From Confluentibacter flavum (GTDB lineage Bacteria; Bacteroidota; Bacteroidia; Flavobacteriales; Flavobacteriaceae), in NCBI RefSeq assembly GCF_002843175.1, contig NZ_PJEO01000052.1, positions 87,418-151,417 on the forward strand: a stretch of 64,000 bases of DNA, read 5' to 3'. Below the pieces are notes generated by a model. It worked only from the letters and a program-made list of their open reading frames with translations, did no database searches and had not been told where the DNA came from. This document shows, in pieces, positions 1 to 64,000 of this stretch. Position 1 is the first letter of the stretch. The number at the start of each line of letters is the position of its first letter. Made by a program: the position numbers and the translations under genes.

Positions 1-402
1 ATCTAAGGATGTAGCCAAATATGAATTACTTACCTTTAAAGAATCATTTTGCGCCATTAATACATCCATTTCTTTTTGTAATGAAAGATATTGGCTTTTG
101 TATTTCCACAAGCTTTTCACATTAGTTTCAGATATTTTTAATGAATCTATTAATCCTTGAATGCGCGCTCTTGCTTCAATTAAGTCTTTATTAGCAACTT
201 TGTTCTCACTTATAGCAACATCATATTGTTTTGCCATAGCATTTAAATCATTCATTACTAATTGTTTTTCTTCAGTTAATTCATTTTGGGTTTCTTTACT
301 GTTTTTGTAAAGGTTCATTGTATAAAACCCAGTTGCTAAAAATAGGACTAAAGCAATGCCTAAACCTACCTTTAATCCAATACTACTTTTGTTGTTTTCC
401 AT
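1..402 (-). CDS. Membrane-anchored coiled-coil protein, N-terminal part (runs off the left edge)
   Basis: An open frame reads leftward from an ATG at 402 to the window edge, giving the first 134 residues. It begins MENNKSSIGLKVGLGIALVL: a short charged N-terminus, then one hydrophobic segment at about residues 9-28, then a long stretch rich in Glu, Lys, Asn, Leu and Ser with heptad-like spacing, typical of a coiled coil. This predicts a bitopic inner-membrane protein with an extended helical periplasmic or cytoplasmic part. I do not recognise a characterised family. The gene lies downstream of gyrA and the TPR gene in the same direction, but a strong terminator at 550-586 separates them, so it is probably transcribed on its own. 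The C-terminal part lies outside the window and could carry a further domain. Confidence 0.75.
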   Translation of the reverse strand, partial: MENNKSSIGLKVGLGIALVLFLATGFYTMNLYKNSKETQNELTEEKQLVMNDLNAMAKQYDVAISENKVANKDLIEARARIQGLIDSLKISETNVKSLWKYKSQYLSLQKEMDVLMAQNDSLKVSNSYLATSLD

Positions 403-549
403 GATTACTTGTTTTTTGTTGTACGTGTTTACTTTTATTTTTGACGGTTATTTTTTTTTTGGAAGGTTATATTTACTGTTTCTTCCATTTTTCATTATAT
501 ACGACTAACTTAAAAATATAGATGTTTATAAACTTATTTTTTATTTCCT

Positions 550-590
550 AAAAAAATAAAGGCTTATAATCAATTGATTATAAGCCTAAT
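550..590 (-). terminator. Intrinsic terminator after the TPR gene
   Basis: On the minus strand an 11-bp perfect stem (561-571 with 576-586, loop AATT) is followed by a T-rich run (559-550). It lies 20 bases past the TPR stop codon and closes the gyrA-TPR unit. Confidence 0.8.
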
Positions 591-607
591 TTAGATTTTG
601 ACAATAT

Positions 608-1858
608 TTAGTTTTCTGTATTTATAGAGTCTAATTTATCTTTCATTTCTTTTTGTTTGGCGGTATCTCCTAATATACTGTATATATTCATTAGTGTTGA
701 AGCTGCGCTAACATTTTTGGAATCTAATACTAAAGCTTTTTCTAGATAAGGTATGGCTTCTTTATAAACACCTTTGCGAACTTCTACTAATTCATCATAT
801 TTTTTATTATCTGCGCTAGAAGTGCCCAAATTATTCATTTCTTCAATTATACTTTGTTCTTTTTCCAACACAACTGCGGACATATTTATATAGGCATTAA
901 CATAGTCAGGATTTAATTCGATCGTTTTGCTATAATATTTTTTTGCAGATTCAGCATCTCCAGATTCAGCAGATAATACACCTAAATTATATTGAAGCTC
1001 AGCATTGTTTGGATCCATTTGTGTCGCTTTCTCCAAAAGTTTTTTAAACTCTTCATTATTACCCATTTTATAATAAATGTTTGCTTCTGATAAAATTAAA
1101 TTAACGTCATCTGGACTTTCAGCTTTAGCATCTTTAATAGCCGCAATGGCTTTTTCATTGTCTCCCTGTGTGACATAGATAAGAGCAACATTTTTAACTA
1201 TCTCTGGTTTTTTTGATTCTGTTAAGCGCTCACCTGGATTTGTGTGTGTTCCTGATCTTACATATAAATCTCTTGCCGTTTTATCTAAAATATCTTCTTC
1301 TCCAGTTTCTTTGTTTGTAGCATAAAACTGTTTTTCAATACCAGTATATCCTACTTTTTTAAGTTCTTCATACAATGTTAAAGCTCTATCATATTCTTCT
1401 ACATTAACAGCTGTTACAGCTGCATAATATAGGAATGTTGTGTCTTGTTCACTTAATCTGTATGCTTTTTCAAAATATTTGGATGACGTTGAAAAGTCCT
1501 GTTTCTCATATAAATCATTTCCTTTGGTCAATATTGAATTGACCATAGTTTGCTTTAATTCACTACTTTCAGCCACATAAGCACCTTCAACTTTTCCTAA
1601 ACTTTCAATAGCAGCATCAATATCAGCCATTGACCCAGCGCCACCTGCGTATAAAGCTTGAGCATTTAGAAAATAGTATTGAGCTTTAGTTTTCTCATCC
1701 ATAGCAGACATTAAACTTTCTGCTTGCTTTAATGCTGACTTAGCTTCAGCATAATTGTTTCCTTTAATAGCTTTTTCTACGGCTTTCAATTCTTTTTTTT
1801 GTGCAAATGAAAATGCGCTTATTGAAATTGCTAAAGCTATGATAATCTGTTTTTTCAT
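608..1858 (-). CDS. Secreted tetratricopeptide-repeat protein
   Basis: A 416-residue protein starting at the ATG at 1858 (MKKQIIIALAISISAFSFAQ), a clear Sec signal peptide ending at a typical Flavobacteria FAQ cleavage site. A longer reading from 1936 would add 26 residues before the signal peptide and overlap the end of gyrA, so I reject it. The mature part is almost all helical TPR-type repeats; one well-formed repeat is NAELQYNLGVLSAESGD, and several lie between about residues 90 and 330. It is probably a periplasmic protein-interaction scaffold. It sits 19 bases downstream of gyrA in the same orientation and is likely co-transcribed. Its partner is unknown. Confidence 0.85.
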   Translation of the reverse strand: MKKQIIIALAISISAFSFAQKKELKAVEKAIKGNNYAEAKSALKQAESLMSAMDEKTKAQYYFLNAQALYAGGAGSMADIDAAIESLGKVEGAYVAESSELKQTMVNSILTKGNDLYEKQDFSTSSKYFEKAYRLSEQDTTFLYYAAVTAVNVEEYDRALTLYEELKKVGYTGIEKQFYATNKETGEEDILDKTARDLYVRSGTHTNPGERLTESKKPEIVKNVALIYVTQGDNEKAIAAIKDAKAESPDDVNLILSEANIYYKMGNNEEFKKLLEKATQMDPNNAELQYNLGVLSAESGDAESAKKYYSKTIELNPDYVNAYINMSAVVLEKEQSIIEEMNNLGTSSADNKKYDELVEVRKGVYKEAIPYLEKALVLDSKNVSAASTLMNIYSILGDTAKQKEMKDKLDSINTEN

Positions 1859-1877
1859 TTTAATAAATATTAGGTTC

Positions 1878-4439
1878 TTAAATGTCAATGTTATTTTCAT
1901 TATTATTATTATTATTATCAATAGTTGTGCCACCATCTATATCATCAGTATCTACAATGGTTTCATCCACACTGTCTTCATCATGCATTACTTTGGCTAC
2001 TGCGGCTATGGAGTCATTATTCTTTAAGTTTATAAGTTTAACACCTTGAGTTGCTCTACCCATTAATCTTAAGTCTTGAACGACCAAACGAATGGCGATA
2101 CCAGATTTATTGATAATCATTAAATCATCACTATCAGTGACACTTTTTATTGCTACTAAATTACCTGTTTTTTCTGTAATTGAAATGGTTTTTACGCCTT
2201 TTCCTCCTCTATTTGTTATTCTATAAACAGGTTCTCCATCTTCAGGGTCATCAATATATGTACGTTTACCATACCCATTTTCTGAAACAACCAAGACAGA
2301 TTCCTCTTGTGGGTTTTCAATGGTAATCATTCCTATAACTTCGTCTTGTTTGTTAGCAAGCGTGATGCCTCTTACACCAGAAGCACTTCGGCCCATTGGT
2401 CTGGTTTTGGCTTCTTCAAACCTAACGGCTTTACCAGATTTAAGTGCTAACATGACTTGGCTATTGCCTGTTGTTAATCTAGCTTCTAGTAAAATATCGT
2501 CTTCTTTAATAGTTATGGCATTGATACCATTTGTTCTAGGTCTAGAATATTGTTCCAACAATGTTTTTTTCACTTGACCTTGTTTGGTTGCCATGATAAC
2601 ATAATGGCTATTTATATACGCTTCGTCCTTAAGGTCTTGTGTACAAATAAATGCTTTTACAGCATCATCTTGCTCAATATTTATCAAATTTTGAATAGCC
2701 CTTCCTTTTGAGGTTTTACTGCCTTCTGGAATTTCATAAACGCGCATCCAAAAACATTTTCCTTTTTGGGTAAAGAATAGCATGTACTGATGGTTTGTAC
2801 CGACAAATAAATGTTCTAAGAAATCCTCATTTCTGGTAGTTGATGCTTTTTGCCCGACTCCTCCTCTATTTTGAGTTTTATATTCTGAAAGGGAAGTACG
2901 TTTGATATAACCTGCATGTGAAATAGTAATGACTACTTTTTCATCGGCAATCATATCTTCAATACTTAAATCCCCTCCCGCATATTCAATGGTTGAACGA
3001 CGTTCGTCACCATATTTTTCTCTTACAACTGCCAATTCGTCTTTAATGATCTCCATACGACGCTCTTTCTTGTCTAAGATATCTTTTAAGTCGATAATGA
3101 GTTTCATGATGTCTTCATATTCAGAACGCAATTTATCTTGCTCTAAACCTGTAAGTTGACGCAAACGCATTTCAACAATAGCTTTGGCCTGAATTTCTGA
3201 AAGTTCGAAACGTTTTATTAAGTTTTCGCGGGCTTCATCCGCATTTGAAGAAGCTCTAATGATAGCAATAACTTCATCTATATTATCCGATGCAATTATT
3301 AATCCTTCTAAAATATGAGCACGCTCTTCTGCTTTACGTAGTTCATAGGTAGTACGTCTTACAACGACTTCATGTCTATGCTCCACAAAATAGTGGATAA
3401 GTTGTTTTAAATTTAATAGCTGTGGCCGCCCATTTACAAGTGCAATATTATTGACGCTAAAAGACGATTGCAACGCCGTGTATTTGTATAATTTATTAAG
3501 AACAATGTTTGGTATGGCATCACGTTTTAACACGTAAACAATACGCATCCCATTTCTATCTGATTCATCACGAATGGTAGCAATTCCTTCCAGTTTTTTT
3601 TCATTTACCAAATCAGCAGTTTTTTTAATCATTTCTGCTTTATTAATTTGGTAAGGGATTTCGGTGACAATAATGCACTCGCGTCCTTGAACCTCTTCAA
3701 TTATGGCCTTACCACGTACAACAATTCTACCACGTCCGGTGTGAAATGCTTCCTTTACCCCATCATAGCCGTAAATGGTTCCTCCTGTTGGAAAATCTGG
3801 GGCTTTAACGTGCTTAATGAGCTCGTCTATTTCTATGTCTGCATTTTCAATATATGCTATAATTCCATTTACGACTTCTGTTATATTATGGGGAGGCATA
3901 TTTGTTGCCATACCCACGGCAATACCAGAGGCTCCATTAACTAAAAGCCCGGGAATACGTGTTGGCAATACGGTTGGCTCATGTAATGTATCATCGAAAT
4001 TTAACTTATGATCTACTGTCTCTTTTTCAATATCTGCCAGCATATCTTCAGATATTTTTCGCATACGCGCTTCCGTATAACGCATGGCTGCCGGACTATC
4101 ACCATCAATTGAACCAAAATTACCTTGTCCATCTACTAGCATGTAGCGTAAGCTCCATTCTTGAGCCATACGCACCATAGCATCATATACCGAAGTATCT
4201 CCATGTGGATGGTATTTACCTAAAACTTCACCAACTATTCTCGCTGATTTTTTGTGTGCTGTATTCGATCTAACTCCCAGTTCGTGCATACCATAAAGTA
4301 CACGTCTGTGAACCGGTTTCAAACCATCTCTTACATCTGGTAGAGCACGTGACACAATGACCGACATTGAGTAATCAATGTAAGCCGATTTCATTTCATC
4401 TTCAATGTTAATAGGGATCAATTTTTCTCCTTCTGCCAT
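1878..4439 (-). CDS. gyrA: DNA gyrase subunit A
   Basis: Gyrase A, 853 residues, the breakage-reunion subunit of the type II topoisomerase that introduces negative supercoils with GyrB. The catalytic tyrosine is Y121 in [10 protein letters not shown]. The quinolone-determining region reads [13 protein letters not shown], with Thr at position 82 and Asp at 86. The C-terminal beta-pinwheel carries the GyrA-box-like NRGGKGVK that wraps DNA. The start is the ATG at 4439. The protein ends in a short acidic tail with a run of six Asn encoded by an ATT/AAT microsatellite, beyond the usual pinwheel. No GyrB lies in the window. Assignment to GyrA rather than ParC rests on the full-length pinwheel and the GyrA box. 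Confidence 0.97.
1899..1918. repeat. ATT trinucleotide microsatellite in the gyrA 3' end
   Basis: Nearly seven uninterrupted ATT units on the plus strand, read as AAT (Asn) codons in the last part of gyrA. This is a slippage-prone run inside an essential gene, but in a non-conserved tail where changes in length in steps of three would be harmless. Confidence 0.85.
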
Positions 4440-4699
4440 AGATATTTAATTAAGTTTTTATGAGTATTTCAAAACGTGCTAATATACGCATTTCAATAGT
4501 TATACAAGGTGTTTTTACCTTACTTTTTCGTGGTTTTTATTAACAATCAACCACTACTTTTTCGTTGATAAGTATGATGTTAAAAATTTTGATTTTATAA
4601 ACTTTTTTTCGTCAATTAGCAACTTACAGTCATTATTAAGGCATAGTTTTTGCCCATAGTAAAATGTTTTACTATTTTTATTGCAGAAAGAAGGTATTT

Positions 4700-7249
4700 A
4701 TGGATGATAATTTTTCCCCAAGAGTAAAAGATGTAATAGCTTACAGCAAAGAAGAAGCACTTCGTTTAGGCCATGATTTTATTGGAACTGAACATTTGAT
4801 GCTTGGCTTATTACGAGATGGAAATGGTAAAGCCATTAATATTCTAAATGCCCTTGACATAGATTTGAATCATTTAAGACGTAAAGTAGAAATACTAAGT
4901 CCTGCTAACCCAGCTATATCCGTATCTTCAAATCAAAAAAAGAATTTACACCTTACTAGGCAAGCAGAACGCGCTTTAAAAACTACTTTTTTAGAGGCTA
5001 AGCTTTTTCAAAGTACGTCAATAAATACCGCGCACCTATTATTGTGTATTTTAAGAAATGAAAACGACCCAACAACTAAACTTTTAAATAAGCTTAAAGT
5101 TGATTATGATAATGTTAAAGAACAATTCAAGTCTATGATTACAAATGACAATAATTTTATAGAACCAAAATCAGAATCTTTTCAAGATGATGATTCACAT
5201 AATGATGACGACACAACAAAAGACAATCTCTTTAACTCTCCAGCAGGAAAAACAAATAAAAAATCCAAAACCCCTGTCCTGGATAATTTTGGACGTGATT
5301 TAACAGCTCAAGCCGAAGAAGGGAAATTAGATCCTGTTGTGGGTAGGGAAAAAGAAATTGAACGCGTTTCCCAAATATTAAGCAGACGGAAAAAGAACAA
5401 TCCTTTACTTATTGGGGAACCAGGAGTTGGTAAATCGGCTATTGCAGAAGGACTTGCTTTAAGAATTGTGAAACGTAAAGTCTCTCGTATTCTTTTCAAT
5501 AAGCGTGTTGTAACGCTAGATTTAGCGAGCTTAGTTGCTGGCACCAAGTATCGCGGACAGTTTGAAGAACGTATGAAAGCTGTTATGAACGAGCTTGAAA
5601 AGAATGATGATGTTATTCTATTTATTGATGAAATCCACACTATTGTTGGGGCGGGTGGTGCTACAGGAAGTTTAGACGCTTCCAATATGTTTAAACCAGC
5701 ATTGGCGAGAGGTGAAATTCAATGTATTGGTGCTACTACTCTTGATGAATATAGGCAATATATTGAGAAGGATGGCGCTTTAGAACGTCGTTTTCAAAAA
5801 GTAATCGTAGAACCTACAACGGTTGAAGAAACCATTGAAATCCTTAACAATATAAAAAGTAAATACGAAGATCATCATAACGTCGATTATACTCCAGAAG
5901 CAATCGAGGCTTGCGTAAAACTTACTAATCGTTATATGACCGAACGCTTCTTACCAGACAAAGCTATTGATGCTTTGGATGAAGCTGGTTCAAGGGTACA
6001 TATCATAAATATTGAGGTTCCTAAACAAATCCTTGAACTAGAAAAACAACTTGAAGATGTTAAAGAAACTAAGAATTCAGTTGTAAGGAAACAAAAATAT
6101 GAAGAGGCCGCTAAACTTCGTGATGATGAAAAACGCATTGAAAAAGAATTAGCCATAGCTCAAGAAAAATGGGAAGAAGAAACCAAACAACACCGCGAAA
6201 TTGTTACTGAAGATAATGTTGCAGATGTGGTGTCTATGATGACCGGAATTCCAGTAAATAGAATTGCGCAAACTGAAATTAATAAACTTGCGGAATTACC
6301 TAATTTGATAAAAGGGAAAGTTATTGGTCAAGATGAAGCTGTTGCTAAAGTGGTAAAAGCGATTCAACGTAACCGTGCTGGCTTAAAAGACCCTAACAAA
6401 CCTATTGGATCATTTATATTTTTAGGTCAAACAGGTGTTGGTAAAACGCAGTTGGCAAAAGTTTTATCTAGGGAACTATTTGACAGTGATGATTCTTTAG
6501 TTAGAATTGATATGAGCGAATACATGGAAAAATTTGCGATTTCAAGATTAGTTGGAGCACCTCCGGGATATGTAGGTTATGAAGAAGGTGGACAATTAAC
6601 TGAAAAAGTGAGACGTAAGCCTTATGCCGTAATTTTATTGGATGAAATTGAAAAAGCACACCCTGATGTTTTCAATATGCTTTTACAAGTGCTTGATGAT
6701 GGCTATTTAACGGATAGTTTAGGAAGAAAAATAGATTTTAGGAATACGATTATCATCATGACGTCTAATATTGGAGCCAGAAAACTTAAAGATTTTGGAG
6801 CAGGTATTGGGTTTGGTACAGCATCTCAAAAATCACAAGAAGACGCCAATGCAAAAAGCGTTATAGAAAATGCCTTAAAAAAATCGTTTGCACCTGAGTT
6901 TCTAAATAGAATTGATGATGTGGTGGTTTTTAATTCTTTGGAAAGAGAAGACATCAACAAAATCATTGATATTGAATTAAATAAACTTCTATTAAGAATT
7001 AAAGATTTGGGATATATTTTAGAACTTAGTGATAGTGCCAAAGATTTTATTGCTGATAAAGGCTTCGATAAGCAATATGGTGCAAGACCATTAAACCGTG
7101 CCATACAAAAATATATTGAAGATGCCTTAGCTGAAGAAATTATTACCTCTCATTTACAAGATGGCGATAAGATTTTTATAGATTTAGACAAAACAAAAGA
7201 TGAATTAAAAATTAAGGTTGAAAAAGCTGAAAAGCCTACAGAATCTTAA
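4700..7249 (+). CDS. clpC: ClpC-type AAA+ chaperone/ATPase
   Basis: An 849-residue Hsp100 ATPase that unfolds substrates and feeds them to the ClpP peptidase. The start at 4700 (MDDNFSPRVKDV) is where the conserved N-domain begins; an in-frame codon at 4664 would add an unlikely 12-residue leader. Domains in order: double Clp-N repeat (1-145), an acidic Asp/Asn-rich linker (about 155-180), AAA+ domain 1 with Walker A GEPGVGKS (239-246) and Walker B FIDEIH (308-313), a UVR-containing middle region (about 440-500), and AAA+ domain 2 with Walker A GQTGVGKT (576-583) and a D2-small domain. It is divergent from gyrA, with about 260 bases between them. The short middle domain and UVR motif favour ClpC over ClpB. 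Confidence 0.95.
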   Translation: MDDNFSPRVKDVIAYSKEEALRLGHDFIGTEHLMLGLLRDGNGKAINILNALDIDLNHLRRKVEILSPANPAISVSSNQKKNLHLTRQAERALKTTFLEAKLFQSTSINTAHLLLCILRNENDPTTKLLNKLKVDYDNVKEQFKSMITNDNNFIEPKSESFQDDDSHNDDDTTKDNLFNSPAGKTNKKSKTPVLDNFGRDLTAQAEEGKLDPVVGREKEIERVSQILSRRKKNNPLLIGEPGVGKSAIAEGLALRIVKRKVSRILFNKRVVTLDLASLVAGTKYRGQFEERMKAVMNELEKNDDVILFIDEIHTIVGAGGATGSLDASNMFKPALARGEIQCIGATTLDEYRQYIEKDGALERRFQKVIVEPTTVEETIEILNNIKSKYEDHHNVDYTPEAIEACVKLTNRYMTERFLPDKAIDALDEAGSRVHIINIEVPKQILELEKQLEDVKETKNSVVRKQKYEEAAKLRDDEKRIEKELAIAQEKWEEETKQHREIVTEDNVADVVSMMTGIPVNRIAQTEINKLAELPNLIKGKVIGQDEAVAKVVKAIQRNRAGLKDPNKPIGSFIFLGQTGVGKTQLAKVLSRELFDSDDSLVRIDMSEYMEKFAISRLVGAPPGYVGYEEGGQLTEKVRRKPYAVILLDEIEKAHPDVFNMLLQVLDDGYLTDSLGRKIDFRNTIIIMTSNIGARKLKDFGAGIGFGTASQKSQEDANAKSVIENALKKSFAPEFLNRIDDVVVFNSLEREDINKIIDIELNKLLLRIKDLGYILELSDSAKDFIADKGFDKQYGARPLNRAIQKYIEDALAEEIITSHLQDGDKIFIDLDKTKDELKIKVEKAEKPTES

Positions 7250-7270
7250 AGATGACCAAATTATATTTGA

Positions 7271-7299
7271 AGCCTAAATCAGTGATTTTAGGCTTTTTT
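7271..7299 (+). terminator. Terminator after clpC
   Basis: Stem AGCCTAAA (7271-7278) with TTTAGGCT (7287-7294), followed by a T run to 7299. The T run overlaps the stop codon of the convergent MFS gene (7298-7300). Confidence 0.8.
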
Positions 7300-8623
7300 A
7301 TTTCATTTCCTGAAATTTAGGCACTCGAAACAATAAAATGATTCCTGCCAAAAAGAATACAAATAAGAATAAGATAGCATTGCGCATACTTCCTGTTACT
7401 TGTGCAACAAAACCATAAAGAAAAGTGCCTATAATAATTCCGATTTTTTCAGCCACATCATAAAAGCTAAAAAACGAGGCTGTATCTTTAGTCTCTGGTA
7501 AAAATTTAGAATAGGTAGATCTTGACAATGCTTGAATGCCTCCCATAACTATTCCCACAAATCCAGCAGCTATATAAAAATCTGTTGGCGTAATAACAAA
7601 ATAAGCATAAACACAAATAATAGCCCAAAGAACATTTATAATTATGAGTGTTTTTATGTTTCCTAGCACTCTCGAAATTCTGGCGGTTGTTATAGCACCA
7701 ACAATGGCAACAAGTTGGATAACCAATATGCTTACAATTAGCCCCATGGTACGTTCCGAGTCAGTTCCCCAAGCTATTTCTTCTTCACCAAAATATGTGG
7801 CTATAAGCATAACTGTTTGTACAGCCATACTGTAAACAAAAAACGCTACTAAATAACGCTTCAGTTTTATATTTTCTCCTAGTTGATTCCAAACTAATTT
7901 CAACTCTTTAAACCCATTAAGAATAATTTTTTTTCTTGGACTTTCTTTCTTGGTTCCAATGGGTAAATGAAAAAAAGTATATTGGCTAAAAACAATCCAC
8001 CATATACCAACAGAGACAAATGAATATTTCATGGCTTTTATCTCTGCAGCGCCATCAACATCTGTGTTTATTCCAAAAAAATCTGGCTTCATAATCATGG
8101 CCAGATTAAACAACAACAATATAACACTACCTACATACCCTAAAGAAAATCCTTTGGCACTAATTTTATCCTGTTGATATGGAAATGCAATGTCTGGCAA
8201 ATAGGAATTATTAATGGCAAAACTTACCCAAAAGCCAACCAGTCCAAAGAAATAACAAACTAAGCTGAAATAAATTTGATCTAAAGAAAACCAATATAAG
8301 CCTATACAAGAAATACCCCCTAAATAACAGAAAAATTTCATGAATATCTTTTTATTGCCTAAATAATCTGCAACACCCGAAATTAATGGCGTTATAACCG
8401 CTATAAAAACAAAAGCCAAAGATGTTGTGTAACTTATTAATGGTGCTCTAGCAATTTCGCCACCAAAAACCTCTACTTTTTCAATTTCCGAAACCCTAAA
8501 AAGTGCTCCATAAAATATAGGGAAAATGGCTGAGGCAATAACCAAACTATAAACCGAATTAGCCCAATCATAAAAAGCCCAAGCGTTTAATAGCTTTTTG
8601 TTTCCTTTTTCTAATATTACCAT
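7298..8623 (-). CDS. UMF1/Atg22-type MFS transporter
   Basis: A polytopic membrane protein of 441 residues with about 12 hydrophobic segments. The N-terminal NAWAFYDWANSVYSLVI is the hallmark of the UMF1 (Atg22-like) branch of the major facilitator superfamily; related proteins export amino acids or other small solutes, but the bacterial substrate is not known. I chose the ATG at 8623 (MVILEKGNKK). The upstream in-frame ATG at 8641 lies in the loop of the preceding gene's terminator hairpin. It follows the M48 protease gene, but the terminator between them ends directly at this start codon, so expression would need read-through or an internal promoter. Confidence 0.88.
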   Translation of the reverse strand: MVILEKGNKKLLNAWAFYDWANSVYSLVIASAIFPIFYGALFRVSEIEKVEVFGGEIARAPLISYTTSLAFVFIAVITPLISGVADYLGNKKIFMKFFCYLGGISCIGLYWFSLDQIYFSLVCYFFGLVGFWVSFAINNSYLPDIAFPYQQDKISAKGFSLGYVGSVILLLFNLAMIMKPDFFGINTDVDGAAEIKAMKYSFVSVGIWWIVFSQYTFFHLPIGTKKESPRKKIILNGFKELKLVWNQLGENIKLKRYLVAFFVYSMAVQTVMLIATYFGEEEIAWGTDSERTMGLIVSILVIQLVAIVGAITTARISRVLGNIKTLIIINVLWAIICVYAYFVITPTDFYIAAGFVGIVMGGIQALSRSTYSKFLPETKDTASFFSFYDVAEKIGIIIGTFLYGFVAQVTGSMRNAILFLFVFFLAGIILLFRVPKFQEMK

Positions 8624-8624
8624 A

Positions 8625-8654
8625 ATAAAAAAGCTGCCCATTAATAAGCAGCTT
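8625..8654 (-). terminator. Terminator after the M48 protease gene, abutting the next start codon
   Basis: On the minus strand AAGCTGC (8654-8648) pairs with GCAGCTT (8637-8631) around a 10-base loop, followed by six T. The ATG of the MFS gene begins two bases after this region. Confidence 0.75.
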
Positions 8655-8680
8655 CTAAAGTAATTAAATATTTTATATAA

Positions 8681-9511
8681 CTAGAATTTTCCTAAAGGTC
8701 TGTATGTTGTTACCCCAAACTTTTTAGCTTCTTCCTTCGCCAAAGGGGATAGTTTTTTAAGTTCAGCAATACGGGAATCGTTTGATGGATGTGTACTTAA
8801 AAATTCTGGTGGTGCTTGACCGCCACTATTAGCTTTCATGCGTACCCATAATGATGCTGCTTCATCTGGATTGTAACCAGCAACCGCCATTAAATACAAA
8901 CCGATTTTGTCAGCCTCCGACTCATGGTTTCTACTAAAAGGCAACATCACCCCAACTTGGGAACCAATACCATACGCTTGATTAAACATGTTTCTACTTT
9001 GTTCATCTTTAATAGCAACATTACCTGCAACCGCGCCTAATTGTTGTAGCATCCCAGCACTCATACGTTGCTGTCCATGGTTAGCAAGTGCATGTGCCAC
9101 CTCGTGTCCCATAATGGCTGCTATAGCTGTTTCATTTTCAGCAATTGGTAGAATTCCAGTATAGAAAACTATTTTTCCTCCAGGCATACACCAGGCGTTT
9201 ACTGTTTTATCATCTACTAAATTATATTCCCACTTGTAATCGTTAAGATAACCTTGTTGCCCATTGGCATTCATCCAACGCTCTGTTGCAGATTTAATTC
9301 GCTCACCTACCCTAGTAATCATTTCGGCATCCTTTGTTCCTTTAATAACTTTATTTTCATTTAAAAACTGATCATACTGTGCGAATGCAGAAGGGAACAG
9401 CTGTGAATTAGGGACCAACGCTAATGTTGATTTTCCCGTAAATGGATTGGTTGCACATGAAAAAATTAGAATTATGGCAGCAAATCCTAGAAGTGTGTTT
9501 TTAAGTTTCAT
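8681..9511 (-). CDS. M48-family metalloprotease, lipoprotein
   Basis: A 276-residue zinc metallopeptidase of family M48, the group that includes the E. coli envelope quality-control proteases LoiP and BepA. The N-terminus is a lipoprotein signal with lipobox IFSC and Cys at residue 19, so it should be anchored in the periplasm or outer membrane. The zinc motif HEVAH is at 136-140, and the third ligand lies in NHESEADKIGL downstream. The start ATG at 9511 precedes the signal peptide directly. It is divergent from the msrB pair, with a 160-base AT-rich spacer that contains no clear consensus promoter. Likely role: turnover of misfolded envelope proteins; substrates unknown. Confidence 0.92.
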   Translation of the reverse strand: MKLKNTLLGFAAIILIFSCATNPFTGKSTLALVPNSQLFPSAFAQYDQFLNENKVIKGTKDAEMITRVGERIKSATERWMNANGQQGYLNDYKWEYNLVDDKTVNAWCMPGGKIVFYTGILPIAENETAIAAIMGHEVAHALANHGQQRMSAGMLQQLGAVAGNVAIKDEQSRNMFNQAYGIGSQVGVMLPFSRNHESEADKIGLYLMAVAGYNPDEAASLWVRMKANSGGQAPPEFLSTHPSNDSRIAELKKLSPLAKEEAKKFGVTTYRPLGKF

Positions 9512-9671
9512 TGTTTAAAATGTTTAGAAAATATTTTAATAAAAATACAAAAACCGTTCCGTTTGTATCTTACATTTAATTTTTTGTTTATTATATAATT
9601 CAAATATTTATTGAACAAATACGTAATGCTTGTTGTATATTATCGACATAAGTAAAACTAATGTAATTTCT

Positions 9672-10151
9672 ATGAAAAAAATATTATTATTGGTTTCTGC
9701 TATTGTCTTAATAAATTGTAACGGTAATGCACAAAAGGAAACTAAGAAAGAATCTAAAACATACAAGGTGACCAAAACGGATGCTGAATGGAAATCGCAA
9801 CTTACTGCCTTAGAATATCATGTTCTGAGAGAAGAAGGTACTGAAACGGCTTTTAGCAGCCCTTTAAATGCAAACTACAAAGAAGGTATTTATGTTTGTA
9901 AAGCATGTAATACACCTTTGTTTAAAAGTGACCATAAATTTGATTCTGGTACTGGTTGGCCAAGTTTTGATAGAGAAATAAAAGGAAATGTCATTATTTC
10001 AAATGGTTCAGAATATTATGGACTAGAAGAACATTGTGCTGTATGTGGAGGCCATTTAGGCCATGTGTTTAACGATGGTCCAAAAAATACAACTGGTAAA
10101 CGTCATTGCATCAATGGCGTTGCTTTAAAATTCATACCAAAAAATGATTAA
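9672..10151 (+). CDS. msrB: Peptide-methionine (R)-S-oxide reductase, predicted lipoprotein
   Basis: MsrB of 159 residues that reduces methionine-R-sulfoxide in proteins. The ATG at 9672 gives MKKILLLVSAIVLINCNGNA, a lipoprotein-type signal with Cys at residue 16; the longer frame from 9630 would bury this signal and is rejected. Zinc CxxC pairs are seen in VCKACNTPLF and HCAVCGGHLGHVF; the catalytic Cys is in RHCINGVALKF. Before the GWPSF motif this copy has Thr (SGTGWPSF), whereas the next gene has Cys. It overlaps the following msrB by 8 bases, so the two are translated together. The signal suggests repair of envelope proteins, leaving the second copy for the cytoplasm. Confidence 0.93.
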   Translation: MKKILLLVSAIVLINCNGNAQKETKKESKTYKVTKTDAEWKSQLTALEYHVLREEGTETAFSSPLNANYKEGIYVCKACNTPLFKSDHKFDSGTGWPSFDREIKGNVIISNGSEYYGLEEHCAVCGGHLGHVFNDGPKNTTGKRHCINGVALKFIPKND

Positions 10152-10545
10152 ATACAAAATAAACAAAACAGAAGACGAGTGGCGTAAAGAACTCTCTGAA
10201 GAGCAATTTAGAATCCTAAGAGAAAAAGGAACAGAAAGACCACATACGGGAACATACAACCTTCACTTTGAAAAAGGTATATATACGTGTGCTGGCTGCA
10301 ATCAAAAATTATTTGAAAGTAATGGTAAATTTGACGCTCACTGCGGCTGGCCTAGTTTTGATAAATCCATTAAAGGCACTGTGGATTATGTTTTGGATAA
10401 AACCCATGGCATGACAAGAACCGAAATCGTTTGTTCTAATTGTGGCGGACATTTAGGACATGTATTTAATGATGGTCCGACAGAAACAGGTGCCAGATAT
10501 TGTGTGAATTCAGGGAGCATCGATTTTGAAAAAGATGGACAGTAG
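10144..10545 (+). CDS. msrB: Peptide-methionine (R)-S-oxide reductase, cytoplasmic copy
   Basis: A second MsrB, 133 residues, with no signal peptide. Zinc ligands lie in TCAGCNQKLF and VCSNCGGHLGHVF; the catalytic Cys is in RYCVNSGSIDF. It has Cys directly before the conserved GWPSF segment (AHCGWPSF). Its start overlaps the end of the exported copy, and its stop overlaps the start of the DUF1572 gene, so three genes are chained by overlaps. The two copies share the fold but differ clearly in sequence, so this is not a recent tandem duplication. Confidence 0.94.
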   Translation: MIKYKINKTEDEWRKELSEEQFRILREKGTERPHTGTYNLHFEKGIYTCAGCNQKLFESNGKFDAHCGWPSFDKSIKGTVDYVLDKTHGMTRTEIVCSNCGGHLGHVFNDGPTETGARYCVNSGSIDFEKDGQ

Positions 10546-11090
10546 TTTTTTAATAAGTGCCATAAAGCAATTTGAATATTATAAAAGTTTGGGAGAAAAA
10601 ACGTTTAATCAACTCTCCTTTGAAGAATTAAAAATGGAATTTGCTGAAGATTCAAATTCTATAGCTATAATAGTTAAACATTTAGTTGGAAATATGTTAA
10701 GCAGATGGACCCTATTTTTAACGGAAGATGGCGAAAAAAAATGGCGACAACGTGATTCCGAATTTGAAGACACTTATACATCAAAAAAAGATTTAATTGC
10801 AGATTGGAAGGAAGGTTGGAATTGTTTGTTCAGTGCTTTAAATGAATTAACGGAAGCTGATTTAGAACGCATTATTTACATTAGACATCAAGGGCATACC
10901 GTAACAGAAGCCATTAATAGGCAATTAGCCCACTTACCCTTATCATATTGGACAAATTGTGTTTTTAGGAAAACTTATAAAAGGTAAGGATTGGCAATCG
11001 TTATCCATTCCAAAAGGTAATTCCAAAAAATATAACGAAGAAAAATTCAGTAAAGAAAAAGGTCGACGTCATTTTACGGATGATTTGTAA
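10535..11090 (+). pseudogene. DUF1572 (DinB-like) protein, interrupted by a +1 frameshift
   Basis: From the ATG at 10535 the frame reads a DUF1572-type four-helix protein (MDSSFLISAIKQFEYYKSLG, then IAIIVKHLVGNMLSRW). After ...EAINRQLAH it runs into an unrelated tail and stops at 10987. Removing one T at 10934-10935 restores HYPYHIGQIVFLGKLIKG and continues to a stop at 11088-11090, giving 184 residues, the usual family length, with a typical C-terminus (KGRRHFTDDL). The restored YHIGQ contains the conserved His of the presumed metal site, which the broken frame loses. Either the gene is inactivated or this is a one-base sequencing error. Family members resemble DinB-like thiol or metal-dependent transferases; the reaction is unknown. 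Confidence 0.8.
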
Positions 11091-11094
11091 AATA

Positions 11095-12378
11095 TCACTT
11101 TTTCAATTTCTTCTTAAAAGGTCTAATAATCAACCTAGCTTCCCTATCGAACCTAATATAATTATATACCCAATTAATAAAAACGACCATACGGTTTCTA
11201 AAACCAATCAGAAAAAACAGGTGTACAAACATCCAAACATACCAAGCAAAAACCCCTTGAAATTTAAATCGTTTTAAATCTACCACCGCTTTGTTTCTAC
11301 CAATGGTAGCCATCGCTCCTTTATCTTTATACTCAAAAGGCTTCATAGGTTTTTGCTCTATTAACCTAAGCATGTTATCGCCTAATTGTTCGCCTTGCTG
11401 GATAGCTGGGTGTGCCATCATGGGTAAACCATTTGGAAATTCTTCATTAACCAAACAAGCAATATCACCAGCTGCAAAAATATTATCAAACCCTTTAACT
11501 TGATTGAATTCGTTAACTAAAATCCTATTGCCTCTCGTAATTAATTCAGCGCCATCCAAGCCTTTTATGGTTGCTCCCATAACGCCTGCAGCCCAAATTA
11601 AGGTGGCAGTTTCAAAGGTTAAGTCGGTGTTGGTTGTTACCGTTTTTCCGTCATAATTGGTCACTCTAACATTTTTCCAAACATTAACTCCCAGTTTTTC
11701 TAAAAAATCTTCAGCTTTTTGGGACGCTTGGTCGCTCATACCCTTCAATATACAATCACTCGATTGAATAATATTGATTTGAGCCAAGCGCGTATCTAAA
11801 TCGGGATAATCTTTTGGTAGAATCCCTTTTTTGATTTCGGCCAAAGCACCAGCCAATTCAACACCCGTTGGTCCACCTCCAACGATAACAAAATTCATCA
11901 AGCAATTACGTTCATTCAAATCTGATGTTAGCAAAGCCTCCTCAAAATTTTCAAGAATCAAACTTCTTAAGTTAAGGGATTGAGGTATGGTTTTCATTGC
12001 CATACTATTCGCTTTTATTTGTTCATTACCAAAATAATTGGTTTTAGAACCCGAAGCAATCACTAAATAATCAAATTTAAGTTCTCCTATATCAGTTATA
12101 ACTTTACTGCTTACTGTATCTATCTCATTAACATGTGCCAATCTAAAATGAAAGTTGGGAAAATCTTTAAGTATCTTTCTTATTGGGTAAGCTATGGAAT
12201 CTGGTTCCAATCCGCCAGTAGACACTTGATATAACAAAGGTTGAAATGTATGGTAATTATGTTTATCCAATAAAACAACTTGAACTTCTTGCTTTGATAA
12301 TTTTTTTGCTAGAGAAATTCCAGCAAAGCCACCTCCAATGATAACGATTCTTGGGTAACTTGTTCTTGGTATGTTCAT
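11095..12378 (-). CDS. ndh: Type II NADH:quinone oxidoreductase (FAD)
   Basis: A 427-residue non-proton-pumping NADH dehydrogenase. The FAD Rossmann motif is IVIIGGGFAGISLAKKL near the N-terminus; the NADH-binding motif is FVIVGGGPTGVELAGAL in the middle; FAAGDIA near residue 300 is the second FAD contact. The C-terminal region WMFVHLFFLIGFRNR is the membrane-associating amphipathic/hydrophobic segment typical of NDH-2. The enzyme passes electrons from NADH to the quinone pool at the inner face of the cytoplasmic membrane. Start ATG at 12378, with a TACCTTTG promoter element just upstream (12397-12404). It converges on the DUF1572 gene with four bases between stops. Confidence 0.93.
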   Translation of the reverse strand: MNIPRTSYPRIVIIGGGFAGISLAKKLSKQEVQVVLLDKHNYHTFQPLLYQVSTGGLEPDSIAYPIRKILKDFPNFHFRLAHVNEIDTVSSKVITDIGELKFDYLVIASGSKTNYFGNEQIKANSMAMKTIPQSLNLRSLILENFEEALLTSDLNERNCLMNFVIVGGGPTGVELAGALAEIKKGILPKDYPDLDTRLAQINIIQSSDCILKGMSDQASQKAEDFLEKLGVNVWKNVRVTNYDGKTVTTNTDLTFETATLIWAAGVMGATIKGLDGAELITRGNRILVNEFNQVKGFDNIFAAGDIACLVNEEFPNGLPMMAHPAIQQGEQLGDNMLRLIEQKPMKPFEYKDKGAMATIGRNKAVVDLKRFKFQGVFAWYVWMFVHLFFLIGFRNRMVVFINWVYNYIRFDREARLIIRPFKKKLKK

Positions 12379-12396
12379 ATATTAATGCTTACAACA

Positions 12397-12404
12397 CAAA
12401 GGTA
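12397..12404 (-). promoter_or_regulatory. -7 promoter element for ndh
   Basis: Exact match TACCTTTG to the Bacteroidota -7 consensus TAnnTTTG, 19 bases before the ndh ATG. No TTG is seen at the -33 position. Confidence 0.45.
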
Positions 12405-12484
12405 GCATAAAGATGTAAATTTATGGAGTTCTAAATTCTTTATTAGAATTCGATTTTGTAAATTCGTAACCTAAAATTTAAGTA

Positions 12485-13861
12485 ATGAATAAATACGATA
12501 TTATAGTTCTTGGAAGTGGTCCTGGCGGATATGTAACAGCTATTAGAGCATCTCAATTGGGTTTTAAAACAGCTGTTGTTGAAAAGGAAAATCTTGGTGG
12601 TGTATGTTTAAATTGGGGCTGTATTCCTACTAAAGCATTATTAAAATCAGCACAAGTTTTTGAATATTTAAAACATGCAGGCGATTACGGACTTTCTGTT
12701 AAAGATTATGATAAAGATTTTGATGCCGTTGTAAAACGTAGTCGTGGTGTTGCAGATGGTATGAGCAAAGGTGTGCAGTTTTTAATGAAGAAAAATAAAA
12801 TTGATGTCATTGAAGGCTTCGGAAAATTAAAACCGGGCAAAAAAGTTGATGTTGATGGTACAGAATATAGTGCCGACCATATTATAATCGCCACCGGTGC
12901 GCGTTCTCGTGAATTACCAAGTTTACCACAGGATGGTAAAAAAGTTATTGGATACAGAGAAGCCATGAGCTTAGCAACCCAACCAAAAAAGATGATTGTT
13001 GTGGGTTCTGGTGCCATTGGTGTTGAATTTGCCTATTTCTACAATTCCATGGGAACGGAAGTGACCGTTGTAGAATTTTTACCAAACATTGTTCCTGTTG
13101 AAGACGAAGATATCTCAAAACAATTAGAACGTTCTTTTAAGAAAAGTGGTATCAATATTATGACTTCTGCCGAAGTTACTAAAGTAGATACATCAGGAAA
13201 TGGTGTTAAAGCGACGGTAAAAACCAGTAAAGGCGAAGAAATTCTTGAAGCTGATATTATTTTATCTGCCGTAGGTATTAAAACCAATATTGAAAACATA
13301 GGTTTGGAAGATGTTGGTATTGTAGTTGATAAAGACAAAATTTTAGTTGATAAATTCTATAAAACAAATATTCCTGGCTATTATGCCATTGGTGATGTCA
13401 CACCCGGACAAGCATTGGCTCACGTAGCATCTGCAGAAGGTATTTTATGTGTTGAAAATATTAAGGGGATGCACGTTGAAGCATTGGATTATGGTAATAT
13501 TCCTGGTTGTACTTATTGTTCACCAGAAATTGCAAGCGTAGGTTTAACCGAAAAACAAGCAAAAGATAAAGGTTTAGATATTAAAGTGGGTAAATTTCCA
13601 TTTTCTGCTTCTGGAAAAGCAAAAGCAAGCGGTAATCCAGATGGTTTTGTTAAAGTTATTTTTGATGCTAAATATGGTGAATGGTTAGGTTGCCACATGA
13701 TTGGTGCCGGTGTAACCGATATGATTGCTGAAGCTGTTTTAGGCAGAAAGTTAGAAACTACAGGCCATGATGTTTTAAAAGCCGTACACCCACACCCTAC
13801 TATGAGTGAGGCGGTTATGGAAGCTGTAGCCGCTGCTTATGATGAAGTGATTCATTTGTAA
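12485..13861 (+). CDS. lpdA: Dihydrolipoyl dehydrogenase (E3)
   Basis: A 458-residue FAD-disulfide oxidoreductase that reoxidises dihydrolipoamide on the E2 subunits of 2-oxoacid dehydrogenase complexes and the glycine cleavage system. The N-terminal FAD motif is VLGSGPGGYV; the redox disulfide is C41/C46 in GGVCLNWGCIPTK; the NAD site is VVGSGAIGVEFAYF; the C-terminal active-site pair is in HPHPTMSEAVMEA. Full length and all catalytic residues present. No E1 or E2 gene is adjacent; it stands between ndh (divergent) and aroQ (convergent), a stand-alone arrangement. A palindrome-rich intergenic region follows. Confidence 0.96.
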   Translation: MNKYDIIVLGSGPGGYVTAIRASQLGFKTAVVEKENLGGVCLNWGCIPTKALLKSAQVFEYLKHAGDYGLSVKDYDKDFDAVVKRSRGVADGMSKGVQFLMKKNKIDVIEGFGKLKPGKKVDVDGTEYSADHIIIATGARSRELPSLPQDGKKVIGYREAMSLATQPKKMIVVGSGAIGVEFAYFYNSMGTEVTVVEFLPNIVPVEDEDISKQLERSFKKSGINIMTSAEVTKVDTSGNGVKATVKTSKGEEILEADIILSAVGIKTNIENIGLEDVGIVVDKDKILVDKFYKTNIPGYYAIGDVTPGQALAHVASAEGILCVENIKGMHVEALDYGNIPGCTYCSPEIASVGLTEKQAKDKGLDIKVGKFPFSASGKAKASGNPDGFVKVIFDAKYGEWLGCHMIGAGVTDMIAEAVLGRKLETTGHDVLKAVHPHPTMSEAVMEAVAAAYDEVIHL

Positions 13862-13867
13862 AAAGAA

Positions 13868-13895
13868 GCCCCTCCTAGCCTCCCCAAAGGGGAGT
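13868..13895. repeat. Palindromic intergenic repeat, copy A
   Basis: Begins AGCCCCTCCTAGCCTCCCCA and ends in a CTCCCC-AAA-GGGGAG hairpin. The C/T-rich head plus short GC hairpin is far richer in G+C than its surroundings and resembles dispersed intergenic repeats known from Flavobacteria. An inverted second copy lies at 13991-14020. Confidence 0.7.
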
Positions 13896-13925
13896 AACTC
13901 TTACTCGGTCGGATAAAATAAATAA

Positions 13926-13956
13926 AAAATGCGATTCTAAAATTGAATCGCATTTT
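13926..13956. terminator. Bidirectional terminator between lpdA and aroQ
   Basis: A 12-bp perfect stem AAAATGCGATTC (13926-13937) with GAATCGCATTTT (13945-13956), with A and T runs on the two sides so that it works for both convergent genes. Confidence 0.85.
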
Positions 13957-13990
13957 TTATTTATGCTATTTTTTATTTAGAATGATAATT

Positions 13991-14020
13991 CCTCCCCTTT
14001 TGGGAGGTTAGGTGGTGCTT
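13991..14020. repeat. Palindromic intergenic repeat, copy B (inverted)
   Basis: The reverse complement reads AAGCACCACCTAACCTCCCA then AAAGGGG-type sequence, the same head-plus-hairpin layout as copy A but inverted and diverged. Its outer end overlaps the aroQ stop codon by two bases. Confidence 0.65.
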
Positions 14021-14435
14021 ACAAAAAACTTTGAATCGCCAATTCATAGCTCTGTAAGCCGAAACCTAGAATTACCCCTTTAGCATTAGGAGAAATGTAC
14101 GATGTATGCCTAAATTCTTCCCTGTTAAATGTATTGGAAATATGAACTTCAACAACGGGTGTTTGAATCGCTTTTACGGCATCTCCTATGCCAATCGACG
14201 TATGTGTATATGCAGCGGCGTTTAAAACAATACCATCATAGGTAAATCCTACCTCTTGTAACTTATCAATAAGTTCACCTTCAATATTCGATTGAAAATA
14301 ATCGATTTTTACTTTTGGGTACTTATCTTTAATAGTCTCAAGGAATTCGGTAAACGTTAAACTTCCATAAATAGCTGGTTCGCGTTTACCAAGTAAATTT
14401 AAGTTCGGACCGTTAATGATGATTAGTTTTTTCAT
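14019..14435 (-). CDS. aroQ: Type II 3-dehydroquinate dehydratase
   Basis: A 138-residue type II dehydroquinase of the shikimate pathway, forming 3-dehydroshikimate in the cytoplasm; the family works as a dodecamer. The start is the ATG at 14435 (MKKLIIINGPNLNLLGKREP); a longer frame to 14513 adds an unconserved leader. Active-site elements are NGPNLNLLGKREPAIYG (with the lid Arg and catalytic Tyr), NAAAYTHTS, EVHISN and the Arg in FRHTSY. It is isolated from other aro genes. Its stop overlaps palindromic repeat B. Confidence 0.95.
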   Translation of the reverse strand: MKKLIIINGPNLNLLGKREPAIYGSLTFTEFLETIKDKYPKVKIDYFQSNIEGELIDKLQEVGFTYDGIVLNAAAYTHTSIGIGDAVKAIQTPVVEVHISNTFNREEFRHTSYISPNAKGVILGFGLQSYELAIQSFL

Positions 14436-14540
14436 CGTAAGTTTATATTTATCAGATGTAATTTGCTTACACATTGTCTTTAACAACAAACATATAAGTA
14501 TTGCTCGTTTCAAGTGGTAAATATATTAAAAATTGGGCAT

Positions 14541-14571
14541 AAAAAAACCGAAGGGATTAGCTTCGGTTTTT
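14541..14571 (-). terminator. Terminator after the outer-membrane beta-barrel gene
   Basis: A 10-bp stem AAAACCGAAG (14544-14553) with CTTCGGTTTT (14561-14570), loop of 7, with a T run on the minus strand (14547-14541). Confidence 0.85.
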
Positions 14572-14589
14572 CTAATATTACTTTAATTA

Positions 14590-15102
14590 TTAGAATTTAT
14601 ATCCTATTCCTGCAAAAAAACCACTTAGTTTAACCGAGTAATCGCTTGGTGCATCTTCAAGCAAATTTGCTAAACCCAAATTATATCTCGCTTCAATGAA
14701 GAAGTCTTCAGATATGTCATAAGCAATACCTGCTTCAAGACCAAAATTTAATGATTTCATACCTTCTTCTGAATCGAGCAAAATCCCCAAAGCAGGACCA
14801 ACTAATACATCAAATTCCTCAGAAACTGGAAATTTAGCCATAAGAGGTATTGCTATTTGATCAAAATCTTCAATAGAAACATACAGAACTTCTAGTTGAA
14901 ATATAAAATTTTCGGAAATTCCAATTTCAGCAAAAGCACCTATATAAAAACCTGTTTCAGAAGTAGAAAGATTCTCTCCTTCTGCTTTAAATTTCATTGA
15001 AGCAAAATCTGCTCCTGCTTTTAAGCCAAATCTTGATTCTTGAGCGTTAAGATTAATCATTGTGAATACCGCAATAACTGCGGATAATAATAATTTTTTC
15101 AT
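14590..15102 (-). CDS. Small outer-membrane beta-barrel protein
   Basis: A 170-residue exported protein. Signal peptide MKKLLLSAVIAVFTMINLNA, cleaved before QESRFG. The mature part alternates short beta-strands rich in aromatic and glycine residues (FGLKAGADFASMKF, GFYIGAFAEIGI, FIEARYNLGLANL) and ends in the aromatic GYKF, as expected of an 8-stranded barrel of the OmpX/PorT-like class. It is probably a small outer-membrane porin or structural protein; the function is not known. Single gene with its own terminator. Confidence 0.85.
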   Translation of the reverse strand: MKKLLLSAVIAVFTMINLNAQESRFGLKAGADFASMKFKAEGENLSTSETGFYIGAFAEIGISENFIFQLEVLYVSIEDFDQIAIPLMAKFPVSEEFDVLVGPALGILLDSEEGMKSLNFGLEAGIAYDISEDFFIEARYNLGLANLLEDAPSDYSVKLSGFFAGIGYKF

Positions 15103-15242
15103 AATTTTTATGATTTAGATTGGTTAATTCGCAACAAAAGAAGGTATTTTTTTTCATATTAACAAATGAAATCTGCTAAATTTTTACGTTTTATCTGAAT
15201 AATATGCGTTTCAACGAGTTACTTTTTAATATCCCTATCTGA

Positions 15243-15250
15243 TATTTTTG
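15243..15250 (+). promoter_or_regulatory. -7 promoter element for xerD
   Basis: Exact TATTTTTG match to TAnnTTTG, 16 bases before the xerD ATG; no clear -33 TTG. Confidence 0.4.
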
Positions 15251-15266
15251 CTTTATTTTTACATCC

Positions 15267-16178
15267 ATGAAATGGCAAAACGCACTTAAAAACTATCAAC
15301 TATATTTAAAGATAGAACGTGGTCTGTCTAAAAACTCCATTGACAATTATACATTAGACATTAAGAAGCTAATGCGTTATCTGGAAGAAAACCAAATATC
15401 CGAATCCCCTATTTCTATCACTTCTGAAATTGTTCAACAATTTATTTATGAATTGGCCAAACAGGCCAATGCACGTTCACAATCTAGAATCATCTCTGGT
15501 TTAAGAAGTTTTTTTAATTATTTAATTTTTGAAGATTACAGAGAAGATAATCCTTTGGAACTGATTGAGTCTCCTAAAATTGGTATTAAATTACCCGATA
15601 CACTTTCTGAAAAAGAAATAGATTCAATTATAAATGCAATTGACCTAGCCCAAGAATATAATAGTGTAAAAATTGGAGAACGCAATCGCGCCATACTTGA
15701 AACTTTATATGGTTGTGGATTACGCGTTAGTGAATTGGTAAATCTTAAATTATCAGATTTGTTTTTTGATGAAGGCTTTATTAAAGTGACTGGTAAAGGT
15801 GATAAACAACGTTTTGTACCGATTGTAGATGCTACTAAAAAATATATTAATATATACAAAAATGAAGTTAGACCAACCATACATATTAAAGAAGGTTACG
15901 AAGATACTTTGTTCTTAAATCACAAAGGAAAACAACTCAATAGAGCTATGATTTTCACCATCATTAAACAATTGGCCGAAAAAATCGGACTCAAAAAAAG
16001 CATTTCTCCACATACATTTCGTCATTCCTTTGCTACACACTTACTACAAAATAATGCTGATTTAAGATCAATACAACTCATGCTCGGACATGAAAGTATT
16101 ACAACCACAGAAATTTATGTGCATTTAGATAAAAGCCATTTAACGAAAGTGGTTCAACAATACCATCCTAGAAAATAG
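15267..16178 (+). CDS. xerD: Site-specific tyrosine recombinase XerD
   Basis: A 303-residue integrase-family recombinase that resolves chromosome dimers at dif. N-terminal SAM-like DNA-binding domain (1-100) and C-terminal catalytic domain with all six residues: R153 in GCGLRVSEL, K177 in TGKGDK, H249 and R252 in SPHTFRHSFATHLL, H275 in LGHESITTT, and nucleophile Y284 in EIYVHLD. Length and the HTFRHSFATHLL motif match chromosomal Xer proteins rather than phage or transposon integrases. It is a single gene; no att site or cargo is adjacent. XerC versus XerD is hard to decide on sequence alone, and I follow the Bacteroidota convention. Confidence 0.9.
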   Translation: MKWQNALKNYQLYLKIERGLSKNSIDNYTLDIKKLMRYLEENQISESPISITSEIVQQFIYELAKQANARSQSRIISGLRSFFNYLIFEDYREDNPLELIESPKIGIKLPDTLSEKEIDSIINAIDLAQEYNSVKIGERNRAILETLYGCGLRVSELVNLKLSDLFFDEGFIKVTGKGDKQRFVPIVDATKKYINIYKNEVRPTIHIKEGYEDTLFLNHKGKQLNRAMIFTIIKQLAEKIGLKKSISPHTFRHSFATHLLQNNADLRSIQLMLGHESITTTEIYVHLDKSHLTKVVQQYHPRK

Positions 16179-16229
16179 CTGTTAGCTGGTTAGCTGTTAG
16201 CTGTTAGCTGTTAGCTGTTAGCTGTTAGC
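16175..16229. repeat. Tandem 7-bp repeat (CTGTTAG)n
   Basis: About seven units of TAGCTGT, one with an extra G, start within the last bases of xerD and fill the gap to rny. A second simple run of TAACTC/TAACTA-type units follows at 16244-16271 and reaches the rny stop. Confidence 0.9.
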
Positions 16230-16268
16230 AAAAATAATTTTTTTAACTCTTAACTCTTAACTAACTAA

Positions 16269-17843
16269 CTACTTAGCAATATTAACGGCTCTTGTTTCCC
16301 TAATTACGGTTATTTTTACCTGTCCAGGATAGGTCATATCTGTTTGTATTTTTTGGGAAATACTAAAAGATAATTCCGCTGCTTTTTGGTCATCTACCTT
16401 TTCACTTTCTACAATAACACGAAGTTCTCTACCTGCTTGAATCGCATAGGCTTTTTTAACGCCTTGGAAACCAAAAGCAATATCTTCCAAATCTTTTAAA
16501 CGTTGAATATAGCTATCCAATACTTGGCGTCTCGCTCCTGGGCGTGCTCCAGAGATGGCATCACAAACCTGAATGATAGGAGATATTAAAAATTTCATTT
16601 CTACTTCATCATGATGGGCACCTATAGCATTACAAACTTCTTCTTTTTCACCATATTTTTCAGCCCATTGCATCCCAAGAATGGCATGTGGTGTTTCCAT
16701 ATCAGTTTCTGCATCTGGAACCTTTCCTATATCGTGCAAAAGACCTGCTCGCTTAGCTAATTTCGGATTCAGTCCTAACTCCGCTGCCATCACACCACAT
16801 AGTTTAGCAACTTCACGGGAGTGTTGTAGCAAGTTTTGACCATAAGAAGAACGGTATTTCATCCTTCCTACCATTTTAATAAGTTCTGGATGCAAATTGT
16901 GAATTCCTAAATCTATTACCGTACGTTTTCCAACTTCAATAATCTCCTGCTCTATTTGTTTGGTTGTTTTTTGAACAACTTCTTCTATACGTGCAGGATG
17001 AATTCTACCATCGGTCACTAATTTATGTAATGATAAACGTGCTATTTCACGTCTCACAGAATCGAAACAAGATAATATAATTGCTTCTGGTGTATCGTCC
17101 ACTATAATTTCTACTCCTGTAGCTGCTTCTATAGCTCTAATGTTTCTTCCTTCCCTTCCAATAATTCTACCTTTAACATCATCAGACTCTATATTAAACA
17201 CCGAAACACAATTATCAACAGCCTCTTCAGTACCGATACGTTGAATCGTATTAATTATGATTTTTTTAGCTTCTTGCTGTGCAGTAAGTTTTGCTTCCTC
17301 TACAGCACTTTGCACAAATGACATTGCTTCATTTTTAGCTTGTCCTTTTAAGGATTCAATTAATTGTGCTTTAGCATCTTCAGCAGAAAGACTCGAAATA
17401 ACTTCTAATTGATCTACTTGGCTTTTATGAAGTTTGCTGATTTCAACTTCTTTCTTATCAAGAAGATCAAGCCTATGATTGTAATCTTTAATTTTAGCTT
17501 CTAAAGTTTCGTTTAATGTCTTCGATTTATTTAACTCGCTAGAAATTTGGGATTCTTTATCTCTGGTGCGCTTTTCAGCTTCAGCCATTTGTTTGTCGCG
17601 CGACAAAATAACCTTTTCATGCTCAGACTTAAGTTCAATAAATTTTTCTTTAGCTTGAAGGATTTTGTCCTTTTTAATCGATTCCCCTTCGCTATTTGCT
17701 TCTTTTAAAATGGAAACTGCTAATTTTTTTGCTTCCCTAACAAGCTTTGAAGCATTGTTTTTTTCTAATGTTTTGGCTATAATAAATCCTATTACAATCC
17801 CTAATACTACGCCTCCAATAATTATTATAATTGAGTTATCCAT
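16269..17843 (-). CDS. rny: Ribonuclease Y
   Basis: A 524-residue membrane-anchored endoribonuclease that starts mRNA decay. N-terminal transmembrane helix ([20 protein letters not shown]), a long coiled coil (about 30-190), a KH RNA-binding domain around [19 protein letters not shown], and an HD metal-dependent phosphohydrolase domain with AGLLHDIGK and the later IGAHHDEVE. All expected elements are present. It lies directly downstream of the 6S RNA and zapA in the same orientation. The stop codon touches the simple repeats behind xerD. Confidence 0.96.
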
Positions 17844-17867
17844 GTTATTTAGTTGGTTTATATATAT

Positions 17868-18055
17868 AAAAAAAGCCTACACCAGTATAAGATTTTGTAT
17901 AAACTCCTTAAAACAAGTTTAGGGCTAACAAGCTGATCAAGGATCTGCTAGGTACTAAATAAATTCAGCACATGCAGCATGCTTTTACAACTTAAACTCA
18001 CCCTTTTTAAGAGAATTAACGTTGAGTTTATCAAAAATAAATAACCAATGTAGGC
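17868..18055 (-). ncRNA. ssrS: 6S RNA (RNA polymerase regulator, Flavobacteria type)
   Basis: The gene-free 240 bases between zapA and rny fold as a long rod on the minus strand. The ends pair over 11 positions (18055-18045 with 17885-17875, three G-U pairs), a second stem pairs 18031-18024 with 17906-17899 over 8 bp, and the 3' end runs into seven T (17874-17868) as a terminator. A long closing stem, an interrupted rod of about 185 nt and the position next to zapA are what is expected of 6S RNA, which binds the housekeeping RNA polymerase holoenzyme and mimics an open promoter. I cannot run a covariance model; the family assignment rests on fold, size and neighbourhood. Confidence 0.75.
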
Positions 18056-18082
18056 AGTAACTTTAATGTATTTAAAAGAACG

Positions 18083-18376
18083 TTAAGAGATTAAGTGAGC
18101 ATGTAATAATTCATCAAGCGCTTGAAGTTTTTCTTCTAAATGCTCATTTACATTCTCTTTATCAATTGATTTCTGTTCTACTTGAGAAGCAAACTGCAAA
18201 GCGCACATGGCCAAAACATCTTGTTTATCTCTCACAGAATAACTTTGCTCAAATTGCTTAATCATCACTTCAATGTTTTTAGCCGCTTTACGCAATCCTT
18301 CTTCTTGACTTGCATCAATAGTCAAAGGATATACTCTGTTAGCTATAGATAGCTTTATTTTAAGCTTTTCTGACAT
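18083..18376 (-). CDS. zapA: Cell division protein ZapA
   Basis: A 97-residue ZapA, which cross-links FtsZ filaments at the division site. It opens with the typical beta-strand LKIKLSIANRVYPLTID, followed by EEGLRKAAKNIEVMIKQF and a long helix (DVLAMCALQFASQVEQK) that forms the tetramer coiled coil. Start ATG at 18376. It follows the coiled-coil gene by 15 bases and precedes the 6S RNA, a conserved Flavobacteria order. Confidence 0.93.
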   Translation of the reverse strand: MSEKLKIKLSIANRVYPLTIDASQEEGLRKAAKNIEVMIKQFEQSYSVRDKQDVLAMCALQFASQVEQKSIDKENVNEHLEEKLQALDELLHAHLIS

Positions 18377-18391
18377 TGAATTTACTTAGCA

Positions 18392-18682
18392 CTAATCGGA
18401 AAGTTGAGCAATACAATGGTCTATATCCCTAATTAACGCGTTTATTTTAAGCTTAGTCTCTCGTTTATTTTCATCACTGCCAAGTATTGTGTTTGCCATT
18501 TTAAGAGCTTCATATTTTTCTTCCCAAGCCACAATTTGTTGCTGTTTGCCTTGAAGTTGATTTTTAGATATCTCTAACTCTTCATTCAACTTTAAATTAG
18601 TACGCTTTAAAACCTCGAGTTTATGCAAGACCTTACTAATTTTGTTTTCTAGAGAATCTACAATGTCTTCAATGTTACTCAT
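18392..18682 (-). CDS. Small coiled-coil protein upstream of ZapA
   Basis: A 96-residue, almost wholly helical protein starting at the ATG at 18682 (MSNIEDIVDSLENKISKVLH); a TTG at 18688 is less likely. Heptads of Leu/Ile with Lys/Glu run through most of it, and the C-terminus ends DIDHCIAQLSD. Position directly before zapA suggests a division-associated partner, comparable in layout to ZapB-like coiled coils, but sequence identity to ZapB is not evident. Function is inferred from context only. Confidence 0.82.
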   Translation of the reverse strand: MSNIEDIVDSLENKISKVLHKLEVLKRTNLKLNEELEISKNQLQGKQQQIVAWEEKYEALKMANTILGSDENKRETKLKINALIRDIDHCIAQLSD

Positions 18683-18878
18683 TTGCAAATTTCAATACTT
18701 ATCTCACAAAGTTAACATAGATAACTATAAATTACAATTGTTTTTACATAAAATTTAAATTAATTCGTTATTGCTCATTATCAACACTATGGATTGATTT
18801 TTGCTTTATCTTTTGTTGATTCATATCTAATTAATATTTTAGCCAGATACCTATCAAATCTGTATACCCATTTTTATT

Positions 18879-20564
18879 ATGAAATTAATCCTATTTTTTT
18901 TACTAATTACCTCAACATTTATTGGTGCCCAAAACAATTATCCACAAGATTATTTTGGAAATCCGTTAGAAATACCACTGATATTATCCGGTAATTTTGC
19001 AGAATTACGTTCTAACCATTTTCATTCTGGACTGGACATTAAAACGCAACAACGTATTGGACTAAAAGTTTTGGCTGCTGCAGATGGTTATGTAAGTAGA
19101 ATTAAAATTCAGCATTATGGCTATGGAAAAACATTATATATAACCCACCCTAATGGCTACACAACCGTTTATGCGCATTTATCGGAATATTCGCCCGCCA
19201 TTGAAGCGTATGTTAAAAAACATCAATATGAAGTAGAGTCATACGAAATTGAAACATTCCCAAATACGGGAGAATTATTGGTTAAAAAAGGTGAACTTGT
19301 TGCCTATAGTGGAAACTCTGGAGGTTCTGGCGGACCACATCTTCATTTTGAAATTAGGGACAAGGATGAGCTTCCCATGAATCCGATGCTTTTTGGCATT
19401 GAAATTAAAGATACCTCCAAACCTGTAATCACCTCCCTGTATGCCTATCCTATTGGAGATAGTTCAACTATAAATAAATCCAAAATAAAACAAAGGCTCA
19501 AATTAACTCCATTAAAAGGTGGTGATTATGCGGCCGAAAGTATTAATGCTTTTGGAGATATTGGATTCGCCATTAACACCTTTGACCGACAAGATTTCGG
19601 AGCCAATAGCAACGGTGTTTATAACATACAGACGTTTATTAATGGCAGCCAGAATTTTGAAGTAGATTTTAAAAAGTTCTCTTTTGATGAAACAAATCGT
19701 CTCAACAGATTTATAGATTACCAACATTTTAAAACCAAGCAAGAGCGTGTCCAAAAATTATTTAGTGATAACAATGATCTTAGCATGTTAAAATCGATTA
19801 AGAACAATGGGATTTTAACCATACAAGATAGCACAAGCCTTGTTTATAAAATTCGGGTAAGTGATTATAAGAACAATGAATCTTGGATAACCATTCCCAT
19901 CAAAGGTGCCAAACCAAATATAGTTCAAAATCCAAATAAAAAAACCACGCCGTATTTTATATATACAAAAGGAACTACTAATTTAAAAGAAGGCAATGTA
20001 TCCGTTGATATTTTTCCAGACACTTTTTATGAAGATTATTACCTCGATTTTAAAGTGAAAAACGATACACTTTTTTTAGAGGAGGATATTGTTCCACTTA
20101 AAAAAACCTTCAATATAAGTTACGATATAAGCAAGTATTCCGATGTTGATAAAAGTAAACTATACATTGCTAGGTTAATTGGTGCTAAAAAATATCCTGT
20201 TTATGAAAACACCAAGAGAAAAGGTGACATTTTATCAAGCAGCATAAAAAATCTTGGGACTTTTGCATTGGCTAGAGATAACGTAAATCCAACTATAGCA
20301 CCCATAAATTTTAAAAATAATCAATGGATAAGTGATTTTAGATATTTAAAAATTAAAATTAACGATGCGCAAACAGGTATTTCAAATTTTAGAGCTACTA
20401 TCAATGACAAATGGATTTTAACGGAATACGACTATAAAACTAAAACCCTAACATACGATTTTAATGATGTTGTAAGTAACGAAACGAAGAACGATTTAAA
20501 GGTCATTGTTACAGATAATGTTGGAAATAGTGCTACTTTTGAAGCAACTTTTTACAGAAAATAA
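18879..20564 (+). CDS. M23-family (LytM) peptidase, secreted
   Basis: A 561-residue exported protein with signal peptide MKLILFFLLITSTFIGA. The LytM endopeptidase domain comes first (about 35-180): zinc ligands H49 and D53 in HFHSGLDIK, and the HLH triad partner in GGPHLHFEI (154-156). All catalytic residues are present, so it should cut peptidoglycan cross-bridges or act on the envelope. The remaining 380 residues are beta-rich, with no recognised domain but a regular Ig-like look (VSDYKNNESWITIPI, VIVTDNVGNSATF near the end). It ends 10 bases before a TonB-dependent receptor and is probably co-transcribed. Confidence 0.92.
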   Translation: MKLILFFLLITSTFIGAQNNYPQDYFGNPLEIPLILSGNFAELRSNHFHSGLDIKTQQRIGLKVLAAADGYVSRIKIQHYGYGKTLYITHPNGYTTVYAHLSEYSPAIEAYVKKHQYEVESYEIETFPNTGELLVKKGELVAYSGNSGGSGGPHLHFEIRDKDELPMNPMLFGIEIKDTSKPVITSLYAYPIGDSSTINKSKIKQRLKLTPLKGGDYAAESINAFGDIGFAINTFDRQDFGANSNGVYNIQTFINGSQNFEVDFKKFSFDETNRLNRFIDYQHFKTKQERVQKLFSDNNDLSMLKSIKNNGILTIQDSTSLVYKIRVSDYKNNESWITIPIKGAKPNIVQNPNKKTTPYFIYTKGTTNLKEGNVSVDIFPDTFYEDYYLDFKVKNDTLFLEEDIVPLKKTFNISYDISKYSDVDKSKLYIARLIGAKKYPVYENTKRKGDILSSSIKNLGTFALARDNVNPTIAPINFKNNQWISDFRYLKIKINDAQTGISNFRATINDKWILTEYDYKTKTLTYDFNDVVSNETKNDLKVIVTDNVGNSATFEATFYRK

Positions 20565-20574
20565 ATAAACACGT

Positions 20575-23037
20575 TTGAAAACAAAATTTTGGTTTATTAT
20601 TCTCCTTTTTTTATCGATAACACGACTAAGTTATTCGCAAACAGCCACTATAAAAGGTGTCATTCTTGATGAAAAGAATATTGCTATTGAAAACGTCAAT
20701 ATTAAAGCTGGTTTAATCGGAACACAAACCAATGAAAACGGATTTTTCAGCATTGAAATTCCTGCTAACCAAGAGGTTGAAATAGAATTCACACACATAT
20801 CGCACAAAAAGGTAGTTAGCACTTTCAACCTTAAAAATGGTGAGGATTTTGAATTCAATCCTATAATGAACAACACAACAGAACAAATAGGTATGGTTGT
20901 TGTTTCCAGTAAACGCCAAAAAGAAGTTGAAGGTATAACGACTTTAAATCCGGAAACCATTAGAAAAATTCCAGGCGCCAATGCAGGCATTGAAAATTTA
21001 TTGATGACGCTTCCTGGAGTTAGCAACAACAATGAACTGAGCACCCAATACGCCGTTCGTGGTGGTAATTACGATGAAAACTTGGTATACGTTAATGATA
21101 TTGAAGTGTATCGTCCTTTTTTAATACGATCCGGACAACAAGAAGGCTTGAGTTTTGTTAATACTGACATGGTTCAAAATGTCGATTTTTCGTCTGGAGG
21201 TTTTCAAGCCAAATATGGCGACAAATTATCTTCGGTATTGGATATTACTTATAAAAACCCGTATCAATTTGAGGTTAATGCCGATTTAAGTCTGCTAGGT
21301 GGCAGTTTGTCTTTTGAAAACATAAGCAAAGATTCTAAGTTTACCGGAATCGTAGGTGTTCGTTATCGAGATAATAGTTTGTTGGTTAAAGAAAAAGAAA
21401 CCGAAACTAATTTCAAACCCGCATTTGCCGATGCGCAGGCTTATTTAACGTATAAATTTTCCAATAAATTCCATTTAAGTTTTTTAGGAAATGCCTCTAT
21501 TAATAAATATGATTATCAACCACAAGCAAGGCAAACCAATTTTGGTACGCTAAGCGAACCGAAAGCGCTCATAGTTTTTTATGATGGTCAAGAAAAAGAT
21601 CAGTATCAAACTTATTTTGGTGCTTTTAAAGGCACTTATTTTGCTAATGATGATTTAACCCTAAAATTTATTGCTTCTACATACCATACAACTGAGGAAG
21701 AATATTTTGATATTTTGGCTCAATACAGGCTTGGTGAAGTTAACAGTAATATTGGTGATGAAAATTTAGGGGAGGTTGAATTTAGTGAAGGTGTTGGGAG
21801 TCAATTGAATCACGGACGTAATGATTTAGACGCACTAATAACAAATATTGAGCATAAAGGTGATTTTAAGATTAATGATAACCGTATTGAATGGGCTTTA
21901 AAATATACCAATGAAGATTTTCGAGACCGTTTGGTTGAATGGGAAGTTATAGATTCGGCAGGTTTTTCAATCAGGCCTCCAAAAGCTACACCCATAAACG
22001 AACAACCTTACTTTCCTTACGAAGGTCCTTTAATGCCCTATCAAAATGTTAGAGCTACTAATTACGTCACCATTAACCGATTGCAAGCGTATACGCAATG
22101 GAGTAAACGTGCCACGTTAGGAAGTAGTGATGTTTGGTATAATGCAGGGATTCGCGTTCATAATTGGTCGGTTTCAGGCGATAATATATCGTCATCCAAT
22201 CAAACGATTTTTAGTCCGCGAGCACAATTCGCTATAAAACCCCACTGGAAAAAAGACATGCTTTTTAGAATTGCTGGCGGTTTGTATTACCAGCCACCAT
22301 TTTATAGAGAACTTAGGGATTCATTGGGAACTGTTAATCCCAATGTAAAAGCACAAAAATCATTTCATTTGGTTTTAGGAAACGATTATAGTTTTAAAAT
22401 GTGGGATAGACCATTTAAACTTACCACAGAAGCTTATTACAAAAAATTAACCGATGTTAATCCGTACACCTTAGAAAATGTCCGCATTCGCTACAGAGCC
22501 AAAAACAATGCAGAAGCATATGCTTATGGCTTGGATATGCGACTTAATGGAGAATTTGTACCAGGAACAGAATCATGGTTTAGCTTTAGTTACTTAAAAA
22601 CCGAAGAAAACATCGATGATAGAGGTTATATAGCAAGGCCCACAGATCAACGTTTAAAGTTTGCGGCCTTATTTCAAGATTATGTGCCCAATATCCCAAA
22701 CATGAAAGTGTATTTAAACTTGGTTTACAATACAGGATTACCAGGAGGCTCCCCTAGTTATGCGGATTCTTATGAGTACCAAACTAGATTGCCCGATTAC
22801 AAGCGTGCTGATATTGGCTTTCAATTTGTTTTGGTTGATGAAAACAAACCCTTTAAAAACGGTTGGAAAAAGCCCTTTAAAGAACTCTCTTTTGGTGTTG
22901 AAATCTATAACATATTCGATGTACAAAACTCCATTACCAATACTTGGGTAAGAGATGTATATAGCAAACGCCAATATGCCATTCCTAATTACTTAACACC
23001 AAGGGTTTTTAATATTAGAACAACTATGAAGTTTTAA
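20575..23037 (+). CDS. TonB-dependent outer-membrane receptor
   Basis: An 820-residue receptor. The start is a TTG at 20575, which gives the signal peptide MKTKFWFIILLFLSITRLSYS directly; no ATG fits. A carboxypeptidase-regulatory-like beta-sandwich (25-110, ATIKGVILDEKN) is followed by the plug (NPETIRKIPGANAGIENLLM, then YAVRGGNYDENLVYVND) and a 22-stranded barrel ending in NIRTTMKF with a terminal Phe. The substrate is unknown. It follows the M23 peptidase with a 10-base gap and no terminator, a pairing that suggests a joint envelope function. Confidence 0.92.
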   Translation: MKTKFWFIILLFLSITRLSYSQTATIKGVILDEKNIAIENVNIKAGLIGTQTNENGFFSIEIPANQEVEIEFTHISHKKVVSTFNLKNGEDFEFNPIMNNTTEQIGMVVVSSKRQKEVEGITTLNPETIRKIPGANAGIENLLMTLPGVSNNNELSTQYAVRGGNYDENLVYVNDIEVYRPFLIRSGQQEGLSFVNTDMVQNVDFSSGGFQAKYGDKLSSVLDITYKNPYQFEVNADLSLLGGSLSFENISKDSKFTGIVGVRYRDNSLLVKEKETETNFKPAFADAQAYLTYKFSNKFHLSFLGNASINKYDYQPQARQTNFGTLSEPKALIVFYDGQEKDQYQTYFGAFKGTYFANDDLTLKFIASTYHTTEEEYFDILAQYRLGEVNSNIGDENLGEVEFSEGVGSQLNHGRNDLDALITNIEHKGDFKINDNRIEWALKYTNEDFRDRLVEWEVIDSAGFSIRPPKATPINEQPYFPYEGPLMPYQNVRATNYVTINRLQAYTQWSKRATLGSSDVWYNAGIRVHNWSVSGDNISSSNQTIFSPRAQFAIKPHWKKDMLFRIAGGLYYQPPFYRELRDSLGTVNPNVKAQKSFHLVLGNDYSFKMWDRPFKLTTEAYYKKLTDVNPYTLENVRIRYRAKNNAEAYAYGLDMRLNGEFVPGTESWFSFSYLKTEENIDDRGYIARPTDQRLKFAALFQDYVPNIPNMKVYLNLVYNTGLPGGSPSYADSYEYQTRLPDYKRADIGFQFVLVDENKPFKNGWKKPFKELSFGVEIYNIFDVQNSITNTWVRDVYSKRQYAIPNYLTPRVFNIRTTMKF

Positions 23038-23062
23038 TTTAGTCGCCAGTTTATTTTTATTT

Positions 23063-23446
23063 TCAAATTAGTTTGAGAGGCTTAACTCTTATGTAGAAAT
23101 ATAAAGCCAGAAGAAAGTCTATGGTCAAGCAAAATATATCATAACCTTCAGGAGCACTTGAGCTATAATATGGAAATAGAATGTCCCAAATACCGTGTAG
23201 AATTAGTCCTATTATGATCAGAATAAAATTCTTCTTATAACCAAAATAAGAAAATGCAAAAAATATTGCAGCTCCAAGTATGGCATAAGTCAGCGAGAGA
23301 ACATCATTCCAAGAAAAACCAATATAAATAAAAGGAATGCCAACTAATGTCAAAGCACCGATTAGTCGTTTTTCTAAAAATTGGAATATTTCCAACAAAC
23401 CAATTATTGCAATAGTTACAATAACTCCTATATAAAAATCATTCAT
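23063..23446 (-). CDS. Four-helix membrane protein, DUF6010-like
   Basis: A 127-residue integral membrane protein with four hydrophobic segments and a conserved-looking HGIWDILFPYY between the third and fourth. The pattern resembles DUF6010, whose function is unknown; the assignment is from memory of the HGxWD motif. It lies in a small accessory patch with the DUF3703 gene, both reading leftward, with a 100-base spacer. Confidence 0.65.
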   Translation of the reverse strand: MNDFYIGVIVTIAIIGLLEIFQFLEKRLIGALTLVGIPFIYIGFSWNDVLSLTYAILGAAIFFAFSYFGYKKNFILIIIGLILHGIWDILFPYYSSSAPEGYDIFCLTIDFLLALYFYIRVKPLKLI

Positions 23447-23550
23447 TTTTTAAAATTGTTAATTTATTAGTAATGAAGTCTTGTAGTTAAAGTATCGGGT
23501 ATTATTATTTCGCCATGAAATCATGCGCTGGATAATTTTTGTTTTTGGAT

Positions 23551-23922
23551 TTAATTCACTCCTGCTTTAAAAAAAATATCTTTCAGTTCCTTTTCTATTG
23601 GAAATGATTTTAGAGGTGGAACATTTGCTCCTCCGGGATTTCCGACTGGAATTTTTCCAATAAATGATTTTACTCCACCAAAAATTAAACGAGGTATTTG
23701 ACCTATAATTTCTTTTCGGCTTTTGATTTTGAATCCGAATTGCAACATTTTCCAATGTACGAATGTGTGTGAGAAAGGATATTTTTGACCGATTATGTGA
23801 GCTCGTTCTAAATGATTCCATGCACTTTTTAAGTTCCCTTTCGAATATTCAATACGGTACTTTTCAAGTTCTGCAATATAATATGGTTTTAATCTCTTTG
23901 GAAACGAAGTGTAAAATTTCAT
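23551..23922 (-). CDS. DUF3703 family protein
   Basis: A 123-residue soluble protein with the family's diagnostic blocks: AWNHLERAHIIGQKYPFSHT, HWKMLQFGFKIKSRKEI, and IPVGNPGGANVPPLKSFPI near the C-terminus. The function is unknown; in other bacteria it is often found near metal or stress genes. Start ATG at 23922. A second open frame on the same strand (23567-23821) is only a shadow. The upstream region is extremely AT-rich. Confidence 0.85.
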   Translation of the reverse strand: MKFYTSFPKRLKPYYIAELEKYRIEYSKGNLKSAWNHLERAHIIGQKYPFSHTFVHWKMLQFGFKIKSRKEIIGQIPRLIFGGVKSFIGKIPVGNPGGANVPPLKSFPIEKELKDIFFKAGVN

Positions 23923-24252
23923 TTTTTAATTTTTTCAAGATTTAAATTCTATTAATTTGGTTTGCTCTGAAATTGCCCAACGTATGGATTTAAACTCACA
24001 CTAATATAATGAAAATTTCCTCATAAATTCAAAGGGCTTTTAATGGTCCCTAAATTATTTTTAAAACACTTTTTCAAAAATAATATTGAAATTTGTAAAA
24101 TCATTACTATAAAACCTATTTTAAAAATACTTCGTTTGATTCGTTTCTTATTCAATCAATAAAACCAACTTATTTTGCTAAAATTTATTAATTAGGTTTA
24201 ATCGATAAGAATGAAATATTTGTATATTTAACTATAAAATAAACTGATATTT
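23923..24252. other. AT-rich intergenic stretch of 330 bases
   Basis: It holds no convincing frame, RNA fold or exact TAnnTTTG element. One GCCCAACG sequence at 23978 resembles half of an integron recombination site but has no partner. It must carry the promoters of the divergent DUF3703 and cyclase genes. Confidence 0.6.
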
Positions 24253-24900
24253 ATGGAAGAAAATATTTGTATTCTCATGTCAGATTTATCAGGTTATACA
24301 GCCCTTACAGAAGTACATGGTGCTGTTTCTGCTGCAGACCTAATTGATAGGTATATCGAAATTATAAAGGAATGCCTTGTGGGTGATTGCCATCTCCAGG
24401 AACGTACAGGTGATGAGGTGATGGTTGTATCTTCAAATCCTGATTTTTTACTTGCAACAGCAGTCAGGATTATAAACTATACATCCAATGAACATAATTT
24501 TCTTCAGGTTCATGGCGGTATTCATTATGGAAAAGTTCTAACAAGACATAACAGCTATTTTGGCACTACAATAAACCTAACATCAAGAATTGCGGCCAAA
24601 GCGAGCCCAGGCACATTTTGGTGTTCAGAAACGTTTATCGAATCACTCTTTGATAAGAGTCTTTTTAAGCTGCAATCGATGGGGAGGCACAGCTTCAAAA
24701 ATATAAGTGGAGTAATGGAAATGTATGAGTTAAGAAGTGAAAGCAAAAACAAAGTTTTTATTGATAGTGTTTGCAGAATGTTGATTTTGGATATAGTCCA
24801 AGCCACAAAGCATCCTAAATTGGAAAATATCTTCTTTTGTTCGCCTGCCTGCCTCGATATTTATTTAAAAAGTCAATCGACCAATCCTGAAGTTTACTAA
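24253..24900 (+). CDS. Class III nucleotide cyclase fused to a YHS-like metal-binding domain
   Basis: A 215-residue protein. Residues 1-165 are a class III cyclase catalytic domain: metal-binding D11 (MSDLSGYTAL) and D54 (ERTGDEVMVV), and the transition-state pair N108 and R112 (INLTSRI). The base-recognition position before TGD is Glu50, as in guanylyl rather than adenylyl cyclases, and the partner position is Ser101. Residues 168-205 (DSVCRM ... FFCSPACLDIY) look like a YHS domain, a small Cys-based metal-binding module; C174, C196 and C200 are kept. No membrane segment. Single gene. It could be a cytosolic metal- or redox-gated cyclase, or a degenerate, inactive relative. Confidence 0.82.
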   Translation: MEENICILMSDLSGYTALTEVHGAVSAADLIDRYIEIIKECLVGDCHLQERTGDEVMVVSSNPDFLLATAVRIINYTSNEHNFLQVHGGIHYGKVLTRHNSYFGTTINLTSRIAAKASPGTFWCSETFIESLFDKSLFKLQSMGRHSFKNISGVMEMYELRSESKNKVFIDSVCRMLILDIVQATKHPKLENIFFCSPACLDIYLKSQSTNPEVY

Positions 24901-24979
24901 CTATCATTAAGCTAAATATCCCTTATGATTGAATTAAAATCTAATTTATAGTCTCTTTGTTTTATTTTAATCTTTGATA

Positions 24980-26119
24980 TTAAATCAATTCCTTCAAAAC
25001 ACCAATAACATAATCAATATCTGCTTTGGTATTGTAAATACTAAAAGAAAAGCGAACGGAAGGTTTTTGCAATTGTTCATCATTTAAAATTTCAGCAAGT
25101 ACATGCGAATTCTGTGAACTTCCACTTTGGCAAGCACTTCCTTTGGAACAGGCAATGCCTTTTAAATCCAACTGAAATAAGAACATAGCTGCCTTTGATG
25201 GATTAACGGGTAAACAAACATTTATAAGCGTATAAGTGCTTTTTTTAATATTTCCTGAATTTCCATTGAAAGTAACTTTCGGAATGTCATTGGAAATTTT
25301 ATCAATAAAATACTGTTTCAAATTTGAAATATAAGCACTTTCTTCATCTAAATTTCTGTAGGCCATATCCATAGCCTCAGCAATACCTACAATATTATGG
25401 ATACTCTCTGTCCCTGCCCTAAGGCCTCTTTCTTGCTCGCCACCAAAAATCAAAGGTTTTAATCCTGAATTTTTTCTAACAAAAGCAAAACCAACACCCT
25501 TTGGTCCATGAAATTTATGGGCACTAGCCGCTAAAAAATCAACTTGAATATCTTGTAAATCCAATTTATAATGTCCAACAGATTGAACGGTATCGGTGTG
25601 AAAAAAAGCCTCATTAGTTTTACACAATGTAACAACACGTTTCAAATCCAAAACATTGCCAATTTCATTATTTATATGCATTAAGCTAACTAAAGTCTTG
25701 CTCTCTGTTTTTAATAATGTTTCTAAATGTAAATAATCAATATCGCCGTTTGGTTCTATATCTACATAGCTAACAGACATTATATATTCTTTGTCTAGTT
25801 GCTCTATAGTATGTAAAACCGCGTGATGTTCAATTTTCGAAGTAATGATGTGGGTAACACCTAAATCTCTCACGGCACTTCTTAAAATTAAATTGTTGGC
25901 TTCAGTACCTCCAGAAGTAAATACAATCTCACTAGCAGAAACATTTAAGTAACTGGCAATTCTCTTCCTATATTTTTCAATAATTGATTTAGATGACCTA
26001 CCAAAACTATGTGATGATGAGGGATTTCCATAATTATTTTTCATGATGTTAGTCATCTCATTGATAACTTCATCCCGAATTTGTGTCGTCGCTGCGTTGT
26101 CTAAATAAACGTGTTTCAT
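24980..26119 (-). CDS. Cysteine desulfurase (NifS/IscS class)
   Basis: A 379-residue PLP enzyme that takes sulfur from cysteine for Fe-S clusters and thio-modifications. The PLP lysine is K202 in ASAHKFHGPKG; the His stacking on PLP lies in SKIEHHAVLHT; the persulfide Cys is C330 in CSKGSACQSGS on the long flexible loop of group I enzymes. Start ATG at 26119, with a full consensus promoter upstream (26137-26166). No isc scaffold gene is adjacent. It may also supply sulfur to thiolation enzymes; any link to the PP-loop NRPS 24 kb away is speculative. Confidence 0.93.
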   Translation of the reverse strand: MKHVYLDNAATTQIRDEVINEMTNIMKNNYGNPSSSHSFGRSSKSIIEKYRKRIASYLNVSASEIVFTSGGTEANNLILRSAVRDLGVTHIITSKIEHHAVLHTIEQLDKEYIMSVSYVDIEPNGDIDYLHLETLLKTESKTLVSLMHINNEIGNVLDLKRVVTLCKTNEAFFHTDTVQSVGHYKLDLQDIQVDFLAASAHKFHGPKGVGFAFVRKNSGLKPLIFGGEQERGLRAGTESIHNIVGIAEAMDMAYRNLDEESAYISNLKQYFIDKISNDIPKVTFNGNSGNIKKSTYTLINVCLPVNPSKAAMFLFQLDLKGIACSKGSACQSGSSQNSHVLAEILNDEQLQKPSVRFSFSIYNTKADIDYVIGVLKELI

Positions 26120-26136
26120 TTTTTTTAAATCTGGCG

Positions 26137-26166
26137 CAAAATTACTTCAAATAAAATTATTATCAA
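26137..26166 (-). promoter_or_regulatory. Promoter of the cysteine desulfurase gene
   Basis: A full Bacteroidota promoter on the minus strand: TTG (26166-26164), 19 bases, then TAATTTTG (26144-26137), matching TTG-N17-23-TAnnTTTG. It starts transcription just before the ATG at 26119. Confidence 0.7.
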
Positions 26167-26194
26167 TATCAGGCGTTATAAATAACAATTCTAT

Positions 26195-26202
26195 TATTTT
26201 TG
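26195..26202 (+). promoter_or_regulatory. -7 element for the Ca-repeat lipoprotein gene
   Basis: Exact TATTTTTG, 17 bases before the ATG at 26220; divergent from the cysteine desulfurase promoter. Confidence 0.4.
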
Positions 26203-26219
26203 CCTTAAAACCCAAACCA

Positions 26220-27122
26220 ATGAAGAAATCTTTATTTGTTATACTATTAATAAATTTAATCTTTTCTTTTTCTTGTAGTGATGGTGATGTGATTGCGGTA
26301 GAGTTTGATTTTGACGAGTCATTTCAAGCCTGTGGAGAATCGGATATAGTATTTTTTAAAACCAAAAATGATCCATCTGAATCTTTATCCATCTTCATTG
26401 AAAACCTAACACTAGCTGAAATTATAAATGTAGGAACAAGTAATACCCTTGTTACACCTAAAACTGGCTTATTTAATTATAGAACCTACAATAATGTGAC
26501 ATTGCCCACTAATTTATTTTGTAGTGACGTTCCTTCTTCCGAAATAAGAATAGCTCAAGATTACCAAAGCACAGCTACAGCAATTATAACGACAACTTTA
26601 ACCAAAGATGATAACGATGGTATTCCAGCTGCTTTAGAAGACATAAACGGCAATGGCAATTTAGAAGACGATGATACTGATGGTGATGGCATTCCAAATT
26701 ATTTAGACGCGGACGACGATGGTGATAATGTTTTGACGAAAGATGAAAACCCAGACCCAAACGGTGACGGTGTATTGGATGACGCACAAGATACCGATGG
26801 TGATGGCATCCCCGATTATTTAGATGATGATGATGATGGTGATGGCATTTTAACCCGCGATGAAGAAACAGATACTGAAGACCAAAACCCTAGAAATGAT
26901 GTTAGCGACACTTTAGTTGGACCAGATTATTTAAATAGTGATGTTGCCATTAGCGTTCCTGCTACTGCTTACAGAAACCATATTATTAACTTAAGTTATT
27001 TGGTAACCCTTAAGGTAACTGGTATTAGTTTGGAAATCTTGTCGCAAGATGAATTTGATTTTGGTGTTTTGGAAAACACTGGTTTATCTGATACTGAACA
27101 AGTTGTCCCTCCCTTTAATTAG
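26220..27122 (+). CDS. Lipoprotein with thrombospondin type 3-like calcium repeats
   Basis: A 300-residue protein with a lipoprotein signal (NLIFSFSCSDGD, Cys at residue 19). After a beta-rich segment, residues about 125-220 are acidic DxDxDG repeats (DTDGDGIPNYLDADDDGD, DTDGDGIPDYLDDDDDGD), the calcium-binding type 3 repeat seen in many surface proteins of Bacteroidota. A short C-terminal domain follows. It is likely exposed at the cell surface or outer membrane; partner unknown. The last 8 bases overlap the convergent Smr gene. Confidence 0.88.
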   Translation: MKKSLFVILLINLIFSFSCSDGDVIAVEFDFDESFQACGESDIVFFKTKNDPSESLSIFIENLTLAEIINVGTSNTLVTPKTGLFNYRTYNNVTLPTNLFCSDVPSSEIRIAQDYQSTATAIITTTLTKDDNDGIPAALEDINGNGNLEDDDTDGDGIPNYLDADDDGDNVLTKDENPDPNGDGVLDDAQDTDGDGIPDYLDDDDDGDGILTRDEETDTEDQNPRNDVSDTLVGPDYLNSDVAISVPATAYRNHIINLSYLVTLKVTGISLEILSQDEFDFGVLENTGLSDTEQVVPPFN

Positions 27123-27675
27123 GCTCCACATTTTGATAAATATAAACTTCGGTGGCACCCACTCCATATTTTTGGTAATTGCCGTCATAAAATTTTACAT
27201 TATTATAGCGTGCGAATAAGTATTCCAATTCTACTTTTAGAACCCCTTCCCCAACCCCATGGATAAATACTATTTTTTGAATGCGTTTTGACATGGCAAA
27301 TTCCAATTGGCGTTTGGCTGTATCTAACTGAAGTGTAAGTATATCATGATTACTCATCCCCTTTGAAGAGTTGACCAATTGATTGATGTGCAAATCAACC
27401 TCCATGGTTGGTTCATAACGTTCTTTAGCTTTTGTTTTTTGCTGTTTTCTTTTGGGAGTTTCTTTTTCTGAAATAACCGTTTTAATGCTCGTATTTGTAA
27501 ATAATGCTGATTTTATAGAATTGTCTGATTTCTTCTTGATAAGCTCATTACTTCTATAATCAAGCAAAAAACCATCATTAGTTTCTATCGTGATCACATT
27601 ATCTTTAATTATTTTGATAATACCTGAAAAATCTTCATCTATAACCAATACTCGATCACCAACATTAAAATCCAT
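27115..27675 (-). CDS. Smr-domain protein (DUF2027-type)
   Basis: A 186-residue protein. An N-terminal SH3-like barrel (GDRVLVIDEDFSGIIKII) is followed by a basic linker (KRKQQKTKAKER) and a C-terminal Smr domain with MEVDLHINQL and the signature FIHGVGEGVLKVEL. Smr domains related to the C-terminus of MutS2 nick or cut nucleic acids, in MutS2 itself rescuing collided ribosomes or suppressing recombination. This is the short Bacteroidota form without the MutS ATPase. It is followed upstream by a tiny membrane gene, 11 bases away. Confidence 0.88.
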   Translation of the reverse strand: MDFNVGDRVLVIDEDFSGIIKIIKDNVITIETNDGFLLDYRSNELIKKKSDNSIKSALFTNTSIKTVISEKETPKRKQQKTKAKERYEPTMEVDLHINQLVNSSKGMSNHDILTLQLDTAKRQLEFAMSKRIQKIVFIHGVGEGVLKVELEYLFARYNNVKFYDGNYQKYGVGATEVYIYQNVEPN

Positions 27676-27686
27676 AATTAATTAGT

Positions 27687-27863
27687 TTAATTGTTTTCTT
27701 CATCATTAAATTTACTAGGTATTGTTTTAGAAATCCTATAAACCCCTAACATTAACATGGTAATGCCGCCAATTAAAATAAATAGATTTTGCTCAGTACC
27801 AGTTTTAGAATATAGGGCAATAATAGCTCCTAAGATTATAAGTATGTAATTAATATATTTCAT
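27687..27863 (-). CDS. Small two-helix membrane protein
   Basis: A 58-residue protein from the ATG at 27863 (MKYINYILIILGAIIALYSK) with two hydrophobic segments and a charged C-terminus (KFNDEENN). A longer start at 27899 adds a Lys-rich leader and is less likely. It is upstream of the Smr gene with an 11-base gap, so probably one operon. No family recognised. Confidence 0.65.
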   Translation of the reverse strand: MKYINYILIILGAIIALYSKTGTEQNLFILIGGITMLMLGVYRISKTIPSKFNDEENN

Positions 27864-28037
27864 CAATGTAAAAAGTTGTTTTTTATAAATTTTCAGCAAT
27901 CAAAATAAATTATTGAAAAGTAATCAATAATTTTTATTCAAATATATTGTTTACTGTATTATACCAAGTTTTTAAATGTATAAAACATTTTCCTTATATT
28001 TAATTTACAAAACCAACCATTTATTAAATTTTATCTT

Positions 28038-28310
28038 ATGGAAAATAAACCACCAAGACCTAATAGCTATTTGGCTTTAGCTATTATTACCACAATAGTA
28101 TGTTGTTTACCAACAGGCATCGTAAGTATAATTTATTCAACAAAAGTCAATGGTCTATATGAAGATGGAAAATATGAAGAGGCACTAAAAGCTTCTAAAA
28201 ACGCAAAAACATGGGGATTAATTTCTATTGGTATTACTTTAATAGTTATTATCCTGTATGTCCTCATTTTTGGTTTAGCCATTTTTGGAGCAATAGCTGA
28301 TGTTTATTAA
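28038..28310 (+). CDS. CD225/dispanin-family membrane protein
   Basis: A 90-residue protein with the CD225 layout: PRPNSYLALAIITTIVCCLPTGIVSIIYS as a first, re-entrant hydrophobic segment ending in a Cys pair and the family's CCLP, an amphipathic ALKASKNAKTW segment, and a second transmembrane helix. In animals this family includes the IFITM proteins; bacterial members are uncharacterised. Its end overlaps the next gene by 11 bases, and it heads a run of four small membrane genes. Confidence 0.85.
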   Translation: MENKPPRPNSYLALAIITTIVCCLPTGIVSIIYSTKVNGLYEDGKYEEALKASKNAKTWGLISIGITLIVIILYVLIFGLAIFGAIADVY

Positions 28311-28707
28311 GTTGGAAAAGTATATAATTATTGTAATGGCAATAGTACTATTTTTAGTGTTATTGCTATATTTTAGTTATAATCCATCTGATTCGAGCAT
28401 ATTCCCTAAATGCCCTTTCTATTCACTTACGGGATTTTATTGCCCCGGTTGTGGAAGCCAGAGAGCCATTCACAAATTTTTGCATGGCGATATATTTGAA
28501 GGTTTTAAACATAATTTTCTAATTATGTTATTACCAACCGTTTTAATTTATGATTGGAGTGTAATTTTATTCAATAAATATTCTTCCAAGAAGATTAAAA
28601 ACATACTACACTATTCAAAAACCACATATTCCATTTTTATCATAATACCATTATTTTGGATATTAAGAAATATTAATTTCTATCCTTTTAGTATTTTAGC
28701 ACCATAA
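28300..28707 (+). CDS. DUF2752 membrane protein (first of two)
   Basis: A 135-residue protein with three or four hydrophobic segments and the DUF2752 signature FYCPGCGSQRAIHKFLHGD. The Cys-x2-Cys-Gly in a hydrophobic context may bind a metal or form a disulfide. Function is unknown. It overlaps the CD225 gene and is followed 10 bases later by a second DUF2752 gene. Confidence 0.82.
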   Translation: MFIKLEKYIIIVMAIVLFLVLLLYFSYNPSDSSIFPKCPFYSLTGFYCPGCGSQRAIHKFLHGDIFEGFKHNFLIMLLPTVLIYDWSVILFNKYSSKKIKNILHYSKTTYSIFIIIPLFWILRNINFYPFSILAP

Positions 28708-28717
28708 TACGTTTCTT

Positions 28718-29008
28718 ATGGCGTCTATTGAAGATTTTATGTTGCCATGCCTAAACAAAAAATTGTTTGGGATAGAATGTATGGGATGTGGCATGCAACG
28801 TTCTGTTATACTTATATTTAAAGGTGAATTTGTAGAAGCTTTTTATATGTACCCCGCTATTTTTAGCTTAATATTACTTTTCTCGTTAATTGTTTTAAAT
28901 ACTTTCAAAAATTTCAGATATGCTAGCAAAATAATTACTATTTTGGCAATATTAAATGGACTAATCATAGTCGGTAATTTTGTTTTTAAAACTTTTCTAA
29001 ACCACTAA
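28718..29008 (+). CDS. DUF2752 membrane protein (second, shorter)
   Basis: A 96-residue relative of the preceding gene with the same core (IECMGCGMQRSVILIFKGEF) and two following membrane helices. It lacks the N-terminal helix of the first copy. The ATG at 28718 gives MASIEDFMLPCLNKK. The pair probably arose by duplication and has since diverged. Confidence 0.82.
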   Translation: MASIEDFMLPCLNKKLFGIECMGCGMQRSVILIFKGEFVEAFYMYPAIFSLILLFSLIVLNTFKNFRYASKIITILAILNGLIIVGNFVFKTFLNH

Positions 29009-29018
29009 AAAAAACAAT

Positions 29019-29351
29019 ATGGAACAACAAAAACTACCCAATGCAACCCTTATCCTAGTATTTGGCATACTGTCTATCATAACTTGTTGTTGTTACGGCA
29101 TTGTAGGCTTAATTTTAGGAATTGTAGCTGTCATTTTAGCTAGTAAAGCAACAAAATTATATGCTGAGAGTCCTGAATTATATACTGGTTATCAAAATGT
29201 AAAGATTGGTAAAATATTAGCCATTATTGGTATTATTTTAAGTTCTTTATATCTGCTTTTTGTTATTTGGCTAATCTCGGAATTTGGTTGGGAGACCTTA
29301 CAAGACCAAGAATTATTGCAAGAAAAAATGAAGGAAATGATGGGACAATAA
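29019..29351 (+). CDS. CCC-motif membrane protein (DUF4190-like)
   Basis: A 110-residue two-helix membrane protein with the ITCCCYG cluster of three cysteines in the first helix, and GKILAIIGIILSSLYLLFVI as the second. The sequence between the helices (ATKLYAESPELYTGYQNVKIG) resembles the loop of the CD225 protein two genes upstream, and both may be versions of one fold. The charged tail KMKEMMGQ ends just before a terminator. Function is unknown. Confidence 0.8.
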   Translation: MEQQKLPNATLILVFGILSIITCCCYGIVGLILGIVAVILASKATKLYAESPELYTGYQNVKIGKILAIIGIILSSLYLLFVIWLISEFGWETLQDQELLQEKMKEMMGQ

Positions 29352-29370
29352 AACCTTATTTACAACAATA

Positions 29371-29398
29371 AAAAAGCAACCTATTTGGTTGCTTTTTT
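29371..29398. terminator. Bidirectional terminator
   Basis: Stem AAAAGCAACC (29372-29381) with GGTTGCTTTT (29387-29396), with a T run on both strands, between the small-membrane-gene operon and the convergent DUF5362 gene. Confidence 0.85.
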
Positions 29399-29408
29399 AT
29401 TGCCATTA

Positions 29409-29861
29409 TTAAGAAATAGCAGCTGATAACGCAGCAAATGCAAATATCAAAACATACATGCTTATGATAACTATCGCAAAAATTGCTATGAATTTGTAGT
29501 GGGATTTTAAATTGGAAAAAGCTAATTTAAAATCGTTATTATTATTAGCTTTTAAAGCACTTTTCATCTTTTTAGAAAAGTTGAACAAATAATACACCGG
29601 GAAAAAATATACAAGAGCTATTACAACATATATCAATCCAAAATATCCAACTGAGAAGCCCAAGTTTTCGTATGGATTCATGCCTCCCATACTACTGCCC
29701 AATATGGCTCCAAAGAATACACCAAAAATAACCATAAGACCAATTCCAATAAAACCTACGATTGACAAAAAGTAAGACCAAGTTGATATTTCTTTTAGAA
29801 ATCCTTTAACTTCGGAATTTACTTCCAATTCAAAACTTTCAAAAACCGATTTTTCTTCCAT
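29409..29861 (-). CDS. DUF5362-type membrane protein
   Basis: A 150-residue protein with an acidic cytoplasmic N-terminus, four hydrophobic segments and a Gly-rich GAILGSSMGGMNPYENLG loop. The segment YYLFNFSKKMKSALKANNN between helices 3 and 4 is typical of DUF5362. Function is unknown. It lies 6 bases downstream of rocD, in the same direction. Confidence 0.75.
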   Translation of the reverse strand: MEEKSVFESFELEVNSEVKGFLKEISTWSYFLSIVGFIGIGLMVIFGVFFGAILGSSMGGMNPYENLGFSVGYFGLIYVVIALVYFFPVYYLFNFSKKMKSALKANNNNDFKLAFSNLKSHYKFIAIFAIVIISMYVLIFAFAALSAAIS

Positions 29862-29866
29862 AATAT

Positions 29867-31111
29867 CTAATACTCAAATTGTTTTAGTGTTTTAATAATT
29901 ATTGAAACACAATCCAATAGTTGTTCTTCATTCATAACCAATGGTGGTGCAAAACGAATGATGTTTCCATGTGTTGGTTTTGCTAATAACCCATTATCTC
30001 GTAAGGATAAACAAATATTCCAAGCCGTTTCACTGTCCTCGGTATCGTTAATCACAATAGCATTAAGCAAACCTTTACCTCTAACTAACTTTACAATATT
30101 GCTTGTTTCAATATATTTGCCTAATTCACTTCTAAACAGTCTTCCGAGTTTTTCAGCATTTTCAGCAAGCTTTTCATCTCTTATAACTTCCAATGCAGCG
30201 ATTGCCACAGCAGCTCCAAGGGGATTTCCTCCAAAAGTACTGCCGTGCGTGCCCGGTGTCATGACTCCCATAATATTATTGTTTGCCATAGCAGCACTAA
30301 CAGGATACAGACCTCCACTTAAGGCTTTTCCTAAAATTAAAATATCAGGTTTTACGTTTTCATGGTCAACTGCCAACAATTTACCAGTTCGTGCAATACC
30401 AGTTTGGATTTCATCTGCGATAAACAATACATTATATTGTTCACACAAATCTTTCGCTTTCGCCAAATAACCTTCATCTGGCACATAAACACCCGCTTCA
30501 CCTTGGATCGGTTCTACTAAAAAGCCAGATATATTAGAGTTGCTCTTTAAAGCATGTTCAAGAGCATTTAGGTCGTTATAATCTATGTTGATAAACCCAT
30601 TGGAATAAGGCCCGAAATTTTTGTTTGCAGAGCTGTCACTTGAAAACGACACAATAGTGGTGGTTCGTCCATGAAAATTTTTATTACAAACAATAATTTT
30701 ACCTTCATTCTCTGAAATCCCTTTAATTTCATAGCCCCATTTCCTGCAAATTTTCAAAGCGGCTTCTACAGCTTCAGCTCCCGAATTCATTGGTAGTAAC
30801 TTATCATAGCCAAAATATTCACATGCAAATTTCTCATAACGACCTAGAACATTATTATGAAACGCCCTGGAAGTTAAGGTTAATGTTTGAGCTTGCTTAA
30901 TCAATGCATTGACAATTTTAGGATGGCAATGCCCTTGATTTACGGCCGAGTAAGCCGACAAAAAATCATAATACTTTTTACCATCTACATCCCAAACATA
31001 TACGCCTTCTCCCCTGCTTAAAACTACTGGTAATGGGTGGTAGGTGTTTGAACCGTATTGTTTTTCTAAATTAATAGCTTGCTGTGAGGTTAATTGTTCT
31101 AAAACAGCCAT
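29867..31111 (-). CDS. rocD: Ornithine--oxo-acid transaminase
   Basis: A 414-residue PLP aminotransferase of class III that converts ornithine and 2-oxoglutarate to glutamate semialdehyde and glutamate. The start is the ATG at 31111 ([20 protein letters not shown]); the upstream frame to 31159 has no conserved sequence. Signature elements: [42 protein letters not shown], and the PLP Lys in [15 protein letters not shown]. It fits ornithine aminotransferase well, including the C-terminal region. The agu genes for putrescine lie 3 kb away on the other strand, which makes this a loose arginine/ornithine neighbourhood. Confidence 0.93.
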
Positions 31112-31309
31112 TTTAATTTCATTTAAATTGATAAAACAACCATTCCTTGCTTGTCCCAAAGTGTGGGTTGGAGAGAAATCATCCGTAAATTTTAGAGATG
31201 CAAGTTACTAAATATTAATGGCGATGTAAAATATTTAAGGATCCCTTTTTCATAATACATTAATCTAAAAAAATAGCCCATTGATTCATTCCAAAATAGA
31301 AAAAGAAAT

Positions 31310-31317
31310 TACTTTTG
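31310..31317 (+). promoter_or_regulatory. -7 element for rlmD
   Basis: Exact TACTTTTG only 4 bases before the rlmD ATG at 31322, which would make the mRNA leaderless or nearly so. A TTG lies 26 bases upstream, longer than the usual spacing. Confidence 0.4.
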
Positions 31318-31321
31318 CAGC

Positions 31322-32734
31322 ATGTCCAGAAAAATTACGAAGAAACAAATCTTTGAACATATTGAAGTTCTTGATGCCGGTGCCAAAGGAAAGACTATTG
31401 CTAAAGCTCCTGACGGAAAAGTTATTTTTTTACCAAATGCTGTTCCTGGTGATGTGGTTGATATACAAACATTTAAAAAGCGAAAATCTTATTACGAAGG
31501 TAAAGCAATTAATTTTCATAAACTGTCTGAAAAAAGAACCACACCTGTTTGCGAACATTTTGGGGTTTGTGGTGGTTGCAAATGGCAAGATATGGCCTAT
31601 GAACATCAACTTTATTACAAGCAAAAAGAAGTTACCAATAATTTAACTAGGATCGGGCATATCCAACTTCCCGAAGTAACTCCCATTTTAGGGTCTAAAG
31701 ATCAATATTTCTACCGAAATAAAATGGAGTTTTCGTTTAGCGACAGTCGTTGGCTAACCCAAGAAGAAGTGAAATCAGATGCAGATTTAGGAGACAGAAA
31801 CGCTTTAGGGTTTCATATTCCTGGCATGTGGGACAAAATTCTGGATTTAAAAAAATGCCATTTACAAGCAGATCCTTCCAACGCTATTAGAAATGCGGTA
31901 AAACAATTTGCCACTCAAAATAATTTAGCCTTTTTTAATTCTAGAAACCAAACAGGTTTTTTACGGACCATGATGGTTCGTACATCCAGTACTGGTGATG
32001 TTATGGTTGTTATGCAGTTTTTCAAGGAAGATAAAGCCAATCGTAAGTTATTAATGGATTTTATTGCTGAAAGCTTTCCACAGATCACATCATTACAATA
32101 CATTATTAATGAAAAAGCCAATGATACTATTTATGATCAAGAAGTGATTTGCTATAAAGGTGCAGACCATATTTTTGAACACATGGAAGGTTTGAAGTTT
32201 AAAATAAATGCTAAATCATTTTATCAAACCAATTCAGAGCAAGCTTTTGAACTTTATAAAATAACCCGTGATTTTGCCGGTTTAACAGGAAATGAATTGG
32301 TTTACGATTTATATACAGGTACAGGAACCATTGCGCAGTTTGTTGCCAAACAAACTAAAAAAGTGATTGGTGTAGAATCTGTTCCTGATGCCATAACGGC
32401 TGCCAAAGAAAATGCACAATTAAATAAGATAAATAACGTTGAGTTCTTTGTTGGTGATATGAAACATGTTTTTAATGATGCATTCATCAAAAAGCATGGA
32501 CATCCAGATGTCATCATAACAGACCCTCCTCGTGATGGTATGCATAAAGATGTTGTTCAGCAAATACTTACTATTGCTCCAAAACGAGTGGTATATGTAA
32601 GTTGCAATAGCGCCACACAAGCACGGGATTTGGAACTCATGGATACAACATATAAAGTGGTTAAAACACAAGCGGTTGATATGTTTCCCCAAACGTTTCA
32701 TGTTGAAAATGTTGTACTTTTGGAAAAAAGATAA
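31322..32734 (+). CDS. rlmD: 23S rRNA (uracil-5-)-methyltransferase
   Basis: A 470-residue radical-free SAM-dependent methyltransferase of the RlmD/RumA class. N-terminal TRAM domain (about 10-65, DAGAKGKTIAKAPDGKVIF), a Cys cluster for a 4Fe-4S site (CEHFGVCGGCKWQD), and a C-terminal Rossmann fold with YDLYTGTGTIAQFV and TDPPRDGMHK, then the catalytic Cys in VYVSCNSATQARDL. It methylates a uridine of 23S rRNA, U1939 or U747 in E. coli numbering; which one cannot be told here. It is followed by DUF6452 and DUF6048, a common Flavobacteria order. Confidence 0.92.
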   Translation: MSRKITKKQIFEHIEVLDAGAKGKTIAKAPDGKVIFLPNAVPGDVVDIQTFKKRKSYYEGKAINFHKLSEKRTTPVCEHFGVCGGCKWQDMAYEHQLYYKQKEVTNNLTRIGHIQLPEVTPILGSKDQYFYRNKMEFSFSDSRWLTQEEVKSDADLGDRNALGFHIPGMWDKILDLKKCHLQADPSNAIRNAVKQFATQNNLAFFNSRNQTGFLRTMMVRTSSTGDVMVVMQFFKEDKANRKLLMDFIAESFPQITSLQYIINEKANDTIYDQEVICYKGADHIFEHMEGLKFKINAKSFYQTNSEQAFELYKITRDFAGLTGNELVYDLYTGTGTIAQFVAKQTKKVIGVESVPDAITAAKENAQLNKINNVEFFVGDMKHVFNDAFIKKHGHPDVIITDPPRDGMHKDVVQQILTIAPKRVVYVSCNSATQARDLELMDTTYKVVKTQAVDMFPQTFHVENVVLLEKR

Positions 32735-32783
32735 TTAGAATAATACGAATCGACTAAACAATAAAAATGTTATGTTTCTTGTC

Positions 32784-32836
32784 GTTAGTTGTTCAGTTAA
32801 TTCACAACTAAACAACAAACAACTAAACAACTGAAC
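32784..32836. repeat. Simple-sequence region with inverted repeat
   Basis: Between rlmD and the DUF6452 gene, GTTCAGTT (32791-32798) is inverted at 32829-32836 as AACTGAAC. Between them lie tandem AACTAAACAA/AACAAACAAC units. It may fold as a weak hairpin, but has no T run. Confidence 0.6.
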
Positions 32837-32851
32837 TCGTAAAAGACATTT

Positions 32852-33397
32852 ATGAAAAAAATAAGTTTACTTTTAATTTTACTACTTGCTATTGGAATTA
32901 TTATCAGTTGTGAACGCGATGATATCTGTCCGGAATCTACACCTACCACCCCAAAATTGATTATAGAATTTTATGATAGTGCCAATCCAGAAAGCGTAAA
33001 GTTTGTTCCTCAAATAAGGGTTCAAGGTGTCAATAACGATGGGGTGCTTGAAGGCTATAATGCCGCTAATGTTCAGAAACTGGAACTACCTTTAAGAACA
33101 GATACCACGGCTACACAATACAGGCTTCATAGAAATTATTCGATAAATAATGGTGGCACACCAGATGACCCAAGTGATGATTTCCCAAACGGAAACGAAG
33201 ACATCATAACCATAAAATATACTACCGAACAAGTTTTTGTATCTAGAGCTTGTGGGTACAAAACCGTTTTTAAAAACGTTAGTTTAACTATAGAGCCCGA
33301 TACTAATCCTGACAACTGGATATTATCAAGACAATCTGTAACCGACAACCAATCTGTAGAAGATGAAACAACAGCACATTTTTACTTATTTTTCTAG
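32852..33397 (+). CDS. DUF6452 lipoprotein
   Basis: A 181-residue protein with a lipoprotein signal (LLAIGIIISCERDDICPES, Cys at residue 20) followed by Cys-rich start CERDDIC. The mature part is a beta-sandwich (KLIIEFYDSANPESVKFVP, VSRACGYKTVFKNVSLTI) typical of DUF6452. Function is unknown. It overlaps the next gene by 35 bases. Confidence 0.85.
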   Translation: MKKISLLLILLLAIGIIISCERDDICPESTPTTPKLIIEFYDSANPESVKFVPQIRVQGVNNDGVLEGYNAANVQKLELPLRTDTTATQYRLHRNYSINNGGTPDDPSDDFPNGNEDIITIKYTTEQVFVSRACGYKTVFKNVSLTIEPDTNPDNWILSRQSVTDNQSVEDETTAHFYLFF

Positions 33398-34094
33398 TAT
33401 TATATATTCGATGCTGTTTTTTTGTGTCTCTACCAACGCACAAAATGATAGTATTGCAAGTTCTATTAATGATTCCATAAAAATCAAGGAAAAATATGGA
33501 CTCCGACTTGGAGCAGATATAGGAAAACTTATTCGTTCGTCCGTTGATGACGACTATTCTGGTTTTGAAGTTAGTGGCGATTTCAGACTTAAAAAGAAAT
33601 TATACATTGCTGGTGAAATTGGCATAGAAGAAAAGAAAGACGACAATAATTATCTTAATATCACCACTAAAGGTACTTATTTAAAAGCTGGTATTGACTA
33701 CAATATGTACCAAAACTGGCTAGATATGGATAATATGATTTATAGCGGTTTTCGTATTGGTGCCAGTACCTTTAGCCATACATTGCATAATTATCAAGTC
33801 TATAATACCAATCAATATTGGCAATCGCAGTTCTCGTCCAATCAACCTCAAGAATTCAACGATTTAACTGCCGTTTGGGTTGAATTGATATTAGGGATTA
33901 AAGCAGAACTTTTTAATAATTTGTTTATGGGCATTAATGTTCAGCTAAAAGGATTGGTCAGTCAAACGGAACCTGAAAATTTCACCAATATCTATATTCC
34001 CGGCTTCAATAAAACCTTTGATAGTACAAAAATTGGTGTAGGCTATGGTTATATCATTTCCTATAGAATACCGTTTTACAAAAAGGACAAATAA
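33363..34094 (+). CDS. DUF6048 outer-membrane beta-barrel protein
   Basis: A 243-residue exported protein with signal MKQQHIFTYFSSIIYSMLFF and further residues to CVSTNAQ. The mature part has outer-membrane strands (GLRLGADIGKLIRS, YSGFRIGASTFSHTL, GYGYIISYRIPF with terminal aromatic residues). It overlaps the DUF6452 lipoprotein by 35 bases, so translation is coupled. The lipoprotein-barrel pair probably acts together in the outer membrane. Confidence 0.85.
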   Translation: MKQQHIFTYFSSIIYSMLFFCVSTNAQNDSIASSINDSIKIKEKYGLRLGADIGKLIRSSVDDDYSGFEVSGDFRLKKKLYIAGEIGIEEKKDDNNYLNITTKGTYLKAGIDYNMYQNWLDMDNMIYSGFRIGASTFSHTLHNYQVYNTNQYWQSQFSSNQPQEFNDLTAVWVELILGIKAELFNNLFMGINVQLKGLVSQTEPENFTNIYIPGFNKTFDSTKIGVGYGYIISYRIPFYKKDK

Positions 34095-34109
34095 AAGTTA
34101 CAAAAAATA

Positions 34110-34117
34110 TATCTTTG
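34110..34117 (+). promoter_or_regulatory. -7 element for aguB-aguA
   Basis: Exact TATCTTTG, 23 bases before the aguB ATG. No TTG at -33. Confidence 0.45.
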
Positions 34118-34141
34118 CATTAAATTTATTTTTCTCTTTAA

Positions 34142-35029
34142 ATGAAAAAAAACACATACAAAATATCTGTAATTCAGTTAAATCTTAACGATATTCCTGA
34201 AAATAATTTAAAGAAATGCATCACTTGGGTGCGTGATGCTGCGAAACAAGGTGCCGAAATCATTCTGTTACCTGAACTTTACAGCAGTCATTATTTTTGT
34301 CAAAGTGAAGATGTAGATAATTTTAAATATGCCGAACCACTTTACAGCACGTCTTTCATTGCTTTTAGTGATTTGGCTAAAGAATTAGGTGTTGTCATAA
34401 TTGTCCCCTTTTTTGAAAAAAGAATGGCTGGCGTGTATCATAACAGTGCTTATATTATTGATACCGATGGATCGGAAGCTGGATTATACAGGAAAATGCA
34501 CATTCCAGACGATCCTCATTTCTACGAAAAATTTTATTTCACTCCGGGAGATATTGGCTTTAAAGCTTTTCCAACTAATAAAGGAAAAATTGGCACATTA
34601 ATTTGCTGGGATCAATGGTATCCAGAAGCTGCCAGATTAACGGCACTTCAAGGCGCCGAGGTATTATTTTACCCAACCGCGATTGGATGGCATCCAAAGG
34701 AAAAAACACAATATGGCGAAAACCAACAAGGTGCTTGGATGAACGTTATGAAAGGTCATGCTGTGGCAAATGGTATTTATGTAGCTGCTGCTAACAGAAT
34801 AGGCTTGGAAAAATACCTTTCAGATACAGATGGTATTGAATTTTGGGGCTCGTCATTTATTGCTGGGCCACAAGGTGAAATTTTAGCACAAGCATCTAAG
34901 GATAAAGAAGAAATTTTAATTGCCGAAGTCGATTTGAATTTGCAAGAAAATGTACGTCAGAATTGGCCATTTTTAAGAGACAGGCGTATTGATCAATACG
35001 ATGGTATCACCAAAAGAGTTTTAGATTAG
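34142..35029 (+). CDS. aguB: N-carbamoylputrescine amidase
   Basis: A 295-residue nitrilase-superfamily enzyme that hydrolyses N-carbamoylputrescine to putrescine, CO2 and ammonia. The catalytic Glu-Lys-Cys triad is present: E in LLPELYSSHYF, K in YRKMHIPDDP, and C in GTLICWDQWYPEAA. The family's QGAEVLFYPTAIGWHP and WMNVMKGHAVANGI are also present. The next gene, aguA, starts one base after the stop, so the two are translationally linked and form the agmatine route to putrescine. The start could be a few residues off, since the ATG at 34141-34143 begins directly. Confidence 0.94.
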   Translation: MKKNTYKISVIQLNLNDIPENNLKKCITWVRDAAKQGAEIILLPELYSSHYFCQSEDVDNFKYAEPLYSTSFIAFSDLAKELGVVIIVPFFEKRMAGVYHNSAYIIDTDGSEAGLYRKMHIPDDPHFYEKFYFTPGDIGFKAFPTNKGKIGTLICWDQWYPEAARLTALQGAEVLFYPTAIGWHPKEKTQYGENQQGAWMNVMKGHAVANGIYVAAANRIGLEKYLSDTDGIEFWGSSFIAGPQGEILAQASKDKEEILIAEVDLNLQENVRQNWPFLRDRRIDQYDGITKRVLD

Positions 35030-35030
35030 T

Positions 35031-36071
35031 ATGGGTGACGATATATGGAGATTTCCAGCCGAATGGGAAAAACAACAAGGTGTTTTATTATGTTTTCCAC
35101 ACAATGGCAATGATTGGCCGGGAAAATATGGTGCCATACAATGGGCTTTTGTAGAGTTTATAAAAAAAGTGGCTAATGTTGAACAAGTCATCCTTATTGT
35201 TGCTACTAAAACCCTTCAGGAAAAGGTAACCAAAATATTAGAATTGGCGGATGTAAAACTTCAAAATGTATCATTTATCATCCAAAAAACCAACAGAAGC
35301 TGGATGCGCGATTCCGGACCCATCATTGTTAAAAAAGGTTCAGAAAGAAAAGCATTAAATTTTAACTTTAATGGATGGGCTAAATATAGCAACCATAAAC
35401 TTGACAGACACGTTCCTGAAAAAGTAGCTTCTTTTATAAATATGCCTTTAATTCAAGTCACTTACAAAGGAAAACCTGTGGTTTTAGAAGGTGGTGCGAT
35501 TGATGTAAATGGCAAAGGAACTTTACTAACTTCGGAAGAATGTTTGCTAGACCCTAATGTTCAAGTTAGAAATGAAGGATTTACCAAAGCTGATTATGAA
35601 ACCATTTTTAAAGACCATTTAGGTATTACAAATACAATTTGGCTAGGTAAGGGTATTGAAGGCGATGATACCCATGGACATATTGATGATTTGGCTCGTT
35701 TTGTCAATGAAGATACCATTATCACAGTCGTGGAAACTGATACAAAAGACCATAACTATAAGCCGCTTCAAGATAATTTAAATAGACTAAAGACTGCTGT
35801 TTTAGAAAATGGTAAAACACCAAACATAGTGACGCTTCCTATGCCAAAACGTTTAAATTTTGATGGCATACGAATTCCTGCTAGCTATGCTAATTTTTTA
35901 ATTATTAATTCAGTTGTATTGGTTCCCACTTTTAACGATGAACACGATAGAGAAGCGTTAAACATCATCGCAAATTGTTTTCCTGATAGAAAGGTTATCG
36001 GTATAAGTGCCATTGACCTTATTTGGGGATTTGGGACATTACACTGTTTAAGTCAGCAAATCCCAATATAA
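35031..36071 (+). CDS. aguA: Agmatine deiminase
   Basis: A 346-residue peptidyl-arginine-deiminase-type hydrolase that converts agmatine to N-carbamoylputrescine. Family motifs: WMRDSGPIIVK, the Glu/Asp pair VLEGGAIDVNG, GDDTHGHIDDLARF with the catalytic His and Asp, and the nucleophilic Cys near the end in GTLHCLSQQIP. The gene follows aguB by one base. Agmatine would come from arginine decarboxylase, not seen in the window. Confidence 0.94.
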   Translation: MGDDIWRFPAEWEKQQGVLLCFPHNGNDWPGKYGAIQWAFVEFIKKVANVEQVILIVATKTLQEKVTKILELADVKLQNVSFIIQKTNRSWMRDSGPIIVKKGSERKALNFNFNGWAKYSNHKLDRHVPEKVASFINMPLIQVTYKGKPVVLEGGAIDVNGKGTLLTSEECLLDPNVQVRNEGFTKADYETIFKDHLGITNTIWLGKGIEGDDTHGHIDDLARFVNEDTIITVVETDTKDHNYKPLQDNLNRLKTAVLENGKTPNIVTLPMPKRLNFDGIRIPASYANFLIINSVVLVPTFNDEHDREALNIIANCFPDRKVIGISAIDLIWGFGTLHCLSQQIPI

Positions 36072-36143
36072 CCCAATATTTACAGCTTATTATCTATATT
36101 AATATTTAACAGCGTATTAACAGCCCTTTTTAAATACAAAACA

Positions 36144-36151
36144 TACTTTTG
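36144..36151 (+). promoter_or_regulatory. -7 element for the thioredoxin-like lipoprotein gene
   Basis: Exact TACTTTTG, 43 bases before the ATG at 36195. A palindrome GGTAATGTTACC (36165-36176 region) lies between this element and the gene and could be an operator. Confidence 0.4.
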
Positions 36152-36194
36152 TAATGTTATGGTAATGTTACCAACACCATTATTATAAGGATTA

Positions 36195-37604
36195 ATGAAA
36201 CTGTTTTTTTTCTACATAATTTTTGCCCTAACCGTTTTTAGCTGTAAAAAAGATAAAGATGATTTTGCCTTTATAGGGGGAGAAATAAGTAATCCTAATA
36301 CAAACTTTGTCGTTATTTCAAAGGCCGATTTAGTATTGGATACCATAAGCTTAGATAAAAATAATCGATTTATTTATAAGGTTGATAATTTAATAAGCGG
36401 TATTTATACGTTTAAGCATGGTGGAGAAGTTCAAATGGTCCTGCTTGAACCAAATGATAGCATTACATTTAGATTGAATACGCTTGATTTTGATGAATCA
36501 CTGGTTTTTACTGGTACGGGTGATAAAAAAAATAATTATCTTATTAATGGATTTCTACAAAATGAAATTGAGCAAAAGAGGATTTTTAAATTTTGCCAGT
36601 TAAGTCCGGAAAAATACCAAAATCAAATCGATTCTTTAAAAGCAGAAAAAGATTTAAAACTAGAAACCTTTAAAAAAAAATACAATCCTTCCGATTTGTT
36701 TATTAAAATAGCACAAGCAAACATTGATTATAATTATTATGCCAGTAAAGAAATATATCCGTTTATCCATTATGGAGAAAATAAGCGTGATATTATAAAT
36801 GCGCTGCCTAATGACTTTTATGATTACAGAAAGGAAATTGATTACAACAATGATTATAATAGAGATTTTTTGAACTACAATTCCTTTTTAAGATCAACTT
36901 TTAATAATATAGCACTTAAAACACATCTTGATCATTCAAAATCAGATGACTTCAACACAAATACATTATGTTATAATTTAGATATCCTTAATGTAGTTGA
37001 CAGTATTATTTCAACCCCAACAATAAAAAACGACTTGCTTTTCTATTACACAATGACGTATCTAACAAGAAACAATAATTCTGAAGATAACAATGTCATG
37101 CTTGAATCCTTCATAAGTAAGAATACCGATGAAGAAAACAAACATAACATGTCATCGGTTGCCCACTCAATTAATAACTTAAAAACTGGAAATAGCTTCC
37201 CTAATCTTGAATTGGTTGATTTAAAAAATAACGACATTAATATAGCATCTTTAATAAATAAACCGACCGTCATTTATTTTTGGTCCCATAAATTTAATAA
37301 TCACTTTAAGGAAAGCCATTATAAAACAAATGAACTGAGTATAAAATATCCTGAGATATCTTTTATAAGTATAAATGTTGATGACAATAGTCCTGATTTT
37401 TGTAAAGATTCCATGAAAAAAAATAATTTTTCTTATGATAACGAATTCAAATTTAAAGATCCCAAACAATCCAGATTATCATTAGCAGTTTACCCAATAA
37501 CAAAGACTATTATATTAGATAAAAACAATATCATAGTTAACCCTCACTCAAACATTTTTAGTGTTAATTTTGAAGAACAACTTTTAGGATTGATAAATAG
37601 ATAA
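36195..37604 (+). CDS. Thioredoxin-fold lipoprotein without redox cysteines
   Basis: A 469-residue lipoprotein (signal IIFALTVFSCKKDKDD). Residues 20-130 resemble the DUF4369-type beta-sandwich that precedes TlpA-like domains in Bacteroidota; a helical middle follows; residues about 330-469 form a thioredoxin/TlpA-like domain (GNSFPNLELVDLKN, INKPTVIYFWSHKFNNHF). Where a CxxC should follow FWS the sequence reads HKFNN, so there is no disulfide-active site. It is probably structural or a binding protein rather than an oxidoreductase. It stands alone between the agu genes and a strong terminator. Confidence 0.82.
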   Translation: MKLFFFYIIFALTVFSCKKDKDDFAFIGGEISNPNTNFVVISKADLVLDTISLDKNNRFIYKVDNLISGIYTFKHGGEVQMVLLEPNDSITFRLNTLDFDESLVFTGTGDKKNNYLINGFLQNEIEQKRIFKFCQLSPEKYQNQIDSLKAEKDLKLETFKKKYNPSDLFIKIAQANIDYNYYASKEIYPFIHYGENKRDIINALPNDFYDYRKEIDYNNDYNRDFLNYNSFLRSTFNNIALKTHLDHSKSDDFNTNTLCYNLDILNVVDSIISTPTIKNDLLFYYTMTYLTRNNNSEDNNVMLESFISKNTDEENKHNMSSVAHSINNLKTGNSFPNLELVDLKNNDINIASLINKPTVIYFWSHKFNNHFKESHYKTNELSIKYPEISFISINVDDNSPDFCKDSMKKNNFSYDNEFKFKDPKQSRLSLAVYPITKTIILDKNNIIVNPHSNIFSVNFEEQLLGLINR

Positions 37605-37620
37605 TAATCATTTACTAAAA

Positions 37621-37658
37621 AAGAAAAGCCTCAAATTAATAATTTGAGGCTTTTCTTA
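37621..37658. terminator. Strong bidirectional terminator
   Basis: A 17-bp perfect stem (37621-37637 with 37641-37657) with a three-base loop, between two convergent genes. Confidence 0.9.
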
Positions 37659-37674
37659 TAAATGTAAAATGCAT

Positions 37675-38328
37675 TTAGTTTCCTTTTTTGTAATCTTCTA
37701 AAAACTTAGCTAAACCTAAATCTGTTAATGGGTGTTTTAATAAGCCTTCAATAGCGCTTAACGGACCAGTCATAACATCAGAACCTAATTTTGCACAATC
37801 AATAATATGCATATTATGGCGAACTGAAGCAGCTAATATTTGTGTTTCAAAACCATAATTATCATAAATAAGTCTGATTTCAGAAATTAAGTTTAAGCCA
37901 TCTGTAGATATATCATCCAAACGTCCAATAAATGGTGATACATAAGTAGCTCCAGCTTTAGCAGCAAGCAATGCCTGTCCTGCAGAAAACACTAAAGTGA
38001 CATTGGTTTTAATACCTTTTTCAGAGAAATATTTACATGCTTTTACACCATCTTTTATCATAGGTAATTTAACCACTATTTGTTCGTGCAATTCAGCTAA
38101 AGCTTCACCTTCCTTAATCATGCCTTCATAATCTGTTGCAATAACTTCAGCACTTACATCGCCATCTACAATGTTACAGATGTCTACATAATGTTTTAAA
38201 ATATTATCATGTCCAGTAATGCCTTCTTTAGCCATTAATGACGGATTAGTTGTTACACCATCAAGAACACCAAGATCTTGGGCATCTTTTATTTGTTGAA
38301 GATTAGCGGTATCAATAAAAAATTTCAT
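37675..38328 (-). CDS. fsa: Transaldolase / fructose-6-phosphate aldolase family
   Basis: A 217-residue short transaldolase. The Schiff-base Lys is in VKLPMIKDG, the N-terminal [20 protein letters not shown] and GVTTNPSLM match the small TalC/FSA subfamily, and AASVRH is the phosphate-site Arg. It is either a transaldolase of the pentose phosphate pathway or a fructose-6-phosphate aldolase; sequence does not decide. Start ATG at 38328, with an exact TAAATTTG promoter element upstream (38357-38364). Confidence 0.9.
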
Positions 38329-38356
38329 ATTGTTTCGTTTAGTTATTATTCAGTTG

Positions 38357-38364
38357 CAAATTTA
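38357..38364 (-). promoter_or_regulatory. -7 element for the transaldolase gene
   Basis: Exact TAAATTTG, about 29 bases before the ATG at 38328; no TTG at -33. Confidence 0.4.
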
Positions 38365-38428
38365 CAACTTTGTAAAAACCTAGCCTAAAGGTTTAATTAA
38401 AATATTTAAACAACTTACTTTAAGTTAT

Positions 38429-39232
38429 TTACAATTTATAATGTTTCATCAACATTTTTTCATAAACCTTATCGGGCAAAATGCGTTTCAATACAATAGA
38501 AAATTTTTGCATAAACGCCCCCACCTTATAGTGTACTTTAGGATTTTTGGTATTGATTACCTTTAAAACAGCTTGCGCCATCATGATGGGGTTGCTCCCG
38601 CTATCAACATGCGTATTCATTAAGTCTAAAGTATCTCCATAAGGCTTTTTGTATGGTGAACTTTCAAGAAGTGGTGCATGATATCTACCAGCTGCTATAT
38701 TTGTAGCAAAATCGCCAGGTGCTATATTTGTCATTTTGATATTAAAGTCTTTAAGTTCCATTCTAAAAGCTTCCGTTATAAGTTCTAACGCTCCCTTACT
38801 GGCACTATAAATTCCTCTATAAGGCAGTCCCATATAACCTGCAATAGAAGTAATGTTTATTATTAATCCTGAATGTTGTTTACGCATTTGAGGCAAAACT
38901 GCCTTAATAACATTAATGGGTCCGAAAAAATTAGTATCAAAATTGGCTTTAATTTCTGCTTCTGGCAGTTCTTCAATCGCTCCCGTAATACCAGCGCCTG
39001 CATTGTTTATAAGCACATCTATCCTACCCTCTTTTTCAACAATCGCTTTAATGGTTTCTTGTATGGTTTCAATTGTTTTTACATCTAACTGTAAAATAGG
39101 AAATTTACTGTCGGGATACTTTTCTGGATTCCGACTAGTTCCATAAACCTTGAACGCTCTTTCGACAAGATATTCCCCTATTGATTTTCCTATTCCAGAA
39201 GAACCTCCTGTAATTAAAACAACTTTAGACAT
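38429..39232 (-). CDS. Short-chain dehydrogenase/reductase
   Basis: A 267-residue SDR. NAD(P) motif VVLITGGSSGIGKSIGEY, NNAGAG, catalytic Ser in NITSIAGYMG, and YSASKGALE with the Tyr-Lys pair. The classical SDR layout is complete. Substrate unknown; the sequence resembles the broad group annotated as oxidoreductases acting on lipids or retinol-like alcohols. Its ATG at 39232 is 140 bases from the SRP RNA, with no gene between. Confidence 0.9.
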   Translation of the reverse strand: MSKVVLITGGSSGIGKSIGEYLVERAFKVYGTSRNPEKYPDSKFPILQLDVKTIETIQETIKAIVEKEGRIDVLINNAGAGITGAIEELPEAEIKANFDTNFFGPINVIKAVLPQMRKQHSGLIINITSIAGYMGLPYRGIYSASKGALELITEAFRMELKDFNIKMTNIAPGDFATNIAAGRYHAPLLESSPYKKPYGDTLDLMNTHVDSGSNPIMMAQAVLKVINTKNPKVHYKVGAFMQKFSIVLKRILPDKVYEKMLMKHYKL

Positions 39233-39371
39233 AAATTATATTCATAATTGATTATGTAAAATTAACAATGAATTTTACATGGGAGCATAAAATGAGCATG
39301 TTTTGAAGAAAAGAAGATGGGATTTTATACTTATTTTGATGAGATTCCTGCCTTCGCAGGAATAAATAAAA

Positions 39372-39470
39372 AAAGGCAAGCTACCTACATCACACCGCTA
39401 CGACCATTTACCTTTGCTGCGTTCCCGCCCTGGAGGATTCAACAGGAGCTGGTTGTGTAGGACTTGCCGG
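39372..39470 (-). ncRNA. ffs: Signal recognition particle RNA, small type
   Basis: On the minus strand the sequence carries GGGCGGGAACGCAGCAAAGG, the conserved apical loop region with the GGAA tetraloop and AGCA that binds the Ffh M domain. The arms pair GGCAAGTCCTACA near the 5' end with TGTAGGTAGCTTGCC at the 3' end, and a T run (39374-39368) ends the transcript. Length about 100 nt fits the small bacterial SRP RNA. A full consensus promoter lies upstream (39474-39503), which fixes the 5' end within a few bases. Confidence 0.92.
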
Positions 39471-39473
39471 CTG

Positions 39474-39503
39474 CAAAGATACAACCTTTTAAAATTTTCA
39501 CAA
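39474..39503 (-). promoter_or_regulatory. Promoter of the SRP RNA
   Basis: TTG (39503-39501), 19 bases, then TATCTTTG (39481-39474), an exact Bacteroidota consensus. Together with the cysteine desulfurase promoter it shows the window's sigma-factor type. Confidence 0.8.
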
Positions 39504-39556
39504 TGATTTTTTAAACTGATTTTAAATAAATATCTTGCTTAAAATTTAAGTTAAAA

Positions 39557-40579
39557 ATGAAACTATTTAAATTCCTCACAATCATTTTATTAAGCTCGTT
39601 TGTCCTGTCTTGCGGAACCAATAAAAATGATTTTACCATTAAAACCAATGCCAAGGAGCAAGTAATTTCTAATGCGGAAACCTTAATTCTGTCAATTGAA
39701 AATCCGAAAAACCATGCTATTGATTCTGTTAGATATACCTTAAACGGAAAATCAATAAAAGAAAACACGGATTTAAAAAACACTAAATTAGGAAATCAAA
39801 ATATTGAAGCTACTATTTTTTTTAATAACGAACAGCAAAAAACGGTTATTAAAATAACCGTTTTAAATAGTGAGCCACCAAAAATATATTCTTATAAAAT
39901 AATTAATGAATATCCTCACGATATCACTTCGTACACTCAAGGATTAGAGTTTTTTAATGACACGCTTTATGAAAGTACGGGACAGCACAAGGAATCAAAA
40001 CTCAGAAAATTAGATTACAAAACAGGCAACGTATTAAAGAACATCAATTTGGCAGATCAATATTTTGGTGAAGGCCTCACCATTATAAACAACAAAATTT
40101 ATCAATTAACATGGCAAGGAGGTCTTGGTTTTGTGTATGACGTTAATACTTTTGAAAAACTTAATGATTTCAAATATGGTAAAAGCAAAGAAGGTTGGGG
40201 ATTATGTAATGATAACAAAACCATCTATAAAAGTGACGGCACAGAACATATATGGCTATTAAATCCTGATACGATGGTTGAAGAAGACCATATTCAAGTG
40301 TATACCAATAAAGGTAAAATTGTTGAGATTAATGAAATGGAATGGATTAATGGCGAGATTTATGCCAACCGTTACCAAAAAGATGGCGTTGCTATCATCA
40401 ATCCAACAAACGGCGCTGTTATTGGTGTTATAGACTTTTCGCCATTAAAAAAACTAGTAACGCAACATCAAGGATTAGACGTGCTTAACGGCATAGCCTA
40501 TAACCCAAAAACCAAAACTATTTTTGTTACTGGAAAACGCTGGGATAAATTATTTGAGGTTGAAGTTGTTAAAAATTAA
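39557..40579 (+). CDS. Glutaminyl-peptide cyclotransferase, lipoprotein
   Basis: A 340-residue protein with a lipoprotein signal (SSFVLSCGTNKND, Cys at residue 21). The catalytic part (about 95-340) is the five-bladed propeller of bacterial/plant glutamine cyclotransferase: EYPHDITSYTQGLEFFNDTLYE, then GEGLTIINNKIYQLTW, and EMEWINGEIYANRYQ. It forms N-terminal pyroglutamate on peptides. The gene is divergent from the SRP RNA, and ends four bases before the convergent MFS gene. Confidence 0.9.
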   Translation: MKLFKFLTIILLSSFVLSCGTNKNDFTIKTNAKEQVISNAETLILSIENPKNHAIDSVRYTLNGKSIKENTDLKNTKLGNQNIEATIFFNNEQQKTVIKITVLNSEPPKIYSYKIINEYPHDITSYTQGLEFFNDTLYESTGQHKESKLRKLDYKTGNVLKNINLADQYFGEGLTIINNKIYQLTWQGGLGFVYDVNTFEKLNDFKYGKSKEGWGLCNDNKTIYKSDGTEHIWLLNPDTMVEEDHIQVYTNKGKIVEINEMEWINGEIYANRYQKDGVAIINPTNGAVIGVIDFSPLKKLVTQHQGLDVLNGIAYNPKTKTIFVTGKRWDKLFEVEVVKN

Positions 40580-40583
40580 ACTA

Positions 40584-41726
40584 TTAAGCATTTTTAGATT
40601 GATAGCGAAAGAATGCATAAGATAATGGAATAAACATTAATCCTGCTATAACAAAAACAAAGAAGGCCTTTTGTAAACCAAAAGCATGTGATAAATAACC
40701 TATAAATGGGGGCCCTAATAAAAACCCAATCGTAGCATAGGTAGATATTATTGAAATAGCCATTCCAGGAGAATACTTTTTTGAAGTTCCTGCCAATGCA
40801 AATGTCATAGGGAAAATAGGAGCCGTACCAAAACCTACGAGACAAAATCCAAATAGCGCAGACCAGAAAAACGGAAATACAACCGCTATTGAAATACCCA
40901 AGGCAATTAATAGAGCACTCAAAATATATGTTTTTTGAACGCCAATTTCTTGTGCCAGTCGATCGGAGAAAAATCTAGAAAACGCCATAGTTGCCATAAA
41001 AGTAAGATAGCCATAAGTAAAAACGTCTTCTTTAACGACTTCTTTAAAATATACCCCACTCCAATCGAACATGCCGCCTTCGCACATGGCCGCAAAAAAT
41101 ATAATCACACCTAGATATAGAATAAATGTGTCTGGTTTTCCTAAAATTAACTTGTTGCCCGAAGTCGATTTATCGTTCCTTAAGGTAAACTTATAACATG
41201 CCAAGGAAACAATTAACGTCGCTATTGAAATTACTAATAAATGAACCTGAATGGAAATGTCATTTTTCACCATTAATGTAGAAAACGCAACCCCTATTAA
41301 TCCGCCCGTACTCCACAAACCATGAAACGAACCAACAATCCGCTTTTCAAACTTATTTTGTAAGGTTATGGATTGTGTATTCATTGAAATATTTAAAATC
41401 CTCATAAAGAACGAAAACAGACAAATAGCCAATACCAACATAAAAGACGTTGTGGCGTAACCAATTAAAGCCAGTGAAAAAGAGAAAAACACAAATGATA
41501 CTACAAGTGGGATTCTACTATCAAATTTTGACACCAACCAACCAGAAATAGGCAATCCAATAATGGAACTTATGGGCATTGTTAAAAGAATCGTTCCAAG
41601 CTCGGCATCATTTAAATTAAAAAAGGCTTTTATGGTTGGAATGCGTGATGCCCATGAAGAAAAACAAATTCCAGAAAGAAAAAAATATACACTTAAAGCA
41701 ATACGCTGTTTAGCACGGGTTTCCAT
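40584..41726 (-). CDS. MFS transporter
   Basis: A 380-residue major facilitator with twelve hydrophobic segments. Near the N-terminus is FFLSGICFSSWASRIPTIK, the sugar-transporter-like group that includes E. coli YbjJ; the conserved loop 2-3 motif (SGWLVSKFDSRIPL) is present. Substrate unknown. An exact TATTTTTG promoter element lies upstream (41750-41757). Confidence 0.88.
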   Translation of the reverse strand: METRAKQRIALSVYFFLSGICFSSWASRIPTIKAFFNLNDAELGTILLTMPISSIIGLPISGWLVSKFDSRIPLVVSFVFFSFSLALIGYATTSFMLVLAICLFSFFMRILNISMNTQSITLQNKFEKRIVGSFHGLWSTGGLIGVAFSTLMVKNDISIQVHLLVISIATLIVSLACYKFTLRNDKSTSGNKLILGKPDTFILYLGVIIFFAAMCEGGMFDWSGVYFKEVVKEDVFTYGYLTFMATMAFSRFFSDRLAQEIGVQKTYILSALLIALGISIAVVFPFFWSALFGFCLVGFGTAPIFPMTFALAGTSKKYSPGMAISIISTYATIGFLLGPPFIGYLSHAFGLQKAFFVFVIAGLMFIPLSYAFFRYQSKNA

Positions 41727-41749
41727 TTAACTCTTGAAAATTTTAAGTG

Positions 41750-41757
41750 CAAAAATA
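41750..41757 (-). promoter_or_regulatory. -7 element for the MFS gene
   Basis: Exact TATTTTTG, 24 bases before the ATG at 41726. Confidence 0.4.
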
Positions 41758-41852
41758 GTATAACATTTGCTTTATTCTTATAAACGGTTAAATAAATTAA
41801 TTCCTATTTAAATATAAGTATTTTACCTATTTATACTACATGCCTGGAAATG

Positions 41853-41860
41853 TAATTTTG
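41853..41860 (+). promoter_or_regulatory. -7 element for the lipocalin-like lipoprotein gene
   Basis: Exact TAATTTTG, 30 bases before the ATG at 41891. Confidence 0.4.
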
Positions 41861-41890
41861 CGATTACAATAAATCAAATATCCTAAAATA

Positions 41891-42403
41891 ATGAATACTT
41901 TACATATTGATATTAAAAAGTTAAAAAGTAACGCAACTTATATCTTAAGTTTTACTTTGATTTTCTTAATCTTAGGGTGCTCCGTTGAAACCAATGACGT
42001 AAATGAGAAAGTAAATGAAACATTAATGTCGAAAAATTGGATACGCGATAGCTATGTAAATAAAAATTCTACAGGTCATTTTGAAACTTATGAAAGTAAA
42101 TCAGAACTTCAATTTTTCTCTAATGGAAACTTACTAATAAAGGAGCCACAATCTGATGATAACAATGGTTCAGGTTTAATAGCGCCTCCAATAGGTTTTC
42201 CGGATACATTACTAATTAATGGTACATGGACCTATTTTGAAAATACCAACACTTTAACATTAAAGGTAGATGATAGTATGTCACAAAAAAGCACCTGTAA
42301 CTACATTAATTGGAAATTAACTCGTCTTGATAATAATCAGTTTGAAATTGAAAATAATGACGCTACGGAAATTATTAAAGTAAACTTTAAACATAAAATT
42401 TAA
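41891..42403 (+). CDS. Lipocalin-like lipoprotein
   Basis: A 170-residue protein with a lipoprotein signal (FTLIFLILGCSVETND, Cys near residue 30) after an N-terminal leader of about 13 residues. The mature part is a small beta-barrel-like domain (MSKNWIRDSYVNKNS, ELQFFSNGNLLI, NGTWTYFENTNTLTLK), resembling the lipocalin-like stress lipoproteins common in Bacteroidota. Function unknown. The start may lie downstream, since the leader is longer than usual. Confidence 0.7.
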   Translation: MNTLHIDIKKLKSNATYILSFTLIFLILGCSVETNDVNEKVNETLMSKNWIRDSYVNKNSTGHFETYESKSELQFFSNGNLLIKEPQSDDNNGSGLIAPPIGFPDTLLINGTWTYFENTNTLTLKVDDSMSQKSTCNYINWKLTRLDNNQFEIENNDATEIIKVNFKHKI

Positions 42404-42548
42404 GCTTCAAAAGTTATAATAGTATTCATCATATTCCAATTAAATAAATTTATATTTTTTATATAACTGCGCCTTTTATATCAAATTAGTATTATTTTAG
42501 TGCATGTTTCTGCTTTGTCTTGAACATACATCTTTTATTGATTTAACA

Positions 42549-43811
42549 ATGCCAACCAAAAAATTAGAATTTTATTTATCATTAAAAATTGCTTTTATCT
42601 ATTTTTTAGTAGGTAGTCTTTACATCATATTTTCTGATATACTTTTAGAAAAAATGCTTCCTCCTGAAACCGTAACTGAGTTTCAATCCTATAAGGGTTT
42701 GGCGTATGTGTTTTTAACATCTTTTCTTCTTTTCTTCTTATTAAAGAATAATTTAAAGAAAATTAATACTAGTGAACAAAAGTATCGCTTGTTAGCCGAC
42801 CATTCAAAAGATTTGATATTCTTAGTTAATCCAGATTCTGAAATTGTATATCTGAGTCCATCTGTAAAAGATTTATTAGGATATGAGGTTAGTGAAGCTA
42901 TAGGTAGAAAAAAATATGATTTTATTCATCCTGATGATTTAAAAAAAGTTGAAAACAATATTAATGACCTATTACTAAAAGGAAAATCAAAACCAATTAC
43001 ATATAGGGTTAAAAATAAAGCAAATGACTATATATGGTTTGAATCTTTAAAAGAACTCATTACAAAAAACAACAAGGTAATAGGCATCGTCTCTTCTTGT
43101 CGTGATGTTACCGAACGTGTAGAAGCAAATAGAGCAATTAAAAACTATCAAAAATCTTTACAAAATTTAACTACTGAAATTTTTTTAGTCGAAGAAAAGC
43201 AAAGAAAGGAAATTGCTGCTAATATTCATGACCATTTAAGCCAATCATTAGTGATTTCGAAAATGAAACTAAAGGATTTAAGAGAAAATACATCCTTAAA
43301 AAACCACGTCTCGGATATCGATTTTATTAATACCCATATTACGGATGCCCTTGAAAATTCAAGAAAAATCACTTATGATTTATGTCCGCCTGTGTTGTAT
43401 CAATTAGGCATTATTGACACCATGCATTGGTTTTCAGATAAAATAGAAGAACAGTATCATATCAAGGTTGAATTCACAACAAACATAGAAAGCATACAAT
43501 TAGATGATAATGAACTCATTTCCATTTATCGTTCTATTCAAGAAATTGTTACCAATTCGATTAAACATGCAAATGCAAGTTTAATTCATATTGATTTTAA
43601 ATTTGTTGATGAAGGCTTGAATATTTTAGTTTCAGATAATGGAAAGGGTTTTAATGTAGATAACATACTAAGTAATAAAATTCTTAGTAATGGGTTTGGT
43701 TTATTCACATTAAAGGAAAGAATAAATAACTTAAAGGGCACCGTAAATATAACTTCTAAGCCTATTATTGAAACTGGTACAATTGTAAAAATTTTTATAT
43801 ATTTACAATAG
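42549..43811 (+). CDS. PAS-containing sensor histidine kinase (NarX/DesK class)
   Basis: A 420-residue kinase starting at the ATG at 42549 (MPTKKLEFYLSLKIA). Two transmembrane helices (about 12-32 and 53-72) with a short extracytoplasmic loop, a PAS domain with PAC tail (about 90-205), a HisKA_3 dimerisation domain with the phospho-His in EIAANIHDHLSQSL, and a HATPase domain (NSIKHANA, SDNGKGF, GFGLFTLKERI). It is followed 21 bases later by its likely partner, a NarL-type regulator. The signal is unknown; the extracytoplasmic part is too short for a typical sensor domain. Confidence 0.92.
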   Translation: MPTKKLEFYLSLKIAFIYFLVGSLYIIFSDILLEKMLPPETVTEFQSYKGLAYVFLTSFLLFFLLKNNLKKINTSEQKYRLLADHSKDLIFLVNPDSEIVYLSPSVKDLLGYEVSEAIGRKKYDFIHPDDLKKVENNINDLLLKGKSKPITYRVKNKANDYIWFESLKELITKNNKVIGIVSSCRDVTERVEANRAIKNYQKSLQNLTTEIFLVEEKQRKEIAANIHDHLSQSLVISKMKLKDLRENTSLKNHVSDIDFINTHITDALENSRKITYDLCPPVLYQLGIIDTMHWFSDKIEEQYHIKVEFTTNIESIQLDDNELISIYRSIQEIVTNSIKHANASLIHIDFKFVDEGLNILVSDNGKGFNVDNILSNKILSNGFGLFTLKERINNLKGTVNITSKPIIETGTIVKIFIYLQ

Positions 43812-43832
43812 GAATTATTGTAATAATTTATT

Positions 43833-44474
43833 TTGGAAACTTCAATTTTATTAGTAGATGATCATAAGATAGTTAGAAATGGCTTAAGAAGTTTAATTGA
43901 AAAAAAACAAACTTTAAAAGTTATTGGTGAAGCTTCAAATGGCAGGGACGCTATTAAATTTTGTGAAAAATTTAAGCCCGACGTGGTCATTATGGATATT
44001 GCCATGTCTGGTCTTAATGGCGTACAAGCCACAAAACAAATTATTGATATCGATTCAAATATAAAAGTCATTGCTTTGTCTATGCACTCAGACAAACAAT
44101 TTGTTATAGGCATGTTCAAAGCGGGAGCTTATGGCTATTTACTAAAAGACAGCAGTTCCGAAGAGCTTATTGAAGCCATTTTATCTGTAGTCCGCAACCA
44201 AAAATATGTAAGTCAAAAAATTTCGGATGTCCTTATTGAAAATATCTCAAGCAATGGTAACAAAAATGAGGTTGATGTGCTTACAACCAGAGAAATTGAA
44301 GTACTCCAGCTGATTGCAGAAGGCAACTCATCAAAAGACATAGGCGAATTACTTTTTGTAAGCCCAAAAACCGTTGATGTGCATCGCACCAATATTATGC
44401 ATAAATTAAATTTATTTACTATTCCAGACTTAACAAAATATGCCATTAAAGAGGGCATCATTTCATTGGAATAA
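43833..44474 (+). CDS. NarL/FixJ-type response regulator
   Basis: A 213-residue regulator with a TTG start at 43833 giving METSILLVDDHKIVRNGLRS. Receiver domain with phospho-acceptor D55 (VVIMDIAMSG) and LuxR-type helix-turn-helix (LTTREIEVLQLIAEGNSS, VSPKTVDVHRTNIMHKL). It is the output of the kinase upstream. A weak hairpin terminator follows at 44538-44560. Confidence 0.93.
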   Translation: METSILLVDDHKIVRNGLRSLIEKKQTLKVIGEASNGRDAIKFCEKFKPDVVIMDIAMSGLNGVQATKQIIDIDSNIKVIALSMHSDKQFVIGMFKAGAYGYLLKDSSSEELIEAILSVVRNQKYVSQKISDVLIENISSNGNKNEVDVLTTREIEVLQLIAEGNSSKDIGELLFVSPKTVDVHRTNIMHKLNLFTIPDLTKYAIKEGIISLE

Positions 44475-44537
44475 CAATTTCCATCTTACATTTCATAAAG
44501 CTATAAGCGTTGTTTAAGAAAATTACTAGGGTAATCT

Positions 44538-44560
44538 AAAAACAATGCTTATTGTTTTTT
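44538..44560 (+). terminator. Probable terminator after the response-regulator gene
   Basis: An AT-only 9-bp stem AAAAACAAT (44538-44546) with ATTGTTTTT (44551-44559) and a T-rich end; weaker than the GC-clamped terminators elsewhere. Confidence 0.5.
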
Positions 44561-44604
44561 GAGCATTTATATATAATATTTGTAGTACAACCAACACACT
44601 CAAA

Positions 44605-46557
44605 ATGGGTCAGTTTAAGCAAATATCAAAAATTTTAAAATTTATACCAAACAGCTTTACAAAAAGTGAAATATATAACATACTTAATTGTATACCGTTG
44701 CCAATAGCAATGGTTGATAATTGTCAGAATATTATTTTTACCAATCAACAATTTCTAGACTTTATAGGTATTTCAAACTTAAACAACCTAAGTTGTAAAA
44801 ATTCATTTTGCAACAATTTATCCTGTATCTGCCGTGTCATTAATGATACTAATGATGAAAAGCCATCCAACAAAGTAAAAAGACGTTTCATTAAAAATGA
44901 TGGTAGCATCGCATTTATAAATAGAATAACCCACCAATTAGAAATTAACCATGTAGCCTGTAAGTTGATTTTTATTATTGACATTACAGAAGAAGAGATG
45001 CTAAAAAAACATCAAGACTTAATAATAAAAGAAAAGTCGATAGCAGAACTATATGCATTAAAAGAGGCTAAAAAATTTGAATTTCTTTTTGAAAATTTAG
45101 GAGATGCACTCTATTTATTGAACAAAAAAGGTGGCTTTGTAAAAGTAAATGAAAAAGCTTCCCAATATTTAGGCTATTCTAAAGAAGAATTACTAAAAAT
45201 GAATGTTTTAGATATTAATGAACCTAAAAACATTTTAAAGTCTAAAAGAATCATTAAACATATAAAAAAGAATAAAAAGTTATTATTTGAAACAAACCAT
45301 GTCACTAAAAATGGAGACATAAAAACGGTTGAAGTGACGGCTAGATATATAAATTTAAATAATGAGGATTTTATTTTTAGCAGTGTTCGTGATATTACCC
45401 AAAGAAAAAAGATGGAACAAGATTTACTTTTTTCAAAAGAAAAAGCCCAGGAATCTGAAAAGTTAAAATACGCCTTTTTAAATACTATTAGCCATCAAGT
45501 AAGAACGCCATTAAGTGGCATTTTAGGGATTATGGATATACTTGAAAACAATTACACAAATTTAACACTTGAAAAAAGGACTGAATTTTTTGAAACAATC
45601 AGAAATTGTAGTGATAAACTTTTAAATACTATTGAAGATGTTATTGAAGTTTCAAAATTGAGTTCCGGTATAGCAGAACCTAAACCAAGCTCATTTTCAT
45701 TAAAGGCAGAGATAGAAAAGTTAATAAAAGAACTAAAGGAAATCCACAATGAAAATAACAATACGTTTTCTCTGGAAATGGACACAAGCGTTACTGTGAT
45801 TAAAACAGATAAAAACATTCTCATTCGTGTTTTAAAAAATTTAATGGATAATGCTTTTAAATTTAATTTCAATAAAAATTTAAAATTAACCATACAAAAT
45901 AGAGACGACAGTATATTTTTTTCAATGGAAGACGATGGTGATGGCATCAAAGAAAAATGTATTGGTAGTATATTTGAACCATTTACCCAATCAGAATTTA
46001 GTTTAAATCAAACAATCAATGGATCTGGTTTAGGTTTAACCATATCAAAAAAAATAATTAACTGCCTAGGAGGCGATTTAAAAGTTGAAAACTTGGACGG
46101 TAAAGGAATTAAATTTTATTTTACGATTCCTAACATGCTTTTAAATGAATTGGGAACAAGTGAAGAAAAACTAAAAAACAAAACCATATTAATTGCAGAA
46201 GATGACCTTATCACCTACTTGTTTTTAAAAAATTTACTGGAAGGAGAAGGTTGCCTTCTAATTCATGCCATGAACGGGAAAGAAGCTGTTGAGAAATTTG
46301 AAAAAAACAAACAAATTGATTTAATTATAATGGATATCAATATGCCCATCATGGATGGATTAACTGCTACTCAAGCCATAAGAAATACCTGTTCTGAAAT
46401 ACCTATTTTAGCACATTCTGCCTTTGTTCATGACCGATTCAATGATAATTGTCTAGAATATGGTTTTAATGATTTTATAGAAAAACCAGTGAAAAAGAAG
46501 ATTTTACTGGAAAAAATAACTACATATACTAAAAATAAGCATATTTCTTATTTTTAA
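44605..46557 (+). CDS. Soluble hybrid histidine kinase (PAS-PAS-HisKA-HATPase-REC)
   Basis: A 650-residue protein with no membrane segment. A first PAS-like domain (about 22-130) with a Cys-rich CKNSFCNNLSCIC, a second PAS domain (about 160-268), HisKA with H297 in NTISHQVRTPLSG, a HATPase domain ending in GLGLTISKKI, and a C-terminal receiver with D577 (IIMDINMPIMDG). The Cys cluster could bind a metal or Fe-S cluster, or sense redox state. It has no DNA-binding domain, so it must signal onward, perhaps to the lone receiver 42 bases downstream. Confidence 0.92.
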   Translation: MGQFKQISKILKFIPNSFTKSEIYNILNCIPLPIAMVDNCQNIIFTNQQFLDFIGISNLNNLSCKNSFCNNLSCICRVINDTNDEKPSNKVKRRFIKNDGSIAFINRITHQLEINHVACKLIFIIDITEEEMLKKHQDLIIKEKSIAELYALKEAKKFEFLFENLGDALYLLNKKGGFVKVNEKASQYLGYSKEELLKMNVLDINEPKNILKSKRIIKHIKKNKKLLFETNHVTKNGDIKTVEVTARYINLNNEDFIFSSVRDITQRKKMEQDLLFSKEKAQESEKLKYAFLNTISHQVRTPLSGILGIMDILENNYTNLTLEKRTEFFETIRNCSDKLLNTIEDVIEVSKLSSGIAEPKPSSFSLKAEIEKLIKELKEIHNENNNTFSLEMDTSVTVIKTDKNILIRVLKNLMDNAFKFNFNKNLKLTIQNRDDSIFFSMEDDGDGIKEKCIGSIFEPFTQSEFSLNQTINGSGLGLTISKKIINCLGGDLKVENLDGKGIKFYFTIPNMLLNELGTSEEKLKNKTILIAEDDLITYLFLKNLLEGEGCLLIHAMNGKEAVEKFEKNKQIDLIIMDINMPIMDGLTATQAIRNTCSEIPILAHSAFVHDRFNDNCLEYGFNDFIEKPVKKKILLEKITTYTKNKHISYF

Positions 46558-46598
46558 TATATGTTGAACATTTTACTTTTATTCAAGTTAACTGAAAA

Positions 46599-47000
46599 AT
46601 GAATAAACTAATTTCCCATTATATGTTAGTTGTTGAAGACGAACCCATTATAAGCGAAAAAATAGTAAAAAAATTAACGGACTTTATTGATTCAAAAAAA
46701 ATAAAATTAGCGAATACCGTTGCAGGATCGCTAGATTTATTAGATACCTGCAAATTTAATATCATCATCTTAGATTTAAATTTGAATGATGGCAATGGTA
46801 TAACTATTTTGAATAAGGTAAAAGAAGATCATTTAAAATCGTTGGTTTACGTATTTTCAATAAATTCTGAATTAAAAAATATATGTCTTAAAAAAGGAGC
46901 CACGGCATTTTTTGATAAATCAAAGGATTTTGATGATTTAATTTCAACGGTTAAAACCGCTTATCAAAATATTTTTAATGAATCAGACTCTGTACAATGA
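46599..47000 (+). CDS. Single-domain response regulator
   Basis: A 133-residue receiver-only protein: acidic pocket in VVEDEP, phospho-acceptor D59 (IIILDLNLNDG), and a Lys in FFDKSKD. No output domain. It follows the hybrid kinase, so a phosphorelay or a protein-protein output is likely. It is the last gene before the NRPS cluster, which lies on the other strand. Confidence 0.88.
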   Translation: MNKLISHYMLVVEDEPIISEKIVKKLTDFIDSKKIKLANTVAGSLDLLDTCKFNIIILDLNLNDGNGITILNKVKEDHLKSLVYVFSINSELKNICLKKGATAFFDKSKDFDDLISTVKTAYQNIFNESDSVQ

Positions 47001-47064
47001 CGATTAGTAATTCCCTAGGAACCTATCCCATAGCAATAACACAAAATTTCAAAGGACTCCAACC

Positions 47065-49329
47065 TTAAAACCTAACTGATATTTTTCCTCTCAAAAAAAA
47101 TGGGGTTCCTGGGGTAAAATGTATTTCTTCAACTGAATTTGGCTCATTGAACAATCTACTTTCTGTGGCGAATTGTGTTTCGTTCCATTCGGTGTCGAAT
47201 ACATTTTCCACAATCAATCCAAAAGTCCAATTTTTATAATTGTAATTTAAATTGAAATCGGTTACAAAATAGCCTTCTGCCACAATGGAATTATCTTCGT
47301 TTGCTGGCCTATCTTTAATGTAGCGGTAATTAATCCCACCCGAAAAATTACATAAATTACGAAAACTAATACCCCCTGCTGACGCTAAATCTGGAGCAAG
47401 CGGAATGTAATCTTGTCCACTTGGCTCTTCAACACTTCTAGCATGTGAATAATTAACATCGCCATTCACAAACAACCAATCCGTCAACTGATACTGCAAT
47501 CCAAAATCAGCACCATAGCGTTGCGTTTTTCCGCTAGGCTCAACAATACCAGCATCTCCAACATACACAAACTCTTGCTGCAAAAACAAACTCCATAAAG
47601 CGGCATTAATAACCAATCGCTCTTTGGGTTTTAAAACAACACCAAAATCTGCCCCAAAAGCGGTTGGGAGTATTTTTTTTCCATTATTGGCAGTCACTAC
47701 CCTACTATCGTTTGAGTGGTAACCCAGCCCTGTTTTAGCATAAAATTGAGTCTTGGGAGAAGCCGCATAAATAATATTAAACTTTGGGCTTAACAGTACT
47801 TTGTTCTCACTTTTATTATCGTAAGTGAGTGTCAATAAATTTTCGTAATCAAAAGTAAAATAGTCTAGACGCAACCCTGGATTGAAGGTCCATTTATTTT
47901 TTTTATACGTTACATTGGCAAACGAAAAACAATTTAATTCATCCACATTACCATATGCCAATCGTTCCAAAATAGTTTGTCTGTTTAAGGTTCTGGATAA
48001 TTGAACATTATTAACATCATCATATCTAAACCCAATTCCCAACTCATATTTTAACTGCGCATCATGGTCTCCAAGATGAAATGAATGTTCGTAGGCTGCT
48101 TTTGCACCAATAATGGTTCTATCTTCTTTTTGCTGTATTTGATCGCCATTTACTGGGTCTTCCAAAAAGAATGTGAAATTTGAAAATAATTCAAAATCGT
48201 ACTTAGACACGTAGGCTGAAGATTTTACTACAGAATGTTCGTCTATTTGCTTTTTATGGTTTATCCACATATTACTTCGGCTGGTATTACCGCCTTCGGT
48301 ATCATCAATAGCTCCAAAACGACCTATTAATCCGCTCTCAACTGCACGTACTGGAATTTGCCCAGAAGCATCCCATTTGCTCTGAAAATGGGAAATCCCC
48401 ATATCAAACTCTTGGTTTAGGTAATTATTGAAATTGTAACGACCCATGATATTAAAACGGTTAAAATTTTGAGGCGATTCAAAAACACCCTCGGTCAATA
48501 CCATTTCTGAGGCCAAATAGGCACTACTATTTTTTTCTTCCAGAACTTTAATCATACTCAAAGCACGTAAAGTGTTATATTGTCCAGCTTCTAGAGATAT
48601 CAAGCTTTCGTCGATGGTTTTTTTGGTATTGATATCCACATAACCTGCCGTATTGAAATTTCCTTTATCGGCGTAATAAGATCCTTTTCCGAAATCGATG
48701 TTATTAATGGTCTCAGGAATGATGAAGTGCATATCGGCATAACCTTGTCCATGAGCGTGCGAAACCATATTTACGGGCATACCATCCACATCAATGGCAA
48801 TATCTGTACCATGGTCTATATCAAAACCCCTCAAAAAAATCTGTTCTGCTTTACCCCCACCGGCATGCTGACCAATTATCAACCCCGGTATTTTACGTAG
48901 TATCTCTTGGGACGATTTTACTGGACTTGTTTTTAAATCTACATTTAAAAAGGTGCTTAACACATTAACCTTAGAAACTATCAATACTTGATCTAAGGAT
49001 ACAGAGGATACTTTTAAAATAATATTTTCAGTATTATCTAAATGCTTTTCACTAATAACAAGTTCTTGGTTTTCAAAACCTAAACTATAAAAATAAATTT
49101 TGTCACCAACTGAAATATCATCTAACTCAAAATAACCCGCCACGTTGGTATATGTGTAAGTACCCGTAGTTTTATTATAAACGCCAACACCTTGCAAGGG
49201 TTTGCTAGTTTCTTCTGAAACTACTGTTCCGCTAAGCTCATGAGCTTGCATGCTTATAAAAGTGAAAACCAATAAAATGAAACATAAGACATACTTTGGA
49301 ACTTTCTTTTGGTTGCTTGGTTGTGTCAT
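47065..49329 (-). CDS. TonB-dependent receptor of the NRPS cluster
   Basis: A 754-residue receptor from the ATG at 49329 (MTQPSNQKKVPKYVLCFILL), giving a signal peptide ending in MQAHE. A TTG at 49350 would overlap the NRPS 1 stop and is less likely. Carboxypeptidase-like domain (about 32-110, ELSGTVVSEETSKPLQGV), a plug with FLRGFDIDHGTDIAIDVDG and the His-rich MVSHAHGQGYADMHF, and a barrel ending in FFLRGKISVRF. The His-rich plug and the presence of a HupE-like permease in the cluster suggest transport of a metal or a metal chelate. It is the third gene of the leftward operon. Confidence 0.9.
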   Translation of the reverse strand: MTQPSNQKKVPKYVLCFILLVFTFISMQAHELSGTVVSEETSKPLQGVGVYNKTTGTYTYTNVAGYFELDDISVGDKIYFYSLGFENQELVISEKHLDNTENIILKVSSVSLDQVLIVSKVNVLSTFLNVDLKTSPVKSSQEILRKIPGLIIGQHAGGGKAEQIFLRGFDIDHGTDIAIDVDGMPVNMVSHAHGQGYADMHFIIPETINNIDFGKGSYYADKGNFNTAGYVDINTKKTIDESLISLEAGQYNTLRALSMIKVLEEKNSSAYLASEMVLTEGVFESPQNFNRFNIMGRYNFNNYLNQEFDMGISHFQSKWDASGQIPVRAVESGLIGRFGAIDDTEGGNTSRSNMWINHKKQIDEHSVVKSSAYVSKYDFELFSNFTFFLEDPVNGDQIQQKEDRTIIGAKAAYEHSFHLGDHDAQLKYELGIGFRYDDVNNVQLSRTLNRQTILERLAYGNVDELNCFSFANVTYKKNKWTFNPGLRLDYFTFDYENLLTLTYDNKSENKVLLSPKFNIIYAASPKTQFYAKTGLGYHSNDSRVVTANNGKKILPTAFGADFGVVLKPKERLVINAALWSLFLQQEFVYVGDAGIVEPSGKTQRYGADFGLQYQLTDWLFVNGDVNYSHARSVEEPSGQDYIPLAPDLASAGGISFRNLCNFSGGINYRYIKDRPANEDNSIVAEGYFVTDFNLNYNYKNWTFGLIVENVFDTEWNETQFATESRLFNEPNSVEEIHFTPGTPFFLRGKISVRF

Positions 49330-49336
49330 AGCTTTT

Positions 49337-52300
49337 TTATAATGATTCAAGAATTCTTTGTTCTATATGGCTGGCATATGCTTCAATTGTAGGTAAATTA
49401 AAAATTTTATTTAAAGGAATTTCCATTCCCAATTCGTCATTAATTCTAGATGTTACCCTTATAGCTGCTAGTGAATGCCCTCCTAAGACTATAAAATTAT
49501 CGTGAACACTAATTTTATCCAACCTTAAAACGTCTCGCCATACATTATAAACCAGTTCTTCAATATCGTTTCTTGGAGACACATACGAAGTTTGTATGTC
49601 ATTGGTTTTATTTGCAGCATACTTAATTTCTTTTAGAACTTTCTTATCTACTTTGCCGTTTTTTGTTAGAGGCATTTCGTCTAAATGCTTAAAAGCGGAA
49701 GGTATCATATAGGCTGGTACTTTCTTTAACAAGTGCGCCTTTAAATCTTTTGTTGAAACAGCATCCTTAGCCGTATAATATGCGACTAGCTTTTCATCGT
49801 TCTCAAAAAGGTTATCAGAATCCTCATAACCAATTTCGTTCATAATACGTTTTACTTCAGTCTCGTCTATATATTCATTAATTTCTTCAAGACTTTCATC
49901 CCGGGTTTTATGCCCTAATCGCACATCCCAACTGTAAGGGAACGAATAATTGCTATAGCCTTTTTCTTTTTTATGAACATAAATCCCTACTTGGTTTATT
50001 AAACAGTTGGTAGAACGTCCTGTATCTGTTGGTCTAATCCAGCCCACTGTGTCTTCTAAATATCGAAGCATTTCCTCGAGACTCACATCAGAATATCTAT
50101 AAAAATCCACGAACTGGACTTTATCAAAAACAGCATCATTCTCAAATAAGGAAACATCTAACAACTCTTTAACGGCATCCTCTTCTCTATGATAAAGTTT
50201 TCTAACTTCTAATATAGTGTCATCAATTTTAGTTACATCCAAATTTTCTTCCCAGAATAATTCTTCTGTCAATCGTGTTTCAAAAAACTGACCTCTGGAC
50301 AAGCCTGTAACAATAAAAGGAATTTGCTTTTCCATGGCAATTTTTGTGCTCAATGTGTAAATGGTTTTAAAACAACCATTACAAACATTTTTGTGTCTTT
50401 TAAGACTGTCCACAAAAATTTGGTTCATATGATTCGTTGAGTCATAAATATGATCAACTCCCAACTTCTCAACAATTCTATTTATATTATTTTTTGCTTG
50501 TTGTGATATGTAGCCGTTATCTAAGGTAAATGCTAAAACTTTAAGTCCCATGCCTACTAATTGCGCCAAAATGTAGGTGCTATCCTTACCTCCGCTCAAA
50601 AGTGTCAAACAGTCATAACTTGGGTTATTAGTCTTGTTCTTGGTTAAGATTGATTTTAGCTCTGCTTCTGTTCTAAAATACTTTTGTACTTTATCTTCGT
50701 AATTTTTAAAGGCATTACATAAATGGCATACGCCTTGATCATCGAAATCTATTTCTGGATAATTTGAGGGTAATCCACAATTTGTACAATTTATCACCTT
50801 CTCTACTTCTTCTGTCCTTTTTTTATTGTCTACCAAAACAACTGCACAAGTATCAATCCCTTTAAAATCCATTAAATTGGATTCTATATCGGTTAATTCT
50901 ATCCTGTAGCCCCTTAACTTGATTTGCTCATCTACCCTTCCTAAATATTCATAATCCCCATCTTCATTAATTCTAGCTAAATCGCCTGTATGGTACATTT
51001 TTGCCCCTGTTACAAAAGGATTATCCACAAACTTTGCCTTAGTTAATTCATCTAAATCCAAATAGCCATTTGCTAGACTTGCCCCACTTAAATACAGTTC
51101 TCCCACAACACCATGAGGTACTAGATTTTTATGACTATCTAAAATATAGGCATGCATATTTTTAATAGGGATACCTATAGGGATAGAAGCACCTGTATGT
51201 AATGCTGCATTAAACTCACTTACTATGCAGCCAACAGTCGCTTCAGTAGGGCCATATTCATTAAAGATCCTGATGTTATTGCCAAAAGCAGTGGTGATTG
51301 ATTTACCTAGTTGTACTTTAAAATCTTCACCGCCAACTATCATTGTTTTTATAGTAGAGTTTGTCAAGTCTCTTCCCTTAAAAAAGGACAAATGTGATGG
51401 CGTTAGCTTAATGGTATTAACCAAATTATCTCCCAATAATTGCAATAAGGATATATCGGGTCCAAATGCATTTTCCTTATAAACAATCAATCTGCCGCCA
51501 TTTAATAAAGGTAAAATGGTGGACGTAATGGTAAGATCGAAGCCTATAGATGTAAATAACGGAAGAATGGATTTACTATCAATGCCATAATAACCCTTGG
51601 CCCAAAGCAAATAATTAGACAAGGCACTATGTGATATTATAACACCTTTAGGATTACCCGTAGAACCAGATGTATATAGAATATATGCAATCGAATTAGC
51701 CGTTAGTTTAATATTCAAATTATCAACCGATAGGTTTGAACTCTCAGCTATAACCGTTTTTAAATCCAGTACAGGTAATTCAATATTCAATACATTAGTT
51801 TTCAGTGGCAATTCAGTTAAAACCATGCTGGCTCCTGAATTAGAAAGCATAAAATGAACACGATCTTTAGGTTGGTCAGCAGCGATAAGTATAAAAGTTG
51901 CTCTTAATTTCATTATGGCGAGCAAACCAACAATATACTCTATACTTCGGTAGGTATAGAGTGCTATTTTATTTTCTGAAACAACACCTTCCTTTTTTAA
52001 ATAAGTTGCAAATTGATTCGCTTTTTTATTTAAACCATTATAAGTGAGTGTTTCAGGTCCACATTGCAATGCAACACTATTAGGGTTAGATTTAACCATG
52101 GTTTCAAAAAGCTCTAAGATAGAACTGTATGGTGAGTCGAAATTTAATTTGGGAAGTAAAAAAGCGTCTGTTTCCTGTTGCGTTATAAGATTTGGTTTTG
52201 ATATTTCCTGATCAATATCCTGAATGAATGCATCTAGTATATTTGAGAAATGATGCATTACCAAACTCGATAAAATACCCTCATTTAAATCAAAAACAAC

Positions 52301-53482
52301 CTTGATTTTACCTGTTGCTTCAAAATCGTAAATATGGCACCTCATTTGGTGGGCGGCATCATTATGATTTGGATGAATCCAATCCACATTTGTTTCCAAC
52401 CCATCAAAATTTGAAAAGCTAGAAGTTATATAATTAAAAATAACATTAAAACTTCTGCTTACCTTTGCTGAAGTAGCTCCTGTTACAGCATGTTTTAAAA
52501 AGGCATTACTCTCGATTTTAACGCGTTGTAGCAATGTATAAAATGTATCATCCTCGTCTAAATCAACAGTTAAAGGGAATACTTCAATAAATAGCCCTGC
52601 CGTTTTTTTAAACTTATTTGTAGTCCTGTTATGTATAGGGGCACCAATAGCTATATTATTTTGACCACTTATTCTATATAGATACGAAAATATAACCGTA
52701 GCAAAAATATTAAATAGGGTGAGTTCTTGTGTCCATGATTTAATATCACTTTGCTTAGCTAAATCCCTTAATTTTTGTGATTGTTCAAAATCTAAATTTA
52801 ATACAACCCTATTGGATTTAGTTGTTGGATTGAGAGGCTGTTTTACGCCATATAATGAGGGTGCTTTCGTAAATAAATCAACTTTTCTCTCCCAATATTT
52901 TTTTTCTTCGGTATTGTTTTTTGCTTGGTCTATTTCGTATGCTACATAATCGGAATAGTTAAACAATTCATTTAAGTCTGATGGTTTTTTATGATTTTTG
53001 ATTTGCCCATATATTTTAGACATAGTATCAAAAAGAATTACAGAACTTGAAGCATCTGTTATTAAATGATGCACATTTAAAAACCAGATATAGTGTTGGG
53101 AATCCACTTTTATTAAAACGGAATCGAATAATGGCTTAGAAAAATCAAAAGTTATTTCACTTCGTTTTTGTAACCATTCTTCGACAGGAAATACATTTGA
53201 CTCAGAAGTAAAATCCAGCATTTCAAAAGCATAATCATAGTCATCCATTATCTGCTGATAAGGGGTATTTTGATTTTCTATGAAAACAGTTCTTAAAACA
53301 TCTATCTGCTTAATCATATCAGAGAATGCTTTGGCGAATACACCCTCATCTATCTCTTCATGTATATGATAGGCATAGGGTACATTATATAAAGGGACAT
53401 TAGGATGTAATTTTTGTCCGAGCCATAAGGATAGTTGACTTTGTGTCAAGGCATACAACTTCGATTTTGATTGGTCTATCAT
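49337..53482 (-). CDS. NRPS 1: C-A-T with a PP-loop domain inserted in the adenylation domain
   Basis: A 1381-residue non-ribosomal peptide synthetase. Condensation domain 1-430 with HHLITDA (138-144). Adenylation domain from about 455: A3 YTSGSTGNPKG (603-613), A5 NEYGPTEAT (741-749), A7 YHTGDL (830-835), A8 around LRGYRIELTDIE (857-868), A10 PLTKNGKVDKK (271 residues from the end of the insert's partner strand, at 1271-1281). Between A8 and A10, residues about 896-1228 are an insert: C899/C902 and C919/C922 (zinc-knuckle-like), PP-loop SGGKDS (963-968), and CNGC (C1034/C1037). Carrier domain with GGHSL at 1334-1338. No thioesterase. Pocket residues by alignment to GrsA read D-L-T-K-I-G-E-V-G-K, close to the asparagine code. 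It starts two bases after the carrier-protein gene. Confidence 0.93.
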   Translation of the reverse strand: MIDQSKSKLYALTQSQLSLWLGQKLHPNVPLYNVPYAYHIHEEIDEGVFAKAFSDMIKQIDVLRTVFIENQNTPYQQIMDDYDYAFEMLDFTSESNVFPVEEWLQKRSEITFDFSKPLFDSVLIKVDSQHYIWFLNVHHLITDASSSVILFDTMSKIYGQIKNHKKPSDLNELFNYSDYVAYEIDQAKNNTEEKKYWERKVDLFTKAPSLYGVKQPLNPTTKSNRVVLNLDFEQSQKLRDLAKQSDIKSWTQELTLFNIFATVIFSYLYRISGQNNIAIGAPIHNRTTNKFKKTAGLFIEVFPLTVDLDEDDTFYTLLQRVKIESNAFLKHAVTGATSAKVSRSFNVIFNYITSSFSNFDGLETNVDWIHPNHNDAAHQMRCHIYDFEATGKIKVVFDLNEGILSSLVMHHFSNILDAFIQDIDQEISKPNLITQQETDAFLLPKLNFDSPYSSILELFETMVKSNPNSVALQCGPETLTYNGLNKKANQFATYLKKEGVVSENKIALYTYRSIEYIVGLLAIMKLRATFILIAADQPKDRVHFMLSNSGASMVLTELPLKTNVLNIELPVLDLKTVIAESSNLSVDNLNIKLTANSIAYILYTSGSTGNPKGVIISHSALSNYLLWAKGYYGIDSKSILPLFTSIGFDLTITSTILPLLNGGRLIVYKENAFGPDISLLQLLGDNLVNTIKLTPSHLSFFKGRDLTNSTIKTMIVGGEDFKVQLGKSITTAFGNNIRIFNEYGPTEATVGCIVSEFNAALHTGASIPIGIPIKNMHAYILDSHKNLVPHGVVGELYLSGASLANGYLDLDELTKAKFVDNPFVTGAKMYHTGDLARINEDGDYEYLGRVDEQIKLRGYRIELTDIESNLMDFKGIDTCAVVLVDNKKRTEEVEKVINCTNCGLPSNYPEIDFDDQGVCHLCNAFKNYEDKVQKYFRTEAELKSILTKNKTNNPSYDCLTLLSGGKDSTYILAQLVGMGLKVLAFTLDNGYISQQAKNNINRIVEKLGVDHIYDSTNHMNQIFVDSLKRHKNVCNGCFKTIYTLSTKIAMEKQIPFIVTGLSRGQFFETRLTEELFWEENLDVTKIDDTILEVRKLYHREEDAVKELLDVSLFENDAVFDKVQFVDFYRYSDVSLEEMLRYLEDTVGWIRPTDTGRSTNCLINQVGIYVHKKEKGYSNYSFPYSWDVRLGHKTRDESLEEINEYIDETEVKRIMNEIGYEDSDNLFENDEKLVAYYTAKDAVSTKDLKAHLLKKVPAYMIPSAFKHLDEMPLTKNGKVDKKVLKEIKYAANKTNDIQTSYVSPRNDIEELVYNVWRDVLRLDKISVHDNFIVLGGHSLAAIRVTSRINDELGMEIPLNKIFNLPTIEAYASHIEQRILESL

Positions 53483-53484
53483 AA

Positions 53485-53733
53485 CTATGATTTTAAGCTA
53501 TTTTTTAAAATATAGTTACTCATGTTATTAATGGTCATGAAATTATCGAAAGTCATGTCTTCAAAAGGTATTTCCATATTAAATCGTTTTTCAATAAAAC
53601 GCACAATACGCATGATGCCCATAGAATCTATAAGTCCAGTACTCAGAAGGTCTTCGTCGTGACTCAAATTATCTAATTTTTCCTCTATAATCTCTTGTTT
53701 GATAAAGGTTTCCAAAGCGTCATTTATTTCCAT
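53485..53733 (-). CDS. Stand-alone acyl/peptidyl carrier protein
   Basis: An 82-residue carrier protein with the phosphopantetheine attachment Ser in GLIDSMGIMRIV and four-helix-bundle length. It is the first gene of the leftward operon, two bases before NRPS 1. It could carry a starter acyl or an amino acid for the condensation domain of NRPS 1; no separate ligase to load it is in the cluster, so a chromosomal one or an NRPS adenylation domain acting in trans would be needed. Confidence 0.9.
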   Translation of the reverse strand: MEINDALETFIKQEIIEEKLDNLSHDEDLLSTGLIDSMGIMRIVRFIEKRFNMEIPFEDMTFDNFMTINNMSNYILKNSLKS

Positions 53734-54061
53734 AATAAATTTATATTCATTAAAAATGATTACATGACTAAAATTTAGGAAAATAGAAGCTGATAGGTAT
53801 TATAATATCAATAACATATACCTACTAAATACAACATATAGCAATTTTTTATATTTAATCTTTTTACCTAGCAAGGTAAAGATATATGAATATTGTTTAT
53901 CACTAAAATAGTAATTCCGTAATTCAACGATTAAATATTTGTATTGAACGAAAAAAATAATATTGAATATTATGAATCTTCTAATATTTACGATATTCAT
54001 TAAAAAAAATCGCTAAAACACACTTTTAACAATTAGTGTGTTATACAATAAACTAACCGCT
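53734..54061. promoter_or_regulatory. Divergent control region of the NRPS cluster
   Basis: The 328 bases between the carrier-protein gene and the HupE-like gene hold no frame and are over 75% A+T by eye. It must carry both operon promoters; no exact TAnnTTTG is present, the nearest being AATATTTG around 53935. Two inverted repeats stand out: TTTACC-TAGCAA-GGTAAA near 53867-53880, and AACACACT (54017-54024) with AGTGTGTT (54035-54042), the latter 20 bases before the HupE start. They could be operators or leader hairpins. Confidence 0.6.
54017..54042 (+). promoter_or_regulatory. Inverted repeat ahead of the HupE-like gene
   Basis: A perfect 8-bp inverted repeat with a 10-base spacer, ending 19 bases before the ATG. 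It has no T run, so it is unlikely to be a terminator; an operator or a leader hairpin is possible. Confidence 0.5.
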
Positions 54062-55282
54062 ATGAATAAAAAATTCCTGTGCCTAGTATTTATTGCTCTA
54101 ATTTTAACCACTGTTAACAAAGTATTTGGACATAATCCCGATAATAGTCTCATGTATCTTAGAATTTATGAGAACGCCAATATTGAAGGAACCATACATG
54201 TTAACATAAATGAATTAAATGATGTTTTAGGACTTCATTTAAATAAAAAAACGTCTGTTGAGGACGTTGAACCATATGCCAATAAGATTAGGGACTACTT
54301 AATTAAAAACACCGCTTTTTCAACTGGCAGTAAGATCTATAAAATGGTATTTACCAATGAAATAAGCATATTGAGTGTTGGATATGGTGATTTTGTAATA
54401 TTCCATTTTTATTTAGAAAATTCTAATGTTTTACCTGACGAAATAGATGTTGTTTTTAAAATTTTTATTGAAGAAGAGCCTAACCACCAAAATTTATTAG
54501 GGCAAGAGTATAACTGGAAAGCAGGCTTGATAAATAACGAAAAAATGATTGACTTATATTTTAGTCACAACGACTGGAAAAAAACATTATCGCTTAAAGA
54601 AAGATCTATCATGAAAGGTTTTATGGCGATGATCAGACAAGGTATTTGGCATATCTGGATTGGCATTGATCACATTTTATTTATAATAGCGCTTATTTTA
54701 CCTGCTGTTGTACGACGGAAAAAAGCTGGTATTTGGGGCTGGGAACCTGTTGATAAGTTTAAACCTGCTTTTATCTACATCATTAAAATCATTACTTTTT
54801 TCACAATTGCACATACCATTACATTAAGTTTAGCATCTTTAAATATAATAGCTCTGCCATCAAGGATTGTTGAATCCATTATTGCCCTTTCTATTGGATT
54901 GGCAGCCTATCACAATATTAGGCCCATTTTTAAGGGAAAAGATTGGCTTATTGCTTTTGTATTCGGATTGTTTCATGGATTTGGATTTGCAAGTGTTTTA
55001 GGAGAACTAGGTTTTAATGGTGAAAATCTTGCCTTAACACTATTAGGTTTTAATATTGGTGTTGAAATTGGGCAATTAGCTATAATAACAGCTATTTTTC
55101 CTCTATTATATGTCATTAGAAACCTTAAATTATATCCCAAGTTTTTAGTTTACCTGTCTGCCCTACTCATAATTATTTCTCTTTATTGGGTAGTAGAACG
55201 TGCTTTTGATATTGATCTTCCTATTGATAACTACATTAGAAGGTACGGTTATCAATTTGCCGTTTGGTTAGGTCTGAGATAA
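54062..55282 (+). CDS. HupE/UreJ-type membrane protein with a periplasmic domain
   Basis: A 406-residue protein from the ATG at 54062 (MNKKFLCLVFIALILTTVNK), with a signal peptide ending near FGHNP. Residues 25-185 are an extracytoplasmic domain of mixed structure. Residues about 190-370 have six or seven membrane segments with the HupE/UreJ signatures IWHIWIGIDHILF, FFTIAHTITLSLA and LFHGFGFASVL; the His and Asp of these motifs are where related Ni/Co permeases bind metal. The N-terminal domain is characteristic of the HupE_UreJ_2 branch. It is the first gene of the rightward operon, 10 bases before NRPS 2. Metal specificity cannot be told. Confidence 0.88.
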   Translation: MNKKFLCLVFIALILTTVNKVFGHNPDNSLMYLRIYENANIEGTIHVNINELNDVLGLHLNKKTSVEDVEPYANKIRDYLIKNTAFSTGSKIYKMVFTNEISILSVGYGDFVIFHFYLENSNVLPDEIDVVFKIFIEEEPNHQNLLGQEYNWKAGLINNEKMIDLYFSHNDWKKTLSLKERSIMKGFMAMIRQGIWHIWIGIDHILFIIALILPAVVRRKKAGIWGWEPVDKFKPAFIYIIKIITFFTIAHTITLSLASLNIIALPSRIVESIIALSIGLAAYHNIRPIFKGKDWLIAFVFGLFHGFGFASVLGELGFNGENLALTLLGFNIGVEIGQLAIITAIFPLLYVIRNLKLYPKFLVYLSALLIIISLYWVVERAFDIDLPIDNYIRRYGYQFAVWLGLR

Positions 55283-55292
55283 AAAGAAAGAT

Positions 55293-58200
55293 ATGGAAAA
55301 GGAATTGAAGCAAGAATCTTTATTAGATAAATGGAAAAATAGAGAGCAAAAAACAACGAGCATAAAACCTATAGAAAAGGCGCCTCCTGGAGTTAAAATA
55401 CCACTTTCTTACGGACAAAAAAGGCTGTTTTTTTTACAACAATTGTATCCCGATAATCCATTCTACAATTATTCGGAAACGTATACTTTTATAGGTGAAT
55501 TAGTTAAAGAACATCTTATTGAAAGTTTAAAAAAAGTTTACAATGATCATGATATCTTAAGAACCACCTATCATGCCGATGGAGATACCGTTTTCCAAGA
55601 AGTTGATGCGTCTGCCAAGATGGAAATTTCAACACATGATTTAAGTAAATTAAATGAGTTAGATGCTGAAATAGAATGTCATAAAATCATGCTAGCTGAT
55701 GCCACAAAATATTTTGAGCTGGATAAAGGCCCTTTAGTTCGTGCTTCATTAATTAAAATAAATGACCTAAAACATATACTTCAAATCACCTTACACCATA
55801 TAGTAACGGATAAATGGTCCATGCAAATTTTCAGAGCTCATGTAGCTCATTATTACAGACAATTTAATAAGGATATTCGGCTTTCAGAATTAAAAAACCA
55901 ATTACAATATACTGATTATGCCTATTGGTTAGAAAATCAAGAAATAAATAACGACCATCTTAATTATTGGAAAAATAAACTTTCTGGTGAAATTCCCAAT
56001 TTAAATTTACCTACAGATTACTCCAGGCCCAAACATCCATCATTTAAAGGTGCTGCTTCGTATACTCAAGTTTTTAATAAGGATTTATCAGGTAAACTCC
56101 TAAAGCTTTCAAAAAAATTAGAAACTACGCCTTTTAATTTGATGCTTTCCGTTTATTACATAATGCTATATAAATATAGCGGTCAAACAGATATTTTGAT
56201 AGGGACGCCTGTAACAAATAGAAATCAAAAAGCACTTGAAGATCTTATTGGTTTTTTTAATGACACTATTGTTTTGCGAACCAACCTTTCCCCTTCTATG
56301 ACGTTTATGGATTTTGTAGGGAACGTACGTACAAACACGTTGGAAGCTTTCTCCAACAAAGATGTTCCTTTTGATATTTTGGTTAGAGAACTAAAAACAA
56401 ATAGGAACTTATCCATAAACCCATTTTTTCAAGTGATGTTTCTATATCACTCAGTTCCTGAAAATCCTTTTTTTGATGATAATTTAAGTTTAACGCACAC
56501 ATGGTTTGATTCTAAGGTCGCGAAATTCGATTTAACCATCTATATATCAGAAGAACATGGTTTATTTTCATCGACCTTTGAATATGCTTCCGATTTATTT
56601 GAAGAAGAAACCATAAATCGATTTCAAGATTATTTTAAACTGCTTTTAGAAGGCATCGTTTCTAATCCCAACATAGTTATAGCCGATATTCCTATCATAA
56701 ACGAAAAGGAAAAAACATTCCTTTGTAATCAAAAAAATGAATTTAGCAACCATCTCCTTGAAGAACAAGCCATACATAAAATCATTGAACAAATAGCTTC
56801 TAAATACCCAGAAAATAAAGCCGTTACCTTTGGTAATGTGTCCATGACTTATAAAGAATTGGACCATAAAGCAAGTTTAGTGGCCCAAAGTCTATTAAAA
56901 AATATTACTACAAGAAACGAAGTCATAGGCCTATGTTTAGATCGATCCATAAACATGATTGTTGGCATGCTTGGTATTTTAAAAGCTGGTTGTGCCTACC
57001 TACCAATTGACGCAGATTACCCAAAGGAACGCGTGAATTTTATGCTAAAAGATTCCAACGTAAAAATCTTATTAACTCAAAAAAATATTACTATTCATGA
57101 TACTGGTTTAGATATTTCTACCCTTTTCATTGAAAACTTAACTGATACTATTAATGAGCTGAACACTCTTGATTATCCTCAAACGAGTGAAGACGATTTA
57201 GCCTATATCATTTATACTTCAGGTAGTACAGGACAGCCAAAAGGAGTCCCTATTACCCATAAAAGCATTATTAATTCTACCACTGGAAGAATTTATTTTT
57301 ATAACCATAATCCATCAGCTTTTTTACTATTATCCTCCATATCATTTGATAGCTCGAAGGCAGGCATTTTCTGGACGCTTTGTACGGGTGGTAATTTAGT
57401 TATTAGTGAAAAACGCTTGGAACAGGATATTGATAAAATAGGTAATATTTTAAAAGATCATTCCATTAGTCATACACTCATGCTTCCATCATTATACAAA
57501 ACTATTTTAGAATATACCAGCCCAGATAGCTTTGGAACTTTAAAAACAGTTATCGTTGCTGGTGAAGCTTGTACTGAATCACTTTGCGATTATCATTTTA
57601 ATAAACTGCCTAAAGTAAAATTATATAATGAATACGGCCCCACAGAAGCCACCGTATGGTGCATCGCGTATGAAATAACAAAAGCAACTATTAAATCTTC
57701 AATACCAATAGGTAGACCCGTCGCTGGTGCAAACATTTATTTACTGGATGAAAAACTAAATTTAGTCCCAAAAGGTGCCATTGGGGAAATTTATATTGGA
57801 GGCACGGGACTTTCAAAAGGATATTTAAATAGACCCGAATTAACACGACAGGTATTTATTACAAATCCTTTCAATACTGAAGAAAAGCTCTATAAAACAG
57901 GTGATTTAGGAAAATTTCGAAATGACGGTAATATTGTATTCTTAGGAAGAAAAGATCAACAAGTTAAAATACGGGGTTTTCGTGTTGAATTAGAGGAAAT
58001 AGAACAAACATTGATGGACAGCATCATGTTTCATGGGGTTGTATTGAATTTAGAAAACAACCATCTTGACAATGAATCTGAATCTTCATCTGAGAAACCT
58101 AAACAATTAGTCGCTTATGTTATTGCAAAGACGCATTATAATAAAGCAGCATTAAAAAGTTACTTAAAAAAGCGTATTCCAAATTATATGATTCCAGCTA

Positions 58201-59318
58201 AAATAATAGAGCTAGAAGCATTTCCTAAACTACCAAATGGTAAAATTGACAAAAAAGCCCTCTCAATTTTAAAATACGCTCATTCATCTGCCAATCAAAA
58301 AGATAGTAATGTAGAACTTCCAAAGAATGAAACAGAACAAGTTATGCTTCAAATATGGCAAGACGTATTAAATATAGATGCCATAAGTACGAATGATAAT
58401 TTTTTTGAAATTGGTGGTGATTCTATTTTAAGCATTCAAATTATTGCTAAAGCACGGAAAATGGGGATGATGATTTCACCCAATCAATTATTCGAATTTC
58501 AAAATATAAAAGATTTATCTGAATATATTGATGTTAACAAAAATACCAATGAGTCGTGGGATTACGTGGCTCCACTGAGGAAAGAAGGATATAAAAAACC
58601 GTTGTTTTGTATACATGCTGGTGGCGGACATGTTTTTTTCTATAATCTTTTAACAGAATATATAGATCCTGAGCGACCAATATATGCCATACAACCATCG
58701 GGCCTTTATGGCAGCGAAGCCATGCATAAAAATGTTCAAGAAATGACTGATGATTATATAGAGTCCATTACTAAAATTCAGCCTGATGGTCCGTATAATG
58801 TGGTTGTGTACTGTTTAAGTGTTGCTATTGGTCATGAAATGGCGATACAAATGAAAAAAAGAGGCATGGATTTAAATCTGATTGTAATGGATACAATGGC
58901 AAATCCTTGGAAACTAAATACCAAAGAAAGAAAGCTAATCAGAGCTAAAAATTTTTACAAAAGATTCAAAAAAAAACCATTCCAAACCATCAAGCTTATT
59001 ATTGTTGACAGAATACCCAGTTTAAGTTTAAAAATAAAAAAATTACTGAGTATTAATAAGAAAGATCATTTTCAAAAAGTAAAGGACAATCTTGTCAACA
59101 TATGCGTTGATTATATTTGGAAACCATACCCAGTAAAAATATCATTAATACTTACTGAGAAACATGAAGAAAGTCTGAACGAAGAAACCATTAAATCATG
59201 GAAAAATCTTGCTTCAGATGGCGTAGAAATACTTTTTACAAAAGGTAACCATCGAACTTTATTTGAGAAGCCTGATATTGCGTTTGTGGCAAAAACCATT
59301 GAAAAGTGTCTAAAATAA
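55293..59318 (+). CDS. NRPS 2: C-A-T-TE with a cysteine thioesterase
   Basis: A 1341-residue synthetase. Condensation domain about 35-460 with HHIVTDKW (168-175). Adenylation domain about 485-1000: A3 YTSGSTGQPKG (from about 640), A5 NEYGPTEATVW, A7 YKTGDLGKF, A8 RGFRVELEEIE, A10 PNGKIDKKAL; uninterrupted. Pocket residues by GrsA alignment read D-S-A-M-I-A-E-V-W-K, a code I cannot assign. Carrier domain with GGDSILS, S1044. Thioesterase about 1085-1341: where most have GYSFGG this reads VYCLSV with C1174 at the nucleophile position; Asp in IVMDTMANP; His in TKGNHRTLFEKP. It is the terminal module, which should release the product. PPTase follows. Confidence 0.94.
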   Translation: MEKELKQESLLDKWKNREQKTTSIKPIEKAPPGVKIPLSYGQKRLFFLQQLYPDNPFYNYSETYTFIGELVKEHLIESLKKVYNDHDILRTTYHADGDTVFQEVDASAKMEISTHDLSKLNELDAEIECHKIMLADATKYFELDKGPLVRASLIKINDLKHILQITLHHIVTDKWSMQIFRAHVAHYYRQFNKDIRLSELKNQLQYTDYAYWLENQEINNDHLNYWKNKLSGEIPNLNLPTDYSRPKHPSFKGAASYTQVFNKDLSGKLLKLSKKLETTPFNLMLSVYYIMLYKYSGQTDILIGTPVTNRNQKALEDLIGFFNDTIVLRTNLSPSMTFMDFVGNVRTNTLEAFSNKDVPFDILVRELKTNRNLSINPFFQVMFLYHSVPENPFFDDNLSLTHTWFDSKVAKFDLTIYISEEHGLFSSTFEYASDLFEEETINRFQDYFKLLLEGIVSNPNIVIADIPIINEKEKTFLCNQKNEFSNHLLEEQAIHKIIEQIASKYPENKAVTFGNVSMTYKELDHKASLVAQSLLKNITTRNEVIGLCLDRSINMIVGMLGILKAGCAYLPIDADYPKERVNFMLKDSNVKILLTQKNITIHDTGLDISTLFIENLTDTINELNTLDYPQTSEDDLAYIIYTSGSTGQPKGVPITHKSIINSTTGRIYFYNHNPSAFLLLSSISFDSSKAGIFWTLCTGGNLVISEKRLEQDIDKIGNILKDHSISHTLMLPSLYKTILEYTSPDSFGTLKTVIVAGEACTESLCDYHFNKLPKVKLYNEYGPTEATVWCIAYEITKATIKSSIPIGRPVAGANIYLLDEKLNLVPKGAIGEIYIGGTGLSKGYLNRPELTRQVFITNPFNTEEKLYKTGDLGKFRNDGNIVFLGRKDQQVKIRGFRVELEEIEQTLMDSIMFHGVVLNLENNHLDNESESSSEKPKQLVAYVIAKTHYNKAALKSYLKKRIPNYMIPAKIIELEAFPKLPNGKIDKKALSILKYAHSSANQKDSNVELPKNETEQVMLQIWQDVLNIDAISTNDNFFEIGGDSILSIQIIAKARKMGMMISPNQLFEFQNIKDLSEYIDVNKNTNESWDYVAPLRKEGYKKPLFCIHAGGGHVFFYNLLTEYIDPERPIYAIQPSGLYGSEAMHKNVQEMTDDYIESITKIQPDGPYNVVVYCLSVAIGHEMAIQMKKRGMDLNLIVMDTMANPWKLNTKERKLIRAKNFYKRFKKKPFQTIKLIIVDRIPSLSLKIKKLLSINKKDHFQKVKDNLVNICVDYIWKPYPVKISLILTEKHEESLNEETIKSWKNLASDGVEILFTKGNHRTLFEKPDIAFVAKTIEKCLK

Positions 59319-59335
59319 CCTTGTTAACATCATTT

Positions 59336-60085
59336 ATGCAACCATCAAATACAAAATCTTTCAATCTTTCTTCAGGCATGGTTGATGTATGGTATATTGA
59401 TGTCAATAATTGTAAAAAACAAATACCATATTATACCTCACTACTTTCTACGGATGAAAAGCTAAAAGCGGATAAATTCAAGTTTATAAATGATAAAAAT
59501 ATATTTATTGTAGCTAGAGGTGTTTTAAGAGTTTTACTAGCTAAGTATCTATCAATTAATCCGAAAAAAGTGGAGTTTAAATATGGTGATTTTGGAAAAC
59601 CAGAAACGATTAATAATCAGTCCATAAACTTCAACATATCCCATTCTGGCAAGATGGCTATTTTTGGTTTTACTAAAAGCCATGACATTGGTGTGGATAT
59701 TGAAGAAATAAAAAACAACTTCGATGTATTAGATATTGCGAATAACTTTTTTTCAAAAAAGGAAATTGAGTTTCTAAATAATTTCCCAACAGAAGATCAA
59801 ACTGAAGGTTTTTATAGATGTTGGACTCGGAAAGAGTCCTTTATTAAGGCAAAATCTATAGGGCTTTCGTATCCGCTAGACTCGTTTTCTGTTTCAATAG
59901 ATTCCCATGAAAGTGCTGAATTATTAGAAACACAATGGGATATAAAGGAAAAACATAATTGGACATTATTTTCTTTTAGTCCTTATGAAAATTATATTGG
60001 TGCTATATCAGTAAAAGGAAATGTTAAAGCTGTTAAATACTTTAATTTCAATAAAACAGATATTAATTTATTGCAGACCATTTAA
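59336..60085 (+). CDS. Sfp-type 4'-phosphopantetheinyl transferase
   Basis: A 249-residue transferase that activates the carrier domains of the cluster. Signature residues: GVDIEEIKNN (metal-binding Asp and Glu) and WTRKESFIKAKSIGL. The ATG at 59336 (MQPSNTKSFNL) is chosen; a GTG at 59306 overlaps the NRPS 2 end and is possible. It ends within the 3' end of the convergent hydrolase gene, overlapping by 18 bases. A dedicated PPTase beside the synthetases supports a self-contained pathway. Confidence 0.92.
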   Translation: MQPSNTKSFNLSSGMVDVWYIDVNNCKKQIPYYTSLLSTDEKLKADKFKFINDKNIFIVARGVLRVLLAKYLSINPKKVEFKYGDFGKPETINNQSINFNISHSGKMAIFGFTKSHDIGVDIEEIKNNFDVLDIANNFFSKKEIEFLNNFPTEDQTEGFYRCWTRKESFIKAKSIGLSYPLDSFSVSIDSHESAELLETQWDIKEKHNWTLFSFSPYENYIGAISVKGNVKAVKYFNFNKTDINLLQTI

Positions 60086-62329
60086 ACTTTTTGTAAAACC
60101 AATGTTATCCATTATTAACACTCCTTTTTTAGTTCTATCAAATAGAAACTCAATATTGGTAATCTCATTAAAATCAAAAAACGGATTTAATAATTGTATA
60201 TCATTTATTGCAAAGGAAAATGTTTTAAGCATACGTTCTGATTCCTTGTAACCATTGATAAAATCAGCTTTTTCTAAAGCAACTGTTAATGGTTCTTGTA
60301 AATAGGATACTTTACTCAAAGGGAAAATAACTCGTTCCCCTTTGGAGTCTATTAATGATATTGTAAAGTCCATTAATTCTTCTTCCAAATCATTTGAATA
60401 GTCTTCTATCATAGCCATAGAAAAAACAAATAGCGTATTGGATTCAATATTCAATTTTTTTGAGGGTAATGCAATTGAAAATGATGGAGTGGAATATGTA
60501 TTTGAATTAAGGATTCTTGTATTATCCCATCCCACAACAACTCCTTTGGTTTCTCTATTTTCAAATTTCATCCTAATTTGTTCTTCACGCCAAATTATTA
60601 GATTTTTTGTTGAAATATTACCGCCATCCAAAGTAGTCGTTGATAAATTGAAGTCTTCATCAAATGTGCAAACATACTTACAATTTGAGTCTTCAAACTC
60701 ATTCAAAAAAATAGTTTCAGGAAGCCAATCATCACCTGTTCTATAATCTAAAAACAATGGTAAATACGCTTTATTGTTTTTTAGAGAAGCTTCTAAAAAA
60801 GCACTAATGTATACTTTGGCAATTTCTCTTTGCGAAGTTTCATCCATTAACTCTTTTAAGTTTAAAATACCGGTAAATGGACTAAAAGAATCTTTATTTC
60901 CCCAAGTAGTATTAAACTGTCCGTGATTTGCTCGATGAATATAAAGACCTGATTTAAAATGATATTTGCTATCACTGAATTTGATGCGGTCGTATTGTTT
61001 TAAACCAACAAAAGATCTAACCTCGGCATCATGCGAACCATGGATTGCTAAGTAGTCTATATTTTCTAAATATGAGGATTCACCTGATGGCTTATATTGT
61101 CCATCTACAGGAGCTATGGCTATGAGTGATTTTATATTAAAATTATAATCAAATGGTATTTTTGCGTTATCTGGATAATAAGGAAGCTTGTTAAATAATG
61201 CAGCATGAGCAATAGACTCACCGCCTTTAGAATGCCCTATTAAAGTAATCTTGCTAGTATCTATTTTATTAAAAAAAGGACTTTTATTTTCTTGATTCCA
61301 TTCGTGCCACAATTTCAAATGTTCTAACAACAACAATGCCCTAGCATCATTCTCCTTATAAAGAGCTCCAGCATAATAAGCCCATATATTATTAAGGAAA
61401 TTTTCATCTACAGAAACAAAAATATAACCTCGAGAAGCTAACAATTCCCCTAAATATGCATAACCAGAATCTGAAAAATCTTGCATGGGATGATCGCCAT
61501 GTACCATTAAAACCAATGGAAATGAACCATTGTTTTCTGGATACCAAACACGTGCATTTAGAGGCAAATTACTTTTGTCAAAACCCCAATACTTTGTTCT
61601 CCACCAACCCGTTAAACCACTCCAATTATCAATAAATTCAGTAGCATCAACACTTTTCGCTTTAATGTCGATTTCATTAGCATATTCTGGACGCTGTTTA
61701 TCACTTCCACTTCCATAACTTAAAGTCTTCACTTTATACAAGCCGGTTTCGGCTGGTGATTTAGCCTGTATGTGACTTATATTTGCTTGTGATAATAATG
61801 CTGCATTATTAATACTATCCCTCGTTTCAAACCCCAAAGAATTAAACAAAACAACAAATAGAACGATGCCCATAAAAGCGTATATAATCCCCAATATAGA
61901 TATGATCTTCTTCACTATTGAGAACTTATAAAAGTTACCACGGAAGAAAATATAAACCAAAAAACTACAAAGGCAAATATGAATAAGTAGAAAAGTTACT
62001 ATAATTTTATTTGAATCAAGAAGTTTATAAATAAAGAGAAGTGATACAAAACCTGCTAATCTAAAAATTCTAGGAATTCTGGATAATATATCAGTTATAT
62101 AATTAAATATTAGGCCTAATACAACAATCATTAAACCTAAAGCACCAAACACAAAAAAGACCCAATTGGAATTAATTTCCAAAGTCAATAAAACAATAAA
62201 AGCAATCAGTAAAATACCTGAAAAAGCAAACAGTCCAACTGAAATAGCATTTGTTTCTGCTTTTGTTGGTGTATAAGATTTAATAAAATTCAAAAAGTTT
62301 TTGATGATACTTAATAGTTTAATAATCAA
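60068..62329 (-). CDS. Membrane-anchored alpha/beta hydrolase
   Basis: A 753-residue protein. The first 160 residues hold about five hydrophobic segments, then an alpha/beta-hydrolase domain: LVLMVHGDHPMQDFSDSGY (oxyanion region), nucleophile Ser in ITLIGHSKGGESIAHAA, and a likely catalytic His in YIHRANHGQFNTTWG. The C-terminal 250 residues are beta-rich with no recognised fold. It is probably on the outer face of the inner membrane, acting on an ester, amide or acyl substrate. It converges on and overlaps the PPTase gene; whether it belongs to the cluster is uncertain. Confidence 0.82.
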   Translation of the reverse strand: MIIKLLSIIKNFLNFIKSYTPTKAETNAISVGLFAFSGILLIAFIVLLTLEINSNWVFFVFGALGLMIVVLGLIFNYITDILSRIPRIFRLAGFVSLLFIYKLLDSNKIIVTFLLIHICLCSFLVYIFFRGNFYKFSIVKKIISILGIIYAFMGIVLFVVLFNSLGFETRDSINNAALLSQANISHIQAKSPAETGLYKVKTLSYGSGSDKQRPEYANEIDIKAKSVDATEFIDNWSGLTGWWRTKYWGFDKSNLPLNARVWYPENNGSFPLVLMVHGDHPMQDFSDSGYAYLGELLASRGYIFVSVDENFLNNIWAYYAGALYKENDARALLLLEHLKLWHEWNQENKSPFFNKIDTSKITLIGHSKGGESIAHAALFNKLPYYPDNAKIPFDYNFNIKSLIAIAPVDGQYKPSGESSYLENIDYLAIHGSHDAEVRSFVGLKQYDRIKFSDSKYHFKSGLYIHRANHGQFNTTWGNKDSFSPFTGILNLKELMDETSQREIAKVYISAFLEASLKNNKAYLPLFLDYRTGDDWLPETIFLNEFEDSNCKYVCTFDEDFNLSTTTLDGGNISTKNLIIWREEQIRMKFENRETKGVVVGWDNTRILNSNTYSTPSFSIALPSKKLNIESNTLFVFSMAMIEDYSNDLEEELMDFTISLIDSKGERVIFPLSKVSYLQEPLTVALEKADFINGYKESERMLKTFSFAINDIQLLNPFFDFNEITNIEFLFDRTKKGVLIMDNIGFTKSLNGLQ

Positions 62330-62391
62330 TAAAATTATTTCAATATAATAATATTATTTAACAATTATTACTATAAATAATGTAAATTTAA

Positions 62392-63372
62392 TCAGTGCAC
62401 CGGGCTCTGTGTACATGGACAATTACTGATTCCCTGTAAAAATTCCAACCCAATCGTAATAACATGGGTACCTGAATTGTAACCCGATAGATCGTTCATA
62501 GTTACTTGGTACGCATATCCAAAATAGAAAATATCCTTCTTAAAGCCCAGCATTGGTCCCAGATTCAAGGGCTTAAAGAACTGGTCGTTCAAGAAACGGT
62601 AGGATACCCCGGCCCAATAATAATCCTCGTTCCTGTTGAACTTCCTGAACTTGAAATTGAGATCGGTGCTGCTCCGGTTGTCACTGCTGAACATCTGGTA
62701 GTAAATGGAGGGCTCAAACTCCAGTCCGCTCTTCTTTGGGCCGTTAAAGGTATAGCCGGAATATACCTGATAGTTCAACAGCAAATTTGGCTCCGCGATC
62801 CTTATGTCCTCATCTATTTTTTTCTCCAATATGTTATTGGCATTAAAACTAAAGAAGAACCCCTTGTTCCTGTACAGCATGCCCACATCAAAATTATTGT
62901 TATTGGTAGATCTATCGTCCGTTATAAGTGGATTTGAAACTGGTGGCTGGTCCGTGCCATTGTTGAACTTACTGATATCAATTCTAAAGTTATTAATGTT
63001 ATAGGATATCCCAAACGATAGATATTGCTTGGAATAATAATCCAGGATAAGATGGTGAGCAAAGGAGAACTTGGCCCCTTTTTGGATGGTGTTCCCATTC
63101 TTGTCGTTATAGAACGACACCCCCACTCCACTACGGTCCGCAATCCTGAAATCGGCATAGAACGATTGGTTGTCCGGTGCATCCTTTATGCCGACCCATT
63201 GCGTCAGGCCATTGGCCCTTAACTTTAGATTATCGCCTATGCCCGCATAGGTCGGTGAGACCACAAAATTGTTGTCCGCCAAATATTGCGTAAAGACCGG
63301 CAGGTTAAGCTCTTGCCCATGGCCTTTGGCTAGGACCAGTAATAATAGTAGGTATATAATCAGTTTTCGCAT
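62392..63372 (-). CDS. PorP/SprF-family type IX secretion membrane protein
   Basis: A 326-residue outer-membrane protein of the PorP/SprF family. Signal peptide MRKLIIYLLLLLVLAKGHGQ; family start ELNLPVFTQYLADNNFVVSP (read as PVFTQYLADN...NPAYAG-like), strand-rich barrel with GVGVSFYNDKNGN and HHLILDYYSKQYLSFG, and GYAYQVTMND near the end. These proteins pair with a large type B T9SS cargo encoded upstream and anchor it at the cell surface. The codon use and G+C are higher than in the rest of the window. Confidence 0.92.
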   Translation of the reverse strand: MRKLIIYLLLLLVLAKGHGQELNLPVFTQYLADNNFVVSPTYAGIGDNLKLRANGLTQWVGIKDAPDNQSFYADFRIADRSGVGVSFYNDKNGNTIQKGAKFSFAHHLILDYYSKQYLSFGISYNINNFRIDISKFNNGTDQPPVSNPLITDDRSTNNNNFDVGMLYRNKGFFFSFNANNILEKKIDEDIRIAEPNLLLNYQVYSGYTFNGPKKSGLEFEPSIYYQMFSSDNRSSTDLNFKFRKFNRNEDYYWAGVSYRFLNDQFFKPLNLGPMLGFKKDIFYFGYAYQVTMNDLSGYNSGTHVITIGLEFLQGISNCPCTQSPVH

Positions 63373-63410
63373 TTGTTTTGTTTTTTAGAGGGTTCAGCCA
63401 CTGGTTTCCA

Positions 63411-64000
63411 TTATCTATAAAGGGTAAAGTGCCCCACAAAATCACGATCATCTTTTGGGTCGTTCAATTTCACTACGTACCAATAATCCCCTGATGGCAA
63501 TTCTTTTCCATTATAATTACCGTCCCATTTATCTCCCACACGGAGCGTTGCTATCTTACGTCCATATCTATCAAAAATATCAACCGTCAAATTCCTATAT
63601 TGTGTGGCGCATCCCGGTCCCCATCCTTCGGTAACAGGCGTGAAATAATTTGGGATACATACATCTATATATTCAAAATACCTGGTTGCCATTGCCGTAC
63701 AGCCATAACTATCTGTCACCGTGACCGTGTAATCCCCAGATCTATAGATCAGGAACGTGTTGGCGCTTCCGTAATCCTCTCCGTTCAGCGTATACTGGTA
63801 AACCCCAGATCCACCCGTGGTAACGGCAACAATCTCATTTAGTCCGCCATCAGCCAATGCCAATGCCAATGGGTCGTATTGTTCGATATCAAAGGCCGGT
63901 GTCCTTTGGATACACCCATTGGTATGCCTTACATCAATATAATGATTTAATCCAGGTGGCACATCCACAAAGACATTGCTTGCCTGGTATGGCCCGCCGT
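63411..64000 (-). CDS. Type B T9SS-sorted secreted protein, C-terminal part (runs off the right edge)
   Basis: The open frame continues to the window edge on the minus strand, with no start needed: residues GGPYQASNVFVDVPPGLNHY lie across 63,996-63,937. It contains a SprB-like repeat (GGLNEIVAVTTGGSGVYQYT, GDYTVTVTDSYGC) and ends in the type B (gliding-motility) sorting domain: IPNYFTPVTEGWGPGC, VDIFDRYGRKIATL, and GHFTLYR at the C-terminus. It is exported by the type IX system and held at the surface, probably via the PorP/SprF protein downstream. Full length is not visible. Confidence 0.9.
   Translation of the reverse strand, partial: GGPYQASNVFVDVPPGLNHYIDVRHTNGCIQRTPAFDIEQYDPLALALADGGLNEIVAVTTGGSGVYQYTLNGEDYGSANTFLIYRSGDYTVTVTDSYGCTAMATRYFEYIDVCIPNYFTPVTEGWGPGCATQYRNLTVDIFDRYGRKIATLRVGDKWDGNYNGKELPSGDYWYVVKLNDPKDDRDFVGHFTLYR

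What the first reader, a model, noticed from the sequence alone, without database searches (positions are those of the whole stretch)
49799..50797. PP-loop domain inserted into an NRPS adenylation domain
Residues about 896-1228 of NRPS 1 carry two CxxC pairs, an ATP-pyrophosphatase PP-loop (SGGKDS, 963-968) and CNGC, inserted between the A8 and A10 motifs, the place where methyltransferases sit in interrupted A domains. The arrangement of Cys knuckle, then YDC, then SGGKDS is that of N-acetyl sugar amidotransferases (WbpG/PseA type) and resembles tRNA thiolases. I know of no characterised NRPS with such an insert. It may adenylate the carbonyl of the bound amino acid and exchange O for S or N, giving a thioamide, thioacid or amide on the assembly line.
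Basis: partly seen in the sequence, partly recalled or inferred. Interest (0 to 1): 0.92.

Follow-up and report, generated by a model that had tools for sequence, protein, structure and literature searches.

The report
Nitrile-making domain inside a peptide synthetase
A marine-type bacterium's peptide-building enzyme carries, inside the domain that by its sequence code is predicted to pick asparagine, an extra domain with an ATP-binding motif that likely turns asparagine's side chain into a nitrile; such domains are already known from two antibiotic pathways, but this one shows seven near-invariant cysteines, three of which would hold an iron-sulfur cluster and could explain how the whole group works.

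Summary
In detail: one intact 1381-aa C-A-PCP NRPS frame carries a ~330-aa PP-loop domain between a8 and a9 of its adenylation domain. It is not an artefact: 24 of 299 sampled Flavobacteriaceae genomes and 80 of 80 fetched loci from several phyla carry it in NRPS-type ORFs. The domain is predicted to fold well (pLDDT 91.5); the best solved match is N-acetyl sugar amidotransferase 8wex, then a tie of nitrile synthetase ArtA, NAD+ synthetase and [4Fe-4S] LarE. The claim that no characterised NRPS has such an insert is wrong: cystobactamid CysH carries an 'AMDH' domain that dehydrates carrier-bound asparagine to beta-cyanoalanine, and albicidin AlbIV a 69% identical one (PMC7966384). Every readable host A domain here has an Asn- or Gln-type code, and an Asn-coded stand-alone A-insert-T protein of CysH architecture is 52% identical. 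I therefore predict nitrile formation rather than a thioamide or amidine. New here: a CXXC...C triad, kept in 355 of 355 ungapped relatives and used by LarE to hold a [4Fe-4S] cluster; it could explain why purified CysH is dark brown. Also a conserved cluster with carrier protein, TonB receptor and HupE/UreJ permease.

The parts
49337..53482 (-). NRPS1, 1381 aa, C-A[AMDH-type insert]-A(C-sub)-PCP
52163..53461 (-). Condensation domain (residues 8-440), HHLITDA motif
50807..52108 (-). Adenylation core (459-892), code DLTKIGEVG read as asparagine (code meaning recalled)
49799..50797 (-). Inserted PP-loop domain (896-1228), AMDH type
50774..50788 (-). First CxxC of the predicted zinc knuckle (C899, C902)
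   Evidence: both Cys in 247 of 247 inserts
50717..50728 (-). Second CxxC of the predicted zinc knuckle (C919, C922)
   Evidence: C919 246 of 247, C922 247 of 247
50579..50596 (-). SGGKDS PP-loop (963-968)
50372..50383 (-). CNGC (C1034, C1037), first two cysteines of the CXXC...C triad
   Evidence: 247 of 247 inserts; 359 of 359 proteins
50003..50005 (-). C1160, third cysteine of the triad
   Evidence: 247 of 247; 355 of 355 ungapped rows (4 gapped)
49652..49795 (-). C-terminal subdomain of the A domain (1230-1277); NGKVDKK motif at 1275-1281
49364..49555 (-). Peptidyl carrier protein (1310-1373), LGGHSL
53485..53733 (-). Stand-alone carrier protein, 82 aa, just upstream of NRPS1
47065..49350 (-). 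TonB-dependent receptor, overlapping the end of NRPS1
   Evidence: relatives in 53 of 81 loci
54038..55282 (+). HupE/UreJ_2 membrane protein
   Evidence: relatives in 54 of 81 loci
55293..59318 (+). NRPS2, C-A-PCP-TE, code DSALIAEVW (specificity not known to me)
59306..60085 (+). 4'-phosphopantetheinyl transferase

Best explanation
The insert is likely an AMDH-type (amide dehydratase/aminomutase) domain that is predicted to use ATP to turn the side-chain amide of carrier-bound asparagine into a nitrile, giving a beta-cyanoalanine residue. Proposed steps: the A domain, by its code, would load Asn onto its own PCP (inferred); the PP-loop would adenylate the side-chain amide oxygen to an AMP-imidate (inferred from what is proposed for QueC, ArtA and PesC); AMP leaves and the nitrile forms (nitrile formation is shown for CysH, not for this protein). 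Four cysteines (C899, C902, C919, C922) would bind structural zinc as in 8wex, and the CXXC...C triad (C1034, C1037, C1160) would hold a [4Fe-4S] cluster next to the nucleotide, whose free iron could bind and polarise the amide (predicted, untested). Aminomutation to isoasparagine, which CysH does when a partner hydroxylates Asn, is not expected here because no TauD-family hydroxylase was found in this genome. The residue would then pass into a short peptide finished by NRPS2; a TonB receptor and HupE/UreJ permease beside it suggest, without proof, that the peptide handles a metal.
Against: No activity is shown for any C-A-insert-T protein. The CXXC...C triad also aligns in 7 of 18 fetched NASAT-like rows outside NRPSs, and two of these stand beside HisF/HisH ammonia-supply genes, so the triad alone decides neither Fe-S nor chemistry. 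A triad of this kind serves sulfur transfer in LarE and TtuA, so a thioamide stays open. NAD+ synthetase, an amide-forming enzyme, ties with ArtA and LarE as fold match, and with the single sequence as query 8wex ranks above LarE. Gross et al. looked for a CxxCxxxC motif, found none and left the cofactor open. R1156 and K1039 differ between the window's clade and the other AMDH-type groups, so chemistry may vary; and 82 of 119 relatives have no A core before the domain, unlike the published description.
Confidence: 0.66

Rival explanations
1. Thioamide synthase: the triad-bound [4Fe-4S] cluster carries an extra sulfide that attacks the AMP-imidate of the Asn side chain, giving thioasparagine, a soft metal ligand.
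For: CXXC...C triad and K1039 in 247 of 247 window-type inserts; best profile match is [4Fe-4S] LarE; LarE and TtuA chemistry (passages); metal-type gene neighbours.
Against: CysH makes a nitrile in ATP/Mg buffer with no sulfur donor listed; three desulfurase-type probes gave one weak hit in the 81 loci; triad proteins of the NASAT kind also sit beside HisF/HisH.
Confidence: 0.12
2. Aminomutase: the domain rearranges carrier-bound Asn to isoasparagine, the second activity of CysH.
For: CysH AMDH gives isoasparagine-type linkers in vivo.
Against: In CysH that route needs hydroxylation by CysJ; no PF02668 protein in this genome, while the E. coli control rings. Hydroxylases of other families were not searched for.
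Confidence: 0.08
3. Amidine synthase: as in N-acetyl sugar amidotransferases, ammonia attacks the AMP-imidate and the Asn side chain becomes an amidine.
For: Full-length TIGR03573 match; best fold match 8wex; a GAMT-type methyltransferase gene in 5 of 81 loci could methylate an amidine.
Against: Score below the TIGR03573 cut-off; no HisH/HisF hit in the 81 loci; CysH gives nitrile.
Confidence: 0.06
4. ATP-dependent cyclisation: the activated side-chain amide is attacked by a nitrogen of the growing peptide and closes a ring, as carbapenam synthetase closes one.
For: Carbapenam synthetase is among the fold matches; no partner enzyme is needed.
Against: No characterised homolog of this insert is known to me to do so; CysH dehydrates aminoacyl-PCP without any condensation.
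Confidence: 0.05

Closest known systems
AMDH domain of cystobactamid CysH and albicidin AlbIV (PMC7966384, PMC8949500; passages read)
   Same: ~340-aa SGGKD domain between the A core and the T domain of an Asn-activating module; homologs reported inside Asn-coded A domains in many clusters of unknown product
   Different: CysH and AlbIV are stand-alone A-AMDH-T modules that load the line in trans; here the domain sits in an in-line C-A-AMDH-T module; no CysJ-type (TauD) hydroxylase found; a different gene cluster. CysH/AlbIV sequences not compared here.
N-acetyl sugar amidotransferase (NASAT; WbpG, WbuX, LpNASAT 8wex; PMC10607449, parts 1 and 2 of 4 read)
   Different: Below the family cut-off; 8wex lacks the CXXC...C triad by alignment; no HisH/HisF; not a sugar cluster
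[4Fe-4S] PP-loop sulfur transferases (LarE of T. maritima and M. maripaludis, TtuA, NcsA)
   Same: SGGxDS plus CXXC...C; best sequence match of the profile to solved structures (mmLarE)
   Different: Only ~160-195 residues align in the fold comparison; no sulfur-donor gene found nearby; the NRPS precedent is dehydration
ArtA nitrile synthetase (9lei, 9leh; auranthine)
   Different: Free-standing; sequence match weak (E 0.075)
Methyltransferase-interrupted A domain (TioS A-M-A, 5wmm)
   Different: Nested domain is a methyltransferase, not a PP-loop ATPase

Membership tests
AMDH domain (CysH/AlbIV) | ~38 kDa domain inserted between A core and T | tested here: met
   insert 896-1228 between the a8 region and KLVAYY/PCP
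AMDH domain (CysH/AlbIV) | SGGKD ATP motif | tested here: met
   SGGKDS 963-968
AMDH domain (CysH/AlbIV) | host A domain with Asn specificity code | tested here: met
   DLTKIGEVG; meaning of the code recalled, no predictor run
AMDH domain (CysH/AlbIV) | sequence homology to CysH or AlbIV | not tested
   neither sequence was reached in the collections used; proxy P0344 (A-insert-T, Asn code) 52% identical
AMDH domain (CysH/AlbIV) | dehydrates Asn-S-PCP to beta-cyanoalanine | not testable with these tools
   needs protein mass spectrometry
N-acetyl sugar amidotransferase (TIGR03573) | score above the curated cut-off of 203.2 bits | tested here: not met
   138.5 bits in the protein, 143.9 alone
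N-acetyl sugar amidotransferase (TIGR03573) | CXXC-Xn-CXXC zinc site and PP-loop | tested here: met
   (residues present; metal not tested)
N-acetyl sugar amidotransferase (TIGR03573) | neighbouring HisH/HisF ammonia supply (usual, not universal) | tested here: not met
   0 of 81 loci by blastp (E 1e-5) with two HisH and two HisF probes
[4Fe-4S] PP-loop sulfur transferase (LarE/TtuA) | SGGXDS plus CXXC...C | tested here: met
[4Fe-4S] PP-loop sulfur transferase (LarE/TtuA) | bound [4Fe-4S] cluster and sulfur transfer | not testable with these tools
   needs spectroscopy and assay
Interrupted A domain | A fold preserved around a nested domain at a8-a9 | tested here: met

The most novel reading that the evidence does not exclude
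AMDH domains as a class are [4Fe-4S] enzymes: a PP-loop amidotransferase fold whose CXXC...C triad holds a three-cysteine cluster that, together with ATP, dehydrates side-chain amides of Asn and Gln on carrier proteins. This would explain the unexplained dark-brown colour of CysH and define a non-redox use of a PP-loop Fe-S cluster for nitrile rather than thioamide chemistry. In bacteria of several phyla, many of them marine, the domain would feed a conserved cyanoalanine-containing peptide tied to metal uptake.
Probability: 0.42. Interest if true: 0.76.

Novelty: new member of a known kind. Interest (0 to 1): 0.6.

Why it matters
In the 2021 CysH paper the mechanism of AMDH domains was left open: no structural template, an unknown cofactor, a brown protein. 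The insert profile gives a fold, a superfamily and a specific residue triad to mutate, so the question becomes a short set of assays. The domain also marks a large set of unexplored clusters (535 relatives confirmed in a capped genome scan), and the fetched set shares carrier, permease and, in Bacteroidota, receptor genes, pointing to one peptide family of unknown structure that may bind metal.

Tried and rejected
Frameshift or gene-fusion artefact: rejected (one frame; same architecture in many genomes). Ordinary NASAT: rejected as membership (below cut-off, no HisH/HisF hit) but kept as fold. The CXXC...C triad as proof of sulfur transfer: rejected after finding it in 7 of 18 NASAT-like rows outside NRPSs (six of my class B plus L019), two of them beside HisF/HisH; for the other four of class B, HisH was on another contig in three (L008, L014, L016) and about 22 kb away in one (L005); L019 was not checked. 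I first favoured a thioamide product and dropped it after reading the CysH passages. Pyrrole starter for the window itself: the dehydrogenase and stand-alone A domain found beside many relatives have no close copy in this genome (best 33% and 32% identity). Reading NRPS2's substrate from DSALIAEVW: no basis found. Distances between the three cysteines in the model could not be measured because coordinates are not given. The whole-model fold search lists A domains and does not test the insert; the insert was folded alone for that. I first called the 82 relatives without an A core 'split' A domains; Pfam on one of them showed an AMDH-C protein beside a complete A-PCP gene, so the label was wrong for that case. 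Paper searches: 10 of 10 used; none was aimed at the name AMDH, so later AMDH structures or an Fe-S assignment may be in print unseen.

Full report
Observation. The gene at 49337..53482 on the minus strand is one open frame of 1381 aa. Pfam reads it as C (8-440), A (459-808), A C-terminal subdomain (1230-1277) and PCP (1310-1373). Between them, residues 898-1215 match NCBIfam TIGR03573 (N-acetyl sugar amidotransferase) over model positions 3-326 of 344, 138.5 bits, under the 203.2-bit cut-off. Against the window's own uninterrupted NRPS2, the insert falls between the a8 region and the next strand of the C-terminal subdomain, the a8-a9 loop where nested domains are usually found (PMC8949500, passage).

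It is a real, spread-out thing. A search with residues 890-1235 over proteins of NRPS length gave 2099 proteins at E <= 1e-3 of 4561 candidates, 120 listed. In 395 Bacteroidota genomes, 62 had any match at E <= 1e-3, but only G000 and G203 held the close type, in frames of 1386 and 1347 aa; the other matches were weaker (best 1.4e-21), in frames of 275-680 aa. In 299 Flavobacteriaceae genomes, the window's own included, 24 had it, all in frames of 1373-1417 aa. In all 80 plus the window the insert lies in an ORF that clusters with the NRPSs; L059 and L070 have no readable A core.

Conservation. In 247 inserts (167 from protein searches and 80 from loci; some may be the same protein), C899, C902, C922, S963, G965, K966, D967, S968, C1034, C1037, K1039, G1060, E1068, H1098, R1156 and C1160 are invariant; C919 and G964 each have one exception. 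In all 359 returned proteins, many of them fragments, C1034 and C1037 are kept in 359 and C1160 in 355, the other 4 being gapped; the zinc-type cysteines are kept wherever not gapped except one R at 899 and one V at 902.

What it picks. I mapped nine code positions by hand from motifs. NRPS1 reads DLTKIGEVG or a near variant in 79 of 79 readable loci of 81; NRPS2-type domains read DSALIAEVW or near in all 43 found. DLTK-type is asparagine and DAQD-type glutamine by recall; no predictor was run. Among 359 returned proteins, 153 have a readable code: 123 Asn-type and 30 Gln-type, none other. A Streptomyces AMDH-C protein is encoded next to an A-PCP gene with another code, DARHASLMT; whether they work together is unknown.

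Literature. CysH of cystobactamid biosynthesis is an Asn-preferring A-AMDH-T module. With ATP and Mg its carrier-bound Asn loses 18 Da, read as beta-cyano-L-alanine; without AMDH it does not; with CysJ it leads to isoasparagine-type linkers in vivo. AlbIV of albicidin has a 69% identical domain with a proposed dehydratase role. The authors report SGGKD, homologs all in Asn-coded A domains of unlinked clusters, no structural template, and that purified CysH is dark brown, with no CxxCxxxC motif found (PMC7966384, passages; PMC8949500, passages). ArtA does only the amide-to-nitrile step (PMC13060819, passages). LarE of T. maritima binds [4Fe-4S] through CXXC-C (PMC9283937, passages) and TtuA through three cysteines (PMC7138817, passages).

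Membership. I could not reach CysH itself. As a proxy I searched with a divergent AMDH (333 hits, 120 listed). Of 119 domains scored, 82 had no A core before them, 22 fell in my A-insert-T stand-alone class, 10 in A-insert-T-TE/other and 5 in C-A-insert (classes set by position and length only). Pfam on the Streptomyces example shows insert plus C domain, beside a complete A-PCP gene, so AMDH-C is the better name for that type; some of the 82 carry an AMP-binding_C label. P0344 (937 aa, Asn code, AMP-binding, QueC-type and PP-binding by Pfam) is 52% identical to the window insert over 325 residues and falls in the same unresolved basal group. All 64 AMDH-type rows form one side of a 100/100 branch against three class-B NASAT-like rows.

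Evidence against. The triad aligns in 7 of 18 NASAT-like rows outside NRPSs (six class B, and L019), and in none of eight class-A and three other rows (classes are mine). Two class-B rows stand in HisF-HisH operons, so triad does not equal sulfur transfer, and perhaps not Fe-S. Class B is placed nearest the inserts only weakly (80/49). LpNASAT 8wex lacks the triad by alignment.

Surroundings. The window cluster is carrier protein, NRPS1, TonB receptor (minus) and HupE/UreJ, NRPS2, PPTase (plus). Among 81 loci (many cut by contig ends or the flank limit): HupE/UreJ 54, stand-alone A domain 54, TonB 53, carrier protein 52, PigA/RedW-like dehydrogenase 34, ornithine-cyclodeaminase-like 30 (family names from one representative each). 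In 11 long loci I judged non-Bacteroidota by title: HupE/UreJ 6, stand-alone A 9, TonB 0. A Roseovarius plasmid carries a similar set, without an annotated TonB gene, around a fused NRPS. In relatives the set suggests a proline-derived pyrrole starter; this genome lacks close copies. TauD is absent here. A metal role is an inference from TonB and HupE/UreJ only.

Verdict. A member of the AMDH domain kind, likely a nitrile-forming amide dehydratase, in an in-line module of a widespread uncharacterised cluster. The added value is the fold, the CXXC...C triad with its testable Fe-S prediction, the Gln-coded and AMDH-C relatives, and the conserved cluster.

Noticed in passing
L026, L053, L080, L100 and others (NRPS2 genes): The second NRPS's A domain looks split at the same hinge onto two genes (core on one, C-terminal subdomain-PCP on the next; read by eye except L080, where Pfam shows AMP-binding_C and PP-binding starting the second gene). 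A GAMT-type methyltransferase gene (phmmer to 1xcj, E 2.5e-24) is present in 5 of 81 loci, between the halves in L053, L072 and L080.
   Followed up: partly
L128 13062-17112 (Streptomyces plasmid NZ_CP108680.1): An AMDH-type domain fused to a condensation domain on its own protein beside a complete A-PCP gene whose code (DARHASLMT) is neither Asn- nor Gln-type; 82 of 119 scored relatives have no A core before the domain.
   Followed up: partly
P0317-P0359 (proteins): 30 AMDH-type A domains carry a Gln-type code (DAQDxGxVD, DPQDLGLVD; meaning recalled) rather than Asn, a case not mentioned in the CysH passages read.
   Followed up: partly
L111 1694-4225 and L112 2576-5167: Free-standing NASAT-like proteins with the CXXC...C triad in operons with HisH and WbuZ/HisF2; LpNASAT 8wex lacks the triad. 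The family may have two chemistries.
   Followed up: partly
between NRPS1 and the TonB gene in e.g. L022, L028, L055: A conserved ~155-aa His-rich protein in 37 of 81 loci (one representative scanned, no Pfam match); absent from the window, where NRPS1 and the TonB gene overlap.
   Followed up: no
window 24980-26119 (-): Class-V aminotransferase (cysteine desulfurase-like, below the SufS cut-off) 23 kb from NRPS1; not part of the cluster.
   Followed up: no
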